Shown here: positions 1 through 64,000 of the stretch, one piece after another
Layout: each line of letters begins with the position of its first letter
Numbering within the stretch: position 1 is the stretch's first letter
Assembly (NCBI RefSeq): GCF_006517175.1
Contig: NZ_CP041186.1
Location: forward strand, 2,445,001-2,509,000
Direction of reading: 5' to 3'
From: Persicimonas caeni
GTDB taxonomy: Bacteria > Myxococcota_A > Bradymonadia > Bradymonadales > Bradymonadaceae
Length of the DNA stretch: 64,000 nucleotides
Notes under the pieces: model-generated
Seen by the model: the letters and a program-made list of their open reading frames with translations, nothing else
Told to the model about the DNA's origin: nothing
Databases searched by the model: none
Made by a program: the position numbers and the translations under genes

Positions 1-1157
1 GAGCGCAACAGGGCGCCGAGCGGCTGGGCGCGAAGCGCGTCGCCCCCCTGCCCGGTCAGCTTCTGGGTGGCCACGTACACGTAGTCGCTGTTCGGCTCGA
101 GGGTGAGCGAGGGGCGCGCCCAAAAGCTCTTGCCGTCGTTCAGCACGCCGCGCTCGAGGTCGGTGACCTCGACGAGCGAGCCGTCTTCCTGCTTGCGAAA
201 GAGCCGGATCGCCTCGGGGTCGGCGACCGTAGTCGGGTCCACCGGATGGGTCGACTCGATCACAATCGCGCCGGAGGCCGAAAAGCCGTCGTATTGTGAC
301 AGCGCATGCTTGACGTCGCGCACCTCCTCGGAGTCGTCGTCGCTCACCGGCAGGTCGACCTGACCGGTCGCCGGATCAATGAGCAATTGATTGGGAAGCG
401 GGATGCGCCCGGTATCCGGGTCGAACCACACCGCCGGCTGGCTTGTCGTCGTAAAGCTACCCAGCACGGCGAGCTGCTCGCGCGCGAAACCGCGCGTCTG
501 CGTGACCATCTCGATCAGCGGCGCGTAGGCCTGCTGGACCTTACGGAGCGCCTCGGCCGTCTCGAGCTTCTCGTCGTCGGTCTCACCGGGCATCGCCGCT
601 GGATGCTCGTCGAGCGGCGACATCGAACGCACCAAGTAGAAGCCGGCGTCGGCGATCACGGGTTCGCCCTCGGCGCCGATAAGCCCGCCGTCGTAGCCGC
701 GGAGCCCGAAGACGTAGGTATGACCGGGCAAAAACTCCGAGTTCTGGCCTCCTTTTGGCGTGCCGGTAATCAGCCCCGCCTCGGAATCGTAATCGAGCGA
801 CAAGTCGAGCGCCTCGCGCGTCTGGGCGTCGAGCACGAACGCCGCCCCGCGCAGCCCACCGGCCTGCACGTCGTCGGACATCGGGATCTTCAGCGTCGAG
901 GCGAGCGGGTAGCCGTCGAGCGAGTTGAGATAGCCGACGAATTCCTTGTCGGCCGCCGGCGCCTGAGGGTCGACGGGCAGGTCGAGCCGACCGGTCGCAG
1001 AGTCGCGCACCAAATCGGTCGGCGTGGGCAACTCGCCGGTCGCCGGGCTCCACATCGGGCGCACCACGTCGGGCACGGGCTCGATGTCGGCTTCCGGAGC
1101 GCATGAGCTCATCGCGACCGCGCAGAGGCCGAGCGAAAGTAGACGAAGGCGCGTCAT
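1..1157 (-). CDS. Lipoprotein resembling the N-terminal part of VolA/Pla-1-type bacterial lipases (3' end outside window)
   Basis: The start codon is at 1157 and the frame stays open to the window edge, so the C-terminus is missing. A signal peptide ends in a lipobox (AMSSC, Cys19), so export and lipid anchoring are expected. Two copies of a module are visible: WSPATGELPTPTDLV...DLPV and FDPDTGRIPLPNQLL...DLPV. Each is followed by a segment of the type LNSLDGYPLAS or LSQYDGFSASG. The pattern IPLPNxLL, DLPV, DGFSxSxxI is the signature I associate with the N-terminal domain of VolA/Pla-1-type extracellular lipases (Lipase_bact_N). No catalytic domain is visible, so enzyme activity cannot be claimed. 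It is divergent from the acyltransferase gene starting at 1472, with a 314-base simple-repeat-rich gap between them. Confidence 0.7.
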   Translation of the reverse strand, partial: MTRLRLLSLGLCAVAMSSCAPEADIEPVPDVVRPMWSPATGELPTPTDLVRDSATGRLDLPVDPQAPAADKEFVGYLNSLDGYPLASTLKIPMSDDVQAGGLRGAAFVLDAQTREALDLSLDYDSEAGLITGTPKGGQNSEFLPGHTYVFGLRGYDGGLIGAEGEPVIADAGFYLVRSMSPLDEHPAAMPGETDDEKLETAEALRKVQQAYAPLIEMVTQTRGFAREQLAVLGSFTTTSQPAVWFDPDTGRIPLPNQLLIDPATGQVDLPVSDDDSEEVRDVKHALSQYDGFSASGAIVIESTHPVDPTTVADPEAIRLFRKQEDGSLVEVTDLERGVLNDGKSFWARPSLTLEPNSDYVYVATQKLTGQGGDALRAQPLGALLR

Positions 1158-1235
1158 CGCGGCACCTCGAAAAGGGTGAATGGTCAGTCAGATGGGGTGG
1201 AGAGTACAGGAGAGAGGACGGAAGATTCAAGTCAC

Positions 1236-1335
1236 GGGGACGGGGACGGCCACGGTCACGGGGACGTAAACGTGATCGTGATCGTGATCGTGATCGTAAT
1301 CGTAATCGTGATCGTAATCGTGATCGTAATCTTGC
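1236..1335. repeat. Hexamer microsatellite in a divergent intergenic region
   Basis: The 1158-1471 gap holds a GGGAC/GGTCAC-rich stretch (about 1236-1265) followed by about ten units of CGTGAT or CGTAAT (about 1270-1335). Both divergent genes must be transcribed from around this array, so a change in copy number could alter promoter spacing. A weaker tract of similar style (CGAACG, TGCACG units) lies near 23055-23090. No clear -35/-10 pair was identified. Confidence 0.85.
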
Positions 1336-1471
1336 TCGTCCCCCCCACCCCCAACCGAAATGCGCGCCGGTTTAGCCTCGTTACACCCCACGAAGCACGT
1401 TGATAACTCGACCCCCGTTCGGTAGGGTGGGCGCATCGTCAAGCATTCAAACGTGGTCAGGAGTCGATAGA

Positions 1472-2386
1472 ATGGGCAAACGCTGGGAACCGCTCGAGAA
1501 GTACTCGTCGTGGCGCAAGATTTCGGTCGGCATGTGGAAAACCCCCGCAGATCCGACGATCTACGGGTTCGAAACCGTCGACGTCAGCCGCCTGGTGCCG
1601 TATCTCGAAGAAGTGTCGCGCGTCAGCGGCACCAAGGTCGGCGTCGCCGCCTATTGCGCCAAGTTGATGGCGACGGTCTTCGAAGAGTATCCCGACCTCA
1701 ACGTGGTCATGGTGGGCAAAAAGGTGCACCGCCGAAAGACCATCGACATCTTCTGTCAGGTCGCCGTGGGCAACGAAAAGGCGAGTCAGGCCGACCTGAG
1801 CGGCATCAAGCTCGCCGAGGCCGACAAGATGGACCTGGTCGAGATCGCCAAGAAGCTCGGCTCGCGCGCCGAAGACGTGCGCACCGGCCAAGACGCCGAG
1901 ATGGAGAAGACCAAGTCGATGGTCGACGTGGTCCCGCCCTGGTTGATGGGCGGCGTGCTCAAGGTCGTCGACTTCTTGACGTTCAACGTGCCCTTCGACC
2001 TCGACAAGCTGGGCATCCGCAGCGACCCCTTCGGCAGCGCGATGGTCACCTCGGTCGGCCAGTTCAACATCAAGCAGGGCTTCGCGCCGCTGGTGCCCGC
2101 CAGCCGCGTGCCGTTGGTGGCGCTCCCGGGCGTGTTGCACAAGGCGCCGTTCGTCACCGAGAACGGCGACGTCGAAGCGCGCGACGCGCTGACGGTCTCG
2201 TGCACCTTCGACCACCGCGTCTACGACGGCTACCAGATCGGGCGCATCGTCGACGTCATCCGCGACGTGTTGATGTATCCGACTCGATATTATCCCGAGC
2301 CGGAGCACTGGGCGACGCCGGACACCGAACCCGCGCAGTCGCCGCGGCCCGAAGATCGCGAAGCGAAACCTGCCCCGGCCGAATAA
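1472..2386 (+). CDS. Free-standing 2-oxoacid dehydrogenase acyltransferase (E2) catalytic domain protein
   Basis: The 304-residue protein is essentially a single CoA-dependent acyltransferase domain of the E2 (lipoate acyltransferase/CAT) fold. The C-terminal motif [12 protein letters not shown] carries the His and Asp-Gly of the DHRxxDG active site. An internal segment reads [11 protein letters not shown], comparable to the conserved strand before the active site in E2 enzymes. There is no N-terminal lipoyl domain and no peripheral-subunit-binding domain, and no E1 or E3 gene lies nearby. It therefore may transfer acyl groups outside a classical dehydrogenase complex. The start at 1472 is chosen because AGGAG lies 8 bases upstream. 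The next gene begins one base after its stop, suggesting co-transcription. Confidence 0.8.
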
Positions 2387-2387
2387 A

Positions 2388-4418
2388 ATGAGATCTGCAG
2401 GTCTCTTCAAACTTCTGGTCGTCGCGCTGTTGGCGTTTGGCCTCGGATATACGGCCTGCTCGGACAATACGGGCAACCAATCCAACGAGACGAACAACAC
2501 CCTTACCGACGTCTCCACGCCGGACGCCACCGATGCGTCCGGCGCGTGCACGCCCGGCGAGGCCGAGTGCACTTCGCTCGCCTCGCGGCAGGTGTGCAAG
2601 AGCGACGGCAGCGGCTTTCGCGACGAGGTCTGCCCCGCCGACCAACGCTGCCACCCCGACTCGGGCGAGTGCACCGACAAAGTCTGCAACCCGGGTGAGT
2701 TTCAAAGCTGCACCGACGAAGGTCTGCAGCGCGTATGCAACGCGAGCGGCACCGCCATCGTCGAGACGCTTTGCCCGGGCGACGCCCCCTGCACCGACGG
2801 CGCGTGCGAAGCGCCCGAGTGCAGCCCCGGCACCAACCGCTGCGTCGACCGCCGCCAGCTCGAGGTCTGCAACGAGGCGGGCGCCTTCGTGCCCGGCGAG
2901 CCGTGCCCCATTGGCACCGAGTGCTTCAACGGCGCCTGCGAAGAGCTGTGCGAGCTCAATAAAAAGGTCTCGAGCTATATCGGCTGCGAGTATTGGTCGG
3001 TCGACCTCGACAACTACGACGACGCGCTCAGCCAGCCGCACGCGATCGTGGTCACCAACCCCAACCCCGAGAGCGAAGCGCGCGTCACGCTCAGCGAGGG
3101 CTTTACCGACCGACAGCTTATCAGCGCTCCCGACGGCACGCGCTACGACCTGGTGATCCCGCCGGGCGAAGCGCGCATCTACTCGGTGCCGACCGGTTTC
3201 GACCACTCCGGCACGCGCCGCCTCCAAGACAAAGCGATCCGGCTGACCAGCAGCGTCCCGGTCATCGCCTACCAGTTCAACCCGCTCAACAACGTCGACG
3301 TCTACTCGAACGACGGCACGCTGCTCATCCCGACGAACTCGGTGGGAAGCGAGTACTGGGCACTGAGCTGGTATTACCGCGGCGGTCGCGCCCGCATTCG
3401 CGGCTTTTTGACGATCGTCAACTCCCACGGCAACCCCAACCGGGTGCGCGTGACCCCGTCGGCCCAGGTCATCCAGGGCCCGGGCATCGAGCAGATCGAG
3501 CCTGGCGAGACGCGCGTCTTCGACCTGGCTCCCGGCGAGTCGATCAACCTCGAGACATCGGGCGCCGAGCTCGACGCCGCGATCGAAAGCGGCTGCCTGG
3601 CCACGCGCGAAGGCCCGCCCGAGCAGGTCACGCCCTGCCCCGACCTGACCGGCACCCACATCGACGCCGACATGCCGATCACGGTCTTCGGCGGCCACCA
3701 GTGCGCCAACGTGGTCAAAGACATCGACCGCTGCGACCACATCGAGTCGATCATCTTCCCGGTGTCGTCGTGGGGTAAGAATTACGTCGGCGCCAAGTTC
3801 AGCCCCCGCGCCGACGGCATCACCGCCGAGCCCGACGTGTGGCGAGTCATCGCCGCCGAGGACGGCACGATCATCCAGACCGACCCCGAGATCCCGGGCG
3901 TCCACGGCCGCACCATCGACGCCGGCGAGTGGCGCCAATTCGAGGCGCACGGCAGCTACCAAAACTTCCAGCTCGTCTCCAACAAGCCCGTCATGCTCGC
4001 CCAATACATGGTCGGCTCCAACTGGACCGGCATCCCACGCGAGTGCGACGAGGGCATCGACGCCCAAAACCCCACCGGCATCGGCGACCCGGCCATGTCA
4101 CTGGCCGTGCCCGTCGATCAATTCCGCACCGACTATATCGTGCTGACGCCCGAGGCCTACGACGAGGACTACATCAACCTCATCGTCCCCGCCGGCCAGC
4201 AGGTACGCCTCGACGGCGAGCCTGTCCCCGACGACCAATGGACCACGGTCGGCCAGCGCGGCAACTTCGATATCGCTCAAATTCGTGTGGAGGACGGCTT
4301 CCACCGCCTGGAGGCGGACGCGCCGTTCGGCGTGATCAGCTACGGGTATGACTGCCACGTCTCCTATGCGTACCCGGGCGGGTTGAACTTGGAGACGGTC
4401 GAAGATCGTCTCGAATAG
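2388..4418 (+). CDS. IgGFc-binding-domain surface lipoprotein with Cys-rich N-terminal repeats
   Basis: The 676-residue protein has a signal peptide with lipobox GYTAC (Cys24). Three or four Cys-rich modules of about 45 residues follow ([39 protein letters not shown]), up to about residue 190. The rest matches the architecture of the IgGFc-binding N-terminal domain family: HAIVVTNPN, repeated strands with PGExxIYxVP, [10 protein letters not shown] and [11 protein letters not shown], and a later half with [12 protein letters not shown] and [11 protein letters not shown]. In this family the domain is extracellular and thought to be adhesive; the ligand here is unknown. It follows the acyltransferase gene by one base. 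A long palindromic-repeat tract lies downstream instead of an obvious terminator. Confidence 0.85.
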
Positions 4419-4443
4419 GAAAAACGCGCATTAAGCCAACATC

Positions 4444-4714
4444 TTCCTCTCCGCCCGTAGCAAAGCGGAGGGAAGGAGAGGACCGAGGAGAGGGACCGAG
4501 GGAGAGGCTCTTTTGCCGTTTCTTTTTCCTCCTCCTGGATCCTCCTCCACTTCGCTTCGCTCGCGGAGGAGGGCGCCCCTCCTCGGTCCTCCCCACCCGC
4601 ACAAAGCGCGGGCGGGGAGGAAGATGTCGATTTAGCGAACTCTGTTCGCAGTTCGCTCCCCGTCCGCAAAAAGCGCGGGCGGGGAGGAAGATGTCGATTT
4701 AGCGAACTCTGTTC
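4444..4714. repeat. Family B palindromic repeat tract (gap after the IgGFc lipoprotein)
   Basis: This 311-base gap contains only repeats. They are a CCTCTCCGCCCG/GGAGGGAAGGAGAGG palindrome with satellites (ACCGAGGAGAGG), a CCTCCTCC...GGAGGAGG palindrome around an AAGCGAAG-type core, and a direct repeat of about 45 bases (4603-4647 and 4670-4714). Both copies of the direct repeat contain GGGGAGGAAGATGTCGA. The same family recurs at about 19208-19311, 19559-19673, 25122-25163 and 59367-59604. No gene is supported here. Confidence 0.85.
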
Positions 4715-4729
4715 ACCATTCGGGGTTGC

Positions 4730-5182
4730 TTAGAACGGAATGTCGTCGTCATCGAACGACTGGTCGAAATCACTCTCGACCTGCGGGCGGCTCTGGTTGA
4801 AGCCGCCGCCTCCGCCGCCGCCGCCACCCGAGTAGCCGCCGCCTCCGCCGCCGTTGCCGCCGGACAGGAAGGTGACGTTCTGGGCCACGATCTCGGTGGT
4901 GTAGCGCTTGTTGCCGTCGTTGTCTTGCCACTCGTTGGTCTGGATCCGACCTTCGACGTAGACCTGACGGCCCTTGCTCAAGTACTTGGCGCAGTTCTCG
5001 GCGGTGTTGCCGAAGACGACCACGCGGTGCCATTCGGTGCGCTCTTGGGACTGACCGCTCTTGTCCGTCCAACGCTCGTTGGTGGCGATGCGCAGGTTGG
5101 CCACCGGGGTGCCCGACTGCGTGTAGCGGACCTCGGGATCGGCGCCGAGGTTTCCGATGATAATCGCTTTATTGACGCTCAT
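4730..5182 (-). CDS. ssb: Single-stranded DNA-binding protein
   Basis: The 150-residue protein is a canonical SSB. The OB-fold N-terminus starts [20 protein letters not shown] and includes [21 protein letters not shown] and [13 protein letters not shown] Gly-rich linker follows, and the acidic tip ends DDDDIPF, which in this family recruits repair and replication partners. It binds single-stranded DNA during replication, recombination and repair. The start at 5182 is set by AAGGAG seven bases upstream and by family alignment; a longer frame from 5236 would add a non-conserved extension. A LexA-like site and a plausible promoter lie upstream, suggesting SOS control. Confidence 0.97.
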
Positions 5183-5247
5183 TGTTTTCTCCTTATCTAT
5201 CCTGCCCAGGCTCACCCCGAGCAGGTGGAAGTCCATGTGACGCGTTT

Positions 5248-5295
5248 ATGGTAACGTGCCTTAGCTATTTTGCAACAACCACTGAACACCTGTTC
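5248..5295 (-). promoter_or_regulatory. Putative ssb promoter with LexA-like operator
   Basis: Reading on the minus strand, TTGCAA (5270-5275) and TACCAT (5248-5253) are separated by 16 bases and form a plausible housekeeping -35/-10 pair. Eight bases upstream lies the near-palindrome GAACACCTGTTC (5284-5295), which on the transcribed strand continues as GTTCAG. GAAC-N4-GTTC is the Gram-positive-type LexA half-site arrangement, and the GTTCAG end recalls the Myxococcus xanthus LexA box. ssb is a common SOS target, which supports the reading. Confidence 0.5.
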
Positions 5296-5510
5296 TGTGG
5301 TCATACGATCATTTTCAGAACTGCCGGAGGATCGTGAGCCGACAAGGCTCTACCAATGCCCTCATATATGTTATCGGCAAAAAGTGCTAATTCGTTGCGT
5401 GGTTTTTTGCGCTTTGTCAGGAAATCCCTGTTAGCACATGATGCTGGAGGGATGCAGTGAAGATTTTTTGTGCGTGCTCTGTTCTGTTTTTTTGAGGCGT
5501 AGCGTCGTGG

Positions 5511-5668
5511 CGCCCCCCATCCGCCTCGCGCTAAACAGCGCGCTCGGCACCTTCCCCACGGGGGAAGGGATGCCCCTGCGAAAAGCTACGTGGTTCAGGC
5601 ACGCAAGGAAATCCCTTACCCTGTGGGGAAGGTGCCCGTAGCGAAGCGAAGGGCGGATGGGGGTCCCC
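5511..5668. repeat. Family A composite palindrome (full unit 1)
   Basis: About 158 bases form a large imperfect inverted repeat. The outer ends are CCCCCCATCCGCC and GGCGGATGGGGG. Inner stems are CACCTTCCCC...GGGGAAGG and a second CCCTTACCC...GGGGAAGGTG. The centre carries GCGAAAAGCTACGTGGTTCAGG. The same centre recurs in the unit at 9302-9457 with the two outer arms exchanged. The 510-base gap between ssb and the TPR-GTPase gene holds this element plus an AT-richer ssb upstream region. The GTPase start lies 25 bases beyond the repeat. Confidence 0.85.
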
Positions 5669-5692
5669 AACAACCCAAACGTTAATAACCCT

Positions 5693-8605
5693 ATGTCCTT
5701 CCTAGACAAACTCAGCGAACGCGTCGGCGGTTTCCTCGACGAAGTCTTCTTGCCCGAAGACGTCGCCCACGCGCTGCACAAGGCGTCTCAGGCGATGCAG
5801 CGCGAGGACTACGACGCGGCGTTGCGCATCCTCTATAGAACGCACGCCGAGCACCCCGACTTCCACCGCACGCACCACATGATCGGGATGTGCCACTTCC
5901 ATCAGGAGAAGTTCGACGAGGCCCTGTCGGCCTTCGATCGGGCGGTCGAGCAGCGCGAGGAGGCGGTCAGCCACCTCTACGCGGGGCTGTCGGCCGAGCA
6001 GTTGGGCAACGCGCACGAGGCGCAGGTGCACTTCCGAAGAGGACTCGAGCTGTCCGACGCGGCCGAACTCGAGTTCGACCTGCTCTTCGGGCTGGGACGC
6101 GTGTATCTGGCGCAGGGACGTGCTGACAAGGCGGTGCGGGAGCTCAAAAAGGCGGTCAAGGCGCGCCCCGACCAGTCGGAGGCGACCGTGCTACTCGCCC
6201 GGGCGCTCCTGCAGCGCTCGAAGCTCGACGAGGCTCGCAAGGTGCTCGAGCGGCCGGGCGCGCGCAGCGCGGGTCAACCGGCGTTGATCTTGCGCGGCGA
6301 GATCGAGGAGGCGCGCGGTCACCACGGCCAGGCACGCGAGGCCTACGACAAAGCGCTCGAGTGGGAACCGAACCACCTGATCGCGCTGATCGGCGTGGCG
6401 CGAACGAGCCTGGCGCTGGGCGACCACCGCCGGGCCAACGAGTGCTCGCTGCGTGCGCTCGAAGAGGCTGACGAGGAGCAACTCCCCGAGATCCATACGC
6501 TGCTCGGGCGCGTCAACGAGGCGGTCGAAAACCGCCAGCGCGCCCTCGAATGCTATCGAAACGCGCTGCATCTCGACGCGCGGCGCCCGCAGGCGCATCT
6601 GGGCGCCGGGAGGATCTTGCTCGAGCGCGGCGACGCGGAGACGGCGCGCGAGCACTTCCAGGGAGTGCTCGAGATGGGTGGTGACGACCCGACAATGCGT
6701 CGAGAGGCGCTCGTTGGCTTTGCCAAAGCCAACCTCGCCGGGGGCGATTTGGCCGGCGCCCGCCGACTGATCGACGAGGTGCTCCAGGAGCAGGACAAGC
6801 CGTCCCCCGAAGCGCTGCACTTGCTCGGGCAGGTCGCGCTCGAGTCGGGCGACCCCGCCGAAGCGGTCGTCGCCTTCGAGGAAGCCGTGCGTGCGGCCGG
6901 CGAGCGGCGCGTCGACGCGGTCGAGGCCGACCTTCGTCGTGCCCTGGGTGAACTCACGTTCGACTGGGAGTTGCCCGAGCGGCTCGACGACTCGACCGAC
7001 GTGGTCGAGGTGTTGCGACAGCTTCGCGACTTCGTCGCCTCCGACCCGCGCATCGACCACTTCTCGGCGCGCGTCCAGCAGATGCTGGCCACGCTCAACT
7101 CGCCTTTGTCGGTCGCCATCGTCGGAGAGTTCAACGCCGGTAAGTCGACGCTCCTGAACGCGCTCATCGGCGAAGAGGTCGTCCCCATGGGCGTGTTGCC
7201 GACCACGGCGCACACCTGCTTTATCCAGTACGGACCCCGTAAGTCGGCGCGGGTGGTGCGCAAAGACGGCGAGGTCACCGAGGTCAACCTCGAGGAGGCC
7301 AAGCGCCAGATGAAGACCGACGCCGACGACATCGACCACCTCGAGTACGTCTATCCGCACCCCGACCTTCGCTCGGTCGAGTTCTGGGACACGCCCGGCT
7401 TCAACGCGCTCGAAGACGCTCACGAAGAGACCGCCAGCCGCGCGCTCGAGGAGGCCGAGGCGATTCTGTGGGTCCTCGACGCCAACCAGGCGCTCTCCCA
7501 CAGCGAGTTCGAACAGATCGAAAAGGTCCCCAACGGACGCGAGCGTCTGCTCGTCTTGCTCAACAAGATCGACCGGCTGGGACCGGCCGACTCGCGCGGC
7601 CCGCAGGTCGAAGAGCTCGTCGACTATGTCGAGGAGAACGCTTCTGCGCGCATCGCCGGCTGTTTTCCGATGACCGCCAAGGAGGCGCTCGCCCACCGTA
7701 CGGCGCCCGAGGACGAAGCCGACGCCGAGGCACTCGCTGACACTGGCTTCGAAGCGTTTCGCGACTTCTTGGAGTCGCGCATCATCGAGCGCTCGGGGCG
7801 CATCAAGACGCTCGAGATCGCACGCCAACTCCACGATCTGGTCGGCGACATGACCGAGTTTCAACGAGCGCTCGTCGACAAATACGACCAGCTCGGCGGC
7901 GAGGCCGCGTCACTGCGCGGCTGGCTCGACGAACTCGCCGACGAACGCCCCGAGAAGCACGCCAAAAAGGAGGCGCGCGCCCTCGAAGATCGCTTCGACT
8001 TCGTGCTCACCGGCATCGAGCGAGAGATTCGCGAGGCGCTCAAGTCACGCGGCACCTGGCTCACACGCAAGGTCCTCTCGGAAGAGGACCAGACCTTTAT
8101 CCTCGACCTGCTCTCCGAGCGGCTCGACGACGTGCTCAACCGTTCACGCCAGACGATTCTGGCCGACGTCGACGAGCTCGAAGGCGCGGTCGCCCAGCGC
8201 GTCGGCCCGATCATCCAGTCGCTTCCGCTGGGAGACGCCCGCGCGATGAACCGACGACTCGAAGGCTTCTTCGACGAGACCCGCATGCTCAAGCTCTTGC
8301 TCGAAGAGCGCGTCTACGGGCAGCTTCGCGCCCGGGCGACGGGTCAGATCGAGGCGGCTGGTCAGCGCGCGCTCGAAGAGATTCGCAACAGCGGCCAAGA
8401 AGGCCCCGCCTGGCGCGCAGCGCTTCGACGCCTGCTCCCGGACACCCGCGGCCACCTCAACCGCGAACTCGCTGCCTGGTACGAGGAATTTTTCCTTGCA
8501 GCATGTCGCTTTTCCGATAGGGTGCAGCGGGACTTGCACCTCCTCAAACTGGAGGCCGAACACCACTTCGACGTCTCGGCCGTACTCCAACTGGCCAGTG
8601 ACTGA
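5693..8605 (+). CDS. TPR-repeat protein fused to a dynamin-like GTPase
   Basis: The 970-residue cytoplasmic protein has about twelve TPR-like helical pairs in residues 25-440, followed by a dynamin-superfamily G domain. G1 is GEFNAGKST (about 478-486), the G2 threonine lies in PTTAHTC, G3 is DTPGF (about 566) and G4 is NKID (about 624). The remaining 300 residues are helical and charged, resembling a dynamin stalk, with no clear membrane segment. Bacterial dynamin-like proteins remodel or protect membranes, and the TPR array suggests partner docking. I take the start at 5693 (MSFLDKL) because an in-frame ATG at 5657 falls inside the family A repeat; no strong ribosome site is visible. A small lipoprotein gene follows after 4 bases. 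Confidence 0.85.
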   Translation: MSFLDKLSERVGGFLDEVFLPEDVAHALHKASQAMQREDYDAALRILYRTHAEHPDFHRTHHMIGMCHFHQEKFDEALSAFDRAVEQREEAVSHLYAGLSAEQLGNAHEAQVHFRRGLELSDAAELEFDLLFGLGRVYLAQGRADKAVRELKKAVKARPDQSEATVLLARALLQRSKLDEARKVLERPGARSAGQPALILRGEIEEARGHHGQAREAYDKALEWEPNHLIALIGVARTSLALGDHRRANECSLRALEEADEEQLPEIHTLLGRVNEAVENRQRALECYRNALHLDARRPQAHLGAGRILLERGDAETAREHFQGVLEMGGDDPTMRREALVGFAKANLAGGDLAGARRLIDEVLQEQDKPSPEALHLLGQVALESGDPAEAVVAFEEAVRAAGERRVDAVEADLRRALGELTFDWELPERLDDSTDVVEVLRQLRDFVASDPRIDHFSARVQQMLATLNSPLSVAIVGEFNAGKSTLLNALIGEEVVPMGVLPTTAHTCFIQYGPRKSARVVRKDGEVTEVNLEEAKRQMKTDADDIDHLEYVYPHPDLRSVEFWDTPGFNALEDAHEETASRALEEAEAILWVLDANQALSHSEFEQIEKVPNGRERLLVLLNKIDRLGPADSRGPQVEELVDYVEENASARIAGCFPMTAKEALAHRTAPEDEADAEALADTGFEAFRDFLESRIIERSGRIKTLEIARQLHDLVGDMTEFQRALVDKYDQLGGEAASLRGWLDELADERPEKHAKKEARALEDRFDFVLTGIEREIREALKSRGTWLTRKVLSEEDQTFILDLLSERLDDVLNRSRQTILADVDELEGAVAQRVGPIIQSLPLGDARAMNRRLEGFFDETRMLKLLLEERVYGQLRARATGQIEAAGQRALEEIRNSGQEGPAWRAALRRLLPDTRGHLNRELAAWYEEFFLAACRFSDRVQRDLHLLKLEAEHHFDVSAVLQLASD

Positions 8606-8609
8606 ATAG

Positions 8610-9293
8610 ATGACTTCGAAGAAGACACTTCTGACAACCTGCGCGCTGCTGCTCATCGGACTCTCCGCCTGTGACGACAAGTCTGAAGGCGAGGCTCGGG
8701 TCGACGCCGGCGTTGACGCCACCAAGACGGCCCAAAAGGCTCAGAAAAAAGCCGAGGCCAAGCAGCCGAGCGCGTCGAAGGACGCAGCGGACCCGGAGAA
8801 GCGCACCAGTGCGTCCTCCCCCAAGGGTGCTACCGTTGCAGAAGAGCCCCCGCTCGACATCTCCAAGTTGCTCACGACAAAAGATTTCGAAGATTTCACC
8901 CGAACCTCGATGGTTCGCGAGCAGCTCGTGGGCAAGCCCCCCTCCCCCACCTACAACGCCGTGCACCTGCACCCGTCCGGACGCAACTTCTACGGCGCCG
9001 GCCTGCAGGTCTGGAAGGCAGAGTCGTCTGAAGCCGCCGTGGAGCGCGCCCTGCAACTGCGCGAGCAGTATCTGGCCGTCGATGATGCCCCCAAAGACGG
9101 TCCGGTTGACAACGAACGGGCGTTCGTGTCCGACCGTGCCGGGATTTTCACCTACGTCTTTCCGTTCTCGGAAGGCGATCAGAGCTACGTCGTAGCCGTG
9201 TCTTGTGGAGAGAAGCTCTGCAAGAAGGGATTCGAGGACGTGGCAGAGCTTGCTGAGGTGGTTGTTGAGCGGCTTGGGGAATCGGAAGAATAG
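8610..9293 (+). CDS. Small lipoprotein of unknown function
   Basis: The 227-residue protein has a signal peptide and lipobox (GLSAC, Cys21). A Lys/Ala/Ser-rich low-complexity linker runs to about residue 75, then a compact C-terminal domain of about 150 residues. I do not recognise the domain. It contains NAVHLHPSGRNFYGAGLQVW and a segment with two Cys (SCGEKLCKKG) that could form a disulfide. It starts 4 bases after the GTPase stop, so the two are probably co-transcribed. That would place a membrane-anchored partner beside a membrane-active GTPase, though the link is only positional. Confidence 0.75.
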   Translation: MTSKKTLLTTCALLLIGLSACDDKSEGEARVDAGVDATKTAQKAQKKAEAKQPSASKDAADPEKRTSASSPKGATVAEEPPLDISKLLTTKDFEDFTRTSMVREQLVGKPPSPTYNAVHLHPSGRNFYGAGLQVWKAESSEAAVERALQLREQYLAVDDAPKDGPVDNERAFVSDRAGIFTYVFPFSEGDQSYVVAVSCGEKLCKKGFEDVAELAEVVVERLGESEE

Positions 9294-9301
9294 CTTTTCG
9301 A

Positions 9302-9457
9302 GGCCCCCCATCCGCCCTTCGCTTCGCTACGGGCACCTTCCCCCAGGGGAAGGGATGCTGTTGCGAAAAGCTACGTGGTTCAGGCGCGCTAAGGCAGCCC
9401 TTCCCCTGGGGGAAGGTGCCGAGCGCGCGGTTTAGCGCGAGGCGGATGGGGGGCGCC
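9302..9457. repeat. Family A composite palindrome (full unit 2, arms exchanged)
   Basis: This unit of about 156 bases begins CCCCCCATCCGCC and ends GGCGGATGGGGGG. Stems CACCTTCCCCCAGGGGAAGG and CCCTTCCCCTGGGGGAAGG flank the conserved centre GCGAAAAGCTACGTGGTTCAGG. Compared with 5511-5668, the arm carrying TTCGCTTCGCTACGGG is now on the left and the arm carrying GCGGTTTAGCGCGAGG on the right, while the centre keeps its orientation. It lies between the convergent lipoprotein and glyS genes and may serve as their transcript end. Confidence 0.85.
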
Positions 9458-9493
9458 GCAAAGCAACACCCCTCAGCCCCCACTCCTCCTCCA

Positions 9494-11587
9494 TCACGCC
9501 TGAATCTTCGAAATATCCGCCACTTTCATAAACAGCTCGCGCAACTCATCCAACAGCGCGATGCGGTTCTGCCGAAGCTTCTCGTCTTCGGCCATCACCA
9601 TCACGTTGTCGAAGAAGTCGTCGACCGGGGCTTTGAGGCCGATGAGCGTGCCGCAGGCGCGGCGCCAATCGCGCTCGGCGAGCGCTGAGTCGACCTCGCC
9701 GGCCGCCTCTTGCCATGCCTCGTGAAGCGCGCGCTCTTGCTCCTCTTCGAGCAGCTCGGCGTCGACGCTCTCGGCGAGCTCGGCCTGCTCTTCGGCCTGC
9801 TTGCGCAAGATGTTGACCACGCGTTTGAACCCGATGGCCAACGGCTCGAAGTCGGGCTCGTCGCGAAGCTCGGCGAGCGCAGCGACGCGGTCCTGGACGC
9901 TCAACACGTCATCTTTGTTCGCGGCGAGTACCGCGTCGACCACGTCTGTCGGGTACTCGTCGGTGAGCTGGTACTTGAGGCGCGTGGCCGCAAAGTCGAC
10001 GACTTCGTCGACCAACTCGGCGTGGTCCTTTTCGAGCACGCCGGGGCTCAGCTCCTCGTAGGTCTCCACCGACAGCTCGAACAGACGCGACAAGCCGATG
10101 CTGTACTCGCGCTCCTGCAAGATGCGGATGACACCCAGCGCCGCGCGGCGAAGGGCGTACGGGTCGGACGTACTCGTCGGTATGAGCCCGATGCCGAACG
10201 TGCCGGTGAGCGCGTCGATCTTCTCGGCCAGCGCCACCGCGGCGCCCGCCGGCGTCGCCGGGGTGTCGTCCTCGGCGCCTTTGGGCAGGTACTGCTCGTA
10301 GATCGCGTGGGCGACGTCGGCGTCCTCGTCGTGGGCGAGCGCGTACTCGCGGCCCATCACACCCTGCAGGTCGGGGAACTCACCGACCATGTCGGTCAGC
10401 AGATCGGCCTTGCTCAACAGCGCGCCCCGCTCGGCGGCGGTGTGCACGTGCTCGCCCAAGCCGAGCTCGTTGGCGATGGCGCCGGCGAGCTTCGACATGC
10501 GCTCGCTGCGGTCCTTCATCGAGCCCAACTTCTTGAGCCAGACGACGTCGTCGAGCTTGTCGACGAGCGCATCGAGCGGGGTCTTGAGGTCCTTGTCCCA
10601 GAAGAAGCGCGCGTCATCGAGGCGCGCCTTCAACACGCGAAGGTTGCCGTCGTAGACCTGCTCGGGGGTGCGCACCGGGGTGTTGTAGATGACCCCGCAC
10701 ACCGAGATGAGCGAGTCGCCCTCTTCGTCGGCGATGCTGAAGTAGCGCTGGTGCGAGCGCATCGACGAGATGAGCACCTCGTCGGGAAGCTCGAGATACT
10801 CGTCGCCGAACTTGATGGCGATGGCGTGCGGCTCCTCGATGAGGAAGGCCACCTCGTCGACCAGCGCCGGGTCTTGGACGAGCGTGCCGCCGATATCCTC
10901 GGCGATCTCGGCCAGGCGCTTCTCGATGGTCTCGCGACGCTCGGCGGGGTCGGCGATGACGTGCGCCTCGCGCAGTCCGTCCAGGTAGTCGTCGATGCTC
11001 GAGACCTCGAACGATTCCGGCGCCGCGAAGCGGTGGCCGCGGGTGGTGTTCGAGCTCTCCACGCCGGCGTAGGTGACCGGCACGGTCTCGCCGCCGGCGA
11101 CCGCCAGAATCCAGCGCACCGGACGCGCGAAGCGCTCGGTGCGATCCGCCCAACGCATCGACTTCGGAAAGCCCAGACCGTTGATGATCTCTTCGAGCAG
11201 CTCGGGCAGGAGCTCGGCGGTCGGCTGGCCCTCTTCGAAGACCTTGGCCGCGATATACTCGCCCTTGTCGGTGTCGACCGTGTAGAGGTCACTCACGTCG
11301 ACGCCCTGGCCGCGCGCGAAGCCCTCGGCGGCCTTGGTCGGCTCACCGTCTTTGAAGGCGATGTTGGCGGGCGGGCCGGTGCGCTCCTCCTCGAGGTCGG
11401 ACTGCTTCTCGGCCAATCCGTCGACCAGAAGCGTCAGGCGACGCGGCGTCGACACGGTGCGCGCGCTGTCGAAGCTGATGCGCAGCTCGTCGGCGCGCTC
11501 GCGGAACTTTTGTTCGATTTGCGTGAGCGCCGGCTCGCAGAAGCTTGCGGGGAGTTCCTCTGCGCCAATTTCGAAGATTAATTGCAT
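9494..11587 (-). CDS. glyS: Glycine--tRNA ligase beta subunit
   Basis: The 697-residue protein is the beta subunit of the heterotetrameric bacterial glycyl-tRNA synthetase. It starts MQLIFEIGAEELPASF, the hallmark N-terminus of GlyS, and includes WADRTERFARPVRWILA and the HD-like segment of the family. Its length is usual (about 690). The beta subunit binds tRNA-Gly and supports aminoacylation by the alpha subunit in the cytoplasm. The start at 11587 is set by family alignment; a longer frame from 11656 runs into repeat DNA. It lies downstream of glyQ, with a 197-base gap containing a family C palindrome. Confidence 0.97.
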   Translation of the reverse strand: MQLIFEIGAEELPASFCEPALTQIEQKFRERADELRISFDSARTVSTPRRLTLLVDGLAEKQSDLEEERTGPPANIAFKDGEPTKAAEGFARGQGVDVSDLYTVDTDKGEYIAAKVFEEGQPTAELLPELLEEIINGLGFPKSMRWADRTERFARPVRWILAVAGGETVPVTYAGVESSNTTRGHRFAAPESFEVSSIDDYLDGLREAHVIADPAERRETIEKRLAEIAEDIGGTLVQDPALVDEVAFLIEEPHAIAIKFGDEYLELPDEVLISSMRSHQRYFSIADEEGDSLISVCGVIYNTPVRTPEQVYDGNLRVLKARLDDARFFWDKDLKTPLDALVDKLDDVVWLKKLGSMKDRSERMSKLAGAIANELGLGEHVHTAAERGALLSKADLLTDMVGEFPDLQGVMGREYALAHDEDADVAHAIYEQYLPKGAEDDTPATPAGAAVALAEKIDALTGTFGIGLIPTSTSDPYALRRAALGVIRILQEREYSIGLSRLFELSVETYEELSPGVLEKDHAELVDEVVDFAATRLKYQLTDEYPTDVVDAVLAANKDDVLSVQDRVAALAELRDEPDFEPLAIGFKRVVNILRKQAEEQAELAESVDAELLEEEQERALHEAWQEAAGEVDSALAERDWRRACGTLIGLKAPVDDFFDNVMVMAEDEKLRQNRIALLDELRELFMKVADISKIQA

Positions 11588-11635
11588 GGGTTTGATCGTC
11601 TGTATGTTCAAAGGTGGCGGCCTTGCTGGGTTTCG

Positions 11636-11768
11636 GCGCGCTATTTGGGCAGACAAACTACGATTTGAGGGCTGCGAATTGACCGGTGGTCGCGATTCGC
11701 GGCTTCGAGAACCGACCTACTTCGATAACACGACCCTCAAATTGTAGTTTGGCCGCTAAAATAGCGCC
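11636..11768. repeat. Family C palindrome between glyQ and glyS
   Basis: The left arm reads GCGCTATTTGGGCAGACAAAC then TACGATTTGAGGG. The right arm is its near complement, CCCTCAAATTGTAGTTT then GGCCGCTAAAATAGCGC. The inner 55 bases contain further pairing potential. The element sits inside what should be the glyQ-glyS transcript, so it could form a long RNA hairpin between the two cistrons. Other copies are at about 41982-42207 and 60640-60740. Confidence 0.85.
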
Positions 11769-11784
11769 TCGATTCCTGAAGGCT

Positions 11785-12693
<909 letters not shown>

Positions 12694-12793
12694 GGGTTGT
12701 TCGGGGTTTCGGTTTGGCTGCTCGGTGCAGCGTTTTGGGTCGATCGTGGGTCTTATAGCGTGAGCGTTGGTGAGGGGCAAGCGTGGGGTCGTA

Positions 12794-12833
12794 CAACAAA
12801 AAACCCGGCGCCCCAAAAGGGCGCCGGGTCTCA
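12794..12833 (-). terminator. Rho-independent terminator of the 12866-14068 lipoprotein gene
   Basis: A perfect 11-base-pair stem (ACCCGGCGCCC at 12803-12813 and its complement at 12819-12829) with a 5-base loop lies 37 bases past the stop at 12866. On the minus strand it is followed by a T-rich run. This is the cleanest intrinsic terminator in the window. It separates the lipoprotein gene from glyQ. Confidence 0.85.
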
Positions 12834-12865
12834 ACAAGCTACCGAAGTAGCCTATCGACTAACAC

Positions 12866-14068
12866 TTACTCAGCGGTGGCGATACCGCTGAAGGTCGCGC
12901 CGGTGGTTTCGAACTTGGCACCGATGCTGACAGCGTCGGCCGAGCCGTCGCCGTCGGTGTCGATGTCGGCCAGGAACGGAAGGACGCCCACGAGGGTGTC
13001 GCAGTTCGAGGCGATGGTGCCGCAAGTGCCTTCACCGGCCTGCTCACAGGCGTCGCCTTCAGGCGCGCCGGCGTTGCAGGTGGCGGTGCCGGCGATGTCC
13101 GACGGGTCGTACGAGATGAGGTCGTCGCCTTCCAGACCCATGCAGGTGCAGGTGCTGGCGAAGCCGTTCAGGCCGTCGAGGATGTCGGAAACCTTGACCA
13201 CGCCGCCGAGCTTGCCGTCGGTCATGGTCACGCCGTCGCTCAGATCGGTGTCGTCGATCGTGGCCTCGAGCTGGGCGTTGCTGATGCGAAGCGACAGCGG
13301 GGTGCCCAGCAGGTCGATGCTCAGCTGGACGACGCCCGGGCCGGCCGAGAACTGGTCGCCGTTGATGGTCGCGTTCGGCACGCGCGCCTGAGGGAAGGTA
13401 CCCTGGTCGATGCTGGCCGGGTCGATGAGGTAGGTGCCGTCACCAGCGTCCTCACCCAACCAGAAGTTGGCGGCGTACTCTTCGCCGGCGCTCAGGTCCG
13501 TCAGACCGTCGTGTTCGAAGATCAGGATGAGGCTGCCGTCAGCGATGCTGTCGGTCAGGCTCTGGTTGATGCTCTCGAGCTGGCCGAAGTCGAGCAGCGT
13601 GGCGCCGAGCGCGTTGTCGGGGCCGTCGTTGCCGTCGTCCGGGGTGTAGTCGAAGCAGCACTCCGGGTCGGTCTGGCCGCCCACGGAGCGACCGGCGACC
13701 TGGAAGGAGGTTACGAGCGAACCCGGACCGAATTCGGTATCGTCGAAGCCCTGGTCGCAACGTGCCGGTCGATCGTCGCCGGTCAGGTCGCAGCCGGTGG
13801 CTCCTGCCACGCACATGCCGGTGTTGGTGTCGCACACCTCGCCGTCGGCGCAGTCGTCGTCCGAGGTGCAGCCCTGGTCGGCGTCCATGTCGCCGCCATC
13901 GTCGGCGTCCATATCGCCGCCGTCTTCGGTACCGGCGTCTTCGGTGCCAGTGTCGGCCTGGTTGTTGGTGTTGTTGCTATCGTTGGTGTCGTCATCGCCA
14001 CAAGCGGTGAGCGACAAGCCGGCGCAAAGCGCCAGCGCCATCAAGCCAATCAGATTCTTCTTAAGCAT
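12866..14068 (-). CDS. Secreted lipoprotein with acidic linker and Cys-rich segment, function unknown
   Basis: The 400-residue protein has a signal peptide and lipobox LTAC (Cys23). An Asp/Gly/Asn-rich linker (residues 24-66) follows, then a short EGF/Dickkopf-like Cys pattern (CTSDDDCADGEVCDTNTGMC). The remaining 300 residues form an unrecognised domain with several Cys pairs (TCTCMG, NAGAPEGDACEQAG) and an acidic DIDTDGDGSAD stretch that could bind calcium. GGAGGAG lies four bases before the ATG, which fixes the start. It stands as a single-gene unit with its own terminator. Surface exposure is likely by analogy with similar lineage-specific lipoproteins; no activity can be assigned. Confidence 0.8.
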   Translation of the reverse strand: MLKKNLIGLMALALCAGLSLTACGDDDTNDSNNTNNQADTGTEDAGTEDGGDMDADDGGDMDADQGCTSDDDCADGEVCDTNTGMCVAGATGCDLTGDDRPARCDQGFDDTEFGPGSLVTSFQVAGRSVGGQTDPECCFDYTPDDGNDGPDNALGATLLDFGQLESINQSLTDSIADGSLILIFEHDGLTDLSAGEEYAANFWLGEDAGDGTYLIDPASIDQGTFPQARVPNATINGDQFSAGPGVVQLSIDLLGTPLSLRISNAQLEATIDDTDLSDGVTMTDGKLGGVVKVSDILDGLNGFASTCTCMGLEGDDLISYDPSDIAGTATCNAGAPEGDACEQAGEGTCGTIASNCDTLVGVLPFLADIDTDGDGSADAVSIGAKFETTGATFSGIATAE

Positions 14069-14221
14069 CGAACTCCTCCAGAAGTCGAAAAACTGCCGGT
14101 CTGCATCAATCGAAAATTAACCGGTTGGTCAAGAAACGTGGGTTTCTAGCCGTATGTTGTCGCTTATGTGCTTCAACTGGAGGGGAAACTAGCAAAAATG
14201 GGAGGGCGGAGCAAGTTTTGG

Positions 14222-14283
14222 TATTCCCCCAGCTCCGCTTCGCTTCGCAGGGGGTTATCAAAGGGGGGATTCCGCCCAAGGGC
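14222..14283. repeat. GC-rich palindromic repeat beside the transglycosylase gene
   Basis: The segment TATTCCCCCAGCTCCGC...GCAGGGGGTTAT, followed by AAGGGGGGATTCCGCCC, forms an imperfect inverted repeat around a CTTCGCTTCG core like that of family B, with a different stem. It lies in the 226-base gap between a lipoprotein start and the transglycosylase stop. No promoter was picked out. Confidence 0.5.
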
Positions 14284-14294
14284 TCCAAGAGAAA

Positions 14295-17081
14295 TCAATC
14301 CAAAACCCACGACACCGGCTCACCCTCCTCCACGCGATCGACCTCGGGCACATCACCCCACTCCCGCAACTTCTCGGGCATCTCGAGCGAGATCTTGGGC
14401 AGCTCGCCGCTGCCGTACAGCCCGGCGTAGGTCACGTAGCTCGTGAAGACCTTGCGCACGTAGCCGCGCGCCTCGCGGTAGGTGATCGACTCGACCCACG
14501 CGTCGAGCTCGCGCTCGCCGTAGCGCTCGAACCACGACTCGAGCGGGGCGGGACCGGCGTTGTAGCCGGCCAAGGCCAGCGGAATCTGGTCGGCGGCGAA
14601 CGCGGTGTGGATGCGGATATACATCGTGCCCAGCTTGACGTTGGTCTCGGGGCGCACGATCTCGGAGCGCGACAGGTGGCCGCCCTGCTGAAGGAACTGA
14701 CGCTGGGTGTAGCGGGCGGTGCCGGGCATCAGCTGCATCAGGCCCATGGCGCCGGCGTAGCTGCTCACGCCGGGGCGGAAGCCGCTCTCCTGGCGGATGA
14801 TCGCCTGGACCAAAAACGGCGAGACGCCGTATTTCGCGCCGTATTTGTGGGCGAGTTCCATGAAGTCGGTCGGAAAGGCCACGCCCCACTCGCGCAGGTT
14901 GTGGTAGCCGGGGCCGGTCTCGTCGATATGCTTCTTCATGATCCAGTGCGCGTAGTTCGGCTGGTCGTCGGCCAGGTAGACCGCGGCCATAAACTCGTGG
15001 GCGTGCTCGGGCACCGGATAGATGGAGACCTGCTCGCGAAGCTCGCTGATCGCGTCGTCGTACAGGCCGAGCCGGCTGTAGGCGGCGGCGACCTCGAGGC
15101 GCTCGTCGCGCGGCACGCGAAGCGTCGACAAGTCTTTGAGCTCGGTGGCTGCCAGTGTCGAGTGCGGGATACTGACGCGCGCCTCGAAGCCCGCCTTTTC
15201 CATGCGCGCGACCGCCAGGCGGCCGTACCAGGTCAGCGGTCCCTTATCGATCGCCTTTTGCAGAGCGACCCGAGCGCCCTCTTTGTCACCGGCCTTGAGC
15301 TTGGCGACGCCCAGCCAATACTGGGCTTTGAGGCCGATCGTCAGCTCGGAGGCGTCCTGCTCGTCGCCGTAGAACGCAACGATCTGCTCGAGCGGGCTCT
15401 GCATCGCCTCGTAATCTTCCATCAGGTAGGCGCTAAAGGCGCCTCGCCACAACGCTTGAGGCACGTGCTCGCTGAAGGGAAAGAGGCCGACGACCAACGC
15501 GAAGTTGTCGCGCGCGTCGTCGTGCTTGCCCAGGTACTGGCTCAAACGACCCGCCTCGAAGTAGGCGTCGTCGCACAGGTGGTGGCGCGGGTATTCGTCG
15601 CACAGGCGCCTGTAGAGCTTGATCGCCTCGGTGTCGCGGTCGAGCCGGCGAAGCGCGCGGGCCCAGCCGAAATACAGTCGCGGGCGGATCGCGTCGTCTT
15701 TGACGAGCTTCTCGGCCTGCTCGAACATCTCGGCGGCCTTCTCGCGGTCACGCTGGCGCTCCTCCTGGAGGGCGCGGCGATAGAAGCTCCACCCTTTGAT
15801 CTCGTTGCCGCTCACACCGCGAAGCTTGGCGTTCTCGATGGAGACCTCGCGCGCCTTGCGGTAGCGACCGCGCGCGATCAAGTCGCGCATGCGGTCGACG
15901 CGCTCACCGAACGTGAGCACCTCGACGCCGGCGCGCTTCTGAATGCGCTCGAGCCGATCTTCGATGGCGTCGCCGATATTCCAGTCGCGCGCGACCCTAT
16001 ATATGCCGAGCATCTTGCGGGCAGCGTCCTTGAGCCGGCCGGCGCGCTCAAGAATCTCGACCTGCGCCGAGCGCACCTGGTACTTGTGCCACCAGCGCGT
16101 CTGCTCTTCGTCGAGGGTGTCGAGATCTTGAAGCGCCTCGTCGACCTTGCCCTTGCGAGCCAGGCGTTTGGCCTGGTTGATGCGGTCACGAAGGTACAGA
16201 CCCTCGTCTTTCTCGCTGGAGTCCTTGCCGGCCGGAAGCCCGAGCCGACGTCGAGCGAGCTCGGCGACGACGCTGTCTTTGGCCTTGGCGAGTTCTTTGA
16301 GCGTCTTCTTACCCGCCGCCTCGTGCTCCTTGGTGCACATCTGGATGCGCGCCAACGCGTAGCGGATCGCCGGCTCGCCCTCCTTGTGCATCTCGGGCTC
16401 GCCGACGATCTCGGTGGCGAGCGTGTGGGCATCTTCGCAGTCGTCGTCTTTGAGGAGCTGCATCGCCTCGACCCAGCGCGGGTCGCTCACATACGGCGTG
16501 AGCACGAGCTGGTCGCCGCCGCCGGCGGTCAGCATCTGGCCGGCGATACGCTTGAGCTGGGTGAAATTGATCTTGGTCTTGAACTCGTCGAGCTTGCCGC
16601 CACGCTCGATCACGCGGCGCTCGACCGACTGCTCCTCGGGCGTCTTCGCCGCGGCGCCGTCGCCGGAGATTGCCGCGGCTACACGCGTCGCCGAGCCGGT
16701 CACCTGCTCGACGGCGCGGCGCACCTGGATAGGCGGCTGGCCCGACGGCTTGATGCGCCAACTCGTGTCGTCCTCGGGGTCGACCTCGGCAGGCTCGACG
16801 TCTTCGCCGGCGTGCGCCTCGACCGCAGCGGGTTCGTCTTCGGGCGCCTCGACCAGCTCGTCGACCTCCGGCAGCGTCTTCGAGTCGGCTTCTGCCACGC
16901 CGTCGGCCTCGGGCACGCTTTTGGGAACGGCGACCTCGGAGCCGGCGTCCGGCGCGGGTTCTTCCGAGGGGCTCGATTGCCCGAACGCGCTCGACGCCAC
17001 AGAAGTGAGCAGCGCGATCACACAGAGGGTGAGCGCGGCCCGTGAGAAGGCGGAGTCGGTGGGTGCAAAAAACTTCTTCAT
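14295..17081 (-). CDS. Soluble lytic murein transglycosylase (SLT domain) with long helical repeat region
   Basis: The 928-residue exported protein has a signal peptide (hydrophobic core ALTLCVIALLTSVASSAFG) and a Pro/Glu/Ala-rich low-complexity region (residues 40-120). A long TPR/alpha-solenoid region follows (about 180-720), then a C-terminal SLT domain. The catalytic Glu lies in IIRQESGFRP (about residue 763), followed by GLMQLMPGTA and ALAGYNAGP, the classic family 1 lytic transglycosylase motifs. It would cleave peptidoglycan to 1,6-anhydromuropeptides in the periplasm. It is larger than E. coli Slt70, mainly through the linker and extra helical repeats. ATG at 17081 is preferred over an in-frame TTG at 17093. 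Confidence 0.9.
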   Translation of the reverse strand: MKKFFAPTDSAFSRAALTLCVIALLTSVASSAFGQSSPSEEPAPDAGSEVAVPKSVPEADGVAEADSKTLPEVDELVEAPEDEPAAVEAHAGEDVEPAEVDPEDDTSWRIKPSGQPPIQVRRAVEQVTGSATRVAAAISGDGAAAKTPEEQSVERRVIERGGKLDEFKTKINFTQLKRIAGQMLTAGGGDQLVLTPYVSDPRWVEAMQLLKDDDCEDAHTLATEIVGEPEMHKEGEPAIRYALARIQMCTKEHEAAGKKTLKELAKAKDSVVAELARRRLGLPAGKDSSEKDEGLYLRDRINQAKRLARKGKVDEALQDLDTLDEEQTRWWHKYQVRSAQVEILERAGRLKDAARKMLGIYRVARDWNIGDAIEDRLERIQKRAGVEVLTFGERVDRMRDLIARGRYRKAREVSIENAKLRGVSGNEIKGWSFYRRALQEERQRDREKAAEMFEQAEKLVKDDAIRPRLYFGWARALRRLDRDTEAIKLYRRLCDEYPRHHLCDDAYFEAGRLSQYLGKHDDARDNFALVVGLFPFSEHVPQALWRGAFSAYLMEDYEAMQSPLEQIVAFYGDEQDASELTIGLKAQYWLGVAKLKAGDKEGARVALQKAIDKGPLTWYGRLAVARMEKAGFEARVSIPHSTLAATELKDLSTLRVPRDERLEVAAAYSRLGLYDDAISELREQVSIYPVPEHAHEFMAAVYLADDQPNYAHWIMKKHIDETGPGYHNLREWGVAFPTDFMELAHKYGAKYGVSPFLVQAIIRQESGFRPGVSSYAGAMGLMQLMPGTARYTQRQFLQQGGHLSRSEIVRPETNVKLGTMYIRIHTAFAADQIPLALAGYNAGPAPLESWFERYGERELDAWVESITYREARGYVRKVFTSYVTYAGLYGSGELPKISLEMPEKLREWGDVPEVDRVEEGEPVSWVLD

Positions 17082-17268
17082 ATATATGTCCAAGATTCGC
17101 GTCCGTGCTATCTCGGAGGACGGCTGCTGTTGATGCTCAGATGTTAGTATCTAGTATAAGGGGATGTGGGTGGGACGGCAAAGAAAAGGTTGTGAGCTGG
17201 GGAGTTGTCGCAGGCTGTACCTTCCGGGGGCGCTTCCTCGTTCGCGCGAGGCGCGCCCGAGTTTGCTT

Positions 17269-17330
17269 CCCCCGGTGACGGATACGAATCGAGTCCGATT
17301 CAGGTTTTGATTTGAACTCGTCACCGGGGG
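17269..17330. repeat. Inverted repeat with structured loop in a 409-base gap
   Basis: A perfect 12-base arm CCCCCGGTGACG (17269-17280) pairs with CGTCACCGGGGG (17319-17330), and pairing extends a few bases with one bulge. The loop contains a second small inverted repeat (GAATCG/CGATTC). The gap between the transglycosylase start (17081) and the radical SAM start (17491) holds this element and otherwise no recognisable gene. It could be an operator, an RNA hairpin or a mobile palindrome. Confidence 0.6.
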
Positions 17331-17490
17331 TAAGCATAGTCGAGTACGTCTTCGGGCGCACTCGACGAGCGCACCCTCGGGAAGGGTCGCAGCTCGTCGG
17401 GTCGTCGTCTCGAATCCTCAAATCTGAATCTCTGCTCCCCCGCTCGACGTCTTATTCGAGCAAGCGCCACTCCACAGCTAGCGCGTCCGT

Positions 17491-18402
17491 ATGGAACTCA
17501 ACTTCGAATACCTCAAAGAGCACGCCACCGAGCGCGCTCACAAGCCGCCGCCCACCCTCGAGTTGGACCACCTCGACACGTTGTGGCTGCAGGTCACCGG
17601 TACGTTGTGCAACTTGGCGTGCCTGCACTGCTTCATCTCGTGCGGCCCCAAAAACGACAGCCACGACTACATGTCGGTCGAAGCGGTGCGCCGCGCGGTC
17701 GAGACCGCCGCCGCCCAGGGCACCAAGGACTACTACTTCACCGGCGGCGAGCCGTTTTTGCACGACGACATCCAAGAGATGATCGAGCTGACGCTGGAGC
17801 ACGGCCCGCTGACGGTGCTGACCAACGGCATCCTCATCGACGAGGAGATGGCCGACTGGCTGGCCCAGACCTTCCGCAACTCGCGCTACAGCTTCGATCT
17901 GCGCGTCTCGCTCGACGGGACGACCAAGTCGGAGAACGACGCGCTTCGAGGCCGCGGCACCTTCGAGAAGATCATCGCCAGCATCGAGCGGCTCTACGCC
18001 GCCGGGCTCAACCCGGTGATCACCGTCACGACCTGCCACGCCGGAAGCGGCGGCGAAGAGGGCCGCCGCAAGTTCTACGAGTTCGTGCGATCGCGCGGCG
18101 TCGAGCAGCCGCGGCTCAAGTTCCTGGCGCCATTCAAGATCGGCCGCGAGGAGCGCCGCGGCGGCGGCTATGAAGAGTGGGAGCGGTTGGTCGAAGGCGA
18201 CCTGCTGCCCGACGAGGCCGAGCAATTGCAGTGCTCGAGTTGCCGGATGGTGACGTCGAAGGGCGTGTATCCGTGCCCGATTCTGATCGAGTATGACGAC
18301 GCGTTGATGGGTCAGGAGCTCGAAGATGGCCTCCAGGCCATCGAGTTGCGGCATCAGGCTTGTTATACGTGTCATGTGGAGGGGGTAACGTGCAGCACCT
18401 GA
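17491..18402 (+). CDS. Radical SAM protein with C-terminal Cys-rich (SPASM-like) segment
   Basis: The 303-residue protein has the radical SAM cluster motif CNLACLHC (Cys40, 44, 47) and GGEP (85-88), which binds the methionine moiety of SAM. The C-terminus carries further Cys in CSSCRM, YPCPIL and ACYTCHVEGVTC, consistent with one auxiliary Fe-S cluster as in SPASM/Twitch proteins. Such enzymes modify peptides, cofactors or small molecules; the substrate here is unknown. Its last 13 bases overlap the start of a phosphoesterase-like gene, implying translational coupling. No precursor-peptide gene was recognised nearby. Start chosen at the first ATG, with no clear ribosome site. Confidence 0.85.
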   Translation: MELNFEYLKEHATERAHKPPPTLELDHLDTLWLQVTGTLCNLACLHCFISCGPKNDSHDYMSVEAVRRAVETAAAQGTKDYYFTGGEPFLHDDIQEMIELTLEHGPLTVLTNGILIDEEMADWLAQTFRNSRYSFDLRVSLDGTTKSENDALRGRGTFEKIIASIERLYAAGLNPVITVTTCHAGSGGEEGRRKFYEFVRSRGVEQPRLKFLAPFKIGREERRGGGYEEWERLVEGDLLPDEAEQLQCSSCRMVTSKGVYPCPILIEYDDALMGQELEDGLQAIELRHQACYTCHVEGVTCST

Positions 18403-19184
18403 CCAAAATCGCCGTCTTCGGCGGCGTCTACAACAACTATTTGAGCCTCGAAGCCACCCTGGACGACGCGCGCCAAAGAGGCGCCCAAGAGATCTACTGT
18501 TTGGGCGATATGGGCGGCTTCGGCCCGCACCCCGACCGCGTCTTTCCGATCTTGCGCGGCGCCGACGACCTGCTCGTCATGCAGGGCAACTACGACCACT
18601 CCATCGGCAACCGCCTCGACGACTGCGCCTGCGGCTACTCGGACCCGCGCGACAACCACTTCGCCGAGATCTCGTACGAGTACACCTTCGAGAATACCGC
18701 CGACGACAACAAAGACTGGCTGCGCGACCTGCCCACCGAGTTCAGGCGCGACTGGGCCGGCCGCCGCGTGCTCATGGCGCACGGCTCGCCCCGGCGCACC
18801 AACGAGTTTTTGTGGGAGTCGAGTTCACCCGACGCCTTTTTGGAGCACCTGCTCGTCGAGGCCGAGGCGGACCTGCTGTTCGTGACCCACACCGGCATCC
18901 CGTGGCAGCGCACGCTTCCCAGCGGCAAGCAGGTGGTCAACGTGGGCGCGATCGGCCGGCCGGCGAATAACGGCAAGACCACCGTCGACTACGCGATCGT
19001 CGACGTGTTCGACGACCGCGTCGACGTCGAGCTCCACGAGGTCGCCTACGACCACGAGCGCCTCGCCCGCGAGATGCAAGACGAGGGCTTGCCCGACGAG
19101 TTCGTCGAGACGGTGCTCACCGGGTGGTGGACGACGTGTGTGGAGATCCTGCCGGCGAAGGAACGGGCGCGGGGGCGCTACTAG
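18390..19184 (+). CDS. Metallophosphoesterase-fold protein with altered metal motifs
   Basis: The 264-residue protein follows the YfcE/ApaH-like calcineurin fold: LGDMGGFGPHPDRV (motif 2), GNYDHSIG (motif 3, normally GNHD), MAHGSP and VTHTGIPW (normally GHTH), then NVGAIGRP. The first motif, normally DxHGN, reads FGGVYNNY and so lacks both usual metal ligands. The protein may have lost or altered phosphoesterase activity. The GTG start at 18390 is supported by GGAGGGG five bases upstream. It overlaps the radical SAM stop, so the pair is probably one functional unit. Confidence 0.8.
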   Translation: MQHLTKIAVFGGVYNNYLSLEATLDDARQRGAQEIYCLGDMGGFGPHPDRVFPILRGADDLLVMQGNYDHSIGNRLDDCACGYSDPRDNHFAEISYEYTFENTADDNKDWLRDLPTEFRRDWAGRRVLMAHGSPRRTNEFLWESSSPDAFLEHLLVEAEADLLFVTHTGIPWQRTLPSGKQVVNVGAIGRPANNGKTTVDYAIVDVFDDRVDVELHEVAYDHERLAREMQDEGLPDEFVETVLTGWWTTCVEILPAKERARGRY

Positions 19185-19207
19185 CCTCCAACATTCGACA
19201 CGCTGCA

Positions 19208-19311
19208 TGTCTCCTCTCCCCCGAAACGAAGTGAAGGGAGGAGAGGACTAAGGAGAGGCCTCCCTTTCCACGTAGTGAAACGGAGTGGAGAGGGACACAG
19301 GGAGAGGCCCC
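19208..19311. repeat. Family B palindromic repeats, left of the DUF559 remnant
   Basis: The segment contains CCTCTCCCCCGAAACGAAG with GGGAGGAGAGG, then TCCCTTTCCACGTAGTGAAAC with GGAGAGGGACACAGGGAGAGG. The layout matches 59367-59480 closely, including a following ACCAACTACTT. It begins just downstream of the phosphoesterase stop. Confidence 0.8.
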
Positions 19312-19322
19312 AAAGCCACCAA

Positions 19323-19466
19323 CTACTTCACCGAACATACCTTCCAAATCTCCTCCAGCACCGCACGCGTATCCTCCATCACCTCCTCATTGGTGAAGCG
19401 GATAACTTCAACACCGTGCTCACGCTCGAGATACTCTTCGCGCGCCACGCCCTTTGCCTGCTTCAT
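19323..19466 (-). pseudogene. Remnant of a DUF559-type (Vsr-like) endonuclease, C-terminal end only
   Basis: On the minus strand, 47 codons from an ATG at 19466 read MKQAKGVAREEYLER, then EHGVEVIRFTNEEV, then MEDTRAVLEEIW, and end at TAG 19323-19325. The pattern R..YLE..G..VIRFTNEEV....V...I is the conserved C-terminus of DUF559 endonucleases, a family related to very-short-patch-repair nucleases. The catalytic N-terminal part is absent, and upstream codons do not resemble the family, so this is a decayed fragment. It is flanked on both sides by family B palindromes. The whole 19185-19790 gap holds only repeats and this remnant. Confidence 0.65.
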
Positions 19467-19558
19467 TACGGTTTTCAGCAAAATTGAGGATTTGTTGCGT
19501 GGGATCTTACGAAGTTGAGGTCTGGTAGGGTTCTGGAGGCAATTTTTGTTTTTGTGCT

Positions 19559-19673
19559 CTGTTTTCCTCCTCCTGTATCCTCCTCCGTTTCGCTTCGCTT
19601 CACGGAAGAGGACGCCTCTCCTTAATCCTCTCCTTCCCTTGCTTCGCTGCGGGCGGAGAGGAGACTACGCACT
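19559..19673. repeat. Family B palindromic repeats, right of the DUF559 remnant
   Basis: TTTTCCTCCTCCTGTATCC, then CCTCCGTTTCGCTTCGC and GGAAGAGGACGCCTCTCC, then a TTGCTTCGCTGCGGGCGGAG segment and GGAGAC form the mirror arrangement of the left copy. Together the two copies bracket the nuclease remnant. Confidence 0.8.
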
Positions 19674-19790
19674 GCTCAACTGCACGGCTGTTCGGGAACG
19701 GGTAGAGAGGAGAGATGCTCGACAGCAAGTCAGCACCTGATCTAAAAACGCCCCAGCGTTTCAACACTCACACCCCCGGAGCAGTTGCCA

Positions 19791-20831
19791 ATGGATCTCC
19801 TCAAAACCCTCTCCGAACTACCGGGCGCGCCCGGTCGCGAAGAAAAAGTCCGTGACTTCATCAAAAGCAAGGTCGACGGCCTCGCCGACGAGGTGCGCGT
19901 CGACGCAATGGGCAACCTGATCTGCCGCGTCAAACCCTCGGGCGACGGCGAAGGCACAGATGCCCAAAAGGTCATGCTCGCCTGCCACATGGACGAAATT
20001 GCGTTTTACGTGCGCAAGATCGACGACGACGGCTTCATTCGGCTGCAGCACCTGGGCGGCTTCGACAACCGCAACCTCTTCGCCCGCCGCGTGCGCATCC
20101 AGACGCGCGACGGCGAGGAGATCATCGGCAACCTGAACCCGGGCGGAAAGCCGATCCACATCTCGGACGCCGAAGAGCGCAAGAAGATCCCGAAGATGCA
20201 CGAGTTTTTCGTCGACACCGGCCTGTCCAAAGAGGAGCTCGAAGGCCGCGTGCGCCCCGGCGACCCGGTCACGCTCGTCGCCGAGTTCATCGAGATGGGC
20301 AACCTGGCCAGCGGCAAATGCCTCGACAACCGCGTGGCCTGCTGGGTGGGCATCCGCGTGCTCGAGCAGCTCGCCGACGCCAAGACCGACTACGACGTCT
20401 ACGTGGTGTTTACCGTTCAGGAAGAGATCGGCATCCGCGGCGCGACGACCTCGAGCTACGAGATCGATCCCGATATCGGCATCGCCATCGACACCACCCT
20501 CGCCGTCGACACGCCCGGCGTGCCCGACGAGCACGAGATCACCAACCTGGGTGACGGCGTGGCCATCAAGATCATGGACTCGTACACGGTCAGCCACAAA
20601 GAGCTCGTCGACGAGTTCATCGAGCTCGCCGAGGCCAACGAGATCAACCACCAGTACGAGATTCTGCCGCTGGGCGGCACCGACGCCGCGGCCCTGCAGC
20701 GCGCGCGAAGCGGCTCGAAGGCGATCACGCTGAGCGTCCCGACACGCTACATCCACACGATCACCGAGACCATCCACAAGGATGATCTGAAGGCGACCGT
20801 GGAGCTACTGACGGCGTATTTGACGACATGA
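19791..20831 (+). CDS. M42-family metallopeptidase (glutamyl/deblocking aminopeptidase type)
   Basis: The 346-residue cytoplasmic protein carries the expected ligands and catalytic residues. These are ACHMDEIAF (first His and Asp), LDNRVAC (bridging Asp), QEEIGIRG (catalytic Glu pair), AIDTTLAVDTPG (Asp ligand) and the late His in PTRYIHT. GGTDAAAL precedes it. M42 enzymes form large tetrahedral aminopeptidases that trim short peptides. GGAG about nine bases upstream supports the ATG at 19791. The last four bases overlap tyrA (ATGA), suggesting a two-gene operon; no functional link between them is obvious. Confidence 0.9.
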   Translation: MDLLKTLSELPGAPGREEKVRDFIKSKVDGLADEVRVDAMGNLICRVKPSGDGEGTDAQKVMLACHMDEIAFYVRKIDDDGFIRLQHLGGFDNRNLFARRVRIQTRDGEEIIGNLNPGGKPIHISDAEERKKIPKMHEFFVDTGLSKEELEGRVRPGDPVTLVAEFIEMGNLASGKCLDNRVACWVGIRVLEQLADAKTDYDVYVVFTVQEEIGIRGATTSSYEIDPDIGIAIDTTLAVDTPGVPDEHEITNLGDGVAIKIMDSYTVSHKELVDEFIELAEANEINHQYEILPLGGTDAAALQRARSGSKAITLSVPTRYIHTITETIHKDDLKATVELLTAYLTT

Positions 20832-21946
20832 CCAAACTCGACGAACTGCGCGAACAACTCAACGAGATCGACGAGCAGTTCCTGCGCTTGGTGCAAAAGC
20901 GCCAAGCGCTCGTCGAAGAGATCGGCCAGGTCAAACAAAAGATGGGCCGCGGCACGCGCGACTTCGGTCGCGAGAAGGTCGTCATCGAGCGAGCCCGGGG
21001 CTTGGCCGACGACCTCGGGCTCGACCCTGACCTGGCCGCTGCGCTCTTTCGCCAGCTCATCCAGGCCTCGCTGACCGTCCAGGAGCGCGACCGCCTCGAG
21101 CAGCGCGGCACCGGCGGAGGGCGGCCGGTACTCTTGATCGGCGGCGCCGGGCGCATGGGAAAGTGGTTCGCCGACTTCTTGGACGCGCAGGGCTACAACG
21201 TCACCATCGCCGACCCGGCCGGCTCGGTCGACGGCTTCGAGAATGTCGACGACTGGCAAGCCCTTGACCTCGACGATTTCTACATGATCGTCGTCGCCGC
21301 CCCGATCCGCGCGACCAACCGCGTCCTGCTCGAGCTCGCCGAGCGCGCCCCCTCGGGCGTGGTGCTCGACATCAGCTCGGTCAAAGAGCCGGTGCGCCCC
21401 GGCCTCGAAGCCCTCGTCGCCGCGGGCGTGTCGACCACCTCGGTCCACCCGATGTTCGGCCCCTCGACCGAACTCTTGTCGGGATCCCACGTCATCTTCA
21501 TCGACCTGGGCGACCGCCAAGCCCTCGACGCCGCCCGCGCGCTATTCGACGACACGATGGCCGCCAAAGCCGAAATGAAGCTCGAGCAGCACGACCGCGC
21601 CATGGCGTTCGTCCTGGGCCTCTCGCACGCGCTCAACATTGCCTTCGGCGACGCCCTTGCCCAAAGCGGCCCCCGCGCCGAGCGCCTCGACGAGGTCTCC
21701 AGCACCACCTTCGCCCGCCAAGTCGGCGTCGCCGGCGAGGTCGCCCGCGAAAACCCCTACCTCTACTTCGAAATCCAGGCGTTCAACCCCTACTCCGACG
21801 AAACCCTCGCCGCCCTCGCCGACTCGGTCGCACATTTACGCGAGACGGTCGCCAACGGCGACGAAGAGGCTTTCGTCGAGATGATGGAACGCGGCCGCGA
21901 GTTCCTGACGGCCAGACCGGAGGCTTCTGACGGGAACAGTGGTTAG
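20828..21946 (+). CDS. tyrA: Bifunctional chorismate mutase / prephenate dehydrogenase (T-protein)
   Basis: The 372-residue fusion has an AroQ-type chorismate mutase domain (about 1-95), with LDELREQLNEIDEQFLRLVQ and KRQALVEEIGQVK. The NAD-dependent prephenate dehydrogenase domain has GGAGRMGKWFADFL (nucleotide loop, about 100-115), LDISSVKEP and SVHPMFGPS. The layout matches enterobacterial TyrA. It converts chorismate to prephenate and then to 4-hydroxyphenylpyruvate for tyrosine. It is translationally coupled to the upstream peptidase and convergent with aroC. Since the mutase is here and pheA (27553) lacks one, this is the only visible chorismate mutase in the locus. Confidence 0.95.
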   Translation: MTKLDELREQLNEIDEQFLRLVQKRQALVEEIGQVKQKMGRGTRDFGREKVVIERARGLADDLGLDPDLAAALFRQLIQASLTVQERDRLEQRGTGGGRPVLLIGGAGRMGKWFADFLDAQGYNVTIADPAGSVDGFENVDDWQALDLDDFYMIVVAAPIRATNRVLLELAERAPSGVVLDISSVKEPVRPGLEALVAAGVSTTSVHPMFGPSTELLSGSHVIFIDLGDRQALDAARALFDDTMAAKAEMKLEQHDRAMAFVLGLSHALNIAFGDALAQSGPRAERLDEVSSTTFARQVGVAGEVARENPYLYFEIQAFNPYSDETLAALADSVAHLRETVANGDEEAFVEMMERGREFLTARPEASDGNSG

Positions 21947-21982
21947 GCTATAGAGTTGGCCTTGCAGATGAGCGGCGCACGC

Positions 21983-23029
21983 TCAAAAGCGGTCGAGATC
22001 CTGGAGCCGATTCAGCTGAAACTCCAAGAAGTGGTCGGCGAGCACGAGCGCGGCCATCGACTCGAGCACGGGGATCGCCCGCGGGACGATGCACGGGTCG
22101 TGGCGGCCCTTTTTGGACATCTCGCCGACGGTGCTCGCCGGCTTGAAGTAGGTGAGCAGGCGGATGCGTTGACCGTTGGAGATGCCGCCCTGGATGCCGT
22201 TGGCCGACGGGCTGATGCCGGCCTCGGGGCCGTAGCCGCTCTTGCCGGCGTGGAAGTCGAAGCCCGACTTGGTGCTGTCTTCGGCGGCGTCGCCCAGCGT
22301 GCAGCCGACGACGGCGCCCACGCTCATCATGGCGTTGGCGAGGGTGTTTTTGATCTTGCGGAAGACCGGCTCGCCCAGACCAATCGGCAACCCGTCGATC
22401 CACAACTCGACGATGCCGCCGCGCGAGTCGCCCTGCTCTTTGCACGCGAGCAACTCCTCTTCGATGCGCGCGGCGACCTCGAGGTCGGGGCAGCGCGTGG
22501 CGTGTTGATCGACGCGATCGCGATCGAGGTCCTCGGGCACGTCTTGGGCGCGATGCTCGCCGATTTGGCGGGTAAAGCCGACGATGGAGACCTCGTCGGG
22601 CAACATCTTCTCGGCGATGGCCCCGCCGATGACCCGCGCGGCCGTCTCACGCCCGGAGGCGCGCCCGCCGCCGCGGTAGTCGCGGTGGCCGAACTTCTCC
22701 TCCCAGGTGCGGTCGGCGTGGCCCGCCCGAAAGAACTTCGGGTCGTAGTCGCGGCTGCGCTGGTCCTTGTTCCAGATGATCACGCAGATGGGCGTGCCCA
22801 AGGTCTTGCCCTCGAAGACGCCGCTCAAGATGTCGGGCGCGTCCTTCTCGTCGCGCGCGGTGGTGATCTTCGATTGGCCGGGCCGACGGCGCATGAGTTG
22901 GGGCACCAGATCGTCGGGCGACAGTTCCACCCCGGCGGGCACACCGTCGACAATCGCGCCAAGCGCGCGGCCGTGTGACTCGCCAAAGGTGGTCAACCGA
23001 AGCAAATTGCCGAATGTGTTGCGGTCCAT
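21983..23029 (-). CDS. aroC: Chorismate synthase
   Basis: The 348-residue protein has the chorismate synthase signatures GNLLRLTTFGESHGRALG near the N-terminus, DYRGGGRASGRETAARV, and GGISNGQ in the C-terminal half. It converts EPSP to chorismate and needs reduced FMN. The ATG at 23029 follows GGAGAG and gives normal length. It is the third aro gene on the minus strand after aroBA and aroKDE, separated from the latter by 208 bases containing short GC hexamer repeats, so it may have its own promoter. Confidence 0.96.
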   Translation of the reverse strand: MDRNTFGNLLRLTTFGESHGRALGAIVDGVPAGVELSPDDLVPQLMRRRPGQSKITTARDEKDAPDILSGVFEGKTLGTPICVIIWNKDQRSRDYDPKFFRAGHADRTWEEKFGHRDYRGGGRASGRETAARVIGGAIAEKMLPDEVSIVGFTRQIGEHRAQDVPEDLDRDRVDQHATRCPDLEVAARIEEELLACKEQGDSRGGIVELWIDGLPIGLGEPVFRKIKNTLANAMMSVGAVVGCTLGDAAEDSTKSGFDFHAGKSGYGPEAGISPSANGIQGGISNGQRIRLLTYFKPASTVGEMSKKGRHDPCIVPRAIPVLESMAALVLADHFLEFQLNRLQDLDRF

Positions 23030-23237
23030 AAAAGCTCTCCAATCAAGCCACCCGCCCCCGCGAACGTGCACGTGCACGCGAACGCAAACGAGCAGTCAAA
23101 GCTGCAATGAGTCCAATGTGACGACCAGGTTCGAGTTTCACCGACATGGTCGCTTTGAAAACCTTTGTCTTTCCGACCGTCTGTGCAGGAGGAAAGGCCG
23201 TTCAGGTGCACGAGCACGTTCACGGGGTTCGATTCGC

Positions 23238-25082
23238 TCACGAGTACCAATACGCCCTCTGCGCCCTCGCCTGAGCGTCAAAGAAGGTATCGCCGTTAAG
23301 ATGCACGCCCACGCCCTCGGGTGCAGCACGCACGCCGGTATAATGCAAGTCGACCCACACCTCGCAAGCAGGCGGGTTCGCGTACGTTCGGTCCGAATCG
23401 CCGGTGGCGTTCACCACCATCGTCACTGAGTCAGGCGCCGCGTCGGTCCAGCCCTCTCGCCCGCTAGCGTGGTGCACCAGGTCCCACTGCGACTCCTCCA
23501 ACGCCCGAAGCACCGCCGGCGAAACGCCGCCGCGGCCGATGATGGCCACGGTGCCGGGCGCCATGCCCTGCTCTTCGGCTGCAGCCAGCGTCGCCTGCAT
23601 GCCGTACTCGTCGGTATCGGTCGCCTCCCACTCGCGTGGCCCAATGCGCCGCAACGTGTTGGCGGCCGACAGCCCCTCGGGGTTCTCGACGACGTCGGGC
23701 GCGAGGATGGCGCGCTTGAGCGGCGAGGTAATCGACAGCCCGCGCACGTCGAGCCAGGCGGCGCTGTCGAGGAGCAACTCGAGCTCCTCCGTCGATGCCT
23801 CACGCCCGAACGGGATTTTAACGTACGAGGTGTTCCGTCCTTCGTCTCGGGCAGCGCGGCGATGCCAGACATCGCCCTGGCTCGACTCGACGGGGTCACC
23901 CAGCAACCCTTCGAAGCCGGTGGGCTCGGGCCCGGCGAGGTGTGGCAGCCAGCCCTGCAGGTCGAGCGGCGTCTCGACCGGGTTGTCGGTGTGCGTACGC
24001 CGCTGAGGCCCCAGGCCCACCGGCAGATAATTCGACGCGTTGCGCAGCACGAGCGGCGGTCGACACCAGGCGAACGCGCTCCCTTGCGGCAGGCACGTGA
24101 CCGCGTGCCCGGCCTCGCGGATCCGCGCGTCGGCGTCGAGGACCTCGAGCAAGTCGGCGTAATCGTCGACCACCGGCGCATACTTCAGCACGAGCTCGCT
24201 CGCCCAGTCGGGATGCGCTTCGGCGAGCTTGGTGGCTTCGTAAACGAGTCGGTCGACTCGCTCGGCGGCCGTCTCGGGCGGGTGCCACGACAACAACAAC
24301 GGACGTGGCTCGAGCTTGTCGAGCGTGCCCGCCTCGAGCACCTCGTCGATGAGCGAAATGTCGATATCGATGGCGGCCGCGTGGTCGAGCTTCTCGAGCC
24401 ACTCGGGCTCCGGCGTGCGCAGGCTGGCGAGCACGTCGACGTCGAGCGCCGCAGCTTCGGCGGCGTCGAGCAGGTCGCTGCGCACCTCTACGCCGGCCAG
24501 GCCGAGCACCCTGGCGTCGTGCACGGCGCGGTCGAGCTGCTCGGAGCCCGCAGGCACAACCCAGGTGCGCCCGGCGAGGGTCGACTCGGGTAATTCGAGC
24601 AGCCAACCGATCATCGTCGCCAGGTCACGCCCGGTGCGCTCGGGGCCTCGACCACGCGAGACATCGAGGCGCAGGTGCGCCGCCGCTTCCCAGCGCGGCT
24701 CGCGCTCGGCGACCATCCAGGCGACCTCATCGGCGAAGTCGTCGTCAGGGTTGAGCTGCGCGCGCGCCGCCTCGGCGACCTCCTGCCAGCCATCGCGGTA
24801 CAGCCAGATGGCCACGCCGTCGTCAGGCACCGGAAAGAAGCCACCGCCCAGCGAGATGATACGCGGCTGGCCCGTCGCCTCCGAACGCACCTTGTCGAGG
24901 TACTCGTGCTCGAGCCTGCGAAAGCGCGGCTCGCCGTCGGCGATGATCTCGGCGCAGGTCTGCCCTTCGCCCGCCTCGAGCACCTCGTCGAGGTCGACGA
25001 CCTCCAGGCCGAGGTGCTCGCCGGCGAGGCGTGCAGCGGTCGATTTGCCCGAGCCGCGATGGCCGATGATGTAGATGTTCAT
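23238..25082 (-). CDS. aroKDE: Trifunctional fusion: shikimate kinase - type I dehydroquinase - shikimate dehydrogenase
   Basis: The 614-residue protein has three domains. Residues 1-170 are shikimate kinase: GHRGSGKST (P-loop), VDLDEVLE, and SLGGGF. Residues about 174-385 resemble type I 3-dehydroquinase: GVEVRSDLL, IDIDISL, the His-bearing LLSWHPPE (about 266) and the Schiff-base Lys candidate in LVLKYAP (about 299). Residues about 389-614 are shikimate dehydrogenase: GLSITSPLKRAI with the catalytic Lys, SAANTLRR, ATDTDEYG and IIGRGGVSPAVLRAL. The domain order equals the C-terminal three-fifths of fungal AROM. The dehydroquinase part is divergent, so its activity is the least certain. The ATG at 25082 is used rather than the TTG at 25088. 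The upstream partner is aroBA. Confidence 0.88.
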   Translation of the reverse strand: MNIYIIGHRGSGKSTAARLAGEHLGLEVVDLDEVLEAGEGQTCAEIIADGEPRFRRLEHEYLDKVRSEATGQPRIISLGGGFFPVPDDGVAIWLYRDGWQEVAEAARAQLNPDDDFADEVAWMVAEREPRWEAAAHLRLDVSRGRGPERTGRDLATMIGWLLELPESTLAGRTWVVPAGSEQLDRAVHDARVLGLAGVEVRSDLLDAAEAAALDVDVLASLRTPEPEWLEKLDHAAAIDIDISLIDEVLEAGTLDKLEPRPLLLSWHPPETAAERVDRLVYEATKLAEAHPDWASELVLKYAPVVDDYADLLEVLDADARIREAGHAVTCLPQGSAFAWCRPPLVLRNASNYLPVGLGPQRRTHTDNPVETPLDLQGWLPHLAGPEPTGFEGLLGDPVESSQGDVWHRRAARDEGRNTSYVKIPFGREASTEELELLLDSAAWLDVRGLSITSPLKRAILAPDVVENPEGLSAANTLRRIGPREWEATDTDEYGMQATLAAAEEQGMAPGTVAIIGRGGVSPAVLRALEESQWDLVHHASGREGWTDAAPDSVTMVVNATGDSDRTYANPPACEVWVDLHYTGVRAAPEGVGVHLNGDTFFDAQARAQRAYWYS

Positions 25083-25121
25083 ATTCAAACTCGGCTAATG
25101 ACTTGATTCGCACGACATTTT

Positions 25122-25163
25122 CCTCTCCTCCCGCAGCGTAGCGGAGGGAAGGAGAGGAGCTTT
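25122..25163. repeat. Short family B palindrome between aroBA and aroKDE
   Basis: TTCCTCTCCTCCCGCAGCG, then TAGCGGAGGGAAGGAGAGGA, is a single family B hairpin. It fills most of the 100-base gap between the two fused aro genes. It may act as an intercistronic hairpin or attenuate read-through. Confidence 0.75.
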
Positions 25164-25182
25164 GCATGTTGGCAATGCTTTT

Positions 25183-27450
25183 TCACAACGCGCCAACCAC
25201 CCACCCCACACGCCGCGCATCGTGCCAAAAGGTCGGGTAAGACTTCGCCACCACCATCGGATTTTCAATCAGCAGCGGCGTCCCGCCCGCCGTCATCAAC
25301 AGGCCCGCCATCGCCAGGCGATGGTCGCCGTAGGTGGGCCATAATCCACGCGCACGCGGTGTCTGCCCCCCTGCGGGAATCGTCATGCCGTCGTCGCGCG
25401 GCTCGATCTCGATGCCGACGTCGGCGAGCGCCTGGGCGAGGTCGCCGATGCGGTCGGACTCCTTGTGGCGCAGGTGCGCGGCGCCCACGATATTGACCTG
25501 CGGGTCGATCTGCGTAGCCACGGCGGTGAGCACCGGCGCCAGGTCGGGCGCCTCGGCGAGGTCGACGTCGACGCTGTCGACGCCCTCTTCGTGGGCTTTG
25601 GCCAGCTTGGCGGCGATGTCGGCGGCGCGCGCGTCGGGCTGGCGGCCCGATTGGGGCGAGCGGGCGACGTCGGCCTCCACGCCGACCAGCCGCGCGAACG
25701 CCCACACGGCGGCGCTGCTCGCGTCGGTCTCGGCGACGAGCGTTGCTGGCTCGTCGAGCGTCGGAGTCGGCGCGAATTGGAACGAGCCGTCTCCTTCGGT
25801 CACGTCGACGCCGGCCGTCCGAAGCAGGTCGAGGGTCATGTCGAAGTACGGCCGACTCGCGATCGACCCGTCACCCGACAACGCCAACTCGAACCCGTTT
25901 CCACTCGTCGAAAGCAGCGCCAGGGCCGTGGCGTACTGCGACGACAGCTCGGCCGAGATCTCGAAGCGCTCGGGCCACGTCGACCAGCCCCGCACACGAA
26001 TGCCTTTGCCCTCGTCGGTCTCGACCGGCTCGATCGTCGCGCCGGCAGCCCGCAGGGCATCGAAGAGCGCGTCGTGCGGGCGCTCGAGCAGTCTCGGGGC
26101 AGCCAAAACGACCGTCTCGCCGGGCCGCGCGGCGCACACGGCGCTCAGGAATCGAAAGGTCGTGCCGCCCTCGCCGGCAAAGATCGTCGTCGGCCCGTCG
26201 GCTTCCTGCGACTCGGCTTCCTTTAACTCAGCCCCTTTTAACTCAGCCCCTTTTAACTCAGCAAGACAACGGCGAAGCCAGGCGACGTCGTCGGCCGTGC
26301 TGTAGCCGTCGATGCGCGTCTGGCCGGGGCGCAAGTGCTCGATGACGAGCGCGCGGTTCATCTCCGACTTGCTCGCCGAGATCTCCAAGCTGGCCGCGCG
26401 CTCCACGCGACGCTCGACGAGCGCCGGGGTCGACTCGAACCACTCGACCGCCTCGCGAAAGGCCTCGTACCAGTCGTCGGCGCTCACCTCGCGGGTGACG
26501 TACGGCTCGCCGGGGGCGTCGAGGAGCACCGAGCGCAGCTGGCCCTCGATGCGCTTTTTGTCGCGCTTGATGCCCGCGCAGAAGCGCTCGCGGTCCTCGA
26601 ACGCGCTGATGACCTGCGCCGGAGTCAACAACTCGTAGACGTGCCGGCGAAGGCGCGGGAAATCGCTCAGAAAGCTCGCCGAGAGCATGCCCCAGCAGAC
26701 CGCTTGGCCGTGCGAGATGCCCGTGTGCAGCTCGAGGGTGTGGGCGACGGTGTGCCCGAAATTCAAGAAGGTGCGGATCTCTTTGGTCTCGTAGAGGTCC
26801 TGGTCGACGATGTCGAGTTTGACGTCGATGGCGCGCTCCAACAGCTCCATCATCCGCTCGCGAATGTCGTCGAAGGGAGCCGAGGCGAGCTCGCCGACGC
26901 CGCCGTCGGCTTCGAGCAACTCGAGCGCGTCGGCGTCGCCCAGCCACAGACCTTTGACGAGCTCGGCGAGGCCGTCGCGGCGATGCTCGAGCGGCAGGGT
27001 CGCCAGCGCCTCTTCGACGAGCACGACGCGGTCAGCCGGATAGAAGGTGCCGAGCTGGTTTTTGGCCGCGCCCAGGTTCACCGCCGTCTTTCCGCCGTGG
27101 GCCGAGTCGACCATCGCCAGAAGCGTGGTGGGCACGTGCCACAAATCGACGCCGCGCCACAAAATACTCGCCAAAAACCCGACGGCGTCGCCGATGGAGC
27201 CGCCGCCGACGCCCACCAGTGTCAGAGGTCGCGTCGAGCGGCGCTCGAGCACCTGGCCGGCAAGCTCCTCGATGGAGGCGAGCCGTTTGAGCGATTCGCC
27301 CGCCTCGACCACGATGGGGTCGGGCAGCGCGTCGATCCACGCCTCGGGAAGCGCGTTGTCGACGACGACGATGGCGTCGTCGGGAAGCTCGAGCGCACTG
27401 AAACTGCGTGCGCGCGTGATTTCTGAAGTCTTGGAATCGGGTCTGCTCAT
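25183..27450 (-). CDS. aroBA: Bifunctional fusion: 3-dehydroquinate synthase - EPSP synthase
   Basis: The 755-residue fusion starts with 3-dehydroquinate synthase (about 1-345): GVGGGSIGDAVGF, LAMVDSAHGGKTAVN, GLAELVKGLW and the metal ligand motif FGHTVAHTLELHTG with SHGQAV. EPSP synthase follows (about 350-755): SASKSEMNRALVI, EGGTTFRFLSA, SSQYATALAL, RPYFDMTLDLL, LRHKESDRIGDL and TYGDHRLAMAG. All classic motifs are present, though the usual GNAGT reads GEGGT. This order equals the N-terminal half of fungal AROM. A small in-frame 15-base tandem repeat lies in the EPSP synthase part. ATG 27450 and ATG 27495 are both possible starts; neither has a convincing ribosome site. It is divergent from pheA. 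Confidence 0.93.
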   Translation of the reverse strand: MSRPDSKTSEITRARSFSALELPDDAIVVVDNALPEAWIDALPDPIVVEAGESLKRLASIEELAGQVLERRSTRPLTLVGVGGGSIGDAVGFLASILWRGVDLWHVPTTLLAMVDSAHGGKTAVNLGAAKNQLGTFYPADRVVLVEEALATLPLEHRRDGLAELVKGLWLGDADALELLEADGGVGELASAPFDDIRERMMELLERAIDVKLDIVDQDLYETKEIRTFLNFGHTVAHTLELHTGISHGQAVCWGMLSASFLSDFPRLRRHVYELLTPAQVISAFEDRERFCAGIKRDKKRIEGQLRSVLLDAPGEPYVTREVSADDWYEAFREAVEWFESTPALVERRVERAASLEISASKSEMNRALVIEHLRPGQTRIDGYSTADDVAWLRRCLAELKGAELKGAELKEAESQEADGPTTIFAGEGGTTFRFLSAVCAARPGETVVLAAPRLLERPHDALFDALRAAGATIEPVETDEGKGIRVRGWSTWPERFEISAELSSQYATALALLSTSGNGFELALSGDGSIASRPYFDMTLDLLRTAGVDVTEGDGSFQFAPTPTLDEPATLVAETDASSAAVWAFARLVGVEADVARSPQSGRQPDARAADIAAKLAKAHEEGVDSVDVDLAEAPDLAPVLTAVATQIDPQVNIVGAAHLRHKESDRIGDLAQALADVGIEIEPRDDGMTIPAGGQTPRARGLWPTYGDHRLAMAGLLMTAGGTPLLIENPMVVAKSYPTFWHDARRVGWVVGAL
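26221..26262 (-). repeat. In-frame 15-base tandem repeat in the EPSP synthase domain
   Basis: On the coding strand GCTGAGTTAAAAGGG is repeated 2.8 times, encoding AELKG-AELKG-AELK. The unit uses TTA and AAA codons, which are rare in the surrounding GC-rich gene, so it looks recently expanded. It sits in a surface loop before the FAGEGGTTFRF motif. Confidence 0.85.
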
Positions 27451-27552
27451 GACGGCGTTTTCATTGCGACGGGAAGCTTCGGTTGTATGCTCCATGCAAC
27501 CGTATGCATGATGGATTGCCAGCTACTTTGGTGCACGACACAGGATTGTTCA

Positions 27553-28410
27553 ATGGCCAACCAAGACTCATCCCATGCGCTCGAGGTCGCCTACCAGGGC
27601 GAGATCGGCGCGTACTCCGAGGGCGCAGCCGTCGAGGCGCTCGGCGACGCCATCACACCGATGCCCTGCGAGAGCTTCGATGCAGTCTTCGAGGCGCTCG
27701 CCGACGGCCGCGCCGACCGCGCCGTGCTGCCCATCGAGAACTCCCTGGCCGGCAGCATCCACCGAAATTACGACCTGATGCTGCGCCACGATTTTCATAT
27801 CGTCGGCGAGCATATCTTTCGGGTGCACCACAATTTAATGGCGCTGCCCGGCCAGTCCATCGACGAGATCGACGAGGTGCTGAGTCACCCGCAGGCGCTG
27901 TCACAGTGCGAACACTACCTGCGGGACCTTGGCGTCGAGACGCACGCGACCTACGACACCGCCGGCAGCGCCAAGCGCGTGCGCCGAGAGAAGCTAGCCC
28001 GCACCGCCGCCATTGCCAGCCGGCGCGCCGCCGACGCCTACGATCTCGAAATCCTCGCTGCAGGCATCGAGGATGATCCGGAGAACTACACGCGTTTTCT
28101 AATCTTGGCGCGCGAGCCCCAGACGCCCGCCGAAGGGACGAACGCGAAGACGTCGATCGTCTTCTCCCTCAAGGATCAGCCGAGCGTGCTCTTCAAGGCC
28201 CTGTCGGTCTTCGCGCTGCGCGACATCGACCTGACCAAACTCGAGAGCCGACCGCTTCGCGGGCGTCGGTTCCGGTACTTGTTCTATCTGGACTTCGTCG
28301 GCAGCGTCGAAGAAGAGCGTGCGCAGAATGCGCTGCGGCACCTGGAAGAGATCGCGCCGATGTTGCGCGTGCTGGGGAGTTACGGGCGCCATATTGTCCA
28401 AAGCGCCTGA
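27553..28410 (+). CDS. pheA: Prephenate dehydratase
   Basis: The 285-residue protein is a stand-alone prephenate dehydratase: VAYQGEIGAYSEGAA at the N-terminus, VLPIENSLAGSIHRNYDLM, SHPQALSQCEHYL and NYTRFLILAR. A C-terminal ACT regulatory domain follows (about 200-285), with DQPSVLFKALSVFALRDIDLTKLESRP, the usual Phe-binding segment. It converts prephenate to phenylpyruvate and is probably inhibited by phenylalanine through the ACT domain. There is no chorismate mutase domain. The start at 27553 is supported by AGGA about eight bases upstream. It is divergent from aroBA and followed by an aminotransferase gene 47 bases later. Confidence 0.95.
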   Translation: MANQDSSHALEVAYQGEIGAYSEGAAVEALGDAITPMPCESFDAVFEALADGRADRAVLPIENSLAGSIHRNYDLMLRHDFHIVGEHIFRVHHNLMALPGQSIDEIDEVLSHPQALSQCEHYLRDLGVETHATYDTAGSAKRVRREKLARTAAIASRRAADAYDLEILAAGIEDDPENYTRFLILAREPQTPAEGTNAKTSIVFSLKDQPSVLFKALSVFALRDIDLTKLESRPLRGRRFRYLFYLDFVGSVEEERAQNALRHLEEIAPMLRVLGSYGRHIVQSA

Positions 28411-28457
28411 TTACGCTAAAAAACAGGCCACCAACCCCAACCAACCCGAGGTCCGAA

Positions 28458-29609
28458 GTGCGTAGCCAAAGAGTCGAGTTCCTGCAGCAATCCGACATTC
28501 GTCGCATGACCCGTGAGTGCAACCTCGCCGGCGGGATCAACCTCGGCCAGGGCATCTGCGATTTGCCCACACCTCCGGAGGTGCTCGACGAGGCCTCGAA
28601 GGCGGTGCTCGCCGACAAGAGCGTCTACAGCAAATACGAAGGCATCGACGAGTTGCGCGAGGCGCTCGCAGACAAGCTGCACACCCACAATAAGCTCGAC
28701 GTCGACCCCGACAGCGATATCGTGGTCACCGTCGGCTCGACCGGCGCCTTCGCGAGCACCATCCAGGGGCTGTTCAACCCCGGCGACGAACTGATGGTCT
28801 TCGAGCCGTACTACGGCTACCACCTCAACACGATGCGCGTGGGCGGGGTGAAGCCCAACTTCGTGACCCTCGAGCCGCCCAATTGGGAGTTCTCGGCCGA
28901 AAAGCTCGAGGCCGCGCTCACGCCCAAGACCCGCGGCATCGTGGTGAACACGCCGACGAACCCGTCGGGCAAGGTGTTTACCCGCGAAGAGATGAACACG
29001 ATCGCCTGGTTCTGCCAGAAGCACGATCTCATCGCGATCACCGACGAGATCTACGAATATATCCTGTACGACGGGCGCGAGCATATCAGCTTGGCGAGTC
29101 TGCCGGGGATGTACGAGCGCACGGTCACGATCTCGGGTTTCTCGAAGACATTCTCGATCACCGGCTGGCGCATCGGTTATGCGGTCGCCCCGCCCGAGCT
29201 CAGCGAGGCGATCGGCCTGGTCAACGATCTGTTCTACGTATGCGCTGCGACTCCCTTGCAGCACGGCGTGGCCCGCGGCATGGCGCGCCTCGACCCGTCG
29301 TATTACGCCGAGATGGCCGCCGACTACGAGAAGAAGCGCGACATGTTCTGCGCCGCGCTCACCGAGGCCGGCCTCACCCCCTACGTCCCCGCCGGCGCCT
29401 ACTACGTGCTCGCCGACATCTCGCCGCTCGGCTGCGACACCGCGCGCGAGGGGGCGATGAAGATCCTCGAAGAGGCCGGCGTGGCCAGCGTGCCCGGAAG
29501 TGCGTTCTACCAGTCGGAGGCCGGTGAGTCGCTCACCCGGTTCTGCTACGCGAAGGATTGGGACACGTTGGAGGCTGCGGCGGAGCGGTTGAGTCGTCTG
29601 GGGGGCTGA
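28458..29609 (+). CDS. PLP-dependent class I/II aminotransferase (probable aromatic/aspartate type)
   Basis: The 383-residue fold-type I aminotransferase has NLGQGICDLPTPP near the N-terminus, VGSTGAFASTIQGL, VVNTPTNPSGKVF, DEIYEYILYDG, the PLP-binding Lys in SGFSKTFSITGWRIGY, and a late Arg in SLTRFCYAKDW that binds the substrate carboxylate. Directly after pheA, its likely job is the final transamination of phenylpyruvate or 4-hydroxyphenylpyruvate, though aspartate or kynurenine use is equally compatible with the fold. GTG at 28458 is preceded by GAGG. Its stop overlaps the start of the GHKL ATPase gene by one base (TGATG). Confidence 0.88.
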   Translation: MRSQRVEFLQQSDIRRMTRECNLAGGINLGQGICDLPTPPEVLDEASKAVLADKSVYSKYEGIDELREALADKLHTHNKLDVDPDSDIVVTVGSTGAFASTIQGLFNPGDELMVFEPYYGYHLNTMRVGGVKPNFVTLEPPNWEFSAEKLEAALTPKTRGIVVNTPTNPSGKVFTREEMNTIAWFCQKHDLIAITDEIYEYILYDGREHISLASLPGMYERTVTISGFSKTFSITGWRIGYAVAPPELSEAIGLVNDLFYVCAATPLQHGVARGMARLDPSYYAEMAADYEKKRDMFCAALTEAGLTPYVPAGAYYVLADISPLGCDTAREGAMKILEEAGVASVPGSAFYQSEAGESLTRFCYAKDWDTLEAAAERLSRLGG

Positions 29610-31288
29610 TGACCGAGAAACTCCAAAAGCAGACGATCCTCGACGACTTGGTCAACCAGTTCGCCGACCCGCTGTCGTTTTTCCGCGAGCTCATCCAAAA
29701 CGCCATCGACGCCGGCTCCGGCGAAGTCAACGTCCACTTCGGCTTCGACCCCCACAGCAAGCCCGATGCAACCCTTCCCCCGGGGGAAGGGGCCTCGCGC
29801 GCCTTACAGCGCGAGGCGGATGGGGGGCGCCAACAAGCTGGGAGCCTCAAAGGCACGATGACCATCCACGTCGACGACTTCGGCGAAGGGATGAACCGCG
29901 AGATCATCGAGACCAAGCTCACCCGCCTGTTCAGCTCGGCCAAAGACGACGACTACACCAAGATCGGCAAATTCGGCATCGGGTTCGTCTCGGTCTTCGC
30001 CATCGAGCCCGAGGCCGTCTGCGTCGACACCGGACGCACCGGCGAGAGTTGGCGGGTGCTCTTTTCGGCCGACAAGACCTATGAGCTCTACAAGCTCGAC
30101 CATCCCATCGAGGGCACCCAGATTCGGCTCTTCAAAGAGGTCGGCCGCGAGGAGTTCGACGACTTCGTGGCCCGCGCCCGCGACGTCATCATGCACTGGT
30201 GCAAGCACGTCCCCATCCCCATCTACTTCGAGGACGAAGAGCTCGCCGCCCCCTTCGACATCGACTCGCCGTGTAAGCTGGAGCACCGCGAAGAGGGAAC
30301 GCGCCTGGTCATGGGCTTCGTCGACAGCTTCGAGGCCCCGTTCGGCTACTACAATCGTGGGCTCACCCTCAAAGAGGGCGACGAGAGCCCGTGGCCGCAT
30401 ATCGCCTTCAAGCTCGACTCGCGCTACCTGGAGCACACGCTGACCCGCGACCAGATCTTGGAGGACAAAAACTTCCACAAGGCGTGGAAGCTCCTCGAAG
30501 AGATCGCCACCGAAAGGCTCCCCGAAAAGCTCGTCGACCTCATCGAGGCCGAGGCGAAGCATCCAGCGGGACGCGACCTCCACGAAGAGCTCTGCGGCCA
30601 CCTGCTGCGCTGGCTCGAGGTCGACGGCGCGTTGCGCCGCGATTGGTCGAAACGCCCGCTCATCCCGACGGTGCACGGCGAGGCGGTCAGCTTGCGAGAG
30701 TGTGAGCGGCGCGCGAACAAAGGCCAGCTCTTCGCCGAACCGGAGGCTACCGCGCTCACTGCGCGCCTCGCCGACGACTACCTGGTCATCCGCGCCGCGG
30801 ACGACTCACCGATTCAAAGGCTGATCGATCGCACGGTGGGCCACAGGCCGCCGGTCGCCTCGCGCCAATTCGCCTTCGCGGCGCAAGCAGCCGGCGCGCC
30901 CGCGGCAGGCATCGGTGAGCTTGGCGAGCAGCTCGCGCTGTTAGTGCGCGAGATGGGCGGCGCCCTCGACTGGGTGGGCTTGCTCGAGTTCGACGACGGC
31001 GTCGCCGGCAACGATCGCATGGCACTCGCGCTCGAAGATCGCCACGAGCCGGTGCCGATCGACGACGTGCCCGCATGCGGCGAAGCGAGCCTGTGCGAGG
31101 CGCACCACCTGGTGCTCAACCTGAGCGACGAGCGCGTCGACAAATTGGTGCGCCTATCGAAGAAAGAGCCCGAATGGGCCGCCTATACCCTGCTCAAGCT
31201 CCTCCTGCTCGACGACGAGCTCCGCCCCGAGCTCGACAGCCTGCTCGCCGCGCGCGCCGTCGAGCGGCGCAAGCGCCGCCTCGATTAG
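29609..31288 (+). CDS. GHKL (HSP90-type) ATPase carrying an in-frame palindromic insertion
   Basis: The 559-residue protein has a Bergerat ATP-binding fold: N-box FFRELIQNAIDAG (about 24-36), DDFGEGM (about 88-95) and GKFGIGFVSVF. A middle domain follows, like that of HSP90/HtpG (about 170-330), then an unrecognised C-terminal part. All key ATP-binding motifs are present. The strand hairpin between VNVHFGFDPHS and GTMTIHVDDFGEG is interrupted by about 25 residues (PDATLPPGEGASRALQREAD and on) encoded by a family A repeat at 29769-29832; the frame is kept. The start overlaps the aminotransferase stop, indicating coupling. The degenerate relative at 33544 may have been its original downstream neighbour before the IS arrived. 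Confidence 0.85.
   Translation: MTEKLQKQTILDDLVNQFADPLSFFRELIQNAIDAGSGEVNVHFGFDPHSKPDATLPPGEGASRALQREADGGRQQAGSLKGTMTIHVDDFGEGMNREIIETKLTRLFSSAKDDDYTKIGKFGIGFVSVFAIEPEAVCVDTGRTGESWRVLFSADKTYELYKLDHPIEGTQIRLFKEVGREEFDDFVARARDVIMHWCKHVPIPIYFEDEELAAPFDIDSPCKLEHREEGTRLVMGFVDSFEAPFGYYNRGLTLKEGDESPWPHIAFKLDSRYLEHTLTRDQILEDKNFHKAWKLLEEIATERLPEKLVDLIEAEAKHPAGRDLHEELCGHLLRWLEVDGALRRDWSKRPLIPTVHGEAVSLRECERRANKGQLFAEPEATALTARLADDYLVIRAADDSPIQRLIDRTVGHRPPVASRQFAFAAQAAGAPAAGIGELGEQLALLVREMGGALDWVGLLEFDDGVAGNDRMALALEDRHEPVPIDDVPACGEASLCEAHHLVLNLSDERVDKLVRLSKKEPEWAAYTLLKLLLLDDELRPELDSLLAARAVERRKRRLD
29769..29832. repeat. Family A element inside the GHKL ATPase coding sequence
   Basis: The perfect palindrome CCTTCCCCCGGGGGAAGG (29773-29790) is followed by a 9-base stem GCCTCGCGC/GCGCGAGGC (29792-29817) and GGATGGGGGGCGCC. 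This is half of the family A unit seen between genes elsewhere. It is translated in frame and adds about 25 residues to a loop of the ATPase domain. Confidence 0.9.
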
Positions 31289-31310
31289 CGACGCCCTACC
31301 AACTCGCAAG

Positions 31311-31671
31311 GGCATCCCTTCCCCTCGGGGAAGGTGCCGAGCGCGAAGTACAGCGCGAGGCGGATGGGGGGCCTCAGACTGCTAGGCCTACGCCAAGAGC
31401 TAAGGCATCCCTTCCCCTCGGGGAAGGTGCCGAGCGCGAAGTACAGCGCGAGGCGGATGGGGGGCCTCAGACTGCTAGGCCTACGCCAAGAGCTAAGGCA
31501 TCCCTTCCCCTCGGGGAAGGTGCCGAGCGCGAAGTACAGCGCGAGGCGGATGGGGGGCCTCAGACTGCTAGGCCTACGCCAAGAGCTAAGGCATCCCTTC
31601 CCCTCGGGGAAGGTGCCGAGCGCGAAGTACAGCGCGAGGCGGATGGGGGGCCTCAGACTGCTAGGCCTTGC
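31311..31671. repeat. Tandem array of four 93-base family A half-units
   Basis: Copies begin at 31311, 31404, 31497 and 31590, with an exact 93-base period and the last copy truncated. Each contains CCCTTCCCCTCGGGGAAGG, GCGCGAAGTACAGCGCGAGG, CGGATGGGGGGCC and a spacer ending CCTACGCCAAGAGCTAA. Copies are nearly identical, pointing to recent amplification. The period is a multiple of three, so frames stay open through it, but no protein is claimed. It lies directly after the GHKL ATPase stop. Confidence 0.95.
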
Positions 31672-31707
31672 AAGATCGCAACGTCACACAAAGCTACGCG
31701 TAGCTTC

Positions 31708-31777
31708 TTGTGGCCCCCCATCCGTCCGGCGCTAAACTGCGCGCCAGACACCTTCCCCCGGGGGAAGGGATGCCCCC
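31708..31777. repeat. Family A half-unit left of the IS element
   Basis: TGGCCCCCCATCCGTCCGG, then CGCTAAACTGCGCGCCAGAC and ACCTTCCCCCGGGGGAAGGG, run up to the IS left end. The unit is preceded by the palindrome GCTACGCGTAGC. The same leader and half-unit occur immediately right of the IS in the same orientation. Confidence 0.85.
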
Positions 31778-31849
31778 CAGGTGTCAGGATAGTTGTCGCC
31801 TCTTCGATTGTTAGTTTCATGGAACGAAGGGGCAACAAGGAGATCCGAG

Positions 31850-32380
31850 ATGAGTCCATATCCTAAAGAGCTAAAAGAGCGTCTTGTTCGACGGATGCTC
31901 GACGAAAAGATCAGCCCGGAGAGCCTGGCCGAGCTGAGCGGCGTGGGCAAGACGACGCTTTGGCGGTGGAGAAAGGCGGCGCTCGATGGTGCCTTGCGTG
32001 CTGAGGCAAAGCCAGAGTCGGCACCCGAGAGACGCTCTTCGGCCGAAAAGCTGCGTCTTGTGATGGCCGCCGAGGCGCTCGAGGGCAAGGAGTTTGGCGC
32101 TTTCCTGCGCGAGGAAGGAGTGCATACAAGCGACCTTCGACGCTGGAGAGCGCAGATGTACGAGGGGCTTGATGGACGCACCAGGGCCAAGAAGGAGGCC
32201 ACCCAGAAGCTGCGCCAGGCCCAACGGGACAAGCGCGAACTCGAAAGCGAGCTTCGCCGAAAGGAGGCCGCGCTGGCCGAGACGGCCGCCTTGTTGGTGC
32301 TCTCAAAAAAGGCGCGCCGGTTGTGGGGGGACGAGGACGCTCCCATGATCGGCAAGAGCGACAAGTCATCCTCGACATGA
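31850..32380 (+). CDS. IS3-family transposase OrfA (helix-turn-helix)
   Basis: The 176-residue protein has an N-terminal HTH of the transposase-8 type (ELKERLVRRMLDEKISPESL, then AELSGVGKTTLWRWRKAA). A second HTH-like unit and a coiled coil rich in Lys/Glu (AQRDKRELESELRRKEAAL) follow, acting as the usual leucine-zipper-like dimerisation part. It binds the IS ends. AAGGAGAT five bases before ATG 31850 supports the start. At 32305-32311 the zero-frame codons read A AAA AAG, a canonical -1 slippery site, giving an OrfAB fusion when slippage occurs and OrfA alone otherwise. Confidence 0.9.
   Translation: MSPYPKELKERLVRRMLDEKISPESLAELSGVGKTTLWRWRKAALDGALRAEAKPESAPERRSSAEKLRLVMAAEALEGKEFGAFLREEGVHTSDLRRWRAQMYEGLDGRTRAKKEATQKLRQAQRDKRELESELRRKEAALAETAALLVLSKKARRLWGDEDAPMIGKSDKSSST
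32305..32311 (+). promoter_or_regulatory. Programmed -1 frameshift heptamer (A AAA AAG)
   Basis: The heptamer is in register with orfA (codons TCA AAA AAG) and lies in the orfA/orfB overlap. Slippage places ribosomes in the orfB frame 12 bases before 32323. A G-rich tract follows (GTTGTGGGGGGACG) and may help stall ribosomes. This is the standard mechanism for making IS3-family transposase. Confidence 0.8.
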
Positions 32381-33372
32381 TCGCAGAGGCGGTCTCCCAC
32401 GGCGCGCGTCAGGCCCAGGCCTGTCGGACCCTGGGCATCAGCGAGCGCACCATACAGCGGTGGCGAAAAGACCCGCAGGCCGAGGACGCTCGCCAGGGAC
32501 CCCACAGTCGGTGTGCGCACGCGCTCACCGACGAGGAGCGAGCACAGGTGGTCGCCATCGCCACAGGTCGTGAATTCTGTGATGTGAGCCCCCGGCAGAT
32601 CGTATGCAGCCTGGCCGACCGGGGCGAGTATGTCGCCAGCGAGTCGACATTTTACCGCGTGTTGCGCGAAGAGAAGATGATGACCCACCGCCAGCCAAGC
32701 CGGCCGCCGAAGCCCAGGCCGAAGCCCGAATTAGTGGCCGCCAGCCCCGGCCAGGTCTGGGTGTGGGATATCACATACTTGCCCACCCAGGTACGCGGCC
32801 GGTTTGTCTACCTTTACTGGATCATGGACTTGTTCAGCCGCAAGATCGTCGGCTTTAGCGTCGAAGACCAAGAATCGATGGAGCTGTCGAGCCGCCTCAT
32901 TGAAAAGACGATCCTCGCCGAACAGGTCGAGGCGAGCGGACTTTGCATCCACGCCGACAACGGGGCTGCGATGAAGGGCTCGACGCTTCTGGCGACGCTG
33001 GAGCGCCTGGAGGTGGCCGCTTCGTTTAGCCGCCCGGGCGTCTCCAACGACAACCCTCACTGCGAATCGAGCTTTCGCACGCTCAAATACCGGCCTGGCT
33101 ACCCCAAAAAGCCGCTCGACGGCGTGCATGAATGGTCTGAGTGGGTCGAGGCGTTTGTCCGCTGGTACAACACCGAGCACTATCACAGCGGGATCGGCTG
33201 GGTGACCCCCGAGCAGCGCCACGCGGGCGAAGACGTCGAGCTGCTACAAAGACGCCAAAAGCTCTATGAACAGGCGCGCCAAAAGAATCCCGCACGCTGG
33301 AGTCGAAGGCCGCGAGGATGGACGCGCCCCGAAGAGGTGCGGCTTGCGCCGCTCAATTTACAAGAGACGTAG
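32323..33372 (+). CDS. IS3-family transposase OrfB (DDE integrase domain)
   Basis: The OrfB frame is 349 residues from 32323 (a GTG; the natural product is probably the OrfAB frameshift fusion). An HTH_21-like region precedes the rve integrase core. Catalytic residues are visible as Asp in VWDITYLP, Asp in CIHADNGAAMKG and Glu in NPHCESSFRTLKY, matching the DDE triad with about 35 residues between the last two. YNTEHYHSGIGWVTPEQRH is the usual C-terminal signature. It catalyses copy-paste transposition of the element. No disabling mutation is seen. Confidence 0.93.
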   Translation: MGGRGRSHDRQERQVILDMIAEAVSHGARQAQACRTLGISERTIQRWRKDPQAEDARQGPHSRCAHALTDEERAQVVAIATGREFCDVSPRQIVCSLADRGEYVASESTFYRVLREEKMMTHRQPSRPPKPRPKPELVAASPGQVWVWDITYLPTQVRGRFVYLYWIMDLFSRKIVGFSVEDQESMELSSRLIEKTILAEQVEASGLCIHADNGAAMKGSTLLATLERLEVAASFSRPGVSNDNPHCESSFRTLKYRPGYPKKPLDGVHEWSEWVEAFVRWYNTEHYHSGIGWVTPEQRHAGEDVELLQRRQKLYEQARQKNPARWSRRPRGWTRPEEVRLAPLNLQET

Positions 33373-33438
33373 ATAATTCAGACGCGACAACTATCTTGAC
33401 ACATACCGTGCCTTAGCCCGTTGCTACGCGTAGCTTCT

Positions 33439-33508
33439 TGTGGCCCCCCATCCGTCCGGCGCTGTACTTCACGCCGGACACCTTCCCCGAGGGGAAGGGA
33501 TGCCTTAG
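33439..33508. repeat. Family A half-unit right of the IS element
   Basis: GTGGCCCCCCATCCGTCCGG, then CGCTGTACTTCACGCCGGAC and ACCTTCCCCGAGGGGAAGGG. It is preceded by GCTACGCGTAGCTTCTTG, identical to the sequence left of the IS. It ends about 35 bases before the next gene and so forms most of that gene's immediate upstream region. Confidence 0.85.
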
Positions 33509-33543
33509 CATGGGGGCAAGGCTTGGGTAATTGGGGCAAACGT

Positions 33544-36309
33544 ATGGCAGATCGATCACATCTCGACGACTTGCGCAGCGAGGGCAGCCTGGCGGCGCGG
33601 GGTGAGTTTGGGCTCGACCGCGCTAAGGCGCGCGAGAAGATGCAGAAGTTCCAGCTTCGCGACCCGCATCATTACGTGCTGCAGTTCGTGCAGGCGGCGC
33701 ACCTCCTGGGCACGTCGGTGATTCGGGTCACCATCGACGCCGACGAGATGGAGATGCACCTGAACCAGGCGCCGCTCGACCGCCAGGACCTCGAGCGGCT
33801 CTACGACGCCCCATTTTCGAGCCGCGTCGACCCGAAGACGCGTGCGCTTCGGCACCTGGCGATTGGGCTGACCGCAGCGCAGGCGATGGAGCCGGCGGTG
33901 GTGCAGCTCGATATTTTGCGCGATGCGCAGCGCCTTCGCCTCGAGATCGGACCGAACGGCGAGGAGTTTATCGAGGAGGCGTACGAGCCGGGCGAGCACG
34001 AGGGCGAGGTGCGCATCTACCTGCGCGAGAAATTTCGCGCCTCGCACCTGGTCGACTTTTTCCGCAATCTGGCCGGTGACCTCGCCGAGAAGGCTGCGCT
34101 TCGCCAGTACTGCGCCCATTCGTCGCGGCATATCTACCTGGACGGCGAGCGCATCAGCTTCGGGCCGATGTTGCCGGCAGCGGTCGTCGGTCGCGTCGAC
34201 TTCGAGACGGAGCACGAGCGTGGATTGATCGGGATGTTGCCCGACGACGAGGAGACGCGCGTCACGATTCTGCAAAACGGGGTCGAGGTCGTCGAGCACC
34301 GCATGAAGCCCGACCTGGTGGCCTATCGCGCGGTCATCGAGTCGGACCGGCTGACCAAGAACCTGTCGCAGAGCGCGTTTGTCGAAGACACCGATTGGAA
34401 GCGCTTTGTCGAGATGGTCCTGCCGGCGGCGCTGTACGCTTCGCTCTACGAGTACGTCTCGTCGCTCGACGAGCGCGATTGGGACAAGCAGCGACAGTGG
34501 CTGCAGACGCTGTGCGATGCGGTCAACCGTAAGGCGCACAACGTGAGCGACAAGCATATCGCGCTTCGCAACCGGCTGTACGGGCTCGGCTCACTGCTCG
34601 ACGCCCTGCCCCGGCTGGCCGAGTTGCTGCGCTCGCTCCCGCTGTGGCCCGTCTACGACCAACGCTCGGCCGACGCGCCGCGCAAGTACGTCTCGCTCAA
34701 CGAATACCTCCACGACAACAAAGCTCCGGAGGAGTTCGTGCCCTACACGAGCGTGTACTACCCCGACAAAAGCCTCGAGGTGACCGGGCCGGCGCTCTTC
34801 TTCGACGGCCAACCGCCCGCCCTCTTTCCGCTGTTGTTCGGCGCGCGCTTTATCGACCTGAGCGAGGAGTACGAGGCGGCGTTTACGCGGCAGCGCAACA
34901 AGACGCTTTGGCGAGAGCTCCCCTGGCCCGACGCGCCCGCCAAAAGGAACTACCCGCACCAGCGCCACTTCGAGGGCGACCGGATGAGGGCGACCCTGGC
35001 GCTCAGCAACGAGCTGCAGTCGAGCTCCAAAATCTGGCTCGTCAAAGAGGGCCACCTGCTTCGTCAGTTCGACCAGAGCGAGCTGCTCGAGCCCTTCTTC
35101 GATTACGCGGTGTTGCCGCGCCGGATGGTGATCTCGTTTTCCGGCGACATCCCGGTCAACCGCGCGTTCGACAACGTGCAGCCCGACGACGAGTTCGTCG
35201 AGCTCGTCTTCCGGCTCGTCGAGGCACTCCCCGAGTTTCTCGAGCCGCACGCGCAGCGCTTCGCGATGGATGAATTGCAGGGCTTTGTCTCTCATCTGCT
35301 CGGCGGCAAGCTGCACGAGTACTTGTTCAACGCCTTCCAAATCAACGCCGTCGAGTGGTTGCCGTGGCTCAGAAAGCTCGCCTTCGAGCGACCCGACAGC
35401 GTGTGGGCGCTGCTGTCGCCATCGCCCGACAAAGACTGGAACGCCGTGCTGCGACCCGAAGAGGTCGAAGCGCAACTGGCGTCGTTGGGCGACTATTCGC
35501 AGGCCCCGATGTTCGAGGGGTTGTGGGGCGATGCGATCACGCTCGCGGAACTCGCTCAGAATTACCGACGCCACGGAGAGATCTGGTTTTGCCGCGCGTC
35601 GGGCGATCTCGACAAAGTCTTCGAAATGGCCAACGAGGCAAATATCGATCGCTCGATCGTCATCGCCGGCAAAGAGGGTGAGTTCATTCTCGAGAGGCTG
35701 TTCGGGCCGGGGCTTGTCTACGCGATCAAGCGCCTCGTCCGGCACAATCTGAGCCCCCGGCGTAAAGAGGTGGCCCCGGCTGCGACCGAGAGCGCCAAGG
35801 AGTTGGTGCAGAGTTTGGTCGATAGGCCGGTCGAAGAGACGTCGGTCGAAAAGACGCCGGTCGAAGAGACGCCGGTCGAAGAGACGCCGGTCGAAGAGAC
35901 GCCGGTCGACCAGACCGTCGCCCCACCGATACCGCCGCCCTTGCCCGACGAGACACCCGAGGGCCGGCTCCTCAGGCGTCTACGCACGCAGCTGACCGAG
36001 GTGCGCGGCGACGTACACTATCTTCTGGACGACGCGCTGTTGCACGCGCTCACCTTGGAGCTCGACGACACCGAATTGATCGCACGCACCGGCGCCGACA
36101 GCGTCGAGATCGCCCCCGACCACGTCGTGACGCGCTACGCCATCGAGCAGCGCGGGGATCCGGTGGCGCTGGCTTTTCTGAGCGTGAGCGTCTACACCTC
36201 GATCAACATCCATTACGAAGAGATCACCGATTCGCACGAGGGTGAGTTCCTCATGCGGATGGTCGACCACCTCGAGGCGCATCTGGCCGGTCGCACGCAC
36301 CTGAAATGA
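33544..36309 (+). CDS. Large GHKL-like protein lacking the ATP-binding residues (pseudo-ATPase candidate)
   Basis: The 921-residue protein opens with a region that tracks the Bergerat fold of the upstream ATPase without its key residues. HYVLQFVQAAHLLGTSVIRV sits where an N-box (ELIxNAxDA) should be, HLNQAPLDRQDLERLYD replaces the DxGxG loop, and TRALRHLAIGLTAAQA replaces GxxGxG. A middle part is similar in style to HSP90-like proteins. A low-complexity VEETP repeat (about 763-790) and a separate 115-residue C-terminal domain follow. I do not know its function; loss of ATP binding is inferred. The start at 33544 excludes repeat-encoded residues upstream. The TerB-like gene follows after 131 bases. 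Confidence 0.7.
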   Translation: MADRSHLDDLRSEGSLAARGEFGLDRAKAREKMQKFQLRDPHHYVLQFVQAAHLLGTSVIRVTIDADEMEMHLNQAPLDRQDLERLYDAPFSSRVDPKTRALRHLAIGLTAAQAMEPAVVQLDILRDAQRLRLEIGPNGEEFIEEAYEPGEHEGEVRIYLREKFRASHLVDFFRNLAGDLAEKAALRQYCAHSSRHIYLDGERISFGPMLPAAVVGRVDFETEHERGLIGMLPDDEETRVTILQNGVEVVEHRMKPDLVAYRAVIESDRLTKNLSQSAFVEDTDWKRFVEMVLPAALYASLYEYVSSLDERDWDKQRQWLQTLCDAVNRKAHNVSDKHIALRNRLYGLGSLLDALPRLAELLRSLPLWPVYDQRSADAPRKYVSLNEYLHDNKAPEEFVPYTSVYYPDKSLEVTGPALFFDGQPPALFPLLFGARFIDLSEEYEAAFTRQRNKTLWRELPWPDAPAKRNYPHQRHFEGDRMRATLALSNELQSSSKIWLVKEGHLLRQFDQSELLEPFFDYAVLPRRMVISFSGDIPVNRAFDNVQPDDEFVELVFRLVEALPEFLEPHAQRFAMDELQGFVSHLLGGKLHEYLFNAFQINAVEWLPWLRKLAFERPDSVWALLSPSPDKDWNAVLRPEEVEAQLASLGDYSQAPMFEGLWGDAITLAELAQNYRRHGEIWFCRASGDLDKVFEMANEANIDRSIVIAGKEGEFILERLFGPGLVYAIKRLVRHNLSPRRKEVAPAATESAKELVQSLVDRPVEETSVEKTPVEETPVEETPVEETPVDQTVAPPIPPPLPDETPEGRLLRRLRTQLTEVRGDVHYLLDDALLHALTLELDDTELIARTGADSVEIAPDHVVTRYAIEQRGDPVALAFLSVSVYTSINIHYEEITDSHEGEFLMRMVDHLEAHLAGRTHLK
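35830..35918 (+). repeat. In-frame 15-base tandem repeat encoding VEETP
   Basis: About six units of GTCGAAGAGACGCCG encode VEETS-VEKTP-VEETP-VEETP-VEETP-VDQT. It forms an acidic, Pro-containing linker between the large N-terminal region and the C-terminal domain of the GHKL-like protein. Near-identity of the central copies suggests length variation between strains. Confidence 0.9.
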
Positions 36310-36440
36310 TGCTCGAGCGACGGACCCTTGTCGGAAACGCCTTTCATGTCGTATTTTTTGGATGTTTCCAGTTCTGTGCTCATCTTTTGCCCGCTAACTT
36401 CTGAGTAGTTCTCGCAAGCCGGAGTGACCTAGAGAAATCC

Positions 36441-37472
36441 ATGGCTGACCTTGGTAGTATCGAGTCGATCGAATCCCTGGCCAAAGACATGCGTGTCGAA
36501 GACGGCCTCGTTCACGTGACCTTTCAGTCGAAAGGCAGCAACGAGGAGGTGCGCACCGTTGTGCCAGTTTTCCCCCAGAACCGCCCCAAAGCGGGCACCG
36601 AGACGAGCGTTGAAGAACCGTTTGTCTTCAGCGTCGTTCGCTCGGCCAATGGGCTAGTTCGCAACTTGCTGGGCTACACAGCCAGCGTGAGCGCAGCTAC
36701 CACCGCCATTGACTCGGCGCTCGACGAGGAGGAGGGCGAGGCGCCGAAGAACGACGGCGGCGCGCCGACCGTCACCAGCGTCGACGAGCTGAGCGCCGAG
36801 CAGCGCGAGGACGTGCTGTACCGCGCCTTCGAACGCATCATGTTCCACTTTGCGTGGGACCCCGCCAACGAAGAGTGGGTCATCGTGCACGAAGCGCGCG
36901 GGCTGGGAAGCGAGCTGCAGCGCCAGCTCAAGCTCGCCCCGCTCGAGTCGCCCGAAGACCGCGAACTGGTCACCCGCATGATGCTCGACGTGGCCACCGC
37001 CGACGACGAGTTGAGCGAGGCCGAAGAAGAGGTCCTGCTCGACTTTATCGACCGCGACCAGATCCAGAACGCTCGCCCCGGCGAGCGCGGACGCGTCTCC
37101 CAAAACGACCTTCGTCGTGCCAGCACCGGCCAATCGCGCGAGACGCTCTACATGCTCGCCTGCGCCATCGCGCTGGCCGATCACAAGTTCGATCCCGAGG
37201 AGAGCGACCGCCTCGAGTTCTACGCCAAAGGACTCGGCCTCGAGGAACACCGCGCCGAAGAGCTGATGGAAGCTGCTCAGATGTTCTTCATCGAGCAGTA
37301 CATGGTCAGCCGCTTCGCCGAGACAGGCGAGCTCGACGAGGACGCCCGCGAGGAGGTCATCGAGTTGGCCAAGAAGATTGGGTACGACCCCGACTCGGCC
37401 GAATTTGCCTTCGAGCGGTATCGTCGCGTGCAGGATAGCGGCGGAGGATTCTCCTCTGGGCTCTCCTGGTAA
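36441..37472 (+). CDS. TerB-like domain protein
   Basis: The 343-residue cytoplasmic protein has an N-terminal region of about 110 residues that I do not recognise and a C-terminal all-helical part with TerB-like repeats. RELVTRMMLDVATADDELSE, AEEEVLLDFID and ETLYMLACAIALADHKFDPE, EESDRLEFYAKGLGL show the paired D-x5-E/EE metal-binding pattern of TerB/DjlA-type domains. TerB modules occur in tellurite and stress response and in conflict systems, often near membranes or chaperones. It follows the GHKL-like gene in the same direction. A 12-base-pair hairpin lies 13 bases after its stop. Confidence 0.75.
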   Translation: MADLGSIESIESLAKDMRVEDGLVHVTFQSKGSNEEVRTVVPVFPQNRPKAGTETSVEEPFVFSVVRSANGLVRNLLGYTASVSAATTAIDSALDEEEGEAPKNDGGAPTVTSVDELSAEQREDVLYRAFERIMFHFAWDPANEEWVIVHEARGLGSELQRQLKLAPLESPEDRELVTRMMLDVATADDELSEAEEEVLLDFIDRDQIQNARPGERGRVSQNDLRRASTGQSRETLYMLACAIALADHKFDPEESDRLEFYAKGLGLEEHRAEELMEAAQMFFIEQYMVSRFAETGELDEDAREEVIELAKKIGYDPDSAEFAFERYRRVQDSGGGFSSGLSW

Positions 37473-37485
37473 CGGCAGAGGATCA

Positions 37486-37515
37486 AGGGTCGAGTGGCTC
37501 GAACCACTCGACCCT
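37486..37515 (+). terminator. Strong hairpin after the TerB-like gene
   Basis: A perfect 12-base-pair stem (AGGGTCGAGTGG/CCACTCGACCCT) with a 6-base loop (CTCGAA) lies just past the stop at 37472 and 34 bases before pyruvate carboxylase. It is followed by a C-rich run, not a T-tract, so termination is less certain than for a classical intrinsic terminator. Confidence 0.5.
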
Positions 37516-37549
37516 CCCTCCCCCCTACAATCAGACAAAGCGGTAAAGA

Positions 37550-40500
37550 ATGGCTGGGACGATCAAGAATATTCTCTGCGCCAACCGCGGTGAGATCGCG
37601 ATTCGTATCTTCCGCGCCTGCACCGAGCTGGGCATCCAGACGACGGCCATTTACAGCTGGGAAGACCGGCTGGCGATCCATCGCTACAAGGCCGATCGCG
37701 CGTATTTGGTCGGCCAAAAGGGTGAGCCGGTCGCCGCTTATTTGGACGGCGACGCCATCATCGAGCTGGCGCTCGACAAGGGTGTCGACGCCATCCACCC
37801 CGGCTACGGCTTCTTGAGCGAGAACGCCGACTTCGCCCAGAAGGTCATCGACGCCGGCTTGGTCTGGATCGGCCCGCCGCCCGAGGTGATGCGCGAGCTG
37901 GGAGACAAGGTTTCGGCCCGCAAAGTCGCCAAGCGCGCCAACGTCCCGGTGGTGCCGGGCACCGACGGCGCGGTCGACTCGCTCGACGACGCCCTCGAAT
38001 TTGCCGAGGAGTTCGGCTTCCCGCTGCTCATCAAGGCCGCCCACGGCGGCGGCGGACGCGGCATGCGCGTGGTCCAAGACGGCAGCGAGCTTCGCGAGGC
38101 GTTCCAGAATGCGCGCAGCGAGGCCAAAGCCGCCTTCGGCAGCCCGGAAGTCTTCATCGAGCGCTACATCGACAAGCCGCGCCACATCGAGGTGCAGCTT
38201 TTGGGTGATACGCACGGCAATCGCGTCCACCTCTTCGAGCGCGACTGCTCCATCCAGCGCCGCCTCCAAAAGATCGTCGAGATCGCCCCGGCCCCCAACC
38301 TGCCCGCCGAGGTGCGCGACCAGCTCACCGAGTACGCGCTCCGACTGGCCGACGCGGTCGACTATTCGAGCGTGGGCACCGCCGAATTCTTGGTCGAGCA
38401 GCGTGACGGCGAGACCAATATTTACTTCATCGAGGTCAACACCCGCATCCAGGTCGAGCATACCGTCACCGAGATGGTCACCGGGCGAGACCTCATCAAG
38501 GCGATGATTCGTGTCGCCGAGGGATACCGGCTCGACGACGACGTCATCGACATCCACGGCCAAGACGATATCGGCGTCAACGGGTTTGCGGTGCAGGGCC
38601 GCGTCACCACCGAGGATCCCGAGAATAACTTCATGCCGGACACCGGCCGCATCATCACCTACCGGTCGGCCGCCGGTTTTGGCATCCGGCTCGACGCCAG
38701 CGTCGGCGGCACCAACACCGAGGTGCTCCCCTACTACGACAGCCTGCTCGTCAAGGTGTCGGCCTGGGGGCGTGACCTGGCCGACTCGACCCACCGCCTC
38801 CACCGCAGCCTGGCCGAGTTCCGCGTGCGCGGGGTCAAGACGAATATCCCGTTTTTGCAAAACGTCATTCGCCACCCGGTCTTCCAGAGCGGAAACACGC
38901 ACACGCGCTTCGTCGACGAGACCGAAGAGCTGTACCGCTATCCGGAGCGTCGCGACCGCGGCACCAAGGCGCTGCGGGCCATCGGCGACATCACCGTCAA
39001 CGGCCCTCCCGGCACCGAACAGCGCCTCGAGCGGCCCGAGCCGCTCATCGTGCCCACGCCGCCCAAGCCCCCCAAAGGGGCCGAGATCCCCGAGTCGCCG
39101 GCCTACAAGGTCTTTCGCGAGGACGGTGCTCAGGGCCTGAGCCGCTGGATTCGCGACCACGACAAGCTGTTGATCACCGACACGACCTTCCGCGACGCGC
39201 ACCAGTCGCTCCTGGCGACCCGCGTACGGACGCGCGACCTGCTCGACGTCGCCGAGCAGACGGCGTGGGCGATGCCCAATATCTTCTCGTGTGAGATGTG
39301 GGGCGGCGCGACCTTCGACGTGTGCATGCGCTTCCTCAAAGAAGACCCGTGGGAGCGGCTGAGCCGCCTTCGCGAGAAGATGCCCGGCACGCTCTTCCAG
39401 ATGCTTCTTCGCGGGGCGAACGCCGTCGGCTACACCAACTACCCCGACAACGTCGTCGAGGCGTTCGTCGAGGAGGCGGCCGACGCCGGCATCGACATCT
39501 TCCGCATCTTCGACGCGCTCAACTACGTGCCCAACATGGAGTTGGCGATCGAAGAGGTGAACAAGGCCGGCAAGATCGCCGAGGCGTCGATTTGCTACAC
39601 CGGCGACGTCGCCGATCCCGACGAGGACAAGTACACCGTCGACTACTACGTCGACCTGGCCAAGCGCCTCGAAGCGTGCGGCGCGCATATCCTGAACATC
39701 AAGGACATGGCCGGGCTCTTGAAGCCCTACTCGGCCAAGATCCTCATCGGGGCGCTCAAAGACGCCGTCGATCTGCCGATTCACCTGCACACCCACGACA
39801 CCTCCGGAAACGGCGTGGCCATGTACCTGATGGCCGCCGAGGCGGGCGTCGACGTGGTCGACTGCGCCCTGTCGAGCGTCGCTGGGCTGACCAGTCAGCC
39901 GTCGCTCAACGCGATCGTGACCGCCATGAAGGGCCAGCCGCACGCTCCCGAGTTGCCGGTCGACAAGCTCCAAGAGCTCGCCGATCACTGGGAGCTTCTG
40001 CGCGAGATCTACCACCCGTTCGAATCGGGCCTGAAATCGGGCACCACCGACGTCTACTACCACGAGATTCCGGGCGGTCAGTACTCGAACCTGCGCCCGC
40101 GGGCGATCCAGCTCGGCCTGGGCGACCAGTGGGAGCGCATCACGCGCACCTACCACGAGGTCGACCAGGCGCTCGGACGCCTGGTCAAGGTGACCCCGAC
40201 GAGTAAGGTCGTCGCCGACTTTGCGATGTTTTTGGTGCGAAACGACATGACCGTCGAAGACGTCTTCGCCATGCACGAGCGCGGCGAGGAGGTCGACTTT
40301 CCGCAGTCGGTCGTCGACTTCTTCATGGGTCGACTCGGCCAGCCCTACGGCGGGTTCCCCGAAGAGCTCCAAAAGATCGTCACCCGCGGCAAAGAGCCGA
40401 TCACCGACCGCGCCGGCCAACACCTCGACGACTACGATTGGGAGGCGCACGCCGCCGACCTCGAGGAGCTGCTGGGGCGCACGCCGACCCGCCGCGAGGA

Positions 40501-41017
40501 GATCTCGTACGCGCTCTACCCGAAGGTGTTCACCGAGCTGGCCCAATCGATCGAAGAGTTCGGCGAGTTCCGCATCCTCGACACCGTCTCCTTTTTGTAC
40601 GGCATGAAGCCGGGCGAAGAGACCCTGGTCGACATCGAGGAGGGCAAGACGCTGGTCATCAAGCTGTTGACCATCGGCCCCCTCGAAGAGGACGGCACGC
40701 GCACGATCTACTTCGAGCTCAACGGTCAGCCACGCGAAGTCACCGTGGTCGACCAGTCCGCCGAGCTCGCCGTGGCCGCACGCCCCAAGGCCGACCGCAC
40801 CAACCCCGACCACGTCGGCGCGTCGATGAAGGGCAAGGTCATCGCCGTGGCGGTCTCCGAGGGCGACACGGTCGAAAAGGGCCAGGTGTTGCTGACCACC
40901 GAGGCGATGAAGATGGAGACCAACGTCACCGCGCCCAAGGACGGTACGGTGAGTCGCCTGGAAGTACGCGCCGGCGATGGGGTCGACTCGGGCGATTTGG
41001 TGGCAATCATCGAATAG
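37550..41017 (+). CDS. pyc: Pyruvate carboxylase
   Basis: The 1155-residue single-chain enzyme has all expected domains. Biotin carboxylase (1-450) shows ILCANRGEIAIRIFRAC, the ATP loop AAHGGGGRGMRVV and FERDCSIQRR, with EVNTRIQVEHTVTE. The carboxyltransferase TIM barrel (about 535-830) shows DTTFRDAHQSLLATRVRT and LHTHDTSGNGVAMYL, with the metal-binding residues. A tetramerisation region follows, then a C-terminal biotinyl domain whose TEAMKMETNV carries the biotinylated Lys. It makes oxaloacetate from pyruvate, an anaplerotic step. Length matches the family. The usual EVNPR reads EVNTR, a minor variant. Confidence 0.97.
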   Translation: MAGTIKNILCANRGEIAIRIFRACTELGIQTTAIYSWEDRLAIHRYKADRAYLVGQKGEPVAAYLDGDAIIELALDKGVDAIHPGYGFLSENADFAQKVIDAGLVWIGPPPEVMRELGDKVSARKVAKRANVPVVPGTDGAVDSLDDALEFAEEFGFPLLIKAAHGGGGRGMRVVQDGSELREAFQNARSEAKAAFGSPEVFIERYIDKPRHIEVQLLGDTHGNRVHLFERDCSIQRRLQKIVEIAPAPNLPAEVRDQLTEYALRLADAVDYSSVGTAEFLVEQRDGETNIYFIEVNTRIQVEHTVTEMVTGRDLIKAMIRVAEGYRLDDDVIDIHGQDDIGVNGFAVQGRVTTEDPENNFMPDTGRIITYRSAAGFGIRLDASVGGTNTEVLPYYDSLLVKVSAWGRDLADSTHRLHRSLAEFRVRGVKTNIPFLQNVIRHPVFQSGNTHTRFVDETEELYRYPERRDRGTKALRAIGDITVNGPPGTEQRLERPEPLIVPTPPKPPKGAEIPESPAYKVFREDGAQGLSRWIRDHDKLLITDTTFRDAHQSLLATRVRTRDLLDVAEQTAWAMPNIFSCEMWGGATFDVCMRFLKEDPWERLSRLREKMPGTLFQMLLRGANAVGYTNYPDNVVEAFVEEAADAGIDIFRIFDALNYVPNMELAIEEVNKAGKIAEASICYTGDVADPDEDKYTVDYYVDLAKRLEACGAHILNIKDMAGLLKPYSAKILIGALKDAVDLPIHLHTHDTSGNGVAMYLMAAEAGVDVVDCALSSVAGLTSQPSLNAIVTAMKGQPHAPELPVDKLQELADHWELLREIYHPFESGLKSGTTDVYYHEIPGGQYSNLRPRAIQLGLGDQWERITRTYHEVDQALGRLVKVTPTSKVVADFAMFLVRNDMTVEDVFAMHERGEEVDFPQSVVDFFMGRLGQPYGGFPEELQKIVTRGKEPITDRAGQHLDDYDWEAHAADLEELLGRTPTRREEISYALYPKVFTELAQSIEEFGEFRILDTVSFLYGMKPGEETLVDIEEGKTLVIKLLTIGPLEEDGTRTIYFELNGQPREVTVVDQSAELAVAARPKADRTNPDHVGASMKGKVIAVAVSEGDTVEKGQVLLTTEAMKMETNVTAPKDGTVSRLEVRAGDGVDSGDLVAIIE

Positions 41018-41078
41018 ACGTCGGTCATTTTTCGACCAACGTTCGGCAATTGCCACGTCGTCCACCCGGGATCGACCG

Positions 41079-41990
41079 ATGAAACACCTTCGGACCAACG
41101 AGTTCGACTTTCACCCCGGCCACATGGCCACCACGTGGCGGCCGGGCTACCCGCTGAGCCTGCGCAAGCCTCAGGGCGTGTTGCGCATCGGGCACCTGAG
41201 TGACTTCCACTTCGGCAAGCCGACAGCAGACGGCGTCGACGCCGAGGATGCGGTTTGGCGCTGGATCGAAGATTTCGGCGAGGTCGGCGTCGATCTGCTC
41301 TTCGTCACCGGCGACCTCGTCGAGGAGCCCGACGATGAAGAACGGCTCCCCGCGGCCAAGGCGATGCTCGACAAGGCGCCCTTCCCTTACGTGGTCATCC
41401 CCGGCAACCACGACGTCTCCAACCCCGGCACGCCGGGAACCTTCGAGAAAATCTTCGGCCAATACCCGCGCCTCGAGCGCCACGGCGACCTCGAGATTGT
41501 CCTGCTCGACTCGATGCAGGGCCTGCCGCCCTCCGAGCGCAGCCTATACGACCGCATGGAAGCAGCCACCGGCAAGGCCTACTCGCGCGGCAAAGTGGGC
41601 CAAGCGCAACTCGACGACCTCGAAGGCCGCTTCGCCCACGAGGAGCCGCTCACGTACGGGCGCGTGATGCTCGTGCACCACCACCTGCGCCCCAACGCCC
41701 CGACTCGCCAGGGCTACCAACACCACCCCACCGAGCCGTGGGGTCTGATGGGCCCCCTCGAAGACGCCCACGACCTGATCGATTGGGCCTCCCAACACCG
41801 CGTGCGGGTGATCTTTCACGGCCACAAACACAATTTCTGGGATCCCTACGAGCCCCGCCCCGGCGTCATCGTGCTCAACAGCGGCACGTCGACGCGCGCC
41901 AAGGCCGACCGCCCTCGCCGGGCGCGCATCGTCGACCTCTTCGCGGCCGAGGATTCGATCGCGGTGCACGATTTGGAGTTGTCTATTTAG
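41079..41990 (+). CDS. Calcineurin-like metallophosphoesterase (Icc/CpdA type)
   Basis: The 303-residue protein has an intact set of metal motifs: HLSDFHFG (DxH), VTGDLVE (GD), IPGNHDVS (GNHD), LVHHHL and FHGHKHN (GHxH). This matches class III cyclic-nucleotide phosphodiesterase-like enzymes, but the substrate cannot be read from sequence. The start at 41079 (MKHLRTNEF) drops a non-conserved extension. It follows pyc by 61 bases. The stop codon lies inside the left arm of a family C repeat, so the last residues (LSI) are repeat-encoded. Confidence 0.85.
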   Translation: MKHLRTNEFDFHPGHMATTWRPGYPLSLRKPQGVLRIGHLSDFHFGKPTADGVDAEDAVWRWIEDFGEVGVDLLFVTGDLVEEPDDEERLPAAKAMLDKAPFPYVVIPGNHDVSNPGTPGTFEKIFGQYPRLERHGDLEIVLLDSMQGLPPSERSLYDRMEAATGKAYSRGKVGQAQLDDLEGRFAHEEPLTYGRVMLVHHHLRPNAPTRQGYQHHPTEPWGLMGPLEDAHDLIDWASQHRVRVIFHGHKHNFWDPYEPRPGVIVLNSGTSTRAKADRPRRARIVDLFAAEDSIAVHDLELSI

Positions 41991-42207
41991 GCGGACAAAC
42001 TACGATTTGAGGGTCGTGTGAATCACCTCTAACGCTGAATTGAGCGCTATTTGCGCGGACAAACTACGATTTGAGGGTCGTGTGAATCACCTCTAACGCT
42101 GAATTGAACGTCCCCCAAATTGTTGTTTGTCCGCGCAAATAGACCCTCAGCAATCTCAAACGCTGAATTGAACGTCCCCCAAGTTGTTGTTTGTCCGCTC
42201 AAATAGA
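41982..42207. repeat. Nested family C palindromes
   Basis: Left arms with GGACAAACTACGATTTGAGG occur at about 41991 and 42057. Right arms with CAAATTGTTGTTTGTCCGC and CAAGTTGTTGTTTGTCCGC occur at about 42118 and 42180. Inner segments share CGCTGAATTGA. The order left-left-right-right reads as one element inserted into or duplicated within another. It fills the gap between the phosphoesterase stop and the convergent glycosyltransferase stop. Confidence 0.88.
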
Positions 42208-42214
42208 CCCGACA

Positions 42215-43492
42215 TCATTTCCCCAACGCCTCGACGATTCGATAGGTGCCGAATTTGGGCAGGCGCATGAAGCCCGACCAGGCCGCGGCCGCCAAGGTGC
42301 CGTCGGAGAGCATTTCGGCGAGCCAGTCGCCGGCGTAGCGTGGGTCGCGTTGCTTCAAGCCGGCACCGGCCTCGACCGCCCAGCGGCGGTTGTAGCGCTC
42401 GTGGACGCCGACCGGCCACGAGAAGATCAGCGGAAGCCCGAGGGCGGCATAGAAGGTCATTTCGCTCGGCTTCGTCCACAAGATGTCGGTGTCTTGCAGG
42501 CGCTCGTTGAACCTGCGGTAGTAGGTCTCGAAGGTCGGCTCGTGCAAGATCTCGATGCTGCGGCCGAGTTCGGCGTCGAGTCCGGCGTCCGAGATCATCT
42601 GCTCGAATTTTTCGACGACCTCGGAGCGCACACCGGCGACCAATGTCAGCCGGAGATGGTCGAGCACGAGCAGGTGGCGAAGTCGGGGCAAGAAGGTCGC
42701 CACCAGCTCGACCTGCGCACCTGCTCCGCCCACCGCATACATCAACCGGGGCGACCGCCCCTGCTCCTCGTCGGGGAGCTCTCCCAAAAAATGCTCGAGC
42801 TCGTGGCTGTGGTAGTCGCGAAAGCGCCCCTTCGGGTCGAGGCGCACCAGCCGGCGCGCGAGGTTGTCTCGGAGCACGGGCAGGTCGGGGCCGCCCAAAA
42901 GCTCCGGGGGCAACGGAAAGCCCGTAAAATGGATATGCTCGCCGGGCACCCCGTACGACTCGAGCCGCCGGCGCGCTCGCTTCGAGGGCACGAGGTACTG
43001 AATGGCACTCCCCCGCGAGTTTTTTGGCGCCCACACCCGGTTGATATCGCTGTCGGTGACCACGCAGAAGACACGGCGGCAGCCGAATCTGTCGGCGATG
43101 ATCGCCGGCGAATAAAACGTGGTCAAAAGGGTCGCGCCGGTCTGGCGCAGCTTGGCCACCATTCCCTGACCGATACCTCCGTCGATGGCCCGCTCGAGCA
43201 GCCGCACGCCAAGCGTCGGCCGCGACAGGTCACGGTAGGGATGCAGGTGCGGGATATCGGTGACCTGATTGAGGGCGAACCGAAGGGGCACACCGACCAC
43301 AGGAAGCTGCGAGATGCGCGAAGTCGCCTCGTAAACATGGCGCGTCTTCTCCCACGCCTTCTGCTCCTCAGCGTCGGCCAACGGCGCCTCATCCACGTGA
43401 AACACTTCGGTGCGCAGCTGATCGGCCAGTGGGTACGCCGCGCGCAGGTGGCCGTAGCCCATTTCGATCGATACGACGTTCACTTCTGTCAT
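42215..43492 (-). CDS. GT-B glycosyltransferase-like protein (MGDG synthase/MurG-like)
   Basis: The 425-residue protein starts with VSIEMGYGHLRAAYPLADQL, the Gly/His loop typical of MurG and monogalactosyldiacylglycerol-synthase-like GT-B enzymes. LTTFYSPAIIADRFGC, VPSKRARRRLESYGV and HFTGFPLP follow in the N-terminal half. A C-terminal nucleotide-sugar region has MYAVGGAGAQVELVATFL and ILWTKPSEMTFYAALGLPL, then WPVGVHERYNRRWAV. The acceptor is unknown. Next to a ceramide-glucosyltransferase-like gene, a lipid acceptor is a reasonable guess. It has AAGG upstream of ATG 43492 and is convergent with the phosphoesterase at 41990. Confidence 0.75.
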   Translation of the reverse strand: MTEVNVVSIEMGYGHLRAAYPLADQLRTEVFHVDEAPLADAEEQKAWEKTRHVYEATSRISQLPVVGVPLRFALNQVTDIPHLHPYRDLSRPTLGVRLLERAIDGGIGQGMVAKLRQTGATLLTTFYSPAIIADRFGCRRVFCVVTDSDINRVWAPKNSRGSAIQYLVPSKRARRRLESYGVPGEHIHFTGFPLPPELLGGPDLPVLRDNLARRLVRLDPKGRFRDYHSHELEHFLGELPDEEQGRSPRLMYAVGGAGAQVELVATFLPRLRHLLVLDHLRLTLVAGVRSEVVEKFEQMISDAGLDAELGRSIEILHEPTFETYYRRFNERLQDTDILWTKPSEMTFYAALGLPLIFSWPVGVHERYNRRWAVEAGAGLKQRDPRYAGDWLAEMLSDGTLAAAAWSGFMRLPKFGTYRIVEALGK

Positions 43493-43517
43493 TGGTAAGC
43501 CTTGCAGGTGGATTGAA

Positions 43518-43604
43518 CCGCCAAGGTCGCGAGGAACGCCAAGGACGCTAGACAGACCCTCTTGGCCGTCCTTGCTTCCTTTGCTTGCTTTGCGTCCTTA
43601 GCGG
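43518..43604. repeat. Palindromic repeat of AAGGACGC units
   Basis: CCGCCAAGGTCGCGAGGAAC, then GCCAAGGACGC, pairs imperfectly with GCAAAGCAAGCAAAGGAAGC-type sequence on the other strand (plus-strand right part GTCCTTGCTTCC then GCGTCCTTAGCGG). It lies between the two glycosyltransferase genes and resembles the GCCAAGGACGC intergenic repeats found in many bacteria. Confidence 0.65.
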
Positions 43605-43616
43605 CCATTGTCGAGC

Positions 43617-44813
43617 TCAAGCAACTTCATCGAAACCGAGCGGCTCGAGCGCCGGCTCCTCGTGCAGCGGGCGCACCCGCGAGCCCTCGTCGATGATGAA
43701 CTTGTTGCCGCGCCAGATGACCACGCGTTTGACCGCGGCGACGGACCATAGCAAGAAGACGACCAGGTCCTTGATCGGGGCGACGAGCATACCGCGCCAA
43801 CCGATGGAGTCGCCGCGCAGACGGCGGTTGAGAAGGTCGTCCGAGAGCACCTTGAGCACCACGGTGCCGAGCGCTGCTGCTGCGAGCACAGGGGTCAAGG
43901 TACCCGCCGCGGCGCCCAGGGCAACGGCGGCGGCGACAAAGGGCACCGGGTACAGCAGCGGCTCGGCGAAGAAGGCGGGTGGGTTGATGCGTCGGCGAAG
44001 CTGCGCCCAGCGCACGTGGCGGTTGCTGAAGCGCTCGAAGGTCCAATCGACGTTGACCGTCGGCAGCACGTGCGAGGAGAGGGCCACCTTGTGGCCGGCC
44101 TTGTGAAACCAATTCCCAAGCACGTAGTCCTCGGCGAGGATGTCGGCCACGGCATGCCAGCCGCCGAGCTCTTCGAGGTGCCTTTTGCGAAAGAGCATCG
44201 ACTTTCCAATCACACATGGATGACCCACGAGGTCGGCTGCGCAGATCACCGAAGCGACGAACGAGTTCAGGTGCAGGTTCTCGAACAGGGCGCCAGTGGA
44301 GCGCTCGCCGACGCCGACGAGCACGTTCGACACCAGCCCCACGCCCTCCTGGGCGAGCTCGGCGGCGATGTCGCGCAGGTACGAGGGGCCGGGACGCACA
44401 TTCGAATCAGAGATGAGGATCTGTTCGTATGTAGCGTACTGAGAGAGGACGGCCAGGTTGCTGACTTTCGGGTTGAGGCCCAGCGTCTGGTCACACACAT
44501 GCACGCGAATGTCGACACCGGGGTAGGCGCGCTGAAAACGTCTGGCCACAGTCAGCGCCGGGTCGAGCGGGTCGGCGGCGCCCAGCACAATCTCGAATTC
44601 GGGGTGGTCTTGCTCGGCCAAGGCGACCAAGTTCTCCCACAACTCGTCGTCGACTCCCTTGAGCGGCTTGAGCACCGATATCGGCATCGGCCGGTCGCTC
44701 TCGGGCGGCTTTCGTGAAGCCTTGATATGAACGGCAAGGTGAACGAGCAGCGTCAGCACCAGTGACGCTGCGGCGAATAAGACGGTCGAGGCGATAAGTA
44801 CTTGAAGTACCAT
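43617..44813 (-). CDS. Ceramide-glucosyltransferase-like GT21 membrane enzyme
   Basis: The 398-residue protein has an N-terminal transmembrane helix (VLIASTVLFAAASLVLTLLV), a GT-A domain and three or four C-terminal hydrophobic segments. Motifs match glucosylceramide synthases: PISVLKPLKGVDDELWENL, DSNVRPGPSYL, LAEDYVLG and the RHVRWAQLRR variant of (R/Q)xxRW. It would transfer a hexose from a nucleotide sugar to a ceramide-type or similar lipid on the cytoplasmic face. AAGGAGG lies five bases before ATG 44813 but is buried in a 10-base-pair hairpin, hinting at translational control. HpnI-type hopanoid transferases are a related alternative. Confidence 0.8.
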   Translation of the reverse strand: MVLQVLIASTVLFAAASLVLTLLVHLAVHIKASRKPPESDRPMPISVLKPLKGVDDELWENLVALAEQDHPEFEIVLGAADPLDPALTVARRFQRAYPGVDIRVHVCDQTLGLNPKVSNLAVLSQYATYEQILISDSNVRPGPSYLRDIAAELAQEGVGLVSNVLVGVGERSTGALFENLHLNSFVASVICAADLVGHPCVIGKSMLFRKRHLEELGGWHAVADILAEDYVLGNWFHKAGHKVALSSHVLPTVNVDWTFERFSNRHVRWAQLRRRINPPAFFAEPLLYPVPFVAAAVALGAAAGTLTPVLAAAALGTVVLKVLSDDLLNRRLRGDSIGWRGMLVAPIKDLVVFLLWSVAAVKRVVIWRGNKFIIDEGSRVRPLHEEPALEPLGFDEVA

Positions 44814-44841
44814 AGGTCCCTCCTTGGGTTTGGAGGGACCT
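44814..44841 (-). promoter_or_regulatory. Hairpin sequestering the ribosome binding site of the GT21 gene
   Basis: In the mRNA, AGGTCCCTCC pairs perfectly with GGAGGGACCT across an 8-base loop (AAACCCAA). The second arm contains the ribosome binding site, and the start AUG follows it directly. This is the geometry of RNA thermometers and other translational switches. No ligand-binding aptamer is visible. Confidence 0.7.
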
Positions 44842-44922
44842 TAGAAGGGCCAAGTGACCGTAAGATGGCGCATCTGTGAAAGATGTTGCGCCGGCGGTGA
44901 CGCCTTGTGGAAGCGGCGAGCG

Positions 44923-46866
44923 CTACCTGTAGAACGGCCCTGTAAAATGAAACCAGGTGGGCACGTCGCGATACTCTTGGTTCGCCGCGTCGATCACCTC
45001 GGCCGACGGCGAGTAGACGAAGAAGCCGGGAAAGTCGGCACCTGTATAAGTCCCGGCAGGGGCCGCTTTCAGGCCGAGGTTGTCGTGCTGATTGGCGCCT
45101 TCGATGGTCACGGCGATGTCAGTAACCCGGGCTGATGCACCGCTGGAGGGACCCACGACGAGGTAGGCCGCGCCTTGGCTTGTCGACCCCGAGTCTCTGG
45201 CGCCGACGACCAGTTCGTCGCGCCCGTCCCCGTTGATGTCGCCCACGTAGGTGAGGCTGGTGCCCAGGAGTTGCCCCGCTTCGACCCCGTGGATCACGAA
45301 ATTCGCCGCGTTGTCCACCGTCGTGGAGCCGACCGACGGGAAGTTGCCCCGGCCCGAGACCACGTGCACCTTGCCGGCCAAGTCCCCGACGGAGCCCACC
45401 GTCGACCACTTCGAGGCGATCACCAAGTCGTCGAACTCATCGCCGTCTAAGCTTCCGCCCATGGCGATGGTAGCGCCGAAGTTCCCGCTGGAGTTGGTCG
45501 TCGAGATCCGTAGGTCGACGTCACTGCTACTCACCAGATTGATCGGCTGGCCGTTCGCGATCTGCGCAGTGCCGATCGAGCGTCCCGAAATGAGATAGAC
45601 CATCCCCGTGCCGTTGGCGTCGGGCGCACCGAACGCCACGTCGGCCATCCCGTCATTGTCGAAGTCACCGCCGGCGATGGAGGTACCGAAATCCGACCCC
45701 GCCTCGCCCACAAAGGCCGTGTCGACCTCGGCGAGACTGTTGACGAAGTCGATGTCTGCTCCCGAGATCAGATATACTTTGCCCGGCCCGCTCTGATCGG
45801 CGCTGCCGCCGAACCCGGGCGCCCCCACGGCGAAGTCGACCTCACCGTCTTTATCGACGTCGCCTAGGGTGACCACCGCGCTTCCGGCCGCGTCTCCGCC
45901 CTGCTCGCCTGCTAGCGTGCGCGCCGGACTCGTCGAGCCATTCTTCAAGTTGGAGCTGTGATAGATATGCACGGCGCCCCGAGGCTGGTTCGAGTTGCCG
46001 ACGTAATCAGGATGGCCGACGGCGAGTTCGGCAACACCGTCACGATCGATATCACTGACCGCGGCGACCGCCGCACCGAACCGACCGTCGCTGCTCGGTG
46101 CGGGAATCTGCGTGATTTGCAACGAGCCAAGACCCAACACTCCGCTCGTGGGAGCTCCGCTGCTGAGCAAAAGCCTGACGGCACCCTCGCCCTCCTCGGC
46201 TGACGGCGTGCCGACGGCCAAGTCATCCTTGCCGTCGCCGTCGAGATCTCCGAGAACGGCGATGCCCCCAGCCCAGGTGTCGGTGGAAATGGTGCTGTTT
46301 TCGAACAACACCAGGTCGGCCTCTCCGGGGAGCAACCGCTCCGCGCACGCGAGCCCAGTTCCCGAGGTCGTCGTACGCTGCTCCGGGTTGTAGTGGTCGG
46401 GGCAGTTGTCGTCGCTGTCGGCAATGCCGTCGTTGTCTCGGTCCCCTATGGCTGCGTCTTCCGTATCTGAGGAATCGGCCGCATCGGAGGCGTCGGCGAC
46501 ATCGCCGCTATCTGCATCACCAGCATCGCCCGCATCGACGCCCACGTCGCCGGTGTCACCGGCATCTGCGTCGCCTGCGTCCGCGTCGCATATCGCAAGA
46601 TCCGCACAGTCCGAGTCCTCGCAGTCCGCCGCGCCGTCGCCGTCTTCGTCGCCGACGCTCGTGCACGATTCGACCTTGTCCGGCGGCACACAAATAGACT
46701 GACTGCGGTCCTGGAGATGCGCGCACTGGTAACCGTCGCTGCACTCGGCGCTCGAATCACACAAGTATTCGTAGCGTTCGATGTCGAGATCCGTCTGGCA
46801 AGCGCTTGCGCCCAGCGTCGCGACAAGACAACCGGCGAGCACGTTGCGGAGAGTTTGGAACGTCAT
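44923..46866 (-). CDS. FG-GAP (integrin alpha-like beta-propeller) lipoprotein
   Basis: The 647-residue protein has a signal peptide and lipobox (GASAC, Cys23) and a Cys-rich segment up to about residue 85. A long Asp/Ala/Gly-rich linker (CDADAGDADAGDTGDVG and on) follows, then a thrombospondin-type-3-like calcium motif (GDRDNDGIADSDDNCPDHYN). Six or seven FG-GAP blades come next, each with a D-x-D-x-DG-x2-D calcium loop, such as LGDLDGDGKDDLAVG and VGDINGDGRDELVVG. It is predicted to form a surface-exposed seven-bladed propeller, likely adhesive. The ATG at 46866 is chosen because the lipobox directly follows; a longer open frame has no signal peptide. Confidence 0.88.
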   Translation of the reverse strand: MTFQTLRNVLAGCLVATLGASACQTDLDIERYEYLCDSSAECSDGYQCAHLQDRSQSICVPPDKVESCTSVGDEDGDGAADCEDSDCADLAICDADAGDADAGDTGDVGVDAGDAGDADSGDVADASDAADSSDTEDAAIGDRDNDGIADSDDNCPDHYNPEQRTTTSGTGLACAERLLPGEADLVLFENSTISTDTWAGGIAVLGDLDGDGKDDLAVGTPSAEEGEGAVRLLLSSGAPTSGVLGLGSLQITQIPAPSSDGRFGAAVAAVSDIDRDGVAELAVGHPDYVGNSNQPRGAVHIYHSSNLKNGSTSPARTLAGEQGGDAAGSAVVTLGDVDKDGEVDFAVGAPGFGGSADQSGPGKVYLISGADIDFVNSLAEVDTAFVGEAGSDFGTSIAGGDFDNDGMADVAFGAPDANGTGMVYLISGRSIGTAQIANGQPINLVSSSDVDLRISTTNSSGNFGATIAMGGSLDGDEFDDLVIASKWSTVGSVGDLAGKVHVVSGRGNFPSVGSTTVDNAANFVIHGVEAGQLLGTSLTYVGDINGDGRDELVVGARDSGSTSQGAAYLVVGPSSGASARVTDIAVTIEGANQHDNLGLKAAPAGTYTGADFPGFFVYSPSAEVIDAANQEYRDVPTWFHFTGPFYR

Positions 46867-46892
46867 GAGCTTCTCTGGGTACGAGCTGAATA

Positions 46893-47702
46893 CTAGAAGG
46901 AGACTCGCCACTGCACGCGCACCGCATCGGCGTCGAGGTGGACCGAGGTCTGCGAGCCCGAAGACTCGTCGTCCGCCACAAACAGATACGCGCCCACGCC
47001 GGTGATCACCGCACCTCCGGCCAGCGCAGCCACGCCGATCGTGTCGTAGGTATTGGCGCGCGACTCGATCTCGGCGGCTTCTTTCATCGTACGCTCTGTC
47101 ACCACGCCCTCGTCGGGCTCGGGTTGCGAGCGGACCTTGTCGCGCTCGCTCGAGGCGAGCGCGAACATGGCGCCGCCGCCAGCCATCACGGCGACACCGC
47201 CGAGCGTGACGGTCCAAGCAACCGCGTTCGACGAGTCTTCCTCGACCACCGGCGGCGCCTCGACCTTGTCGACCTTGTCGGCCTCTTTCGCCTCGACCGT
47301 CTCCCCTTCCGGGCACTCCTCGTCGAGCTCGGCGGAGTACTCGGCGACCTTCTTCTGGATGAACGTAGGCGGCGGTTGTTTGACCGGCGGCGCCTCGAGC
47401 GCTCGCTCGAAGGCATCGCGCGCCTTCTGGCACTGCTCCAGTTTTTGATAGGCGCGGCCCAGGTTCAGGTAGGTCACGTTGAGCTCGCCCAGTGAACGCG
47501 CCTCCTCCAGCAACGCGACCGCACCGGCATAGTCGCCCTTGATGATCGCGCGGACCGCGTCGTCGTTGAGTGTCAGCTGGTGCTCGCTGGGATTGGCGTA
47601 CTCGGGAGGGTCTTGAGCCCAAGCGGCCGTCGGAGACACAAAAGCCACGCTGGCCGACAGGCATGCCGCAATAAGGATTGAAACGCGAGATTTTCGAAAC
47701 AT
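46893..47702 (-). CDS. Exported TPR protein with two C-terminal membrane segments
   Basis: The 269-residue protein has a signal peptide (ISILIAACLSASVAFV-like, cleavage after AWAQ) and two TPR units (about 45-110: DDAVRAIIKGDYAGAVALLE, LNLGRAYQKLEQCQKARDAF). An acidic linker follows, then two hydrophobic Gly/Ala-rich segments (VTLGGVAVMAGGGAMFALAS and IGVAALAGGAVITGVGAYLF) around a soluble loop. This layout is common in lineage-specific envelope proteins of delta-type bacteria; its role is unknown. It starts upstream of the FG-GAP gene (26 bases) on the same strand, so the two probably form one unit. Confidence 0.75.
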   Translation of the reverse strand: MFRKSRVSILIAACLSASVAFVSPTAAWAQDPPEYANPSEHQLTLNDDAVRAIIKGDYAGAVALLEEARSLGELNVTYLNLGRAYQKLEQCQKARDAFERALEAPPVKQPPPTFIQKKVAEYSAELDEECPEGETVEAKEADKVDKVEAPPVVEEDSSNAVAWTVTLGGVAVMAGGGAMFALASSERDKVRSQPEPDEGVVTERTMKEAAEIESRANTYDTIGVAALAGGAVITGVGAYLFVADDESSGSQTSVHLDADAVRVQWRVSF

Positions 47703-47873
47703 TTGGGCGCTCGAGGTACAGCGAAAAAACGATAGGTTCTACGATACCCGGGGTAGACGGTGGTGTAAAATAGGGATGCATGCTTTCTGCTTTGGAGGCA
47801 GCGTCGCCAGTGGTGGTCTCACCTGGAAGGTCTGCCTTCAACGGATGAACACCGTATCCGGACGAACACCGTA

Positions 47874-49556
47874 TCAGAGATACGCATCCCAAAAGTCGCA
47901 GTAGTCGCCGCGCACGCCCGTCGTAGGGCCGAGCTCGTCGGTGTCGAGCTGCAGCCAAGTGTCGGCCCCGGCGTCATAGGCGGGCCAGTCGACCGTACCG
48001 TCGCTGCCCGGCGCGCCGTCGTAGGCGAATTGGGTCCACCACGTCTGCATGCTGCCCGACAATTCGCCCTCGGCGCCGCCGCCGCCAAAGCTGCCGAAAT
48101 TGCCGAAGACGAACGCCAACTCCGAGGCGTGGAAGGCGCCCAGGCCCGTCTGGCGACCGGCGGAGGTGACATGGGTGAAGAAGTAGGTGAACGTCGCGTT
48201 TGCGTTGGTGCTGTGGGCGCGGGCGGCCTTGCGTGATGGGCACACGAACGCGACGTCGCCCACGATGGCGGCGAGGGCTTTCCAGGGCGCGTCGTATTCG
48301 GCGGCGGGATACTCTTCGAGCACCTGAGCGCCGATCGTCGGGAAGGTGGCGTTGACCAAGTCCTCGTACTGCGTCTCGGTCATATTCTGCTGCGAACTCG
48401 TAAAGAGCGTCCCCTCGTCGGCGTTGACGCCGATGACAAACGGCACCTCGTGGGCCGAGCCGTCCTCGATGGCCCGAGCCATGCTCTTGTCGAGCACATG
48501 GCCGTCGATGATCGGCTCGAAGGCTTCGCCGTCCCCGAGCAGACTGATGGAGCCGGGGAGCGCCTCGAGGATCTCGTCGGACGATTTGCCACGCATACAG
48601 GCAGCGACGTCGCCGGCGTCTGCACACCCTGCGGCCTCGGCAAGGCGCTCGCCCTGGGCCGTCGCCGGTTCCTGCTGACCATTCTGAACGTCGAGCTTCC
48701 GCATCTGCGCCAGACAGTTGCCGCTCTCCATGATGGCGCCAGTGAACATGCCCTCGGTCAAGGGCGAAGCCATCAATGCGCATACGCTCACCCCGCCGGC
48801 CGACTCGCCAAAGATGGTGATCTTGTCGGCATCGCCGCCGAATCGGTCGATATTGTCGCGTACCCACGAGAGGGCCTGAATCTGGTCGAGCAGCCCGTAG
48901 TTGCCGGCGGCCGGGTGGCCGTCCTCGCCGACGAACGCCTCGTGCGCCAAAAATCCGAGCGCGCCGAGCCGGTAGTTGATGGTGACGACCACCACATCTT
49001 CGAGGGCAAGGTCGACGCCGTCGTAGACCTCGGTGCCCCCCGCGATCGTCTGGCCCGTGCTCCCTTGAATAAACCCACCACCGTGGATCCAAAACATGAC
49101 CGGCAACGGCTCTTCGGGCTCGAGTTGGGACGTCCAAATATTGAGCGTCAGGCAGTCCTCGTCGGTCGGCCCGGACTGGGTGAGGGTATTCGACGCATCC
49201 TGCGGGCAGGCGTAGCCGTAGCTCTTCGCCTCGAAGATGCCGTCGCGCACGGCCGGGGCTCTGGGCGGCTTCCAGCGATGCTCGCCGACAGGCGGCTGGG
49301 CGTACGGGATCCCCTTGAAGGCCCAGACCCCGGCAAATTCGGTGCCCTGCACCGGCCCTTCGGTAGTGTCGACACGTCCTTCGGGGGTCTGCCTGCTATC
49401 GGCGTCCTCGACACCGTCACCGACATCGTCGCCGGCGTCGGGCTCGAGTGCCGTGTCTGCGCCGGTGTCGGCGGCCGGATTGGAATTGGTGTCGTCGCCG
49501 CAGGCGGCAAGGGTGGATGCGGCCAACAAACAGATAGCGAGTGTATTGCGATTCAT
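47874..49556 (-). CDS. Type B carboxylesterase lipoprotein
   Basis: The 560-residue protein has a signal peptide with lipobox LAAC (Cys19) and an acidic linker. A type B carboxylesterase (cholinesterase-like) domain follows from about residue 60: GIPYAQPPVGEHRWKPP, the oxyanion hole HGGGFIQGS, the nucleophile elbow FGESAGGVSV, the acid in VNADEGTLF and the His in GLGAFHASELAFVFG. All three catalytic residues are present. It would hydrolyse ester substrates at the cell surface or in the periplasm. It follows the pgpA-like gene after 46 bases. The start at 49556 gives a complete signal peptide; a longer open frame to 50099 does not. Confidence 0.92.
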   Translation of the reverse strand: MNRNTLAICLLAASTLAACGDDTNSNPAADTGADTALEPDAGDDVGDGVEDADSRQTPEGRVDTTEGPVQGTEFAGVWAFKGIPYAQPPVGEHRWKPPRAPAVRDGIFEAKSYGYACPQDASNTLTQSGPTDEDCLTLNIWTSQLEPEEPLPVMFWIHGGGFIQGSTGQTIAGGTEVYDGVDLALEDVVVVTINYRLGALGFLAHEAFVGEDGHPAAGNYGLLDQIQALSWVRDNIDRFGGDADKITIFGESAGGVSVCALMASPLTEGMFTGAIMESGNCLAQMRKLDVQNGQQEPATAQGERLAEAAGCADAGDVAACMRGKSSDEILEALPGSISLLGDGEAFEPIIDGHVLDKSMARAIEDGSAHEVPFVIGVNADEGTLFTSSQQNMTETQYEDLVNATFPTIGAQVLEEYPAAEYDAPWKALAAIVGDVAFVCPSRKAARAHSTNANATFTYFFTHVTSAGRQTGLGAFHASELAFVFGNFGSFGGGGAEGELSGSMQTWWTQFAYDGAPGSDGTVDWPAYDAGADTWLQLDTDELGPTTGVRGDYCDFWDAYL

Positions 49557-49602
49557 CGGGCGCCCCGTCTTCGGGTGTAGACGGGGCGAGATTAGCCCAA
49601 AC

Positions 49603-50103
49603 TCAGCCCCAAAGCCACCGCACCAACCACACTGCAGGTACGGTCCACAACCCGGCGACGATGTCGTCGGCGACGACCGAGATGCCGTCGTCGCCATTCT
49701 CGTCGAGCGACTTGGCCGGAGGCGGCTTCGTCGTGTCGAGGATGCGAAAGAGCACCAATCCGACCAATGCGGCCAACCAGCCCAGGTCGTCGAACCAGAC
49801 CAACGCGGTCCACACCCCGATGACCTCGTCGATGACGATGCGGTTGCTGTCGTGCTCGCGCAGGGCGCGGCCGGCGTGGTGGCTCCAGTACATCGAGGCA
49901 GCCGAGGCGATGATGAGGAGCGCCACGCGGAAGGGAAGCGACCAGTCCGACATCCACACGATGAGCGGGGTGAACAAAATCGCCGCGTAGGTGCCCGGGC
50001 CGCCCGGCAGGTGGCCGATGCCGGCGCAGGTGGACATGAACATCGACGTGGGCGCCTCGGTCCAGGCGCGGCGTGTCTCGGATACGGGCGCAGGATCACT
50101 CAC
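49603..50103 (-). CDS. pgpA: PgpA-family phosphatase
   Basis: The 166-residue membrane protein has the PgpA signature: GIGHLPGGPGTYAA near the N-terminus, NRIVIDEVIGVWTAL, FRILDTTKPPP and DDIVAGLWTVPAVWLV, with about four hydrophobic helices. The classical role is dephosphorylation of phosphatidylglycerophosphate. In an inositol-lipid cluster, a PgpA-like enzyme may instead dephosphorylate phosphatidylinositol phosphate, and the location here favours that reading. It overlaps the Aur1-like gene by 8 bases, showing tight coupling. The symbol reflects family, not proven substrate. Confidence 0.85.
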   Translation of the reverse strand: MSDPAPVSETRRAWTEAPTSMFMSTCAGIGHLPGGPGTYAAILFTPLIVWMSDWSLPFRVALLIIASAASMYWSHHAGRALREHDSNRIVIDEVIGVWTALVWFDDLGWLAALVGLVLFRILDTTKPPPAKSLDENGDDGISVVADDIVAGLWTVPAVWLVRWLWG

Positions 50104-51064
50104 CGGCGGCTTCCTGTGGTTGCGGGCTCAGAATGTCGGCGAACGACTCGCGGATGGTGGCCGCAGCCCGATCGGGCCACTGCCCCAAGCGAGTGTGGGC
50201 GAGCGCAACGTAGACGCCGGCGGCGAGCGCGCCACCGGCGATGACGTCGATGACGTAATGATGCCCCAGATAGACGGCGAAGAAGCACATCGCGCCGGCG
50301 TATGAGTAGGCTGCGACTTTGATGGCGGTCTTGCGCGCCCACAATGCAATCCAAATCGACGGAGCGACGTGCAACGACGGTAGGGCGCCGAAGACGTAGG
50401 TCCCCTGCTCGTAGATGCTCGCAAAGTGCGGGTACCCCAGCCAGACGTCGACGCGCCCCAGGCCGGCAGGGTCGCCCAGGATCGGCTCGCCGGGCGGGGC
50501 GAAGCCGTATTGCTCGACATACCATGGAGGGGCGACCGGCATCAGAATCCAAACCAGAAAGCCGAGCACGTTGAAGACGAGATAACCCCACATGAACTTG
50601 TGCAGGCGGCTCTCTTCCTGCCCGTCATCTCGCCACGTGCGCCACCAAAGATAGATGCCGAAGAGGACGACCGACGGCACGTGTGTCGAGTAGAAGAGCC
50701 CGGCGAAGATATCGATGAGGATATGGTGGTGCTCTCGAAAGAAGTCGACCGGCCCGAGGTCGCCCGGCTGCGGGGTCATCCACCCAAACATCGCCTGCTC
50801 GATGCGATAGATCGGCTCGACGACCACCGCATCGTAGGACCGCCCGGCGAAGAGGCGCAGCAGATCGTAGACCAGCCCGAAGATCGCCGCCGGCACCAAC
50901 GCCACGGCCAAGTCACGCGTCGCCCGTGAAGCGACGGTGAGCACCACAAATAGCGCGATCAGCGCCATATGCTCCATCCGAAACGGATTGACGGTGCCGT
51001 ACAAGGTCAGCGCCAGCACGACCACGATGACGGGCACGAATTTTTTGAGCGGCGACCGTTTCAC
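50096..51064 (-). CDS. Aur1-like PAP2 membrane enzyme (inositol phosphorylceramide synthase-like)
   Basis: The 322-residue polytopic protein has about six helices and a C-terminal PAP2/LPT core. FGALPSLHVAPSIW and YLGHHYVIDVIAGGAL correspond to the C2 and C3 motifs of fungal Aur1 and its bacterial relatives. The preceding VWILMPVAPPWYVEQYGF matches the conserved PPWY segment of this clade. Aur1-type enzymes transfer phosphoinositol from phosphatidylinositol to ceramide. With inositol-phosphate synthase in the same run of genes, this is the favoured role; a plain lipid phosphatase is the alternative. It lies 30 bases after the exporter gene and overlaps pgpA. Confidence 0.8.
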   Translation of the reverse strand: MKRSPLKKFVPVIVVVLALTLYGTVNPFRMEHMALIALFVVLTVASRATRDLAVALVPAAIFGLVYDLLRLFAGRSYDAVVVEPIYRIEQAMFGWMTPQPGDLGPVDFFREHHHILIDIFAGLFYSTHVPSVVLFGIYLWWRTWRDDGQEESRLHKFMWGYLVFNVLGFLVWILMPVAPPWYVEQYGFAPPGEPILGDPAGLGRVDVWLGYPHFASIYEQGTYVFGALPSLHVAPSIWIALWARKTAIKVAAYSYAGAMCFFAVYLGHHYVIDVIAGGALAAGVYVALAHTRLGQWPDRAAATIRESFADILSPQPQEAAGE

Positions 51065-51094
51065 GACTCACGTCCTATGGGAGGGTCACGAACG

Positions 51095-53527
51095 TCACGA
51101 GTGGATATTTTCGCGCTGGCGGGCGACCAGCATCACCTGCACAAGAAGGTTTATAGTCAATATGGACCCGAGACCGATGACGGCTACCTGTCCCAGGCTC
51201 AGCAACCCGGTGTGGCGGGCGAGAAGCAGCGTGCCGAAGCCAATCATCGAGGTCAGGTATGCTGCGCTGATCGCCAGGGCCACGTTGGAGTGCGGCCCGA
51301 GTTTGTGGCCGTTGTCGACGTGGAGCATGATGTGAAACGAGGCGTCGACGCCCAGGCCGATCCAGATGGGCAAGATGACCACATTCATGAAGTTGAAGTC
51401 GACGCCCAGCAGTCCGTTGAGTCCCAGGGCCACCAACACGGCCAGCGCGACCACCAGCAACTGCAACCCCACGAGCCTGCGGCTTCGAAACGCCACGAGC
51501 GACAAGAGCAACAGACCGATGAGGGTGATCGCGAGCATCCACACCGCGTCACGCTCGGCCATGCGGATGATGTCGCTCAACAACAACGCATCGGAGATGG
51601 CGTCGTAGCCGCGGCCCGAGTCGACCCCGGGCAGGCTTCGGATCACCCGCGCGTAGTCGTCGACGGCGTCCATGTCGGACAGGTTGATCGCCGGGAAGAC
51701 GAGCACGACGGCCTTGTCGGGCGCGTCCTTGCGCGAGAACGGCCGGCGCACCTGCTCGGGCAAATCAGCTATGCTCAACTCCCCGAGGCTCGAGACCCGT
51801 CGAACCTCCTCGAGGTAGCGAGCGAACTCGTCGGGTCGCGCAGATGAGGGCAGATCGGCGAGGGTACGGGCGATTTGTCGAATCACCTCGAGCTTGGCGC
51901 GCTGACGCTCGGGGACAAAGGTCGACAGCGACACGACCTTGTCGATGGTATATCCCTCGGGCAGCCGCGAGGCGCGCTGGCGAAGCTCTCCGACGATCGT
52001 CTCGGCCTGGCGCTCCGAATCGGCGAGGACGACCGCAGGCGTCTGAGACTGCCCCAACATCTCGTTGACCTTCTCGTCGAGCTTCCAGGAAGGGGCCGAG
52101 GTCGACTGGAGCACCGAAAAATCGCGCACGAAGTCGAGCTGGGGGAGCCCCACCGAGGCCGCTACGACCACGGCGACCAACGCCGCCGTCGCCGCCCGCC
52201 CTGCAGCCTGGGCGCGTCGGTTCACCGCGGCATCTCCGCCAACCTCGAGTTTGGCGAGCACGCGCTCGGTCAGCGCACGAGACGCCGGTGGAGGCAGGTC
52301 GAAGTCGTAGCGCGAGGCGAGCAGAACGGTGCACGGAAAGAGCACGGCGTAGCTCACCAAGATGAGCACCAGCCCCCCCAGCGCGATGACGCCAAACTCG
52401 AAGAAAGCGCGAAACTCCGAGACGACCAAGCTCCCCAGGGCGACCATCGTCGTCAGCCCTGCAAATAGGTTGGCGCGACCGGTCGTCGCCAATGTCTCGG
52501 CGAGCGCATCGCAGCAATGGCACTCCTCGGAGAGTTCGTGGAACCGCGAGTAGAGATGGATGCCGTAGTCGACACCCAACCCCATGAGCACCGCCCCCAA
52601 AAAGGCCGTCAAGATATTGAGACTGCCGAAGGCGAGTTCGGCCCAGGCAAACGTCAGGATGGTGCCCACAATCAACGGCGCGATGACCGCGGCGGTGCCG
52701 TGCGCGCTTCGCAAAAAGGCGAATAGGAAGATCAGAATCAATCCCAGCGCCAGACTCATCGACACGGCCAGGTCGCGCTGGAGCATCTCCTGCAGGTCGA
52801 CGCGCTTCTTGTAGCGCCCGGTGAGCCCGTAGCCCACATCAACTTGCCCCTTCAACTCCCGTTGGACGATCCCGTCGACCTGCTCGACGAGCTTCTCGGC
52901 ACGTCCGAGATCCGAGGCGGCAAACGATGGATACACAAAGAGCGCCAACATGCTGCCGTCGGCGCTCAGATAGTGAGCCGAGCCGTCGAACTCCTCGACC
53001 TTCTCGGTCAGATCCGAGAAGTCGACCTCGGGCGGCTCACCATCCTCGACATCGACAAAGAGCGGGTTGGCCCGCTTCTTCTCCCAGCGGATGCGGCGGT
53101 CGAGCCGGTGTTGGATTGTCTGCAGGTCGTCGAGGTCGGCGTAGAGCAAACGCCGGTTCTCGAAAAAGCCAATCGGTTTGGTCGCCTCGACGCGATCTAC
53201 CCCACCGAGGTCCTCGAGCCGGTCGGCCAAGGTATGTGCGGTGCGCTCGAGCTTGGGATTGCGACGCTCGCCGGTGGGCTGGGACTCCAAGACGACCGTC
53301 AGCCGGCCGATCTGGCCGCCGTAGGCTTCCTCGAGGCGCTCGAGTCCGGCGACACTGGGAGCGGACTTGGGCAGCAGGCGAGCCATGTCGGCTTCGATCG
53401 CCAGTTGGGAGGCGAGCGCCAGCGCACCGAGGCTCACCGCCACGACGAGCGCAACGATCGGCCAAGCAAAGCGCTGACAGAAGTCGATGTAGGCACGCAC
53501 AGCCCCCATGAAGAGCCCCCGGTCCAT
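51095..53527 (-). CDS. RND/MMPL-family lipid exporter
   Basis: The 810-residue transporter has two halves, each with one leading helix, a large extracytoplasmic domain and a five-helix bundle, giving twelve predicted segments. The paired GLGVDYGIHLYSRFHE and GLGVDASFHIMLHVDNG contain the membrane Asp expected in RND proteins. It resembles HpnN/MmpL-type exporters, which move hydrophobic lipids outward from the inner membrane. Within the inositol-lipid run, its cargo is probably one of the locus products. ATG at 53527 is preferred over GTG at 53554. Confidence 0.88.
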   Translation of the reverse strand: MDRGLFMGAVRAYIDFCQRFAWPIVALVVAVSLGALALASQLAIEADMARLLPKSAPSVAGLERLEEAYGGQIGRLTVVLESQPTGERRNPKLERTAHTLADRLEDLGGVDRVEATKPIGFFENRRLLYADLDDLQTIQHRLDRRIRWEKKRANPLFVDVEDGEPPEVDFSDLTEKVEEFDGSAHYLSADGSMLALFVYPSFAASDLGRAEKLVEQVDGIVQRELKGQVDVGYGLTGRYKKRVDLQEMLQRDLAVSMSLALGLILIFLFAFLRSAHGTAAVIAPLIVGTILTFAWAELAFGSLNILTAFLGAVLMGLGVDYGIHLYSRFHELSEECHCCDALAETLATTGRANLFAGLTTMVALGSLVVSEFRAFFEFGVIALGGLVLILVSYAVLFPCTVLLASRYDFDLPPPASRALTERVLAKLEVGGDAAVNRRAQAAGRAATAALVAVVVAASVGLPQLDFVRDFSVLQSTSAPSWKLDEKVNEMLGQSQTPAVVLADSERQAETIVGELRQRASRLPEGYTIDKVVSLSTFVPERQRAKLEVIRQIARTLADLPSSARPDEFARYLEEVRRVSSLGELSIADLPEQVRRPFSRKDAPDKAVVLVFPAINLSDMDAVDDYARVIRSLPGVDSGRGYDAISDALLLSDIIRMAERDAVWMLAITLIGLLLLSLVAFRSRRLVGLQLLVVALAVLVALGLNGLLGVDFNFMNVVILPIWIGLGVDASFHIMLHVDNGHKLGPHSNVALAISAAYLTSMIGFGTLLLARHTGLLSLGQVAVIGLGSILTINLLVQVMLVARQRENIHS

Positions 53528-53562
53528 TGACGCCCCAAACGGCGTCGATACCAATCAAATCA

Positions 53563-54006
53563 TCAGTCCCTTTCAGCCACCGTCTGCTTGGCGCTATTCG
53601 CCCCCAAGCCCCCAAACACCACGTAACGGCTGAGCGGATAGATCCAGAACACCCACACAAGGCCTTTGGAGGCAAACCAGCCTACCGACGGCCCCAGATA
53701 CTCGACGAAGCTTTGGGTCAGCGTGCCGTGGAAGGCGGCCGCCAGCCAACTCATCGCAAAATAGGCGACTGCCGACTGCTTGAGCGGCGCTTGAAAACGC
53801 TCGAAGACCCAAAAGCGACTCATCGAATAGTGGATCAGACCGCCCACAAAGGCCCCCAGACCTGCGGCCATGCCCACCGAGATGTCCCCCCATTCAACGA
53901 ACGTCCACAACAAGACGGCATAGATGATGCCGTCGACGGCGGTGGCGGTCGCGCTGGCGACCGACGCCCCCGAGAGGTCGAGCAAATGTCTTTTCCAAGA
54001 CTTCAT
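53563..54006 (-). CDS. GtrA-family membrane protein
   Basis: The 147-residue protein has four hydrophobic helices in the GtrA pattern. ASATATAVDGIIYAVLL, GAFVGGLIHYSMSRFWVF (conserved N/S-R-x-W-x-F end) and a final SRYVVFGGLG are visible. GtrA proteins help flip or present polyprenyl-linked sugars and occur in cell-envelope clusters. It lies 35 bases before the exporter and 63 bases after the CDP-alcohol transferase gene, all on one strand, so it is likely part of the same lipid pathway. Confidence 0.8.
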   Translation of the reverse strand: MKSWKRHLLDLSGASVASATATAVDGIIYAVLLWTFVEWGDISVGMAAGLGAFVGGLIHYSMSRFWVFERFQAPLKQSAVAYFAMSWLAAAFHGTLTQSFVEYLGPSVGWFASKGLVWVFWIYPLSRYVVFGGLGANSAKQTVAERD

Positions 54007-54069
54007 AGGCACTGCGACGCCCGGACGACCCACAGTGCAGGCGCAACCGACCCTCGGCTGCGCCAGGCC

Positions 54070-54921
54070 CTATTCGGCCACCCCGGCGTTCTGTTCGAAG
54101 TGTGTGTAGCCCTCATCCGGCTCATCGGCGCCCACGATGGGCGCTCCGTTCTCGTGAGACTGACCGGCGAGGGTGCTAAAGATCCAATGGGCACGGCGCA
54201 CGGCGGTGACCGTGCTCAAAGCAGCCAGAAGGCCAATGCCGAAGATAGCGACGTGGAAGACAGGGCGCTGGGCGCCGGGCTCCAAGAATACCGCGGCGAT
54301 GGGCGCCGCGAAGAGCGTGAGGATCAACAACAAGAGCCGCTCGGGTCGCTGCATCAAGCCGACCTTGCAGTCGGCCCCGAGGCCCTCACCTCGGGCGCGG
54401 GCGTAGCTGACCATCACCGAGGCGAGCATCGCCCACAGCGCGAGCCAGGTGAGAGCGCCGCCGCCCCCATAGAAGGCGATTCCGGCGAACACCATTCCCT
54501 CGGCGATGCGATCGGCGAAAGAATCGAGAAAAGCGCCGGCAGGTGAGCCGGCATCGGTCTGGCGGGCCAGCAGGCCGTCGAGCAGGTCACAACTGGCCGC
54601 GGCGATGACCAGCCAGCAGCCGACCATGAAATAGCCGGTGCCCAGCGCGACGGCGGCCAAAGCGGCCAGGTAGAGCGAAAAGAGCGTGATGTGGTTGGGG
54701 CGCACCCCCAGGCGGTCGAGCCCGGAGATGATCGGGGTGACCAGCCAATACCAAAAACCGATGAGGATTCGGGGCAGCAGCACCGAGCCGTCGCGGCGGA
54801 GCGAGCGCTCAGTGCCGGCCGTGCTCAGCGCGTAGATCCCCAGCAAGACCACGAGCACCGCCCCCAGCAGCAGGCCGGGGGACAGCTTGACGAGCAAGTC
54901 GAACCATGGCGCGTTTGGCAT
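54070..54921 (-). CDS. CDP-alcohol phosphatidyltransferase (candidate inositol-phosphate lipid synthase)
   Basis: The 283-residue integral membrane enzyme carries the full CDP-OH-P motif: CDLLDGLLARQTDAGSPAGA followed by FLDSFADRIAEG, giving D-x2-D-G-x2-A-R-x8-G-x3-D-x3-D. VTPIISGLDRLGVRPNHITL matches the entry to the family's first helix. The reaction joins a CDP-activated group to an alcohol or phosphate alcohol. Lying 18 bases after the myo-inositol-phosphate synthase, it most likely makes phosphatidylinositol phosphate. Use of a CDP-cyclitol made by the divergent cytidylyltransferase-like enzyme is the other option. Confidence 0.85.
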   Translation of the reverse strand: MPNAPWFDLLVKLSPGLLLGAVLVVLLGIYALSTAGTERSLRRDGSVLLPRILIGFWYWLVTPIISGLDRLGVRPNHITLFSLYLAALAAVALGTGYFMVGCWLVIAAASCDLLDGLLARQTDAGSPAGAFLDSFADRIAEGMVFAGIAFYGGGGALTWLALWAMLASVMVSYARARGEGLGADCKVGLMQRPERLLLLILTLFAAPIAAVFLEPGAQRPVFHVAIFGIGLLAALSTVTAVRRAHWIFSTLAGQSHENGAPIVGADEPDEGYTHFEQNAGVAE

Positions 54922-54939
54922 CTGGTCACCCGTGTCAAA

Positions 54940-56286
<1,347 letters not shown>

Positions 56287-56726
56287 GATGACCTCTCGAG
56301 GCTCGTGTCATTAGCGATGTGAATTGCGTCGGCTGACTCGCCCCCCGTCTGCCACGCTCGCCGTTGTGGCAGCGGCGCGGCAGCGGATGCCCTCCCGTCG
56401 ACTGCGGGGGGAGTCTCAGCTCCGGCAGTAACAGACAAGGTAGTTGCGTTGTCGACATTTCCAAGCATAAACCCGGCCAGCAGGTTCTTCCACCTTCTGG
56501 CCCACAGACGACGCCCTGACAGGCGCCCACGCTCGGGCTGGCGGCGCTGATCTTGCAAGCTTCTTGGGCCGCCACAGGCCCCGGGCGCCGCGACCCAACC
56601 CAGCGCGCGCCTCGAGCCCCAGCCGCGCCGGTCCCATTGGAGCATCTTTGCTCCAATGGACGTGCCGCATGTGGAGTGATATGTCTCCACTTGTTGACAA
56701 CTCCCTGACGTAACTGACGAAGTTCG
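56287..56726. other. 440-base divergent regulatory region with hairpins
   Basis: No gene is seen. Near the plus-strand gene lie two inverted repeats: CCATTGGAGCA/TGCTCCAATGG with a 4-base loop (56634-56659), and GTGGAG/CTCCAC (about 56671-56690). They could be a repressor operator or leader hairpins. The region should hold the promoters of both the inositol-phosphate synthase run and the cyclase-fusion run, so one regulator might control both. Confidence 0.55.
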
Positions 56727-58592
56727 ATGTATCAAAAAGCACTCATCCCTGCCGCCGGACGCGGCGCTCGTCTCGACCGCCCCAATACTCCCAAGCCGCT
56801 CGTCGACGTGGGCGGCCGCCCCTTGATCCTGCATGTGCTCGAGCAACTCGAGGCCGCCGGAGTCGACGAGGCGGTGGTCGTGTTGGGCTTCGAAGCCAAA
56901 AAGATCGCCCGCGAGCTGACCAACCACCCCGACCTGTCCATTCAGGTGACCTTGGTCGAGAATCCGTCGTGGCAACATGGCCTGGCCAGCAGCTTGCTGG
57001 CGGCCCGCGAGCACTTCGACGCGCCCTTCTTGCTGTCGATGGCCGACCACTTCTTCGACCCCGCGCTCGTCGAGCGCATGGCCCAGGTCGACCTGAGCGA
57101 CGAGCAGGTTGCCTGCATGCTCGTCGATCGTGATACGAGCCGAATCTACGACCTGGACGCCGCCGTCAAGGTCAACCTCGACGGCGAGCGCGTGCTCGAC
57201 GCCTCTCGAAGCCTCGAAAACGCCCACGGCGTCGACGCCGGGCTCTTTGCCTGCCGCCCCGCTCTGTTCGACGCCCTCGAGGCCACCTTGGCCGACACCG
57301 AGCCCGCCGACCTGACCGACGCCATCGCCCGGCTGGCCGCCGACGGCAAGGTCGCCGCCCGCTTTGTCGGCGAGCGCAAGTGGTACGACATCGACACCCC
57401 GCCGGCGCTGATTCGCGCCGAGATGGACCACCGCCAAAAGCGCCGCGTCGAGGCGGTCTTCTCGGCCGACATCCACGACACCGACCGCGAGACCCACGAG
57501 TACACCTTCGTCACCGGCAAGCCCATCGAGACCGACGTGTTCGTCCAGCGCGGCTTCGTGCGCAACCCGAACACCATCAAGCTCATCCCCGACGAGAGCG
57601 CCTCGTCGCCCATCTACGTGTTCACCGACACGCGCGTCAACGAGCTGTACGGCGACGATTTCGTCGGCGGCCTGAGCGACATGGGCTACGACGTGCGCCG
57701 CATCGTCATGGCCGAGGGCGAGGAGTCCAAGACCCTGTCGAACTACACCAAGCTCGTCGAGCACGTCCTCGGCGAGGGCATCGACGAGCGCTCGGTGCTC
57801 GTCAGCCTGGGCGGCGGCGCGGTGTGCAACGTGTGCGGCTTTATCGCCTCGACCCTGTACCGCGGCATCGGCCTGGTGCACGTTCCCACCACGCTCATGG
57901 CCCAGTGCGACGCCGCCATCAGCCACAAGCAGGGCGTCAACGGCGAGCGCGGCAAAAACCTGGTCGGCGCCTACTACCCGCCCATCAATATCGCCGTCGA
58001 CGTCGAGGTCCTGGCCACCCTCGAGGACTGGCTCATCCCCGACGGCCTGAGCGAAGTCGTCAAGCACGCGCTCGGCCAAGACCCCGACTACCTGCAATTT
58101 TTGCTCGACTACGACGGCGCCATCGACGACCCCGACTTTCTGGAGGCGGTCGTGCGCAAGAATATCGAGCTCAAGTGCGAGCTGATGGCCATCGACCCCA
58201 AAGAGCTTCGCGAGGGCATGGTCCTGCAGTACGGCCACACCGTCGGCCACCCCATCGAGTACCTGTCGGGCTACGACCTGAACCACGGCCAGTCGGTCGG
58301 CATCGGCATGATGGTCGCCGCGCGCGTCTCCCGCCTTCTGGGCGGCTGCGACGAGGAGATCATCGAGCTGCACCGCCACGTCATCGAAAAGTACGAGCTG
58401 CCCACCCGCATCCCCGAGTCGATCAAGGTCGACGACATCCTGGCGATGATGCGCTTCAACAAGCGCTACCTGACCGAAGGCACGCGCATGGCGCTCGTCG
58501 ACGGGCCGGGCACGCTGTGGTCGGTCGACGATGACTACGCGATTCCGGTCAGCGACGCCGTCCTTCGTGAAGCGATCGAAGCGAGCTATTGA
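56727..58592 (+). CDS. Fusion of an inositol-phosphate-cytidylyltransferase-like domain and a 2-deoxy-scyllo-inosose-synthase-like cyclase
   Basis: The 621-residue protein has two enzymes. Residues 1-235 are a nucleotidyltransferase: KALIPAAGRGARLDRPNTPK, NPSWQHGLASSLLAA, PFLLSMADHFFDP and AHGVDAGLFACRP. That pattern fits CTP:inositol-1-phosphate cytidylyltransferases. Residues about 255-621 are a sugar phosphate cyclase: VSLGGGAVCNVCGFIAS, SHKQGVN (about 399-405), GKNLVGAYYPP, LSEVVKHAL (about 442), YGHTVGH (about 502-508) and LNHGQSVGIGMM. The KQ-x-VN and GKNLVGxYYPP forms follow 2-deoxy-scyllo-inosose synthase, not dehydroquinate synthase (DS-x-GGK). Catalytic Lys and metal ligands Glu, His, His are present. 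Likely role: make and activate a cyclitol. Confidence 0.85.
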   Translation: MYQKALIPAAGRGARLDRPNTPKPLVDVGGRPLILHVLEQLEAAGVDEAVVVLGFEAKKIARELTNHPDLSIQVTLVENPSWQHGLASSLLAAREHFDAPFLLSMADHFFDPALVERMAQVDLSDEQVACMLVDRDTSRIYDLDAAVKVNLDGERVLDASRSLENAHGVDAGLFACRPALFDALEATLADTEPADLTDAIARLAADGKVAARFVGERKWYDIDTPPALIRAEMDHRQKRRVEAVFSADIHDTDRETHEYTFVTGKPIETDVFVQRGFVRNPNTIKLIPDESASSPIYVFTDTRVNELYGDDFVGGLSDMGYDVRRIVMAEGEESKTLSNYTKLVEHVLGEGIDERSVLVSLGGGAVCNVCGFIASTLYRGIGLVHVPTTLMAQCDAAISHKQGVNGERGKNLVGAYYPPINIAVDVEVLATLEDWLIPDGLSEVVKHALGQDPDYLQFLLDYDGAIDDPDFLEAVVRKNIELKCELMAIDPKELREGMVLQYGHTVGHPIEYLSGYDLNHGQSVGIGMMVAARVSRLLGGCDEEIIELHRHVIEKYELPTRIPESIKVDDILAMMRFNKRYLTEGTRMALVDGPGTLWSVDDDYAIPVSDAVLREAIEASY

Positions 58593-58600
58593 GGTCGACC

Positions 58601-59341
58601 ATGCCACGCGAAATCCTGATCACCGGCGGCTCCTCCGGCATCGGCCTCGAGACCGCCCGCGCCTTCATCGAAGCGGGCGACGACGTCCACATCGCCAGCC
58701 GCAACGCAGACAAACTGCAAGCGGCGAAGCAAGAGCTGGGCGACGTCACCACCCACCCGCTCGACGTCACTGACCAGGCCGCCGTCGACGCGCTCTTCGT
58801 CGAGCTCGGCGCCCTCGACGTGCTCGTGGCCAACGCCGGCGTCTGCCTGCAGGCGCGCCTCGACGACGCGAACACCGACGAGGTCTGGCACACCACCATG
58901 GATGTGAACCTCAACGGCGTCTACTACTGCCTCAAGGCCGCCCAGAAGACCCTCGTCGACGGCGGAAGCATCGTCACCGTCTCGTCGGGCCTGGGCAAAA
59001 ACGCCCGCGCCGGCTACGAGGCCTACACCGCCAGCAAGCACGCCGTTTTGGGGCTGACCAAATGCGTCGCCCTCGAACTCGCCCCGCGCGGCATCCGCGT
59101 CAACGCGGTCTGCCCCGGCTGGGTCGACACCCCCATGTCGCGCGCCGACAGCGCCGAAGGCGCGCGACGCGCCGGTGTGGAAACCGACGAGTTCCGCAAG
59201 GAGGCCATCGCCGGCATCCCGCTCGGCCGCATGGTCGAGCCGGAGGATGTCGCCGACTTGATCGCATTTTTGTGCTCCGGCGCAGCACGTGCAATCACCG
59301 GGCAGTCGTACAACATCGCCTGCGGCGAGTTCTTCAACTGA
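58601..59341 (+). CDS. Short-chain dehydrogenase/reductase (candidate cyclitol ketone reductase)
   Basis: The 246-residue classical SDR has the cofactor loop TGGSSGIGLETARAF, VLVANAGV, the active-site Ser in VTVSSGLG and Tyr-x3-Lys in YEAYTASKHAVLG, and PGWVDTPMS. It reduces or oxidises an alcohol/ketone pair with NAD(P). Starting 9 bases after the cyclase fusion, it could reduce the ketone of an inosose-type product. Substrate is inferred from position only. GAGGT seven bases before ATG 58601 supports the start over an in-frame TTG at 58589. Long family B repeats follow its stop. Confidence 0.88.
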   Translation: MPREILITGGSSGIGLETARAFIEAGDDVHIASRNADKLQAAKQELGDVTTHPLDVTDQAAVDALFVELGALDVLVANAGVCLQARLDDANTDEVWHTTMDVNLNGVYYCLKAAQKTLVDGGSIVTVSSGLGKNARAGYEAYTASKHAVLGLTKCVALELAPRGIRVNAVCPGWVDTPMSRADSAEGARRAGVETDEFRKEAIAGIPLGRMVEPEDVADLIAFLCSGAARAITGQSYNIACGEFFN

Positions 59342-59366
59342 GAACACAGCTCGATCGAGCAAACGC

Positions 59367-59604
59367 ATCCTCTCCGCCCGCAGCGAAGCGAAGGGAAGGA
59401 GAGGACCGAGGAGAGGCTCCCTTTCCATGAAGCGAAGCAAAATGGAGAGGGATCAAGGGAGAGGTCTTTCGCACACCAACTACTTTCCTCCTCCTCGGTC
59501 CTCCTCCACTCCGCTACGCTTCGCGGAGGAGGAGTCCCCTCCTTGGTCCTCCCCATCTCTCCGCTGCGCTACGAGCGGGGAGGAAAATGTCGAGTAGAGT
59601 AGGC
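59367..59604. repeat. Family B repeat tract between the SDR and kinase genes
   Basis: It contains CCTCTCCGCCCGCAGCG, GGGAAGGAGAGGACCGAGG and CCCTTTCCATGAAGCG-type stems, ACCAACTACTTTCC, CCTCCTCC...GGAGGAGG, and a last GGGGAGGAAAATGTCGAG. The order matches the tracts at 4444-4714 and 19208-19673. The final copy ends about six bases before the kinase start, so the kinase ribosome site region is repeat-derived. Confidence 0.85.
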
Positions 59605-59609
59605 TTTTC

Positions 59610-60572
59610 ATGAAGACGTTGATCGCCGGCCACACCACCCACGACCACTACCAAGGCGGCTTCGCCGCCGGCGGCTGCGCCTTCTACGGCGCCAAGGTCC
59701 ACCACGCGCTCGACCGCCTCGCAGCGAGGGCAAGATGCCCCCGCACCGATGGGACGAGCGCAGCTTCGGTGCGGGGGCATCTTGCCCTCGTCGACGGACA
59801 CACCCACCTGGTCACCGTCGTCGGCCACGACTTCACCCGCGACGACGAACTCAGCGACCTCGACGCCACCGTCCACCGCCAGGGCCAGACGACCGTCTTC
59901 GCCAACTACTACCCCGACGACGCCCCGCGCATCCAACTGCTCGAGGCGATGGCCCCCGAGGTCACCCCCGACATGGTGTCAGACACCATGTTGGACGCCG
60001 ACCTCGTCCACCTCGCCCCGGTCCTGGGCGAAATCGACCTGCTTCGCTGGAAGGACGCCGTCGGCGACGGCCTCCTGGCGATCAACGTGCAGGGCTGGAT
60101 CAAAGTCCCCGGCCCTGTCTTCGACGCCTCCGAGCTCGAAGGCGTCCAGCAACGCGGCGTCACCGGCCAAGCGCACCGCGTCGTCCAGCAGTTCTGGGAT
60201 GTGACCGAAGAGGATTTTCGGGGCGTCGACATCGCCTGCTTGAGCGAAGAGGACGTCATCGACCAACCCGGCCTGCTCGACAAGCTCGTGCGCGCCGTGC
60301 CCATCGTCGCCTATACCCTGGGCGAGCAGGGAAGCCGCATCTATGTCGACGGCGAACCCACCGAGGTGGGCATCTACCCCACCGACGCGGTCGACCCCAC
60401 CGGCGCCGGCGACACCTTCGCTGCGAGCTTCTGCCACCAAATCGCCGCCGGCCATGCTCCCGTCGACGCCGCCCGCTTCGCCGCGGCCTGCGCCTCCATC
60501 GTCGTCGAAGATATCGGCGCCCGCGCCCTCACCCGCCTCGACGAGGCCGAGGGGCGCATGGAGGCGATTTGA
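59610..60572 (+). CDS. PfkB-family carbohydrate/cyclitol kinase with an in-frame hairpin insertion
   Basis: The 320-residue PfkB kinase has GGFAAGGCAFYGAKVHHAL near the N-terminus, HTHLVTVVGHDF, and the C-terminal DAVDPTGAGDTFAASF with catalytic Asp and anion hole. It phosphorylates a sugar or cyclitol hydroxyl; inositol-type kinases belong to this family. Between HHAL and HTHLVTVVG about 25 residues (RLAARARCPRTDGTSAASV and on) replace a normal short loop and come from a perfect 25-base inverted repeat at 59725-59790. The frame is kept and motifs flank it intact, so the enzyme may still work. As third gene of the cyclase set, it may supply the cyclitol phosphate for activation. Confidence 0.85.
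   Translation: MKTLIAGHTTHDHYQGGFAAGGCAFYGAKVHHALDRLAARARCPRTDGTSAASVRGHLALVDGHTHLVTVVGHDFTRDDELSDLDATVHRQGQTTVFANYYPDDAPRIQLLEAMAPEVTPDMVSDTMLDADLVHLAPVLGEIDLLRWKDAVGDGLLAINVQGWIKVPGPVFDASELEGVQQRGVTGQAHRVVQQFWDVTEEDFRGVDIACLSEEDVIDQPGLLDKLVRAVPIVAYTLGEQGSRIYVDGEPTEVGIYPTDAVDPTGAGDTFAASFCHQIAAGHAPVDAARFAAACASIVVEDIGARALTRLDEAEGRMEAI
59725..59790. repeat. Perfect 25-base inverted repeat inside the kinase gene
   Basis: Arms 59725-59749 (CGAGGGCAAGATGCCCCCGC and on to ACCGA) and 59766-59790 are exact reverse complements with a 16-base loop. It is unlike families A-D and occurs once in this window. It is translated in frame, adding about 22 residues. Confidence 0.95.
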
Positions 60573-60573
60573 G

Positions 60574-60800
60574 GGGCGGAGGCCCTGCAGGAGAGCAACG
60601 CCTGCTATTAGGGGCGAGGGCTGAACAGCGCCCTCGACAAACGACAATTTGAGGGTCGACTCATCCACCACATGAGGCTCATTGAAGTCATCAACCACAT
60701 GAGCCACATTGAAACGCCCCTCAAATTGTAGTTCCGCGCCGCCGTTCAGGCGCCCCTAATAGCTGGCGCCGCGCCCCTGCAAGGCGTTCGCCCACCGTCG
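60574..60800. repeat. Family C palindrome nested in a family D palindrome
   Basis: Outer arms: CCCTGCAGGAGAGCAACGCC with TATTAGGGGCGAGG on the left, and GGCGCCCCTAATAGCTGGCG with CCCCTGCAAGGCG on the right (family D). Inside (about 60640-60740) are ACAAACGACAATTTGAGGG and CCCCTCAAATTGTAGTT (family C arms) around two CCACATGAG units. This fills most of the 330-base gap between the kinase stop and the antiporter start. No promoter was assigned. Confidence 0.8.
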
Positions 60801-60902
60801 AAGTTGGTTGCTCGCCTCTCGCACATAGGTTACACGCAGAATTGCGCGTGATCTGTTTGTGGCACGATCTGTTGAGCACCTTCTTCGCTGTGAGGCGCCT
60901 CG

Positions 60903-62945
60903 ATGCACGACCTGCACCTACTGGCTGATTTTTTGATCATCGTGAGTCTGTCGGTGATCGTCGTCTGGCTCTTCCACAAGATCAAATTGCCGTCCCTGGT
61001 CGGCTTTTTGGCCGCAGGCGTGCTCATCGGGCCGGGCGGCATGGCGGTGATCGCCGACCCGAGCGAGGTCGAGCTGCTGGCCGAGATCGGCGTGGTGCTC
61101 CTGCTCTTCTCCATCGGCCTGGAGTTCTCGCTGCGCGACCTGATGCGCATCCGCAGGCTGGTCTTCGGCGGCGGGGGCATGCAGCTGTTGGGCACCGCGG
61201 CGATCGTGGCCGGGATTGCGATGGGGGTGGGGATTGCCTGGAACGTGTCGCTCTTCTGGGGGGCGCTGGTGGGGCTGAGCTCGACGGCGATCGTGTTGAG
61301 CCTGTTGCAGCAATCGGGTCAGCTCAGCGCGGTGCACGGCCAGGGGATGCTGGGGATCTTGATCTTTCAGGACCTCGCCGTCGTCGCGCTCATCTTGCTC
61401 GCCCCCATCATGGCCGGCCAGGCGCCCGGGGCGAAGGAGGTGGCGTTTATCTTCCTGAAAGCCTTCGGGGTCATCGTCGGGCTGATGCTCCTGGCGACCT
61501 ACGTCTACCCGTGGTTCATCGAGAAGGTCGTCAAGACCCGCCAGCGCGAGCTGTTCACGCTGCTGACCATTCTGGTGGGCGTGGGCACGGCGTACCTGTC
61601 GGGGCTGGCGGGGCTGTCGCTGGCGCTGGGGGCGTTTTTGGCGGGGCTTGTGATCTCGGAGTCGCCCTACTCGCACCAGATGCTCTCGGAGGTGCTGCCG
61701 TTTCGCGACCTGTTCAACAGCCTCTTCTTCGTGTCGGTGGGCATGTTGTTCTCGCCGACGGTCTTCATGAATATGCCCTTCGAGCTCATCGGGCTGATCG
61801 TGGCGGTCTTCGTCATCAAGGCGCTCATCGCCGGCACGGTCATCCTGGTGCTCGGCTATGGGCTGCGCGTGGCGGTGCTCGTGGGAATCGGCCTGGCCCA
61901 GGTCGGTGAATTCTCGTTCGTGCTGGCGCGCGAGGGGCTTCGCGTCGAGCTGCTCTCCCCCGATCAGTACTCGGTGTTCCTGGCCGTGTCGGTCATCACG
62001 ATGGCGGCCACCCCGCTGTTGTTCCGCCTGGCCGAGTGGCTCGCCGAGCGCACCGAGTTCGCCAAGCCATCGCGCCTCGAGCGGCTGCTCGCCCCGTCGC
62101 GCCGCGTCGAGGCCGTCCACCACGATGGCACCGAGCAGGACCTCGAAGACCACGTCATCGTCGTGGGCTACGGGCTCAACGGCAAAAACGTCGCCCGCGT
62201 GCTGCGGCGAATCGCGGTGCCGTACGTGATCGTGGAGATGAACTCGAAGACGGTGCGCGACAAGCGCGACGAAGAGCCGATCTATTTTGGCGACGCCGCC
62301 CGCCAGCCCATCTTGAAGCACCTGGGCATCGAGCAGGCGCGCTCGTTGGTCGTGGCCATCGGCGACGCGCCCACCACCCGACGCATCGTCGCCCAGGCCC
62401 GCCGCCTCAACCCCGAACTGTTCATCGTGGTTCGCACCCGCTACGAGCGCGAGGTCGACGACCTGTACGAGCTGGGCGCCTCGGAGGTCATCCCTGAGGA
62501 ATTCGAGACCTCGCTCGAGCTGGTCGGCTCGGTGCTCGAGAGCTACGGCGCCTCACCGGTCGACATCCTGCGCGAAAAGGACCGCATCCGCCGCGAGGCC
62601 TACGGCTTCTTGCGCATGCCGCGCGCCCCGGAGCAGTCGCGCACCCGGCTGACCCTCAAGCAACTCATCGGCCGCAGCGAGGCCGACATCATCCGCGTGC
62701 CCCGCGGCGGCGCCGTCGAGGGCAAAACCCTGCGCGAGCTGAACCTGCGCGCCGAGACCGGCGCCTCCATCGTGGGGGTGGTCCGCCAGAACGACCTCGA
62801 GATCAACCCGCCGGCCAACTGGATCCTGAAGGGCTGGGACGAGCTCGTCATCCTCGGCAAGGGCCCCCAGGTGGCCCGGGCGCGCGAGATGGTGTCGCGG
62901 GTGGAGGAAGAGGTGGCAGCAGAGTCGAATTCGACGAACGAGTAG
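60903..62945 (+). CDS. CPA2 cation:proton antiporter with RCK (TrkA-N/TrkA-C) domains
   Basis: The 680-residue protein has a twelve- to thirteen-helix Na+/H+ exchanger domain (1-385), with LPSLVGFLAAGVLIGPGG, LLFSIGLEFSLRDL, LGILIFQDLAVV (the membrane Asp in QDLA) and LGAFLAGLVISESPYSHQ. A TrkA-N/RCK domain (about 420-540: HVIVVGYGLNGKNVARVLR, YFGDAARQPIL) and a TrkA-C domain (about 595-675) follow. It matches KefB/KefC-type or other CPA2 potassium/proton antiporters gated by nucleotides. It stands alone; no ancillary KefF/KefG-like gene is seen. Confidence 0.93.
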   Translation: MHDLHLLADFLIIVSLSVIVVWLFHKIKLPSLVGFLAAGVLIGPGGMAVIADPSEVELLAEIGVVLLLFSIGLEFSLRDLMRIRRLVFGGGGMQLLGTAAIVAGIAMGVGIAWNVSLFWGALVGLSSTAIVLSLLQQSGQLSAVHGQGMLGILIFQDLAVVALILLAPIMAGQAPGAKEVAFIFLKAFGVIVGLMLLATYVYPWFIEKVVKTRQRELFTLLTILVGVGTAYLSGLAGLSLALGAFLAGLVISESPYSHQMLSEVLPFRDLFNSLFFVSVGMLFSPTVFMNMPFELIGLIVAVFVIKALIAGTVILVLGYGLRVAVLVGIGLAQVGEFSFVLAREGLRVELLSPDQYSVFLAVSVITMAATPLLFRLAEWLAERTEFAKPSRLERLLAPSRRVEAVHHDGTEQDLEDHVIVVGYGLNGKNVARVLRRIAVPYVIVEMNSKTVRDKRDEEPIYFGDAARQPILKHLGIEQARSLVVAIGDAPTTRRIVAQARRLNPELFIVVRTRYEREVDDLYELGASEVIPEEFETSLELVGSVLESYGASPVDILREKDRIRREAYGFLRMPRAPEQSRTRLTLKQLIGRSEADIIRVPRGGAVEGKTLRELNLRAETGASIVGVVRQNDLEINPPANWILKGWDELVILGKGPQVARAREMVSRVEEEVAAESNSTNE

Positions 62946-63000
62946 GCCTTGCAGGGGAGTAACGCCGTCTATGAAGGGCGCCTGAACGGCGGGCAAAATC
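62945..63000. repeat. Family D half-element
   Basis: GGCCTTGCAGGGGAGTAACG, then CCGTCTATGAAGGGCGCCTG and AACGGCGGGC, match the family D arms near 60580 and 60745. It starts at the antiporter stop codon and lies between this gene and the convergent surface-protein gene. Confidence 0.7.
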
Positions 63001-63053
63001 TCGGCACCGCCATCAGGGAAACGGCGAAGGATTCGTGTGCGGCGAAAACGCCC

Positions 63054-64000
<947 letters not shown>

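Follow-up and report, generated by a model that had tools for sequence, protein, structure and literature searches.

The window, the whole stretch of 64,000 nucleotides of Persicimonas caeni DNA that was analysed, contains two adjacent minus-strand ORFs, followed by aroC, that carry five shikimate-pathway domains in the transcription order 3-dehydroquinate (DHQ) synthase (B), EPSP synthase (A), shikimate kinase (K), dehydroquinase (D) and shikimate dehydrogenase (E). The initial annotation had described five enzymes in this order in two adjacent proteins, a description that is confirmed by Pfam, an AlphaFold model, profile alignment and the operons of homologues. The features of the locus and its aromatic neighbours are listed below.

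20828..21946 (+), chorismate mutase-prephenate dehydrogenase, tyrosine branch (Pfam)
21983..23077 (-), aroC, chorismate synthase, last pathway step, downstream of KDE, probable ATG at 23029 (Pfam, E 1.8e-103)
23238..25088 (-), KDE, fusion gene for shikimate kinase, type I dehydroquinase and shikimate dehydrogenase, 616 aa (Pfam, model, profile)
23238..23924 (-), E domain, shikimate dehydrogenase, residues 389-616 (Shikimate_dh_N)
23925..24593 (-), D domain, predicted divergent type I 3-dehydroquinase, TIM barrel, residues 166-388 (model and aligned motifs)
24594..25088 (-), K domain, shikimate kinase, residues 1-165 (SKI, E 2e-15)
25089..25182 (no strand), 94-bp gap between the BA stop and the KDE start, the "break" of the initial annotation (ORF ends)
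25183..27495 (-), BA, fusion gene for 3-dehydroquinate synthase and EPSP synthase, 770 aa (Pfam/NCBIfam; PDB matches to AROM B-A and to single enzymes; family conservation)
25222..26394 (-), A domain, EPSP synthase, about residues 368-758 (EPSP_synthase, PF00275, E 1.5e-54)
26446..27423 (-), B domain, DHQ synthase, about residues 25-350, N-terminal part short (DHQ_synthase 61-171 and DHQS_C 175-314, Pfam)
27487..28410 (+), prephenate dehydratase with ACT domain, phenylalanine branch, divergent from BA (Pfam, E 7.1e-64)
28458..29609 (+), class I/II aminotransferase (Pfam, E 8.6e-64)

Domains and catalytic residues of BA and KDE

The BA protein is matched by the Pfam families DHQ_synthase, DHQS_C and EPSP_synthase. 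The B domain matches TIGR01357 below the equivalog cut-off of that model, and it contains the Zn ligands E/H/H and the active-site lysines expected of a DHQ synthase; E178, H248, H262, K136, K181 and K226 are invariant in 14 homologues. In the A domain, residues K376, R381, R448, D651, E679, R726 and K751 are invariant in the family alignment. The longest BA ORF begins at 27495, upstream of the start originally placed at 27450, which is Met16 of this ORF and remains plausible because the homologues begin near residue 24.

The KDE gene starts with TTG, with an ATG two codons downstream, and its product is matched in Pfam by SKI and Shikimate_dh_N. G14, K15, D32, D34, R57, R109 and R129 of the K domain are invariant in 16 homologues, as are K458, N477, T492, D493 and Q606 of the E domain in the family alignment. 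The motifs that had been noted for all five domains are thus upheld, in that the catalytic positions checked are invariant across all five in the family alignments; the roles of active-site residues in shikimate kinase, shikimate dehydrogenase (SDH), DHQ synthase, EPSP synthase and dehydroquinase are those generally assigned to them in these enzymes.

Pfam detects nothing in the region between K and E, even with the threshold relaxed to E 10, and PF01487 is unmatched both in KDE and genome-wide. The AlphaFold model of KDE, for which a 16-sequence family alignment was the input, has a mean pLDDT of 88.6 and a pTM of 0.89, with eight strands in this middle region. A Foldseek search of the model against the PDB places fungal AROM first across K-D-E (E 1.6e-20) and the Arabidopsis dehydroquinase-SDH second. 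Additionally, the KDE profile, which included Bdellovibrionota KDE sequences, is collinear with K-D-E of AROM (6hqv, positions 1-526, E 1.9e-37). Residues E201, R203, D205, R224, D243, H269, K302 and R343 are invariant in 16 homologues, and the E-R-D, S-H, K and R positions fall on the VELR, SH, IK and SR motifs of the AROM and Arabidopsis dehydroquinases. The hallmarks of a type I dehydroquinase, a TIM barrel with a Schiff-base lysine (K302) and a catalytic histidine (H269), are therefore present in the model and the alignment. Taken with the profile matches and the invariant catalytic residues, the model identifies the D domain as a divergent type I dehydroquinase.

With these identities, BA and KDE would jointly catalyse shikimate steps 2-6, from DAHP to EPSP: BA would form dehydroquinate (step 2) and EPSP (step 6), KDE would carry out steps 3, 4 and 5, and the aroC product would make chorismate (step 7). 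The source genome has three matches to the DAHP synthase family PF00793, which also takes in KDO8P synthase. The aminotransferase at 28458..29609 may, judged from its position, serve the last step of phenylalanine and tyrosine synthesis. A protein with a Sacsin/HSP90-like ATPase domain adjoins the aromatic cluster at 29558-31288 (+) (Pfam).

Distribution and fusion states in bacteria

The KDE gene is present in 20 of the 21 genomes of the family and is followed by aroC in nearly all relatives. BA adjoins KDE in the source genome (G000) and in G003, G006 and G020. The two genes are unlinked in others of the family, at distances of about 2.1 Mb in G008, 4.3 Mb in G005 and about 43 kb in G013 and G016, as they are in most other Bradymonadales. 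In G006 (Lujinxingiaceae MGR_bin152) the BA stop overlaps the KDE start (ATGA). This genome has a second BA copy away from KDE (49% identical to the BA of the window). The KDE-linked copy is immediately preceded by a DAHP synthase-family gene, so that all seven steps to chorismate are clustered there. Adjacent BA and KDE genes may be co-translated from an operon.

A contig search with a single KDE sequence as query returned no relative, and the BA alignment as query gave matches. The Ignavibacteria/Bacteroidetes MAGs that have BA each also have KDE, unlinked, with aroC after KDE where the contig allows; the taxon labels of some relative MAGs are doubtful, for example those of an "Ectothiorhodospiraceae" and a "Proteobacteria" record. 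In a plasmid search, one tblastn piece at an unannotated place in Acetoanaerobium noterae (NZ_CP154629.1, 2433465-2435714, minus strand) covers 91% of BA, including both B and A, at 26% identity, and possibly represents another BA-like fusion, in a Firmicute.

Among the Bdellovibrionota, 135 of 369 genomes have a match to the KDE profile at E<=1e-30. Nearly all of the 40 loci that were analysed, from 39 distinct genomes, are in the order aroB-aroA-KDE, usually followed by aroC. Unfused B and A with a fused KDE and then aroC are found, for example, in L097, L099 and L237-L249. Ten of these genomes (L230-L235, L282-L284 and L289, the last truncated by its contig) instead encode a tetrafunctional A-K-D-E protein of about 980-1150 aa, in which A joins K almost without a linker, with B just upstream. 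The AKDE proteins occur in at least two places in the trees, and this fusion has therefore probably arisen more than once. A 943-aa frame in L006 was considered as a longer KDE fusion and rejected, as the extension upstream of KDE is only reading frame that stays open across a CapA-like gene encoded in the same direction.

The series of states in bacteria comprises B, A, KDE and aroC as separate genes; B, AKDE and aroC; BA, KDE and aroC, as here; and unlinked BA and KDE. An unsplit version, which had been suggested as a thing to look for in related genomes, did not appear, there being no single BAKDE frame in about 400 genomes (57 of the class and 369 of the Bdellovibrionota). A chance juxtaposition in one genome is rejected because dozens of operons in related bacteria have this order. 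A pseudogene was likewise considered and dropped, as was an assembly artefact, the same ORFs being found in many independent genomes.

Relationship to eukaryotic AROM

AROM (Aro1) is described as a protein of fungi and protists with the domain order B-A-K-D-E (PMC6851490), and shikimate enzymes are typically separate in bacteria (PMC6851490, PMC9074039). The bacterial system comprises the same five enzymes in the same order, with a type I dehydroquinase and with K-D-E covalently joined. It differs in being divided between two polypeptides (B and AKDE, or B, A and KDE, in relatives), in the presence of aroC in the same operon, in the high divergence of D and in the separate phylogenetic position of B and A. 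AROM itself assembles as a homodimeric complex with the DHQ synthase and dehydroquinase domains at its centre.

In the trees, all of which are unrooted and in which long branches are common, AROM is represented by two fungal sequences (Chaetomium and Candida) that were taken from PDB search output and are incomplete in the B and E domains. For B, AROM groups with Gemmatimonadaceae and with K-B type enzymes of the class, and the BA-type B domains form one clade with those of Bdellovibrionota, which are nearest to them (100/96). For A, it groups with single bacterial EPSP synthases (98/97) and stands apart from the A domains of both the BA type and the Bdellovibrionota. AU tests reject a clade of AROM with BA for both B (p=0.005) and A (p=0.0003). 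When AROM is joined with BA and Bdellovibrionota together, p is 0.068 for B (0.027 with more sequences) and 0.031 for A (0.020 with more sequences), a rejection that is modest. In the E tree, a 100/99 branch separates all 40 KDE-type domains from AROM and ordinary SDHs; forcing AROM together with KDE is nevertheless not rejected for K (p=0.67), E (p=0.45) or K and E combined (p=0.49).

The history that these data most probably reflect is one in which the genes of an ancient aroB-aroA-aroKDE-aroC operon fused step by step and came to resemble AROM by convergence. The ancestral bacterial operon would still be widespread in Bdellovibrionota, and its neighbouring genes would have fused in different combinations, giving BA here and in a Bacteroidota/Ignavibacteria lineage and AKDE in some Bdellovibrionota. 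The direction was probably from operon to fusion rather than by fission, because the unfused state is widespread, the trees being unrooted. The shared domain order would then be convergence, probably as both systems followed the gene order of an operon-like arrangement. The identities, order, conservation and distribution of the domains, their fusion states and the tree placement of B and A are what the sequences themselves provide for this reading. Of the three origins put forward in the initial annotation (a bacterial relative or source of AROM, a split transfer from a eukaryote, and convergent fusion), the last fits best. The description of the AROM order as broken once holds insofar as a stop and a 94-bp gap are present, but it misleads if a broken AROM is understood, as the bacterial series reads as pieces at different stages of joining.

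Common ancestry, in which AROM, or at least its K-D-E half, derives from the bacterial BAKDE operon, with fusion following the transfer, is considered unlikely. The identical order of the five domains and the fusion of K-D-E in both systems are what it would predict; the whole KDE finds its best match in AROM by both fold and profile, and the K, E and K+E trees allow AROM with KDE. However, the high AROM score of the full KDE reflects the summing of several domains, and with the D-E profile alone ordinary SDHs and the Arabidopsis protein (2gpt) score above AROM. The domain phylogenies with fungal AROM, which had been proposed as a check, give a divided answer: for K, E and K+E the AU p values are 0.45-0.67, whereas B and A of AROM sit among ordinary bacterial enzymes, apart from BA, which speaks against kinship. 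A bacterial relative or source of AROM is not borne out on this evidence, and the tree placements count against a shared origin of the B-A half. A KDE (or BAKDE operon) lineage might have supplied AROM with K-D-E, if not more, while B and A were gained or substituted from other bacteria, but this version too seems doubtful; if it were true, the order of AROM would go back to a bacterial operon still in existence.

Several other fusions can be compared with this locus. The plant bifunctional dehydroquinase-shikimate dehydrogenase has D and E fused in the same order, and Arabidopsis 2gpt aligns across D-E; here, in contrast, shikimate kinase is fused in front, and E belongs to a separate KDE-specific clade. 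A chlamydial bifunctional dehydroquinase-shikimate dehydrogenase (D-E) also exists. The bacterial AroKB (shikimate kinase-DHQ synthase; NCBIfam PRK13951/PRK14021) is likewise a bacterial fusion of shikimate-pathway enzymes and occurs in neighbouring families within this order and class, but its partners are K and B, and most of those relatives use a type II dehydroquinase. A further system for comparison is the aroB-aroA-aroKDE-aroC operon of Bdellovibrionota, with a homologous KDE, the same gene order including aroC and a B in the BA-type clade; it differs in that B is unfused to A and in that some genomes fuse A to KDE. In the open-access literature, which is the literature covered, no earlier report of bacterial fusions in AROM order was found. 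The series B, A and KDE; B and AKDE; and BA and KDE comprises fused shikimate multienzymes in AROM order and offers a natural test of how and in what sequence multienzymes come together, and of whether the order of domains bears on channelling or dimer geometry. The tetrafunctional EPSP synthase-shikimate kinase-dehydroquinase-shikimate dehydrogenase of Bdellovibrionota is of interest in its own right.

Because intermediates must leave BA for KDE and then return to BA, a putative BA-KDE complex in trans is possible; in most Bradymonadales the two genes are unlinked, and gene order there therefore implies no physical complex. The throughput of C. thermophilum AROM in vitro is reported to be no higher than that of the separate domains (PMC9074039), and co-regulation and fixed stoichiometry are therefore at least as likely a benefit as channelling.

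The aromatic pathway of the family and remaining alternatives

No type I or type II dehydroquinase outside KDE was detected in the source genome or its 20 family relatives, and most neighbouring families carry a type II dehydroquinase. In each family genome that has an SDH N-domain, the only one is that of KDE. D and E were thus detected in the fusion proteins alone, and KDE must supply both if the pathway works. One family genome (G011, 93% complete) lacks a match to KDE, BA and the SDH N-domain, and is possibly a true aromatic auxotroph.

Bradymonadia have been reported to be without complete phenylalanine, tyrosine and tryptophan synthesis, or parts of it (PMC7188933, PMC7460792), and it is conceivable that BA and KDE are degenerate or partly inactive, for instance with an inactive D, in agreement with this auxotrophy. 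The D domain is so divergent that Pfam misses it, and the Aro1 of C. albicans has an inactive dehydroquinase domain (PMC9074039). This explanation is nonetheless quite improbable: 16 diverse homologues share H269, K302 and the rest of the active site without variation, the family genomes contain no alternative dehydroquinase, DAHP synthase-family genes are present, and none of the genes is disrupted, all being conserved in about 20 genomes. The published claims of auxotrophy are based on KEGG/RAST annotation, in which fusions of this kind would go unnoticed. From the gene content it appears that chorismate can be made, and probably phenylalanine and tyrosine as well, which argues against auxotrophy at least up to chorismate. 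Metabolic models of the predatory Bradymonadia would need revising, since the proteins for the route to chorismate are encoded but, being fused and divergent, can escape standard annotation.

The transfer of a eukaryotic AROM to a bacterium, followed by a split, would account for the same order and for two pieces that would join into AROM, but it is highly improbable and largely refuted, given that the B and A domains group apart from AROM in the trees and AU tests, that Bdellovibrionota have unfused B and A with KDE as well as the alternative partition into B and AKDE, and that the KDE proteins of Bdellovibrionota and Bradymonadales share 24-26% identity, a depth of bacterial diversity far beyond what a single recent transfer would leave.

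The window contains a second DHQ-synthase-like (sugar-phosphate cyclase) domain, in a 621-aa fusion with a MobA/NTP-transferase domain at 56727-58592 (+), near a myo-inositol-1-phosphate synthase gene at 54940-56286 (-). Similar frames of 620-690 aa are found in many family members, and this fusion possibly belongs to a cyclitol or inositol-lipid route.

Follow-up and report, generated by a model that had tools for sequence, protein, structure and literature searches.

Intragenic REPs (repetitive extragenic palindromes) have been described in several species, and over half of them are dimers or groups that encode 20–30 residues; RPE-4 and RPE-6 of Rickettsia have been classed with them (Di Nocera et al. 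2013, PMC3733652). In-frame REP insertions occur even within tnpAREP genes, and some classes of RAYT (REP-associated tyrosine transposase) go with hairpins that lack GT[AG]G (Quentin et al. 2018, PMC6006769).

A hairpin in a PfkB-family kinase gene of Persicimonas caeni is very probably a tail-to-tail dimer of a mobile, RAYT-linked, REP-type half-unit (R, GAGGGCAAGATGCCCMCGCACCGA) that was inserted into the gene. No homologue has the segment, its arms are members of a family spread over the genome, and copies of this family stand on both sides of a RAYT gene in that genome. Like the GTAG and CGTC intragenic REPs (PMC3733652), R is a short high-copy palindrome lying mainly 3' of genes or between convergent genes, with occasional in-frame dimers of 20–30 residues, and tail-to-tail dimers are known there too. 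Its foot is GGTGC and its loop CATCTTG, however, with neither GTAG nor a conserved CGTC tag, and R has a RAYT whereas CGTC REPs have none. With the REPINs and BIMEs of Pseudomonas and E. coli and their RAYT (TnpAREP), R shares inverted REP pairs, a RAYT flanked by its own units (a REPtron) and reported frame-keeping intragenic insertions (PMC3116915, PMC6006769), but its foot differs from GT[AG]G, the kinase dimer has its feet inward, and there are long head-to-tail 28–31 bp arrays. Rickettsia palindromic elements likewise sit in frame inside proteins, whereas for R gene bodies are the exception and not the favoured site. The likeness is one of way of life, and the analogy drawn in the original prediction holds in the sense of 'works like', RPE-4 and RPE-6 being classed as intragenic REPs (PMC3733652).

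The window, i.e. the whole stretch of 64,000 nucleotides that was analysed, contains the following features in the kinase gene:

59610–60572, + strand: host gene, a PfkB/ribokinase-family kinase of 320 aa with the GAGD motif (DPTGAGDTF), from the ORF, Pfam (PfkB, E = 1e-18) and Foldseek
59710–59714, no strand: TCGAC, left copy of a 5-bp direct repeat around the insert, read from the sequence
59715–59795, + strand: inferred inserted segment of 81 bp or 27 codons (RLAARARCPRTDGTSAASVRGHLALVD), a gap in 16 of 16 homologues
59725–59749, + strand: left arm, REP half-unit R (CGAGGGCAAGATGCCCCCGCACCGA), its foot (CGCACCGA) toward the loop; 124 exact genome copies
59750–59765, no strand: 16-nt loop separating the arms, from the inverted-repeat search
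59766–59790, − strand: right arm, half-unit R on the opposite strand, making the dimer tail-to-tail with feet inward
59791–59795, no strand: TCGAC, right copy of the direct repeat, read from the sequence
59971–59991, + strand: second, unrelated palindrome (ACATGGTGTCAGACACCATGT, core GGTGTCAGACACC); 96 exact genome copies

The best Foldseek match of the kinase model is myo-inositol kinase (3w4s, E = 1.4e-18). Upstream neighbours (window 56727–60572) are a nucleotidyltransferase/AroB-like fusion, with similarity to inositol-phosphate cytidylyltransferase, and an SDR oxidoreductase; together with the nearest fold, this neighbourhood perhaps points to a cyclitol pathway. On the 3' side (window 60600–60780) lies an inverted repeat around TTTGAGGGTCGA...CCACATGAGG...GCCCCTCAAATT, and a palindrome resembling it was found near a Y1 gene in another locus (L083).

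The two 25-nt arms are 100% complementary. About 2e-8 inverted repeats of at least 25 bp with a loop of at most 50 are expected in 64 kb of the same composition, and a chance palindrome was accordingly rejected. The tail-to-tail dimer is open in all six frames. An Rfam search of the hairpin returned no family reaching its gathering score, only weak matches to miRNA models, which were discounted because any perfect stem yields such matches.

Is this segment part of the ancestral kinase or an addition to it? Sixteen homologues from the host's own family and class were aligned (32–64% identity), and all 16 have the same clean 27-residue gap; the relatives compared are other genera of the family. 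The insert separates the helix GGCAFYGAKVHHAL from the strand HLVTVVG, and removing 59715–59795 joins the flanks as HHALDGHTHLVTVVG (HHALDGHTHLV), which is collinear with relatives such as HHAMEGRCRLATVVG. These ends are the simplest placement, since the TCGAC repeat lets them slide by up to 5 nt. The direct repeat may be a footprint of insertion, like the target-site duplication at the ends of a MITE, or chance: it is only 5 bp long, and perhaps fortuitous because CGAC elsewhere often precedes the R unit or is part of it. The original prediction had described a perfect 25-base hairpin lying in frame between a conserved helix and strand, and all of this was borne out: ORF 59610–60572 is open throughout and both elements are where they were said to be. 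Its figure of about 22 added residues fits the palindrome itself (66 bp, 22 codons), whereas homologues lack a segment of 27 residues.

In an AlphaFold2 model built with homologues the kinase has a mean pLDDT of 91.7, and the insert runs between helix H23–41 and strand E64–71. Confidence falls in the insert (average pLDDT 63 for residues 41–50 and 47 for residues 51–60), and the only other poorly defined region is one short stretch. The model puts the insert in a low-confidence surface loop on a well-folded kinase. In one homologue (L052) some ten unrelated residues stand beside the insert site, indicating that the loop tolerates changes in length. To judge from the intact fold and motifs, the enzyme is probably still active.

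The arm is a dispersed repeat. The 25-nt sequence has 124 exact copies in the P. caeni genome (G000, 8.05 Mb, one contig) and its 15-mer core GAGGGCAAGATGCCC has 373, whereas the reversed controls have 0 in both cases; a genome search had been proposed as a check on mobility, and the arm is clearly not unique. Copies occur singly, in head-to-tail arrays with a 28–31 bp period, or as 54-nt hairpins (TCGGTGCGAGTGCTTCCAGCTCTCGCNGRCGAGGGCAAGATGCCCMCGCACCGA; TCGGTGCG...CGCACCGA) with feet outward that recur every 62–74 bp. A second full-length tail-to-tail dimer lies at 6114156–6114225. Neither the 81-bp insert nor the half-unit nor the 54-nt unit has a stop in any of the six frames, so that the frame is kept whenever the insert length is a multiple of three.

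Locations were surveyed in 100 pieces of 20 kb taken at even intervals, together with the window (2.06 Mb, a 25% sample of the genome), with genes called by a simple codon-usage gene finder (82% coding). Of 39 R clusters, 36 are intergenic and three lie in ORFs; the true in-gene rate is below 3/39 because the window was chosen, not random. Clusters are mostly 3' of genes or between convergent genes: the neighbours are convergent in 18 cases, tandem in 16 and divergent in one, the corresponding figures for all larger gaps being 115, 497 and 217. Strong matches (E<0.01) number 118, of which 116 are intergenic and the other two are the kinase arms.

The exact 15-mer is absent from 56 relatives of the class. 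The variant CAGGCAAGATGCCTG, from other phyla, matched none of 57 genomes of the class. A full-text literature search for the core GGCAAGATGCC returned unrelated papers only, and the repeat appears to be unreported. Two further coding regions contain R-like sequence. In a 3059-aa synthase (L110:13050-13500), linkers between repeated carrier-protein-like domains hold R-like pieces that translate as GHLALE and QDALAPK, and at L171:18778-18888 an R variant is repeated three times, in tandem and in frame, giving REQDALAPKDAAPE within a proline-rich linker.

These distributions bear on two other accounts of the hairpin. That it is an ancestral protein segment, palindromic by chance in its DNA and lost in relatives, might be suggested by the variable loop length and the residues in L052; however, the insert residues occur in none of the 16 relatives, a comparison put forward beforehand as one that could unmask such a segment, and the DNA is a repeat that belongs to this genome, leaving this account scarcely credible. 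It is also improbable, if less extremely so, that the hairpin has been retained as a control element, a 25–28 bp mRNA stem slowing ribosomes or recruiting RNase III. Its predicted RNA fold is indeed strong (-65 kcal/mol against -35 kcal/mol in shuffles, z -8.5), but any perfect 25-bp inverted repeat folds in this way, the hairpin is found in 0/16 homologues, and the absence of strong copies from other genes in the sample indicates that gene bodies are avoided.

What kind of repeat is R? In the broad, RAYT-associated sense it has the features of a REP: it is a short palindrome in high copy number (124 arms, 373 15-mers), it is mostly extragenic and 3' of genes (36/39 clusters intergenic, 18 convergent and 1 divergent), and RAYTs flanked by matching units exist in its own genome (L246) and in Labrys (L236). 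The unpaired GTAG/GTGG at the hairpin foot that marks the GTAG superfamily is absent from R, whose foot is TCGGTGCG; its relatives have the feet GGGTGC, GGAGCG and GGAGTG. R also falls outside the CGTC superfamily (CGTC tag, 8–9 bp stem, AT first pairs, no transposase), and the bases preceding GAGGGC vary (GGCGAG, AGACGAG, AATCGAG). Nor is the kinase dimer a REPIN, in which inverted REPs have their feet outward: its feet face inward, unlike those of the 54-nt unit elsewhere. Lacking GTAG and a conserved CGTC tag, R is filed under REPs in the broad sense only; judged by its sequence, it is a non-GTAG, non-CGTC REP family.

The genome has 26 matches to Y1 (IS200-like) transposases. Twenty of these genes have no R units nearby, and the flanked RAYT is among the remaining six; the notion that R has no cognate transposase was therefore rejected.

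G000:C1:5453046-5453789: RAYT (L246) of 248 aa with the HuH motif SNHAHV, R units on both sides

Four to five R units precede this gene and one follows it, feet outward. Its match to NCBIfam REP_Tyr_transpos (3.9e-18) is below the cut-off. When the GTDB representatives were all scanned for GGGCAAGATGCCCNCGCACCGA, three more genomes proved to carry it: Labrys sp. KNU-23, a Chloroflexi MAG and a gammaproteobacterial MAG. Each of them has inverted pairs of this core or a related one. The Labrys RAYT scores above the NCBIfam cut-off (88.8 bits) and has inverted GGGTGCACGGGCATCTTGCCCGT on its flanks, and further RAYTs of the clade carry the variants GGAGCGCGGACATCCTGTCCGCTC and CTGGGAGTGCGGGCATCCTGCCCGC. 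P. caeni also has a RAYT paralogue (L281, 62% identity) with one in-frame stop (L281:1293). Its flanks carry CAGACCAAGATGGTCTG units (CAGACC-AAGAT-GGTCTG), with the loop of R and a different stem, and the downstream flank (2280–2412) has units of this type in a 33-bp array. Such flanking is what one expects for RAYTs and their cognate REPs. The two paralogues, whose flanking hairpins have a common loop and different stems, form a natural pair for studies of RAYT–REP co-change.

The dispersed family and the flanked RAYT in the same genome lend good support to the original prediction of a mobile palindrome tolerated in a loop. At the GGTGC-foot hairpin the candidate RAYT/TnpAREP would cut and rejoin single-stranded DNA, and it would copy or move an R unit into the kinase gene between the first long helix and the strand that follows it. 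The insertion would have survived because its 81 bp are a multiple of three, are stop-free in six frames and lie in a surface loop; the perfect stem may modestly reduce expression from the kinase mRNA. Two observations count against this proposal: the foot lacks GT[AG]G, and the kinase dimer has its feet inward, whereas the REPIN-type units thought to be the mobile form have theirs outward. It is possible, though on balance unlikely, that the segment came from the R family without RAYT transposition, by recombination, template switching or replication slippage of an array fragment (R unit – spacer – R unit). For the kinase copy such recombination stays a real rival because the feet-inward order is that of the junction between neighbouring array units; a similar R+ spacer R− segment is present at 6114156–6114225, and tandem arrays of constant period show that copying happens. 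For the kinase copy alone the evidence fits both routes and nothing separates them. R has nevertheless reached well over a hundred sites, which, with the RAYT that it flanks, argues for an enzyme serving the family as a whole.

The kinase gene also carries the second palindrome at 59971–59991. GGTGTCAGACACC palindromes flank a large set of RAYT genes of about 330 aa in inverted order (L087-L100, L241, L242). The 16 kinase homologues show no length change at this position. Eight copies in the sample are coding and, whichever strand they are on, all use the single frame that reads VSDT. Clustering of these palindromes with R units was considered and dropped, with one case observed against 0.7 expected within 200 bp in the random sample. 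The two palindromes occur together in one further gene:

L251:7550-7810 (G000:C1 about 3992550-3992810): repeats in a BREX PglX-like adenine methyltransferase gene

Here four 63-bp units, each an R palindrome plus a VSDT palindrome, amount to about 84 residues and link TPRWVADFLAKTCL to VCDPAVGGG in frame.

A broader proposal is unlikely: that a RAYT–REP family present in several phyla, its feet being GG(T/A/G)G(C/T) and its loop CATC(T/C)TG, has a six-frame-open unit built or filtered for survival inside proteins and repeatedly adds linker peptides to enzymes (the kinase, the BREX-type methyltransferase, PUFA/polyketide synthase linkers). The event in the kinase is a further, well-supported case of a known kind. 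The chain of evidence is unusually complete, running from empty-site homologues through the donor family to a candidate transposase that the genome itself encodes, and it makes the P. caeni kinase a clean, testable example of a non-coding mobile repeat becoming protein sequence.
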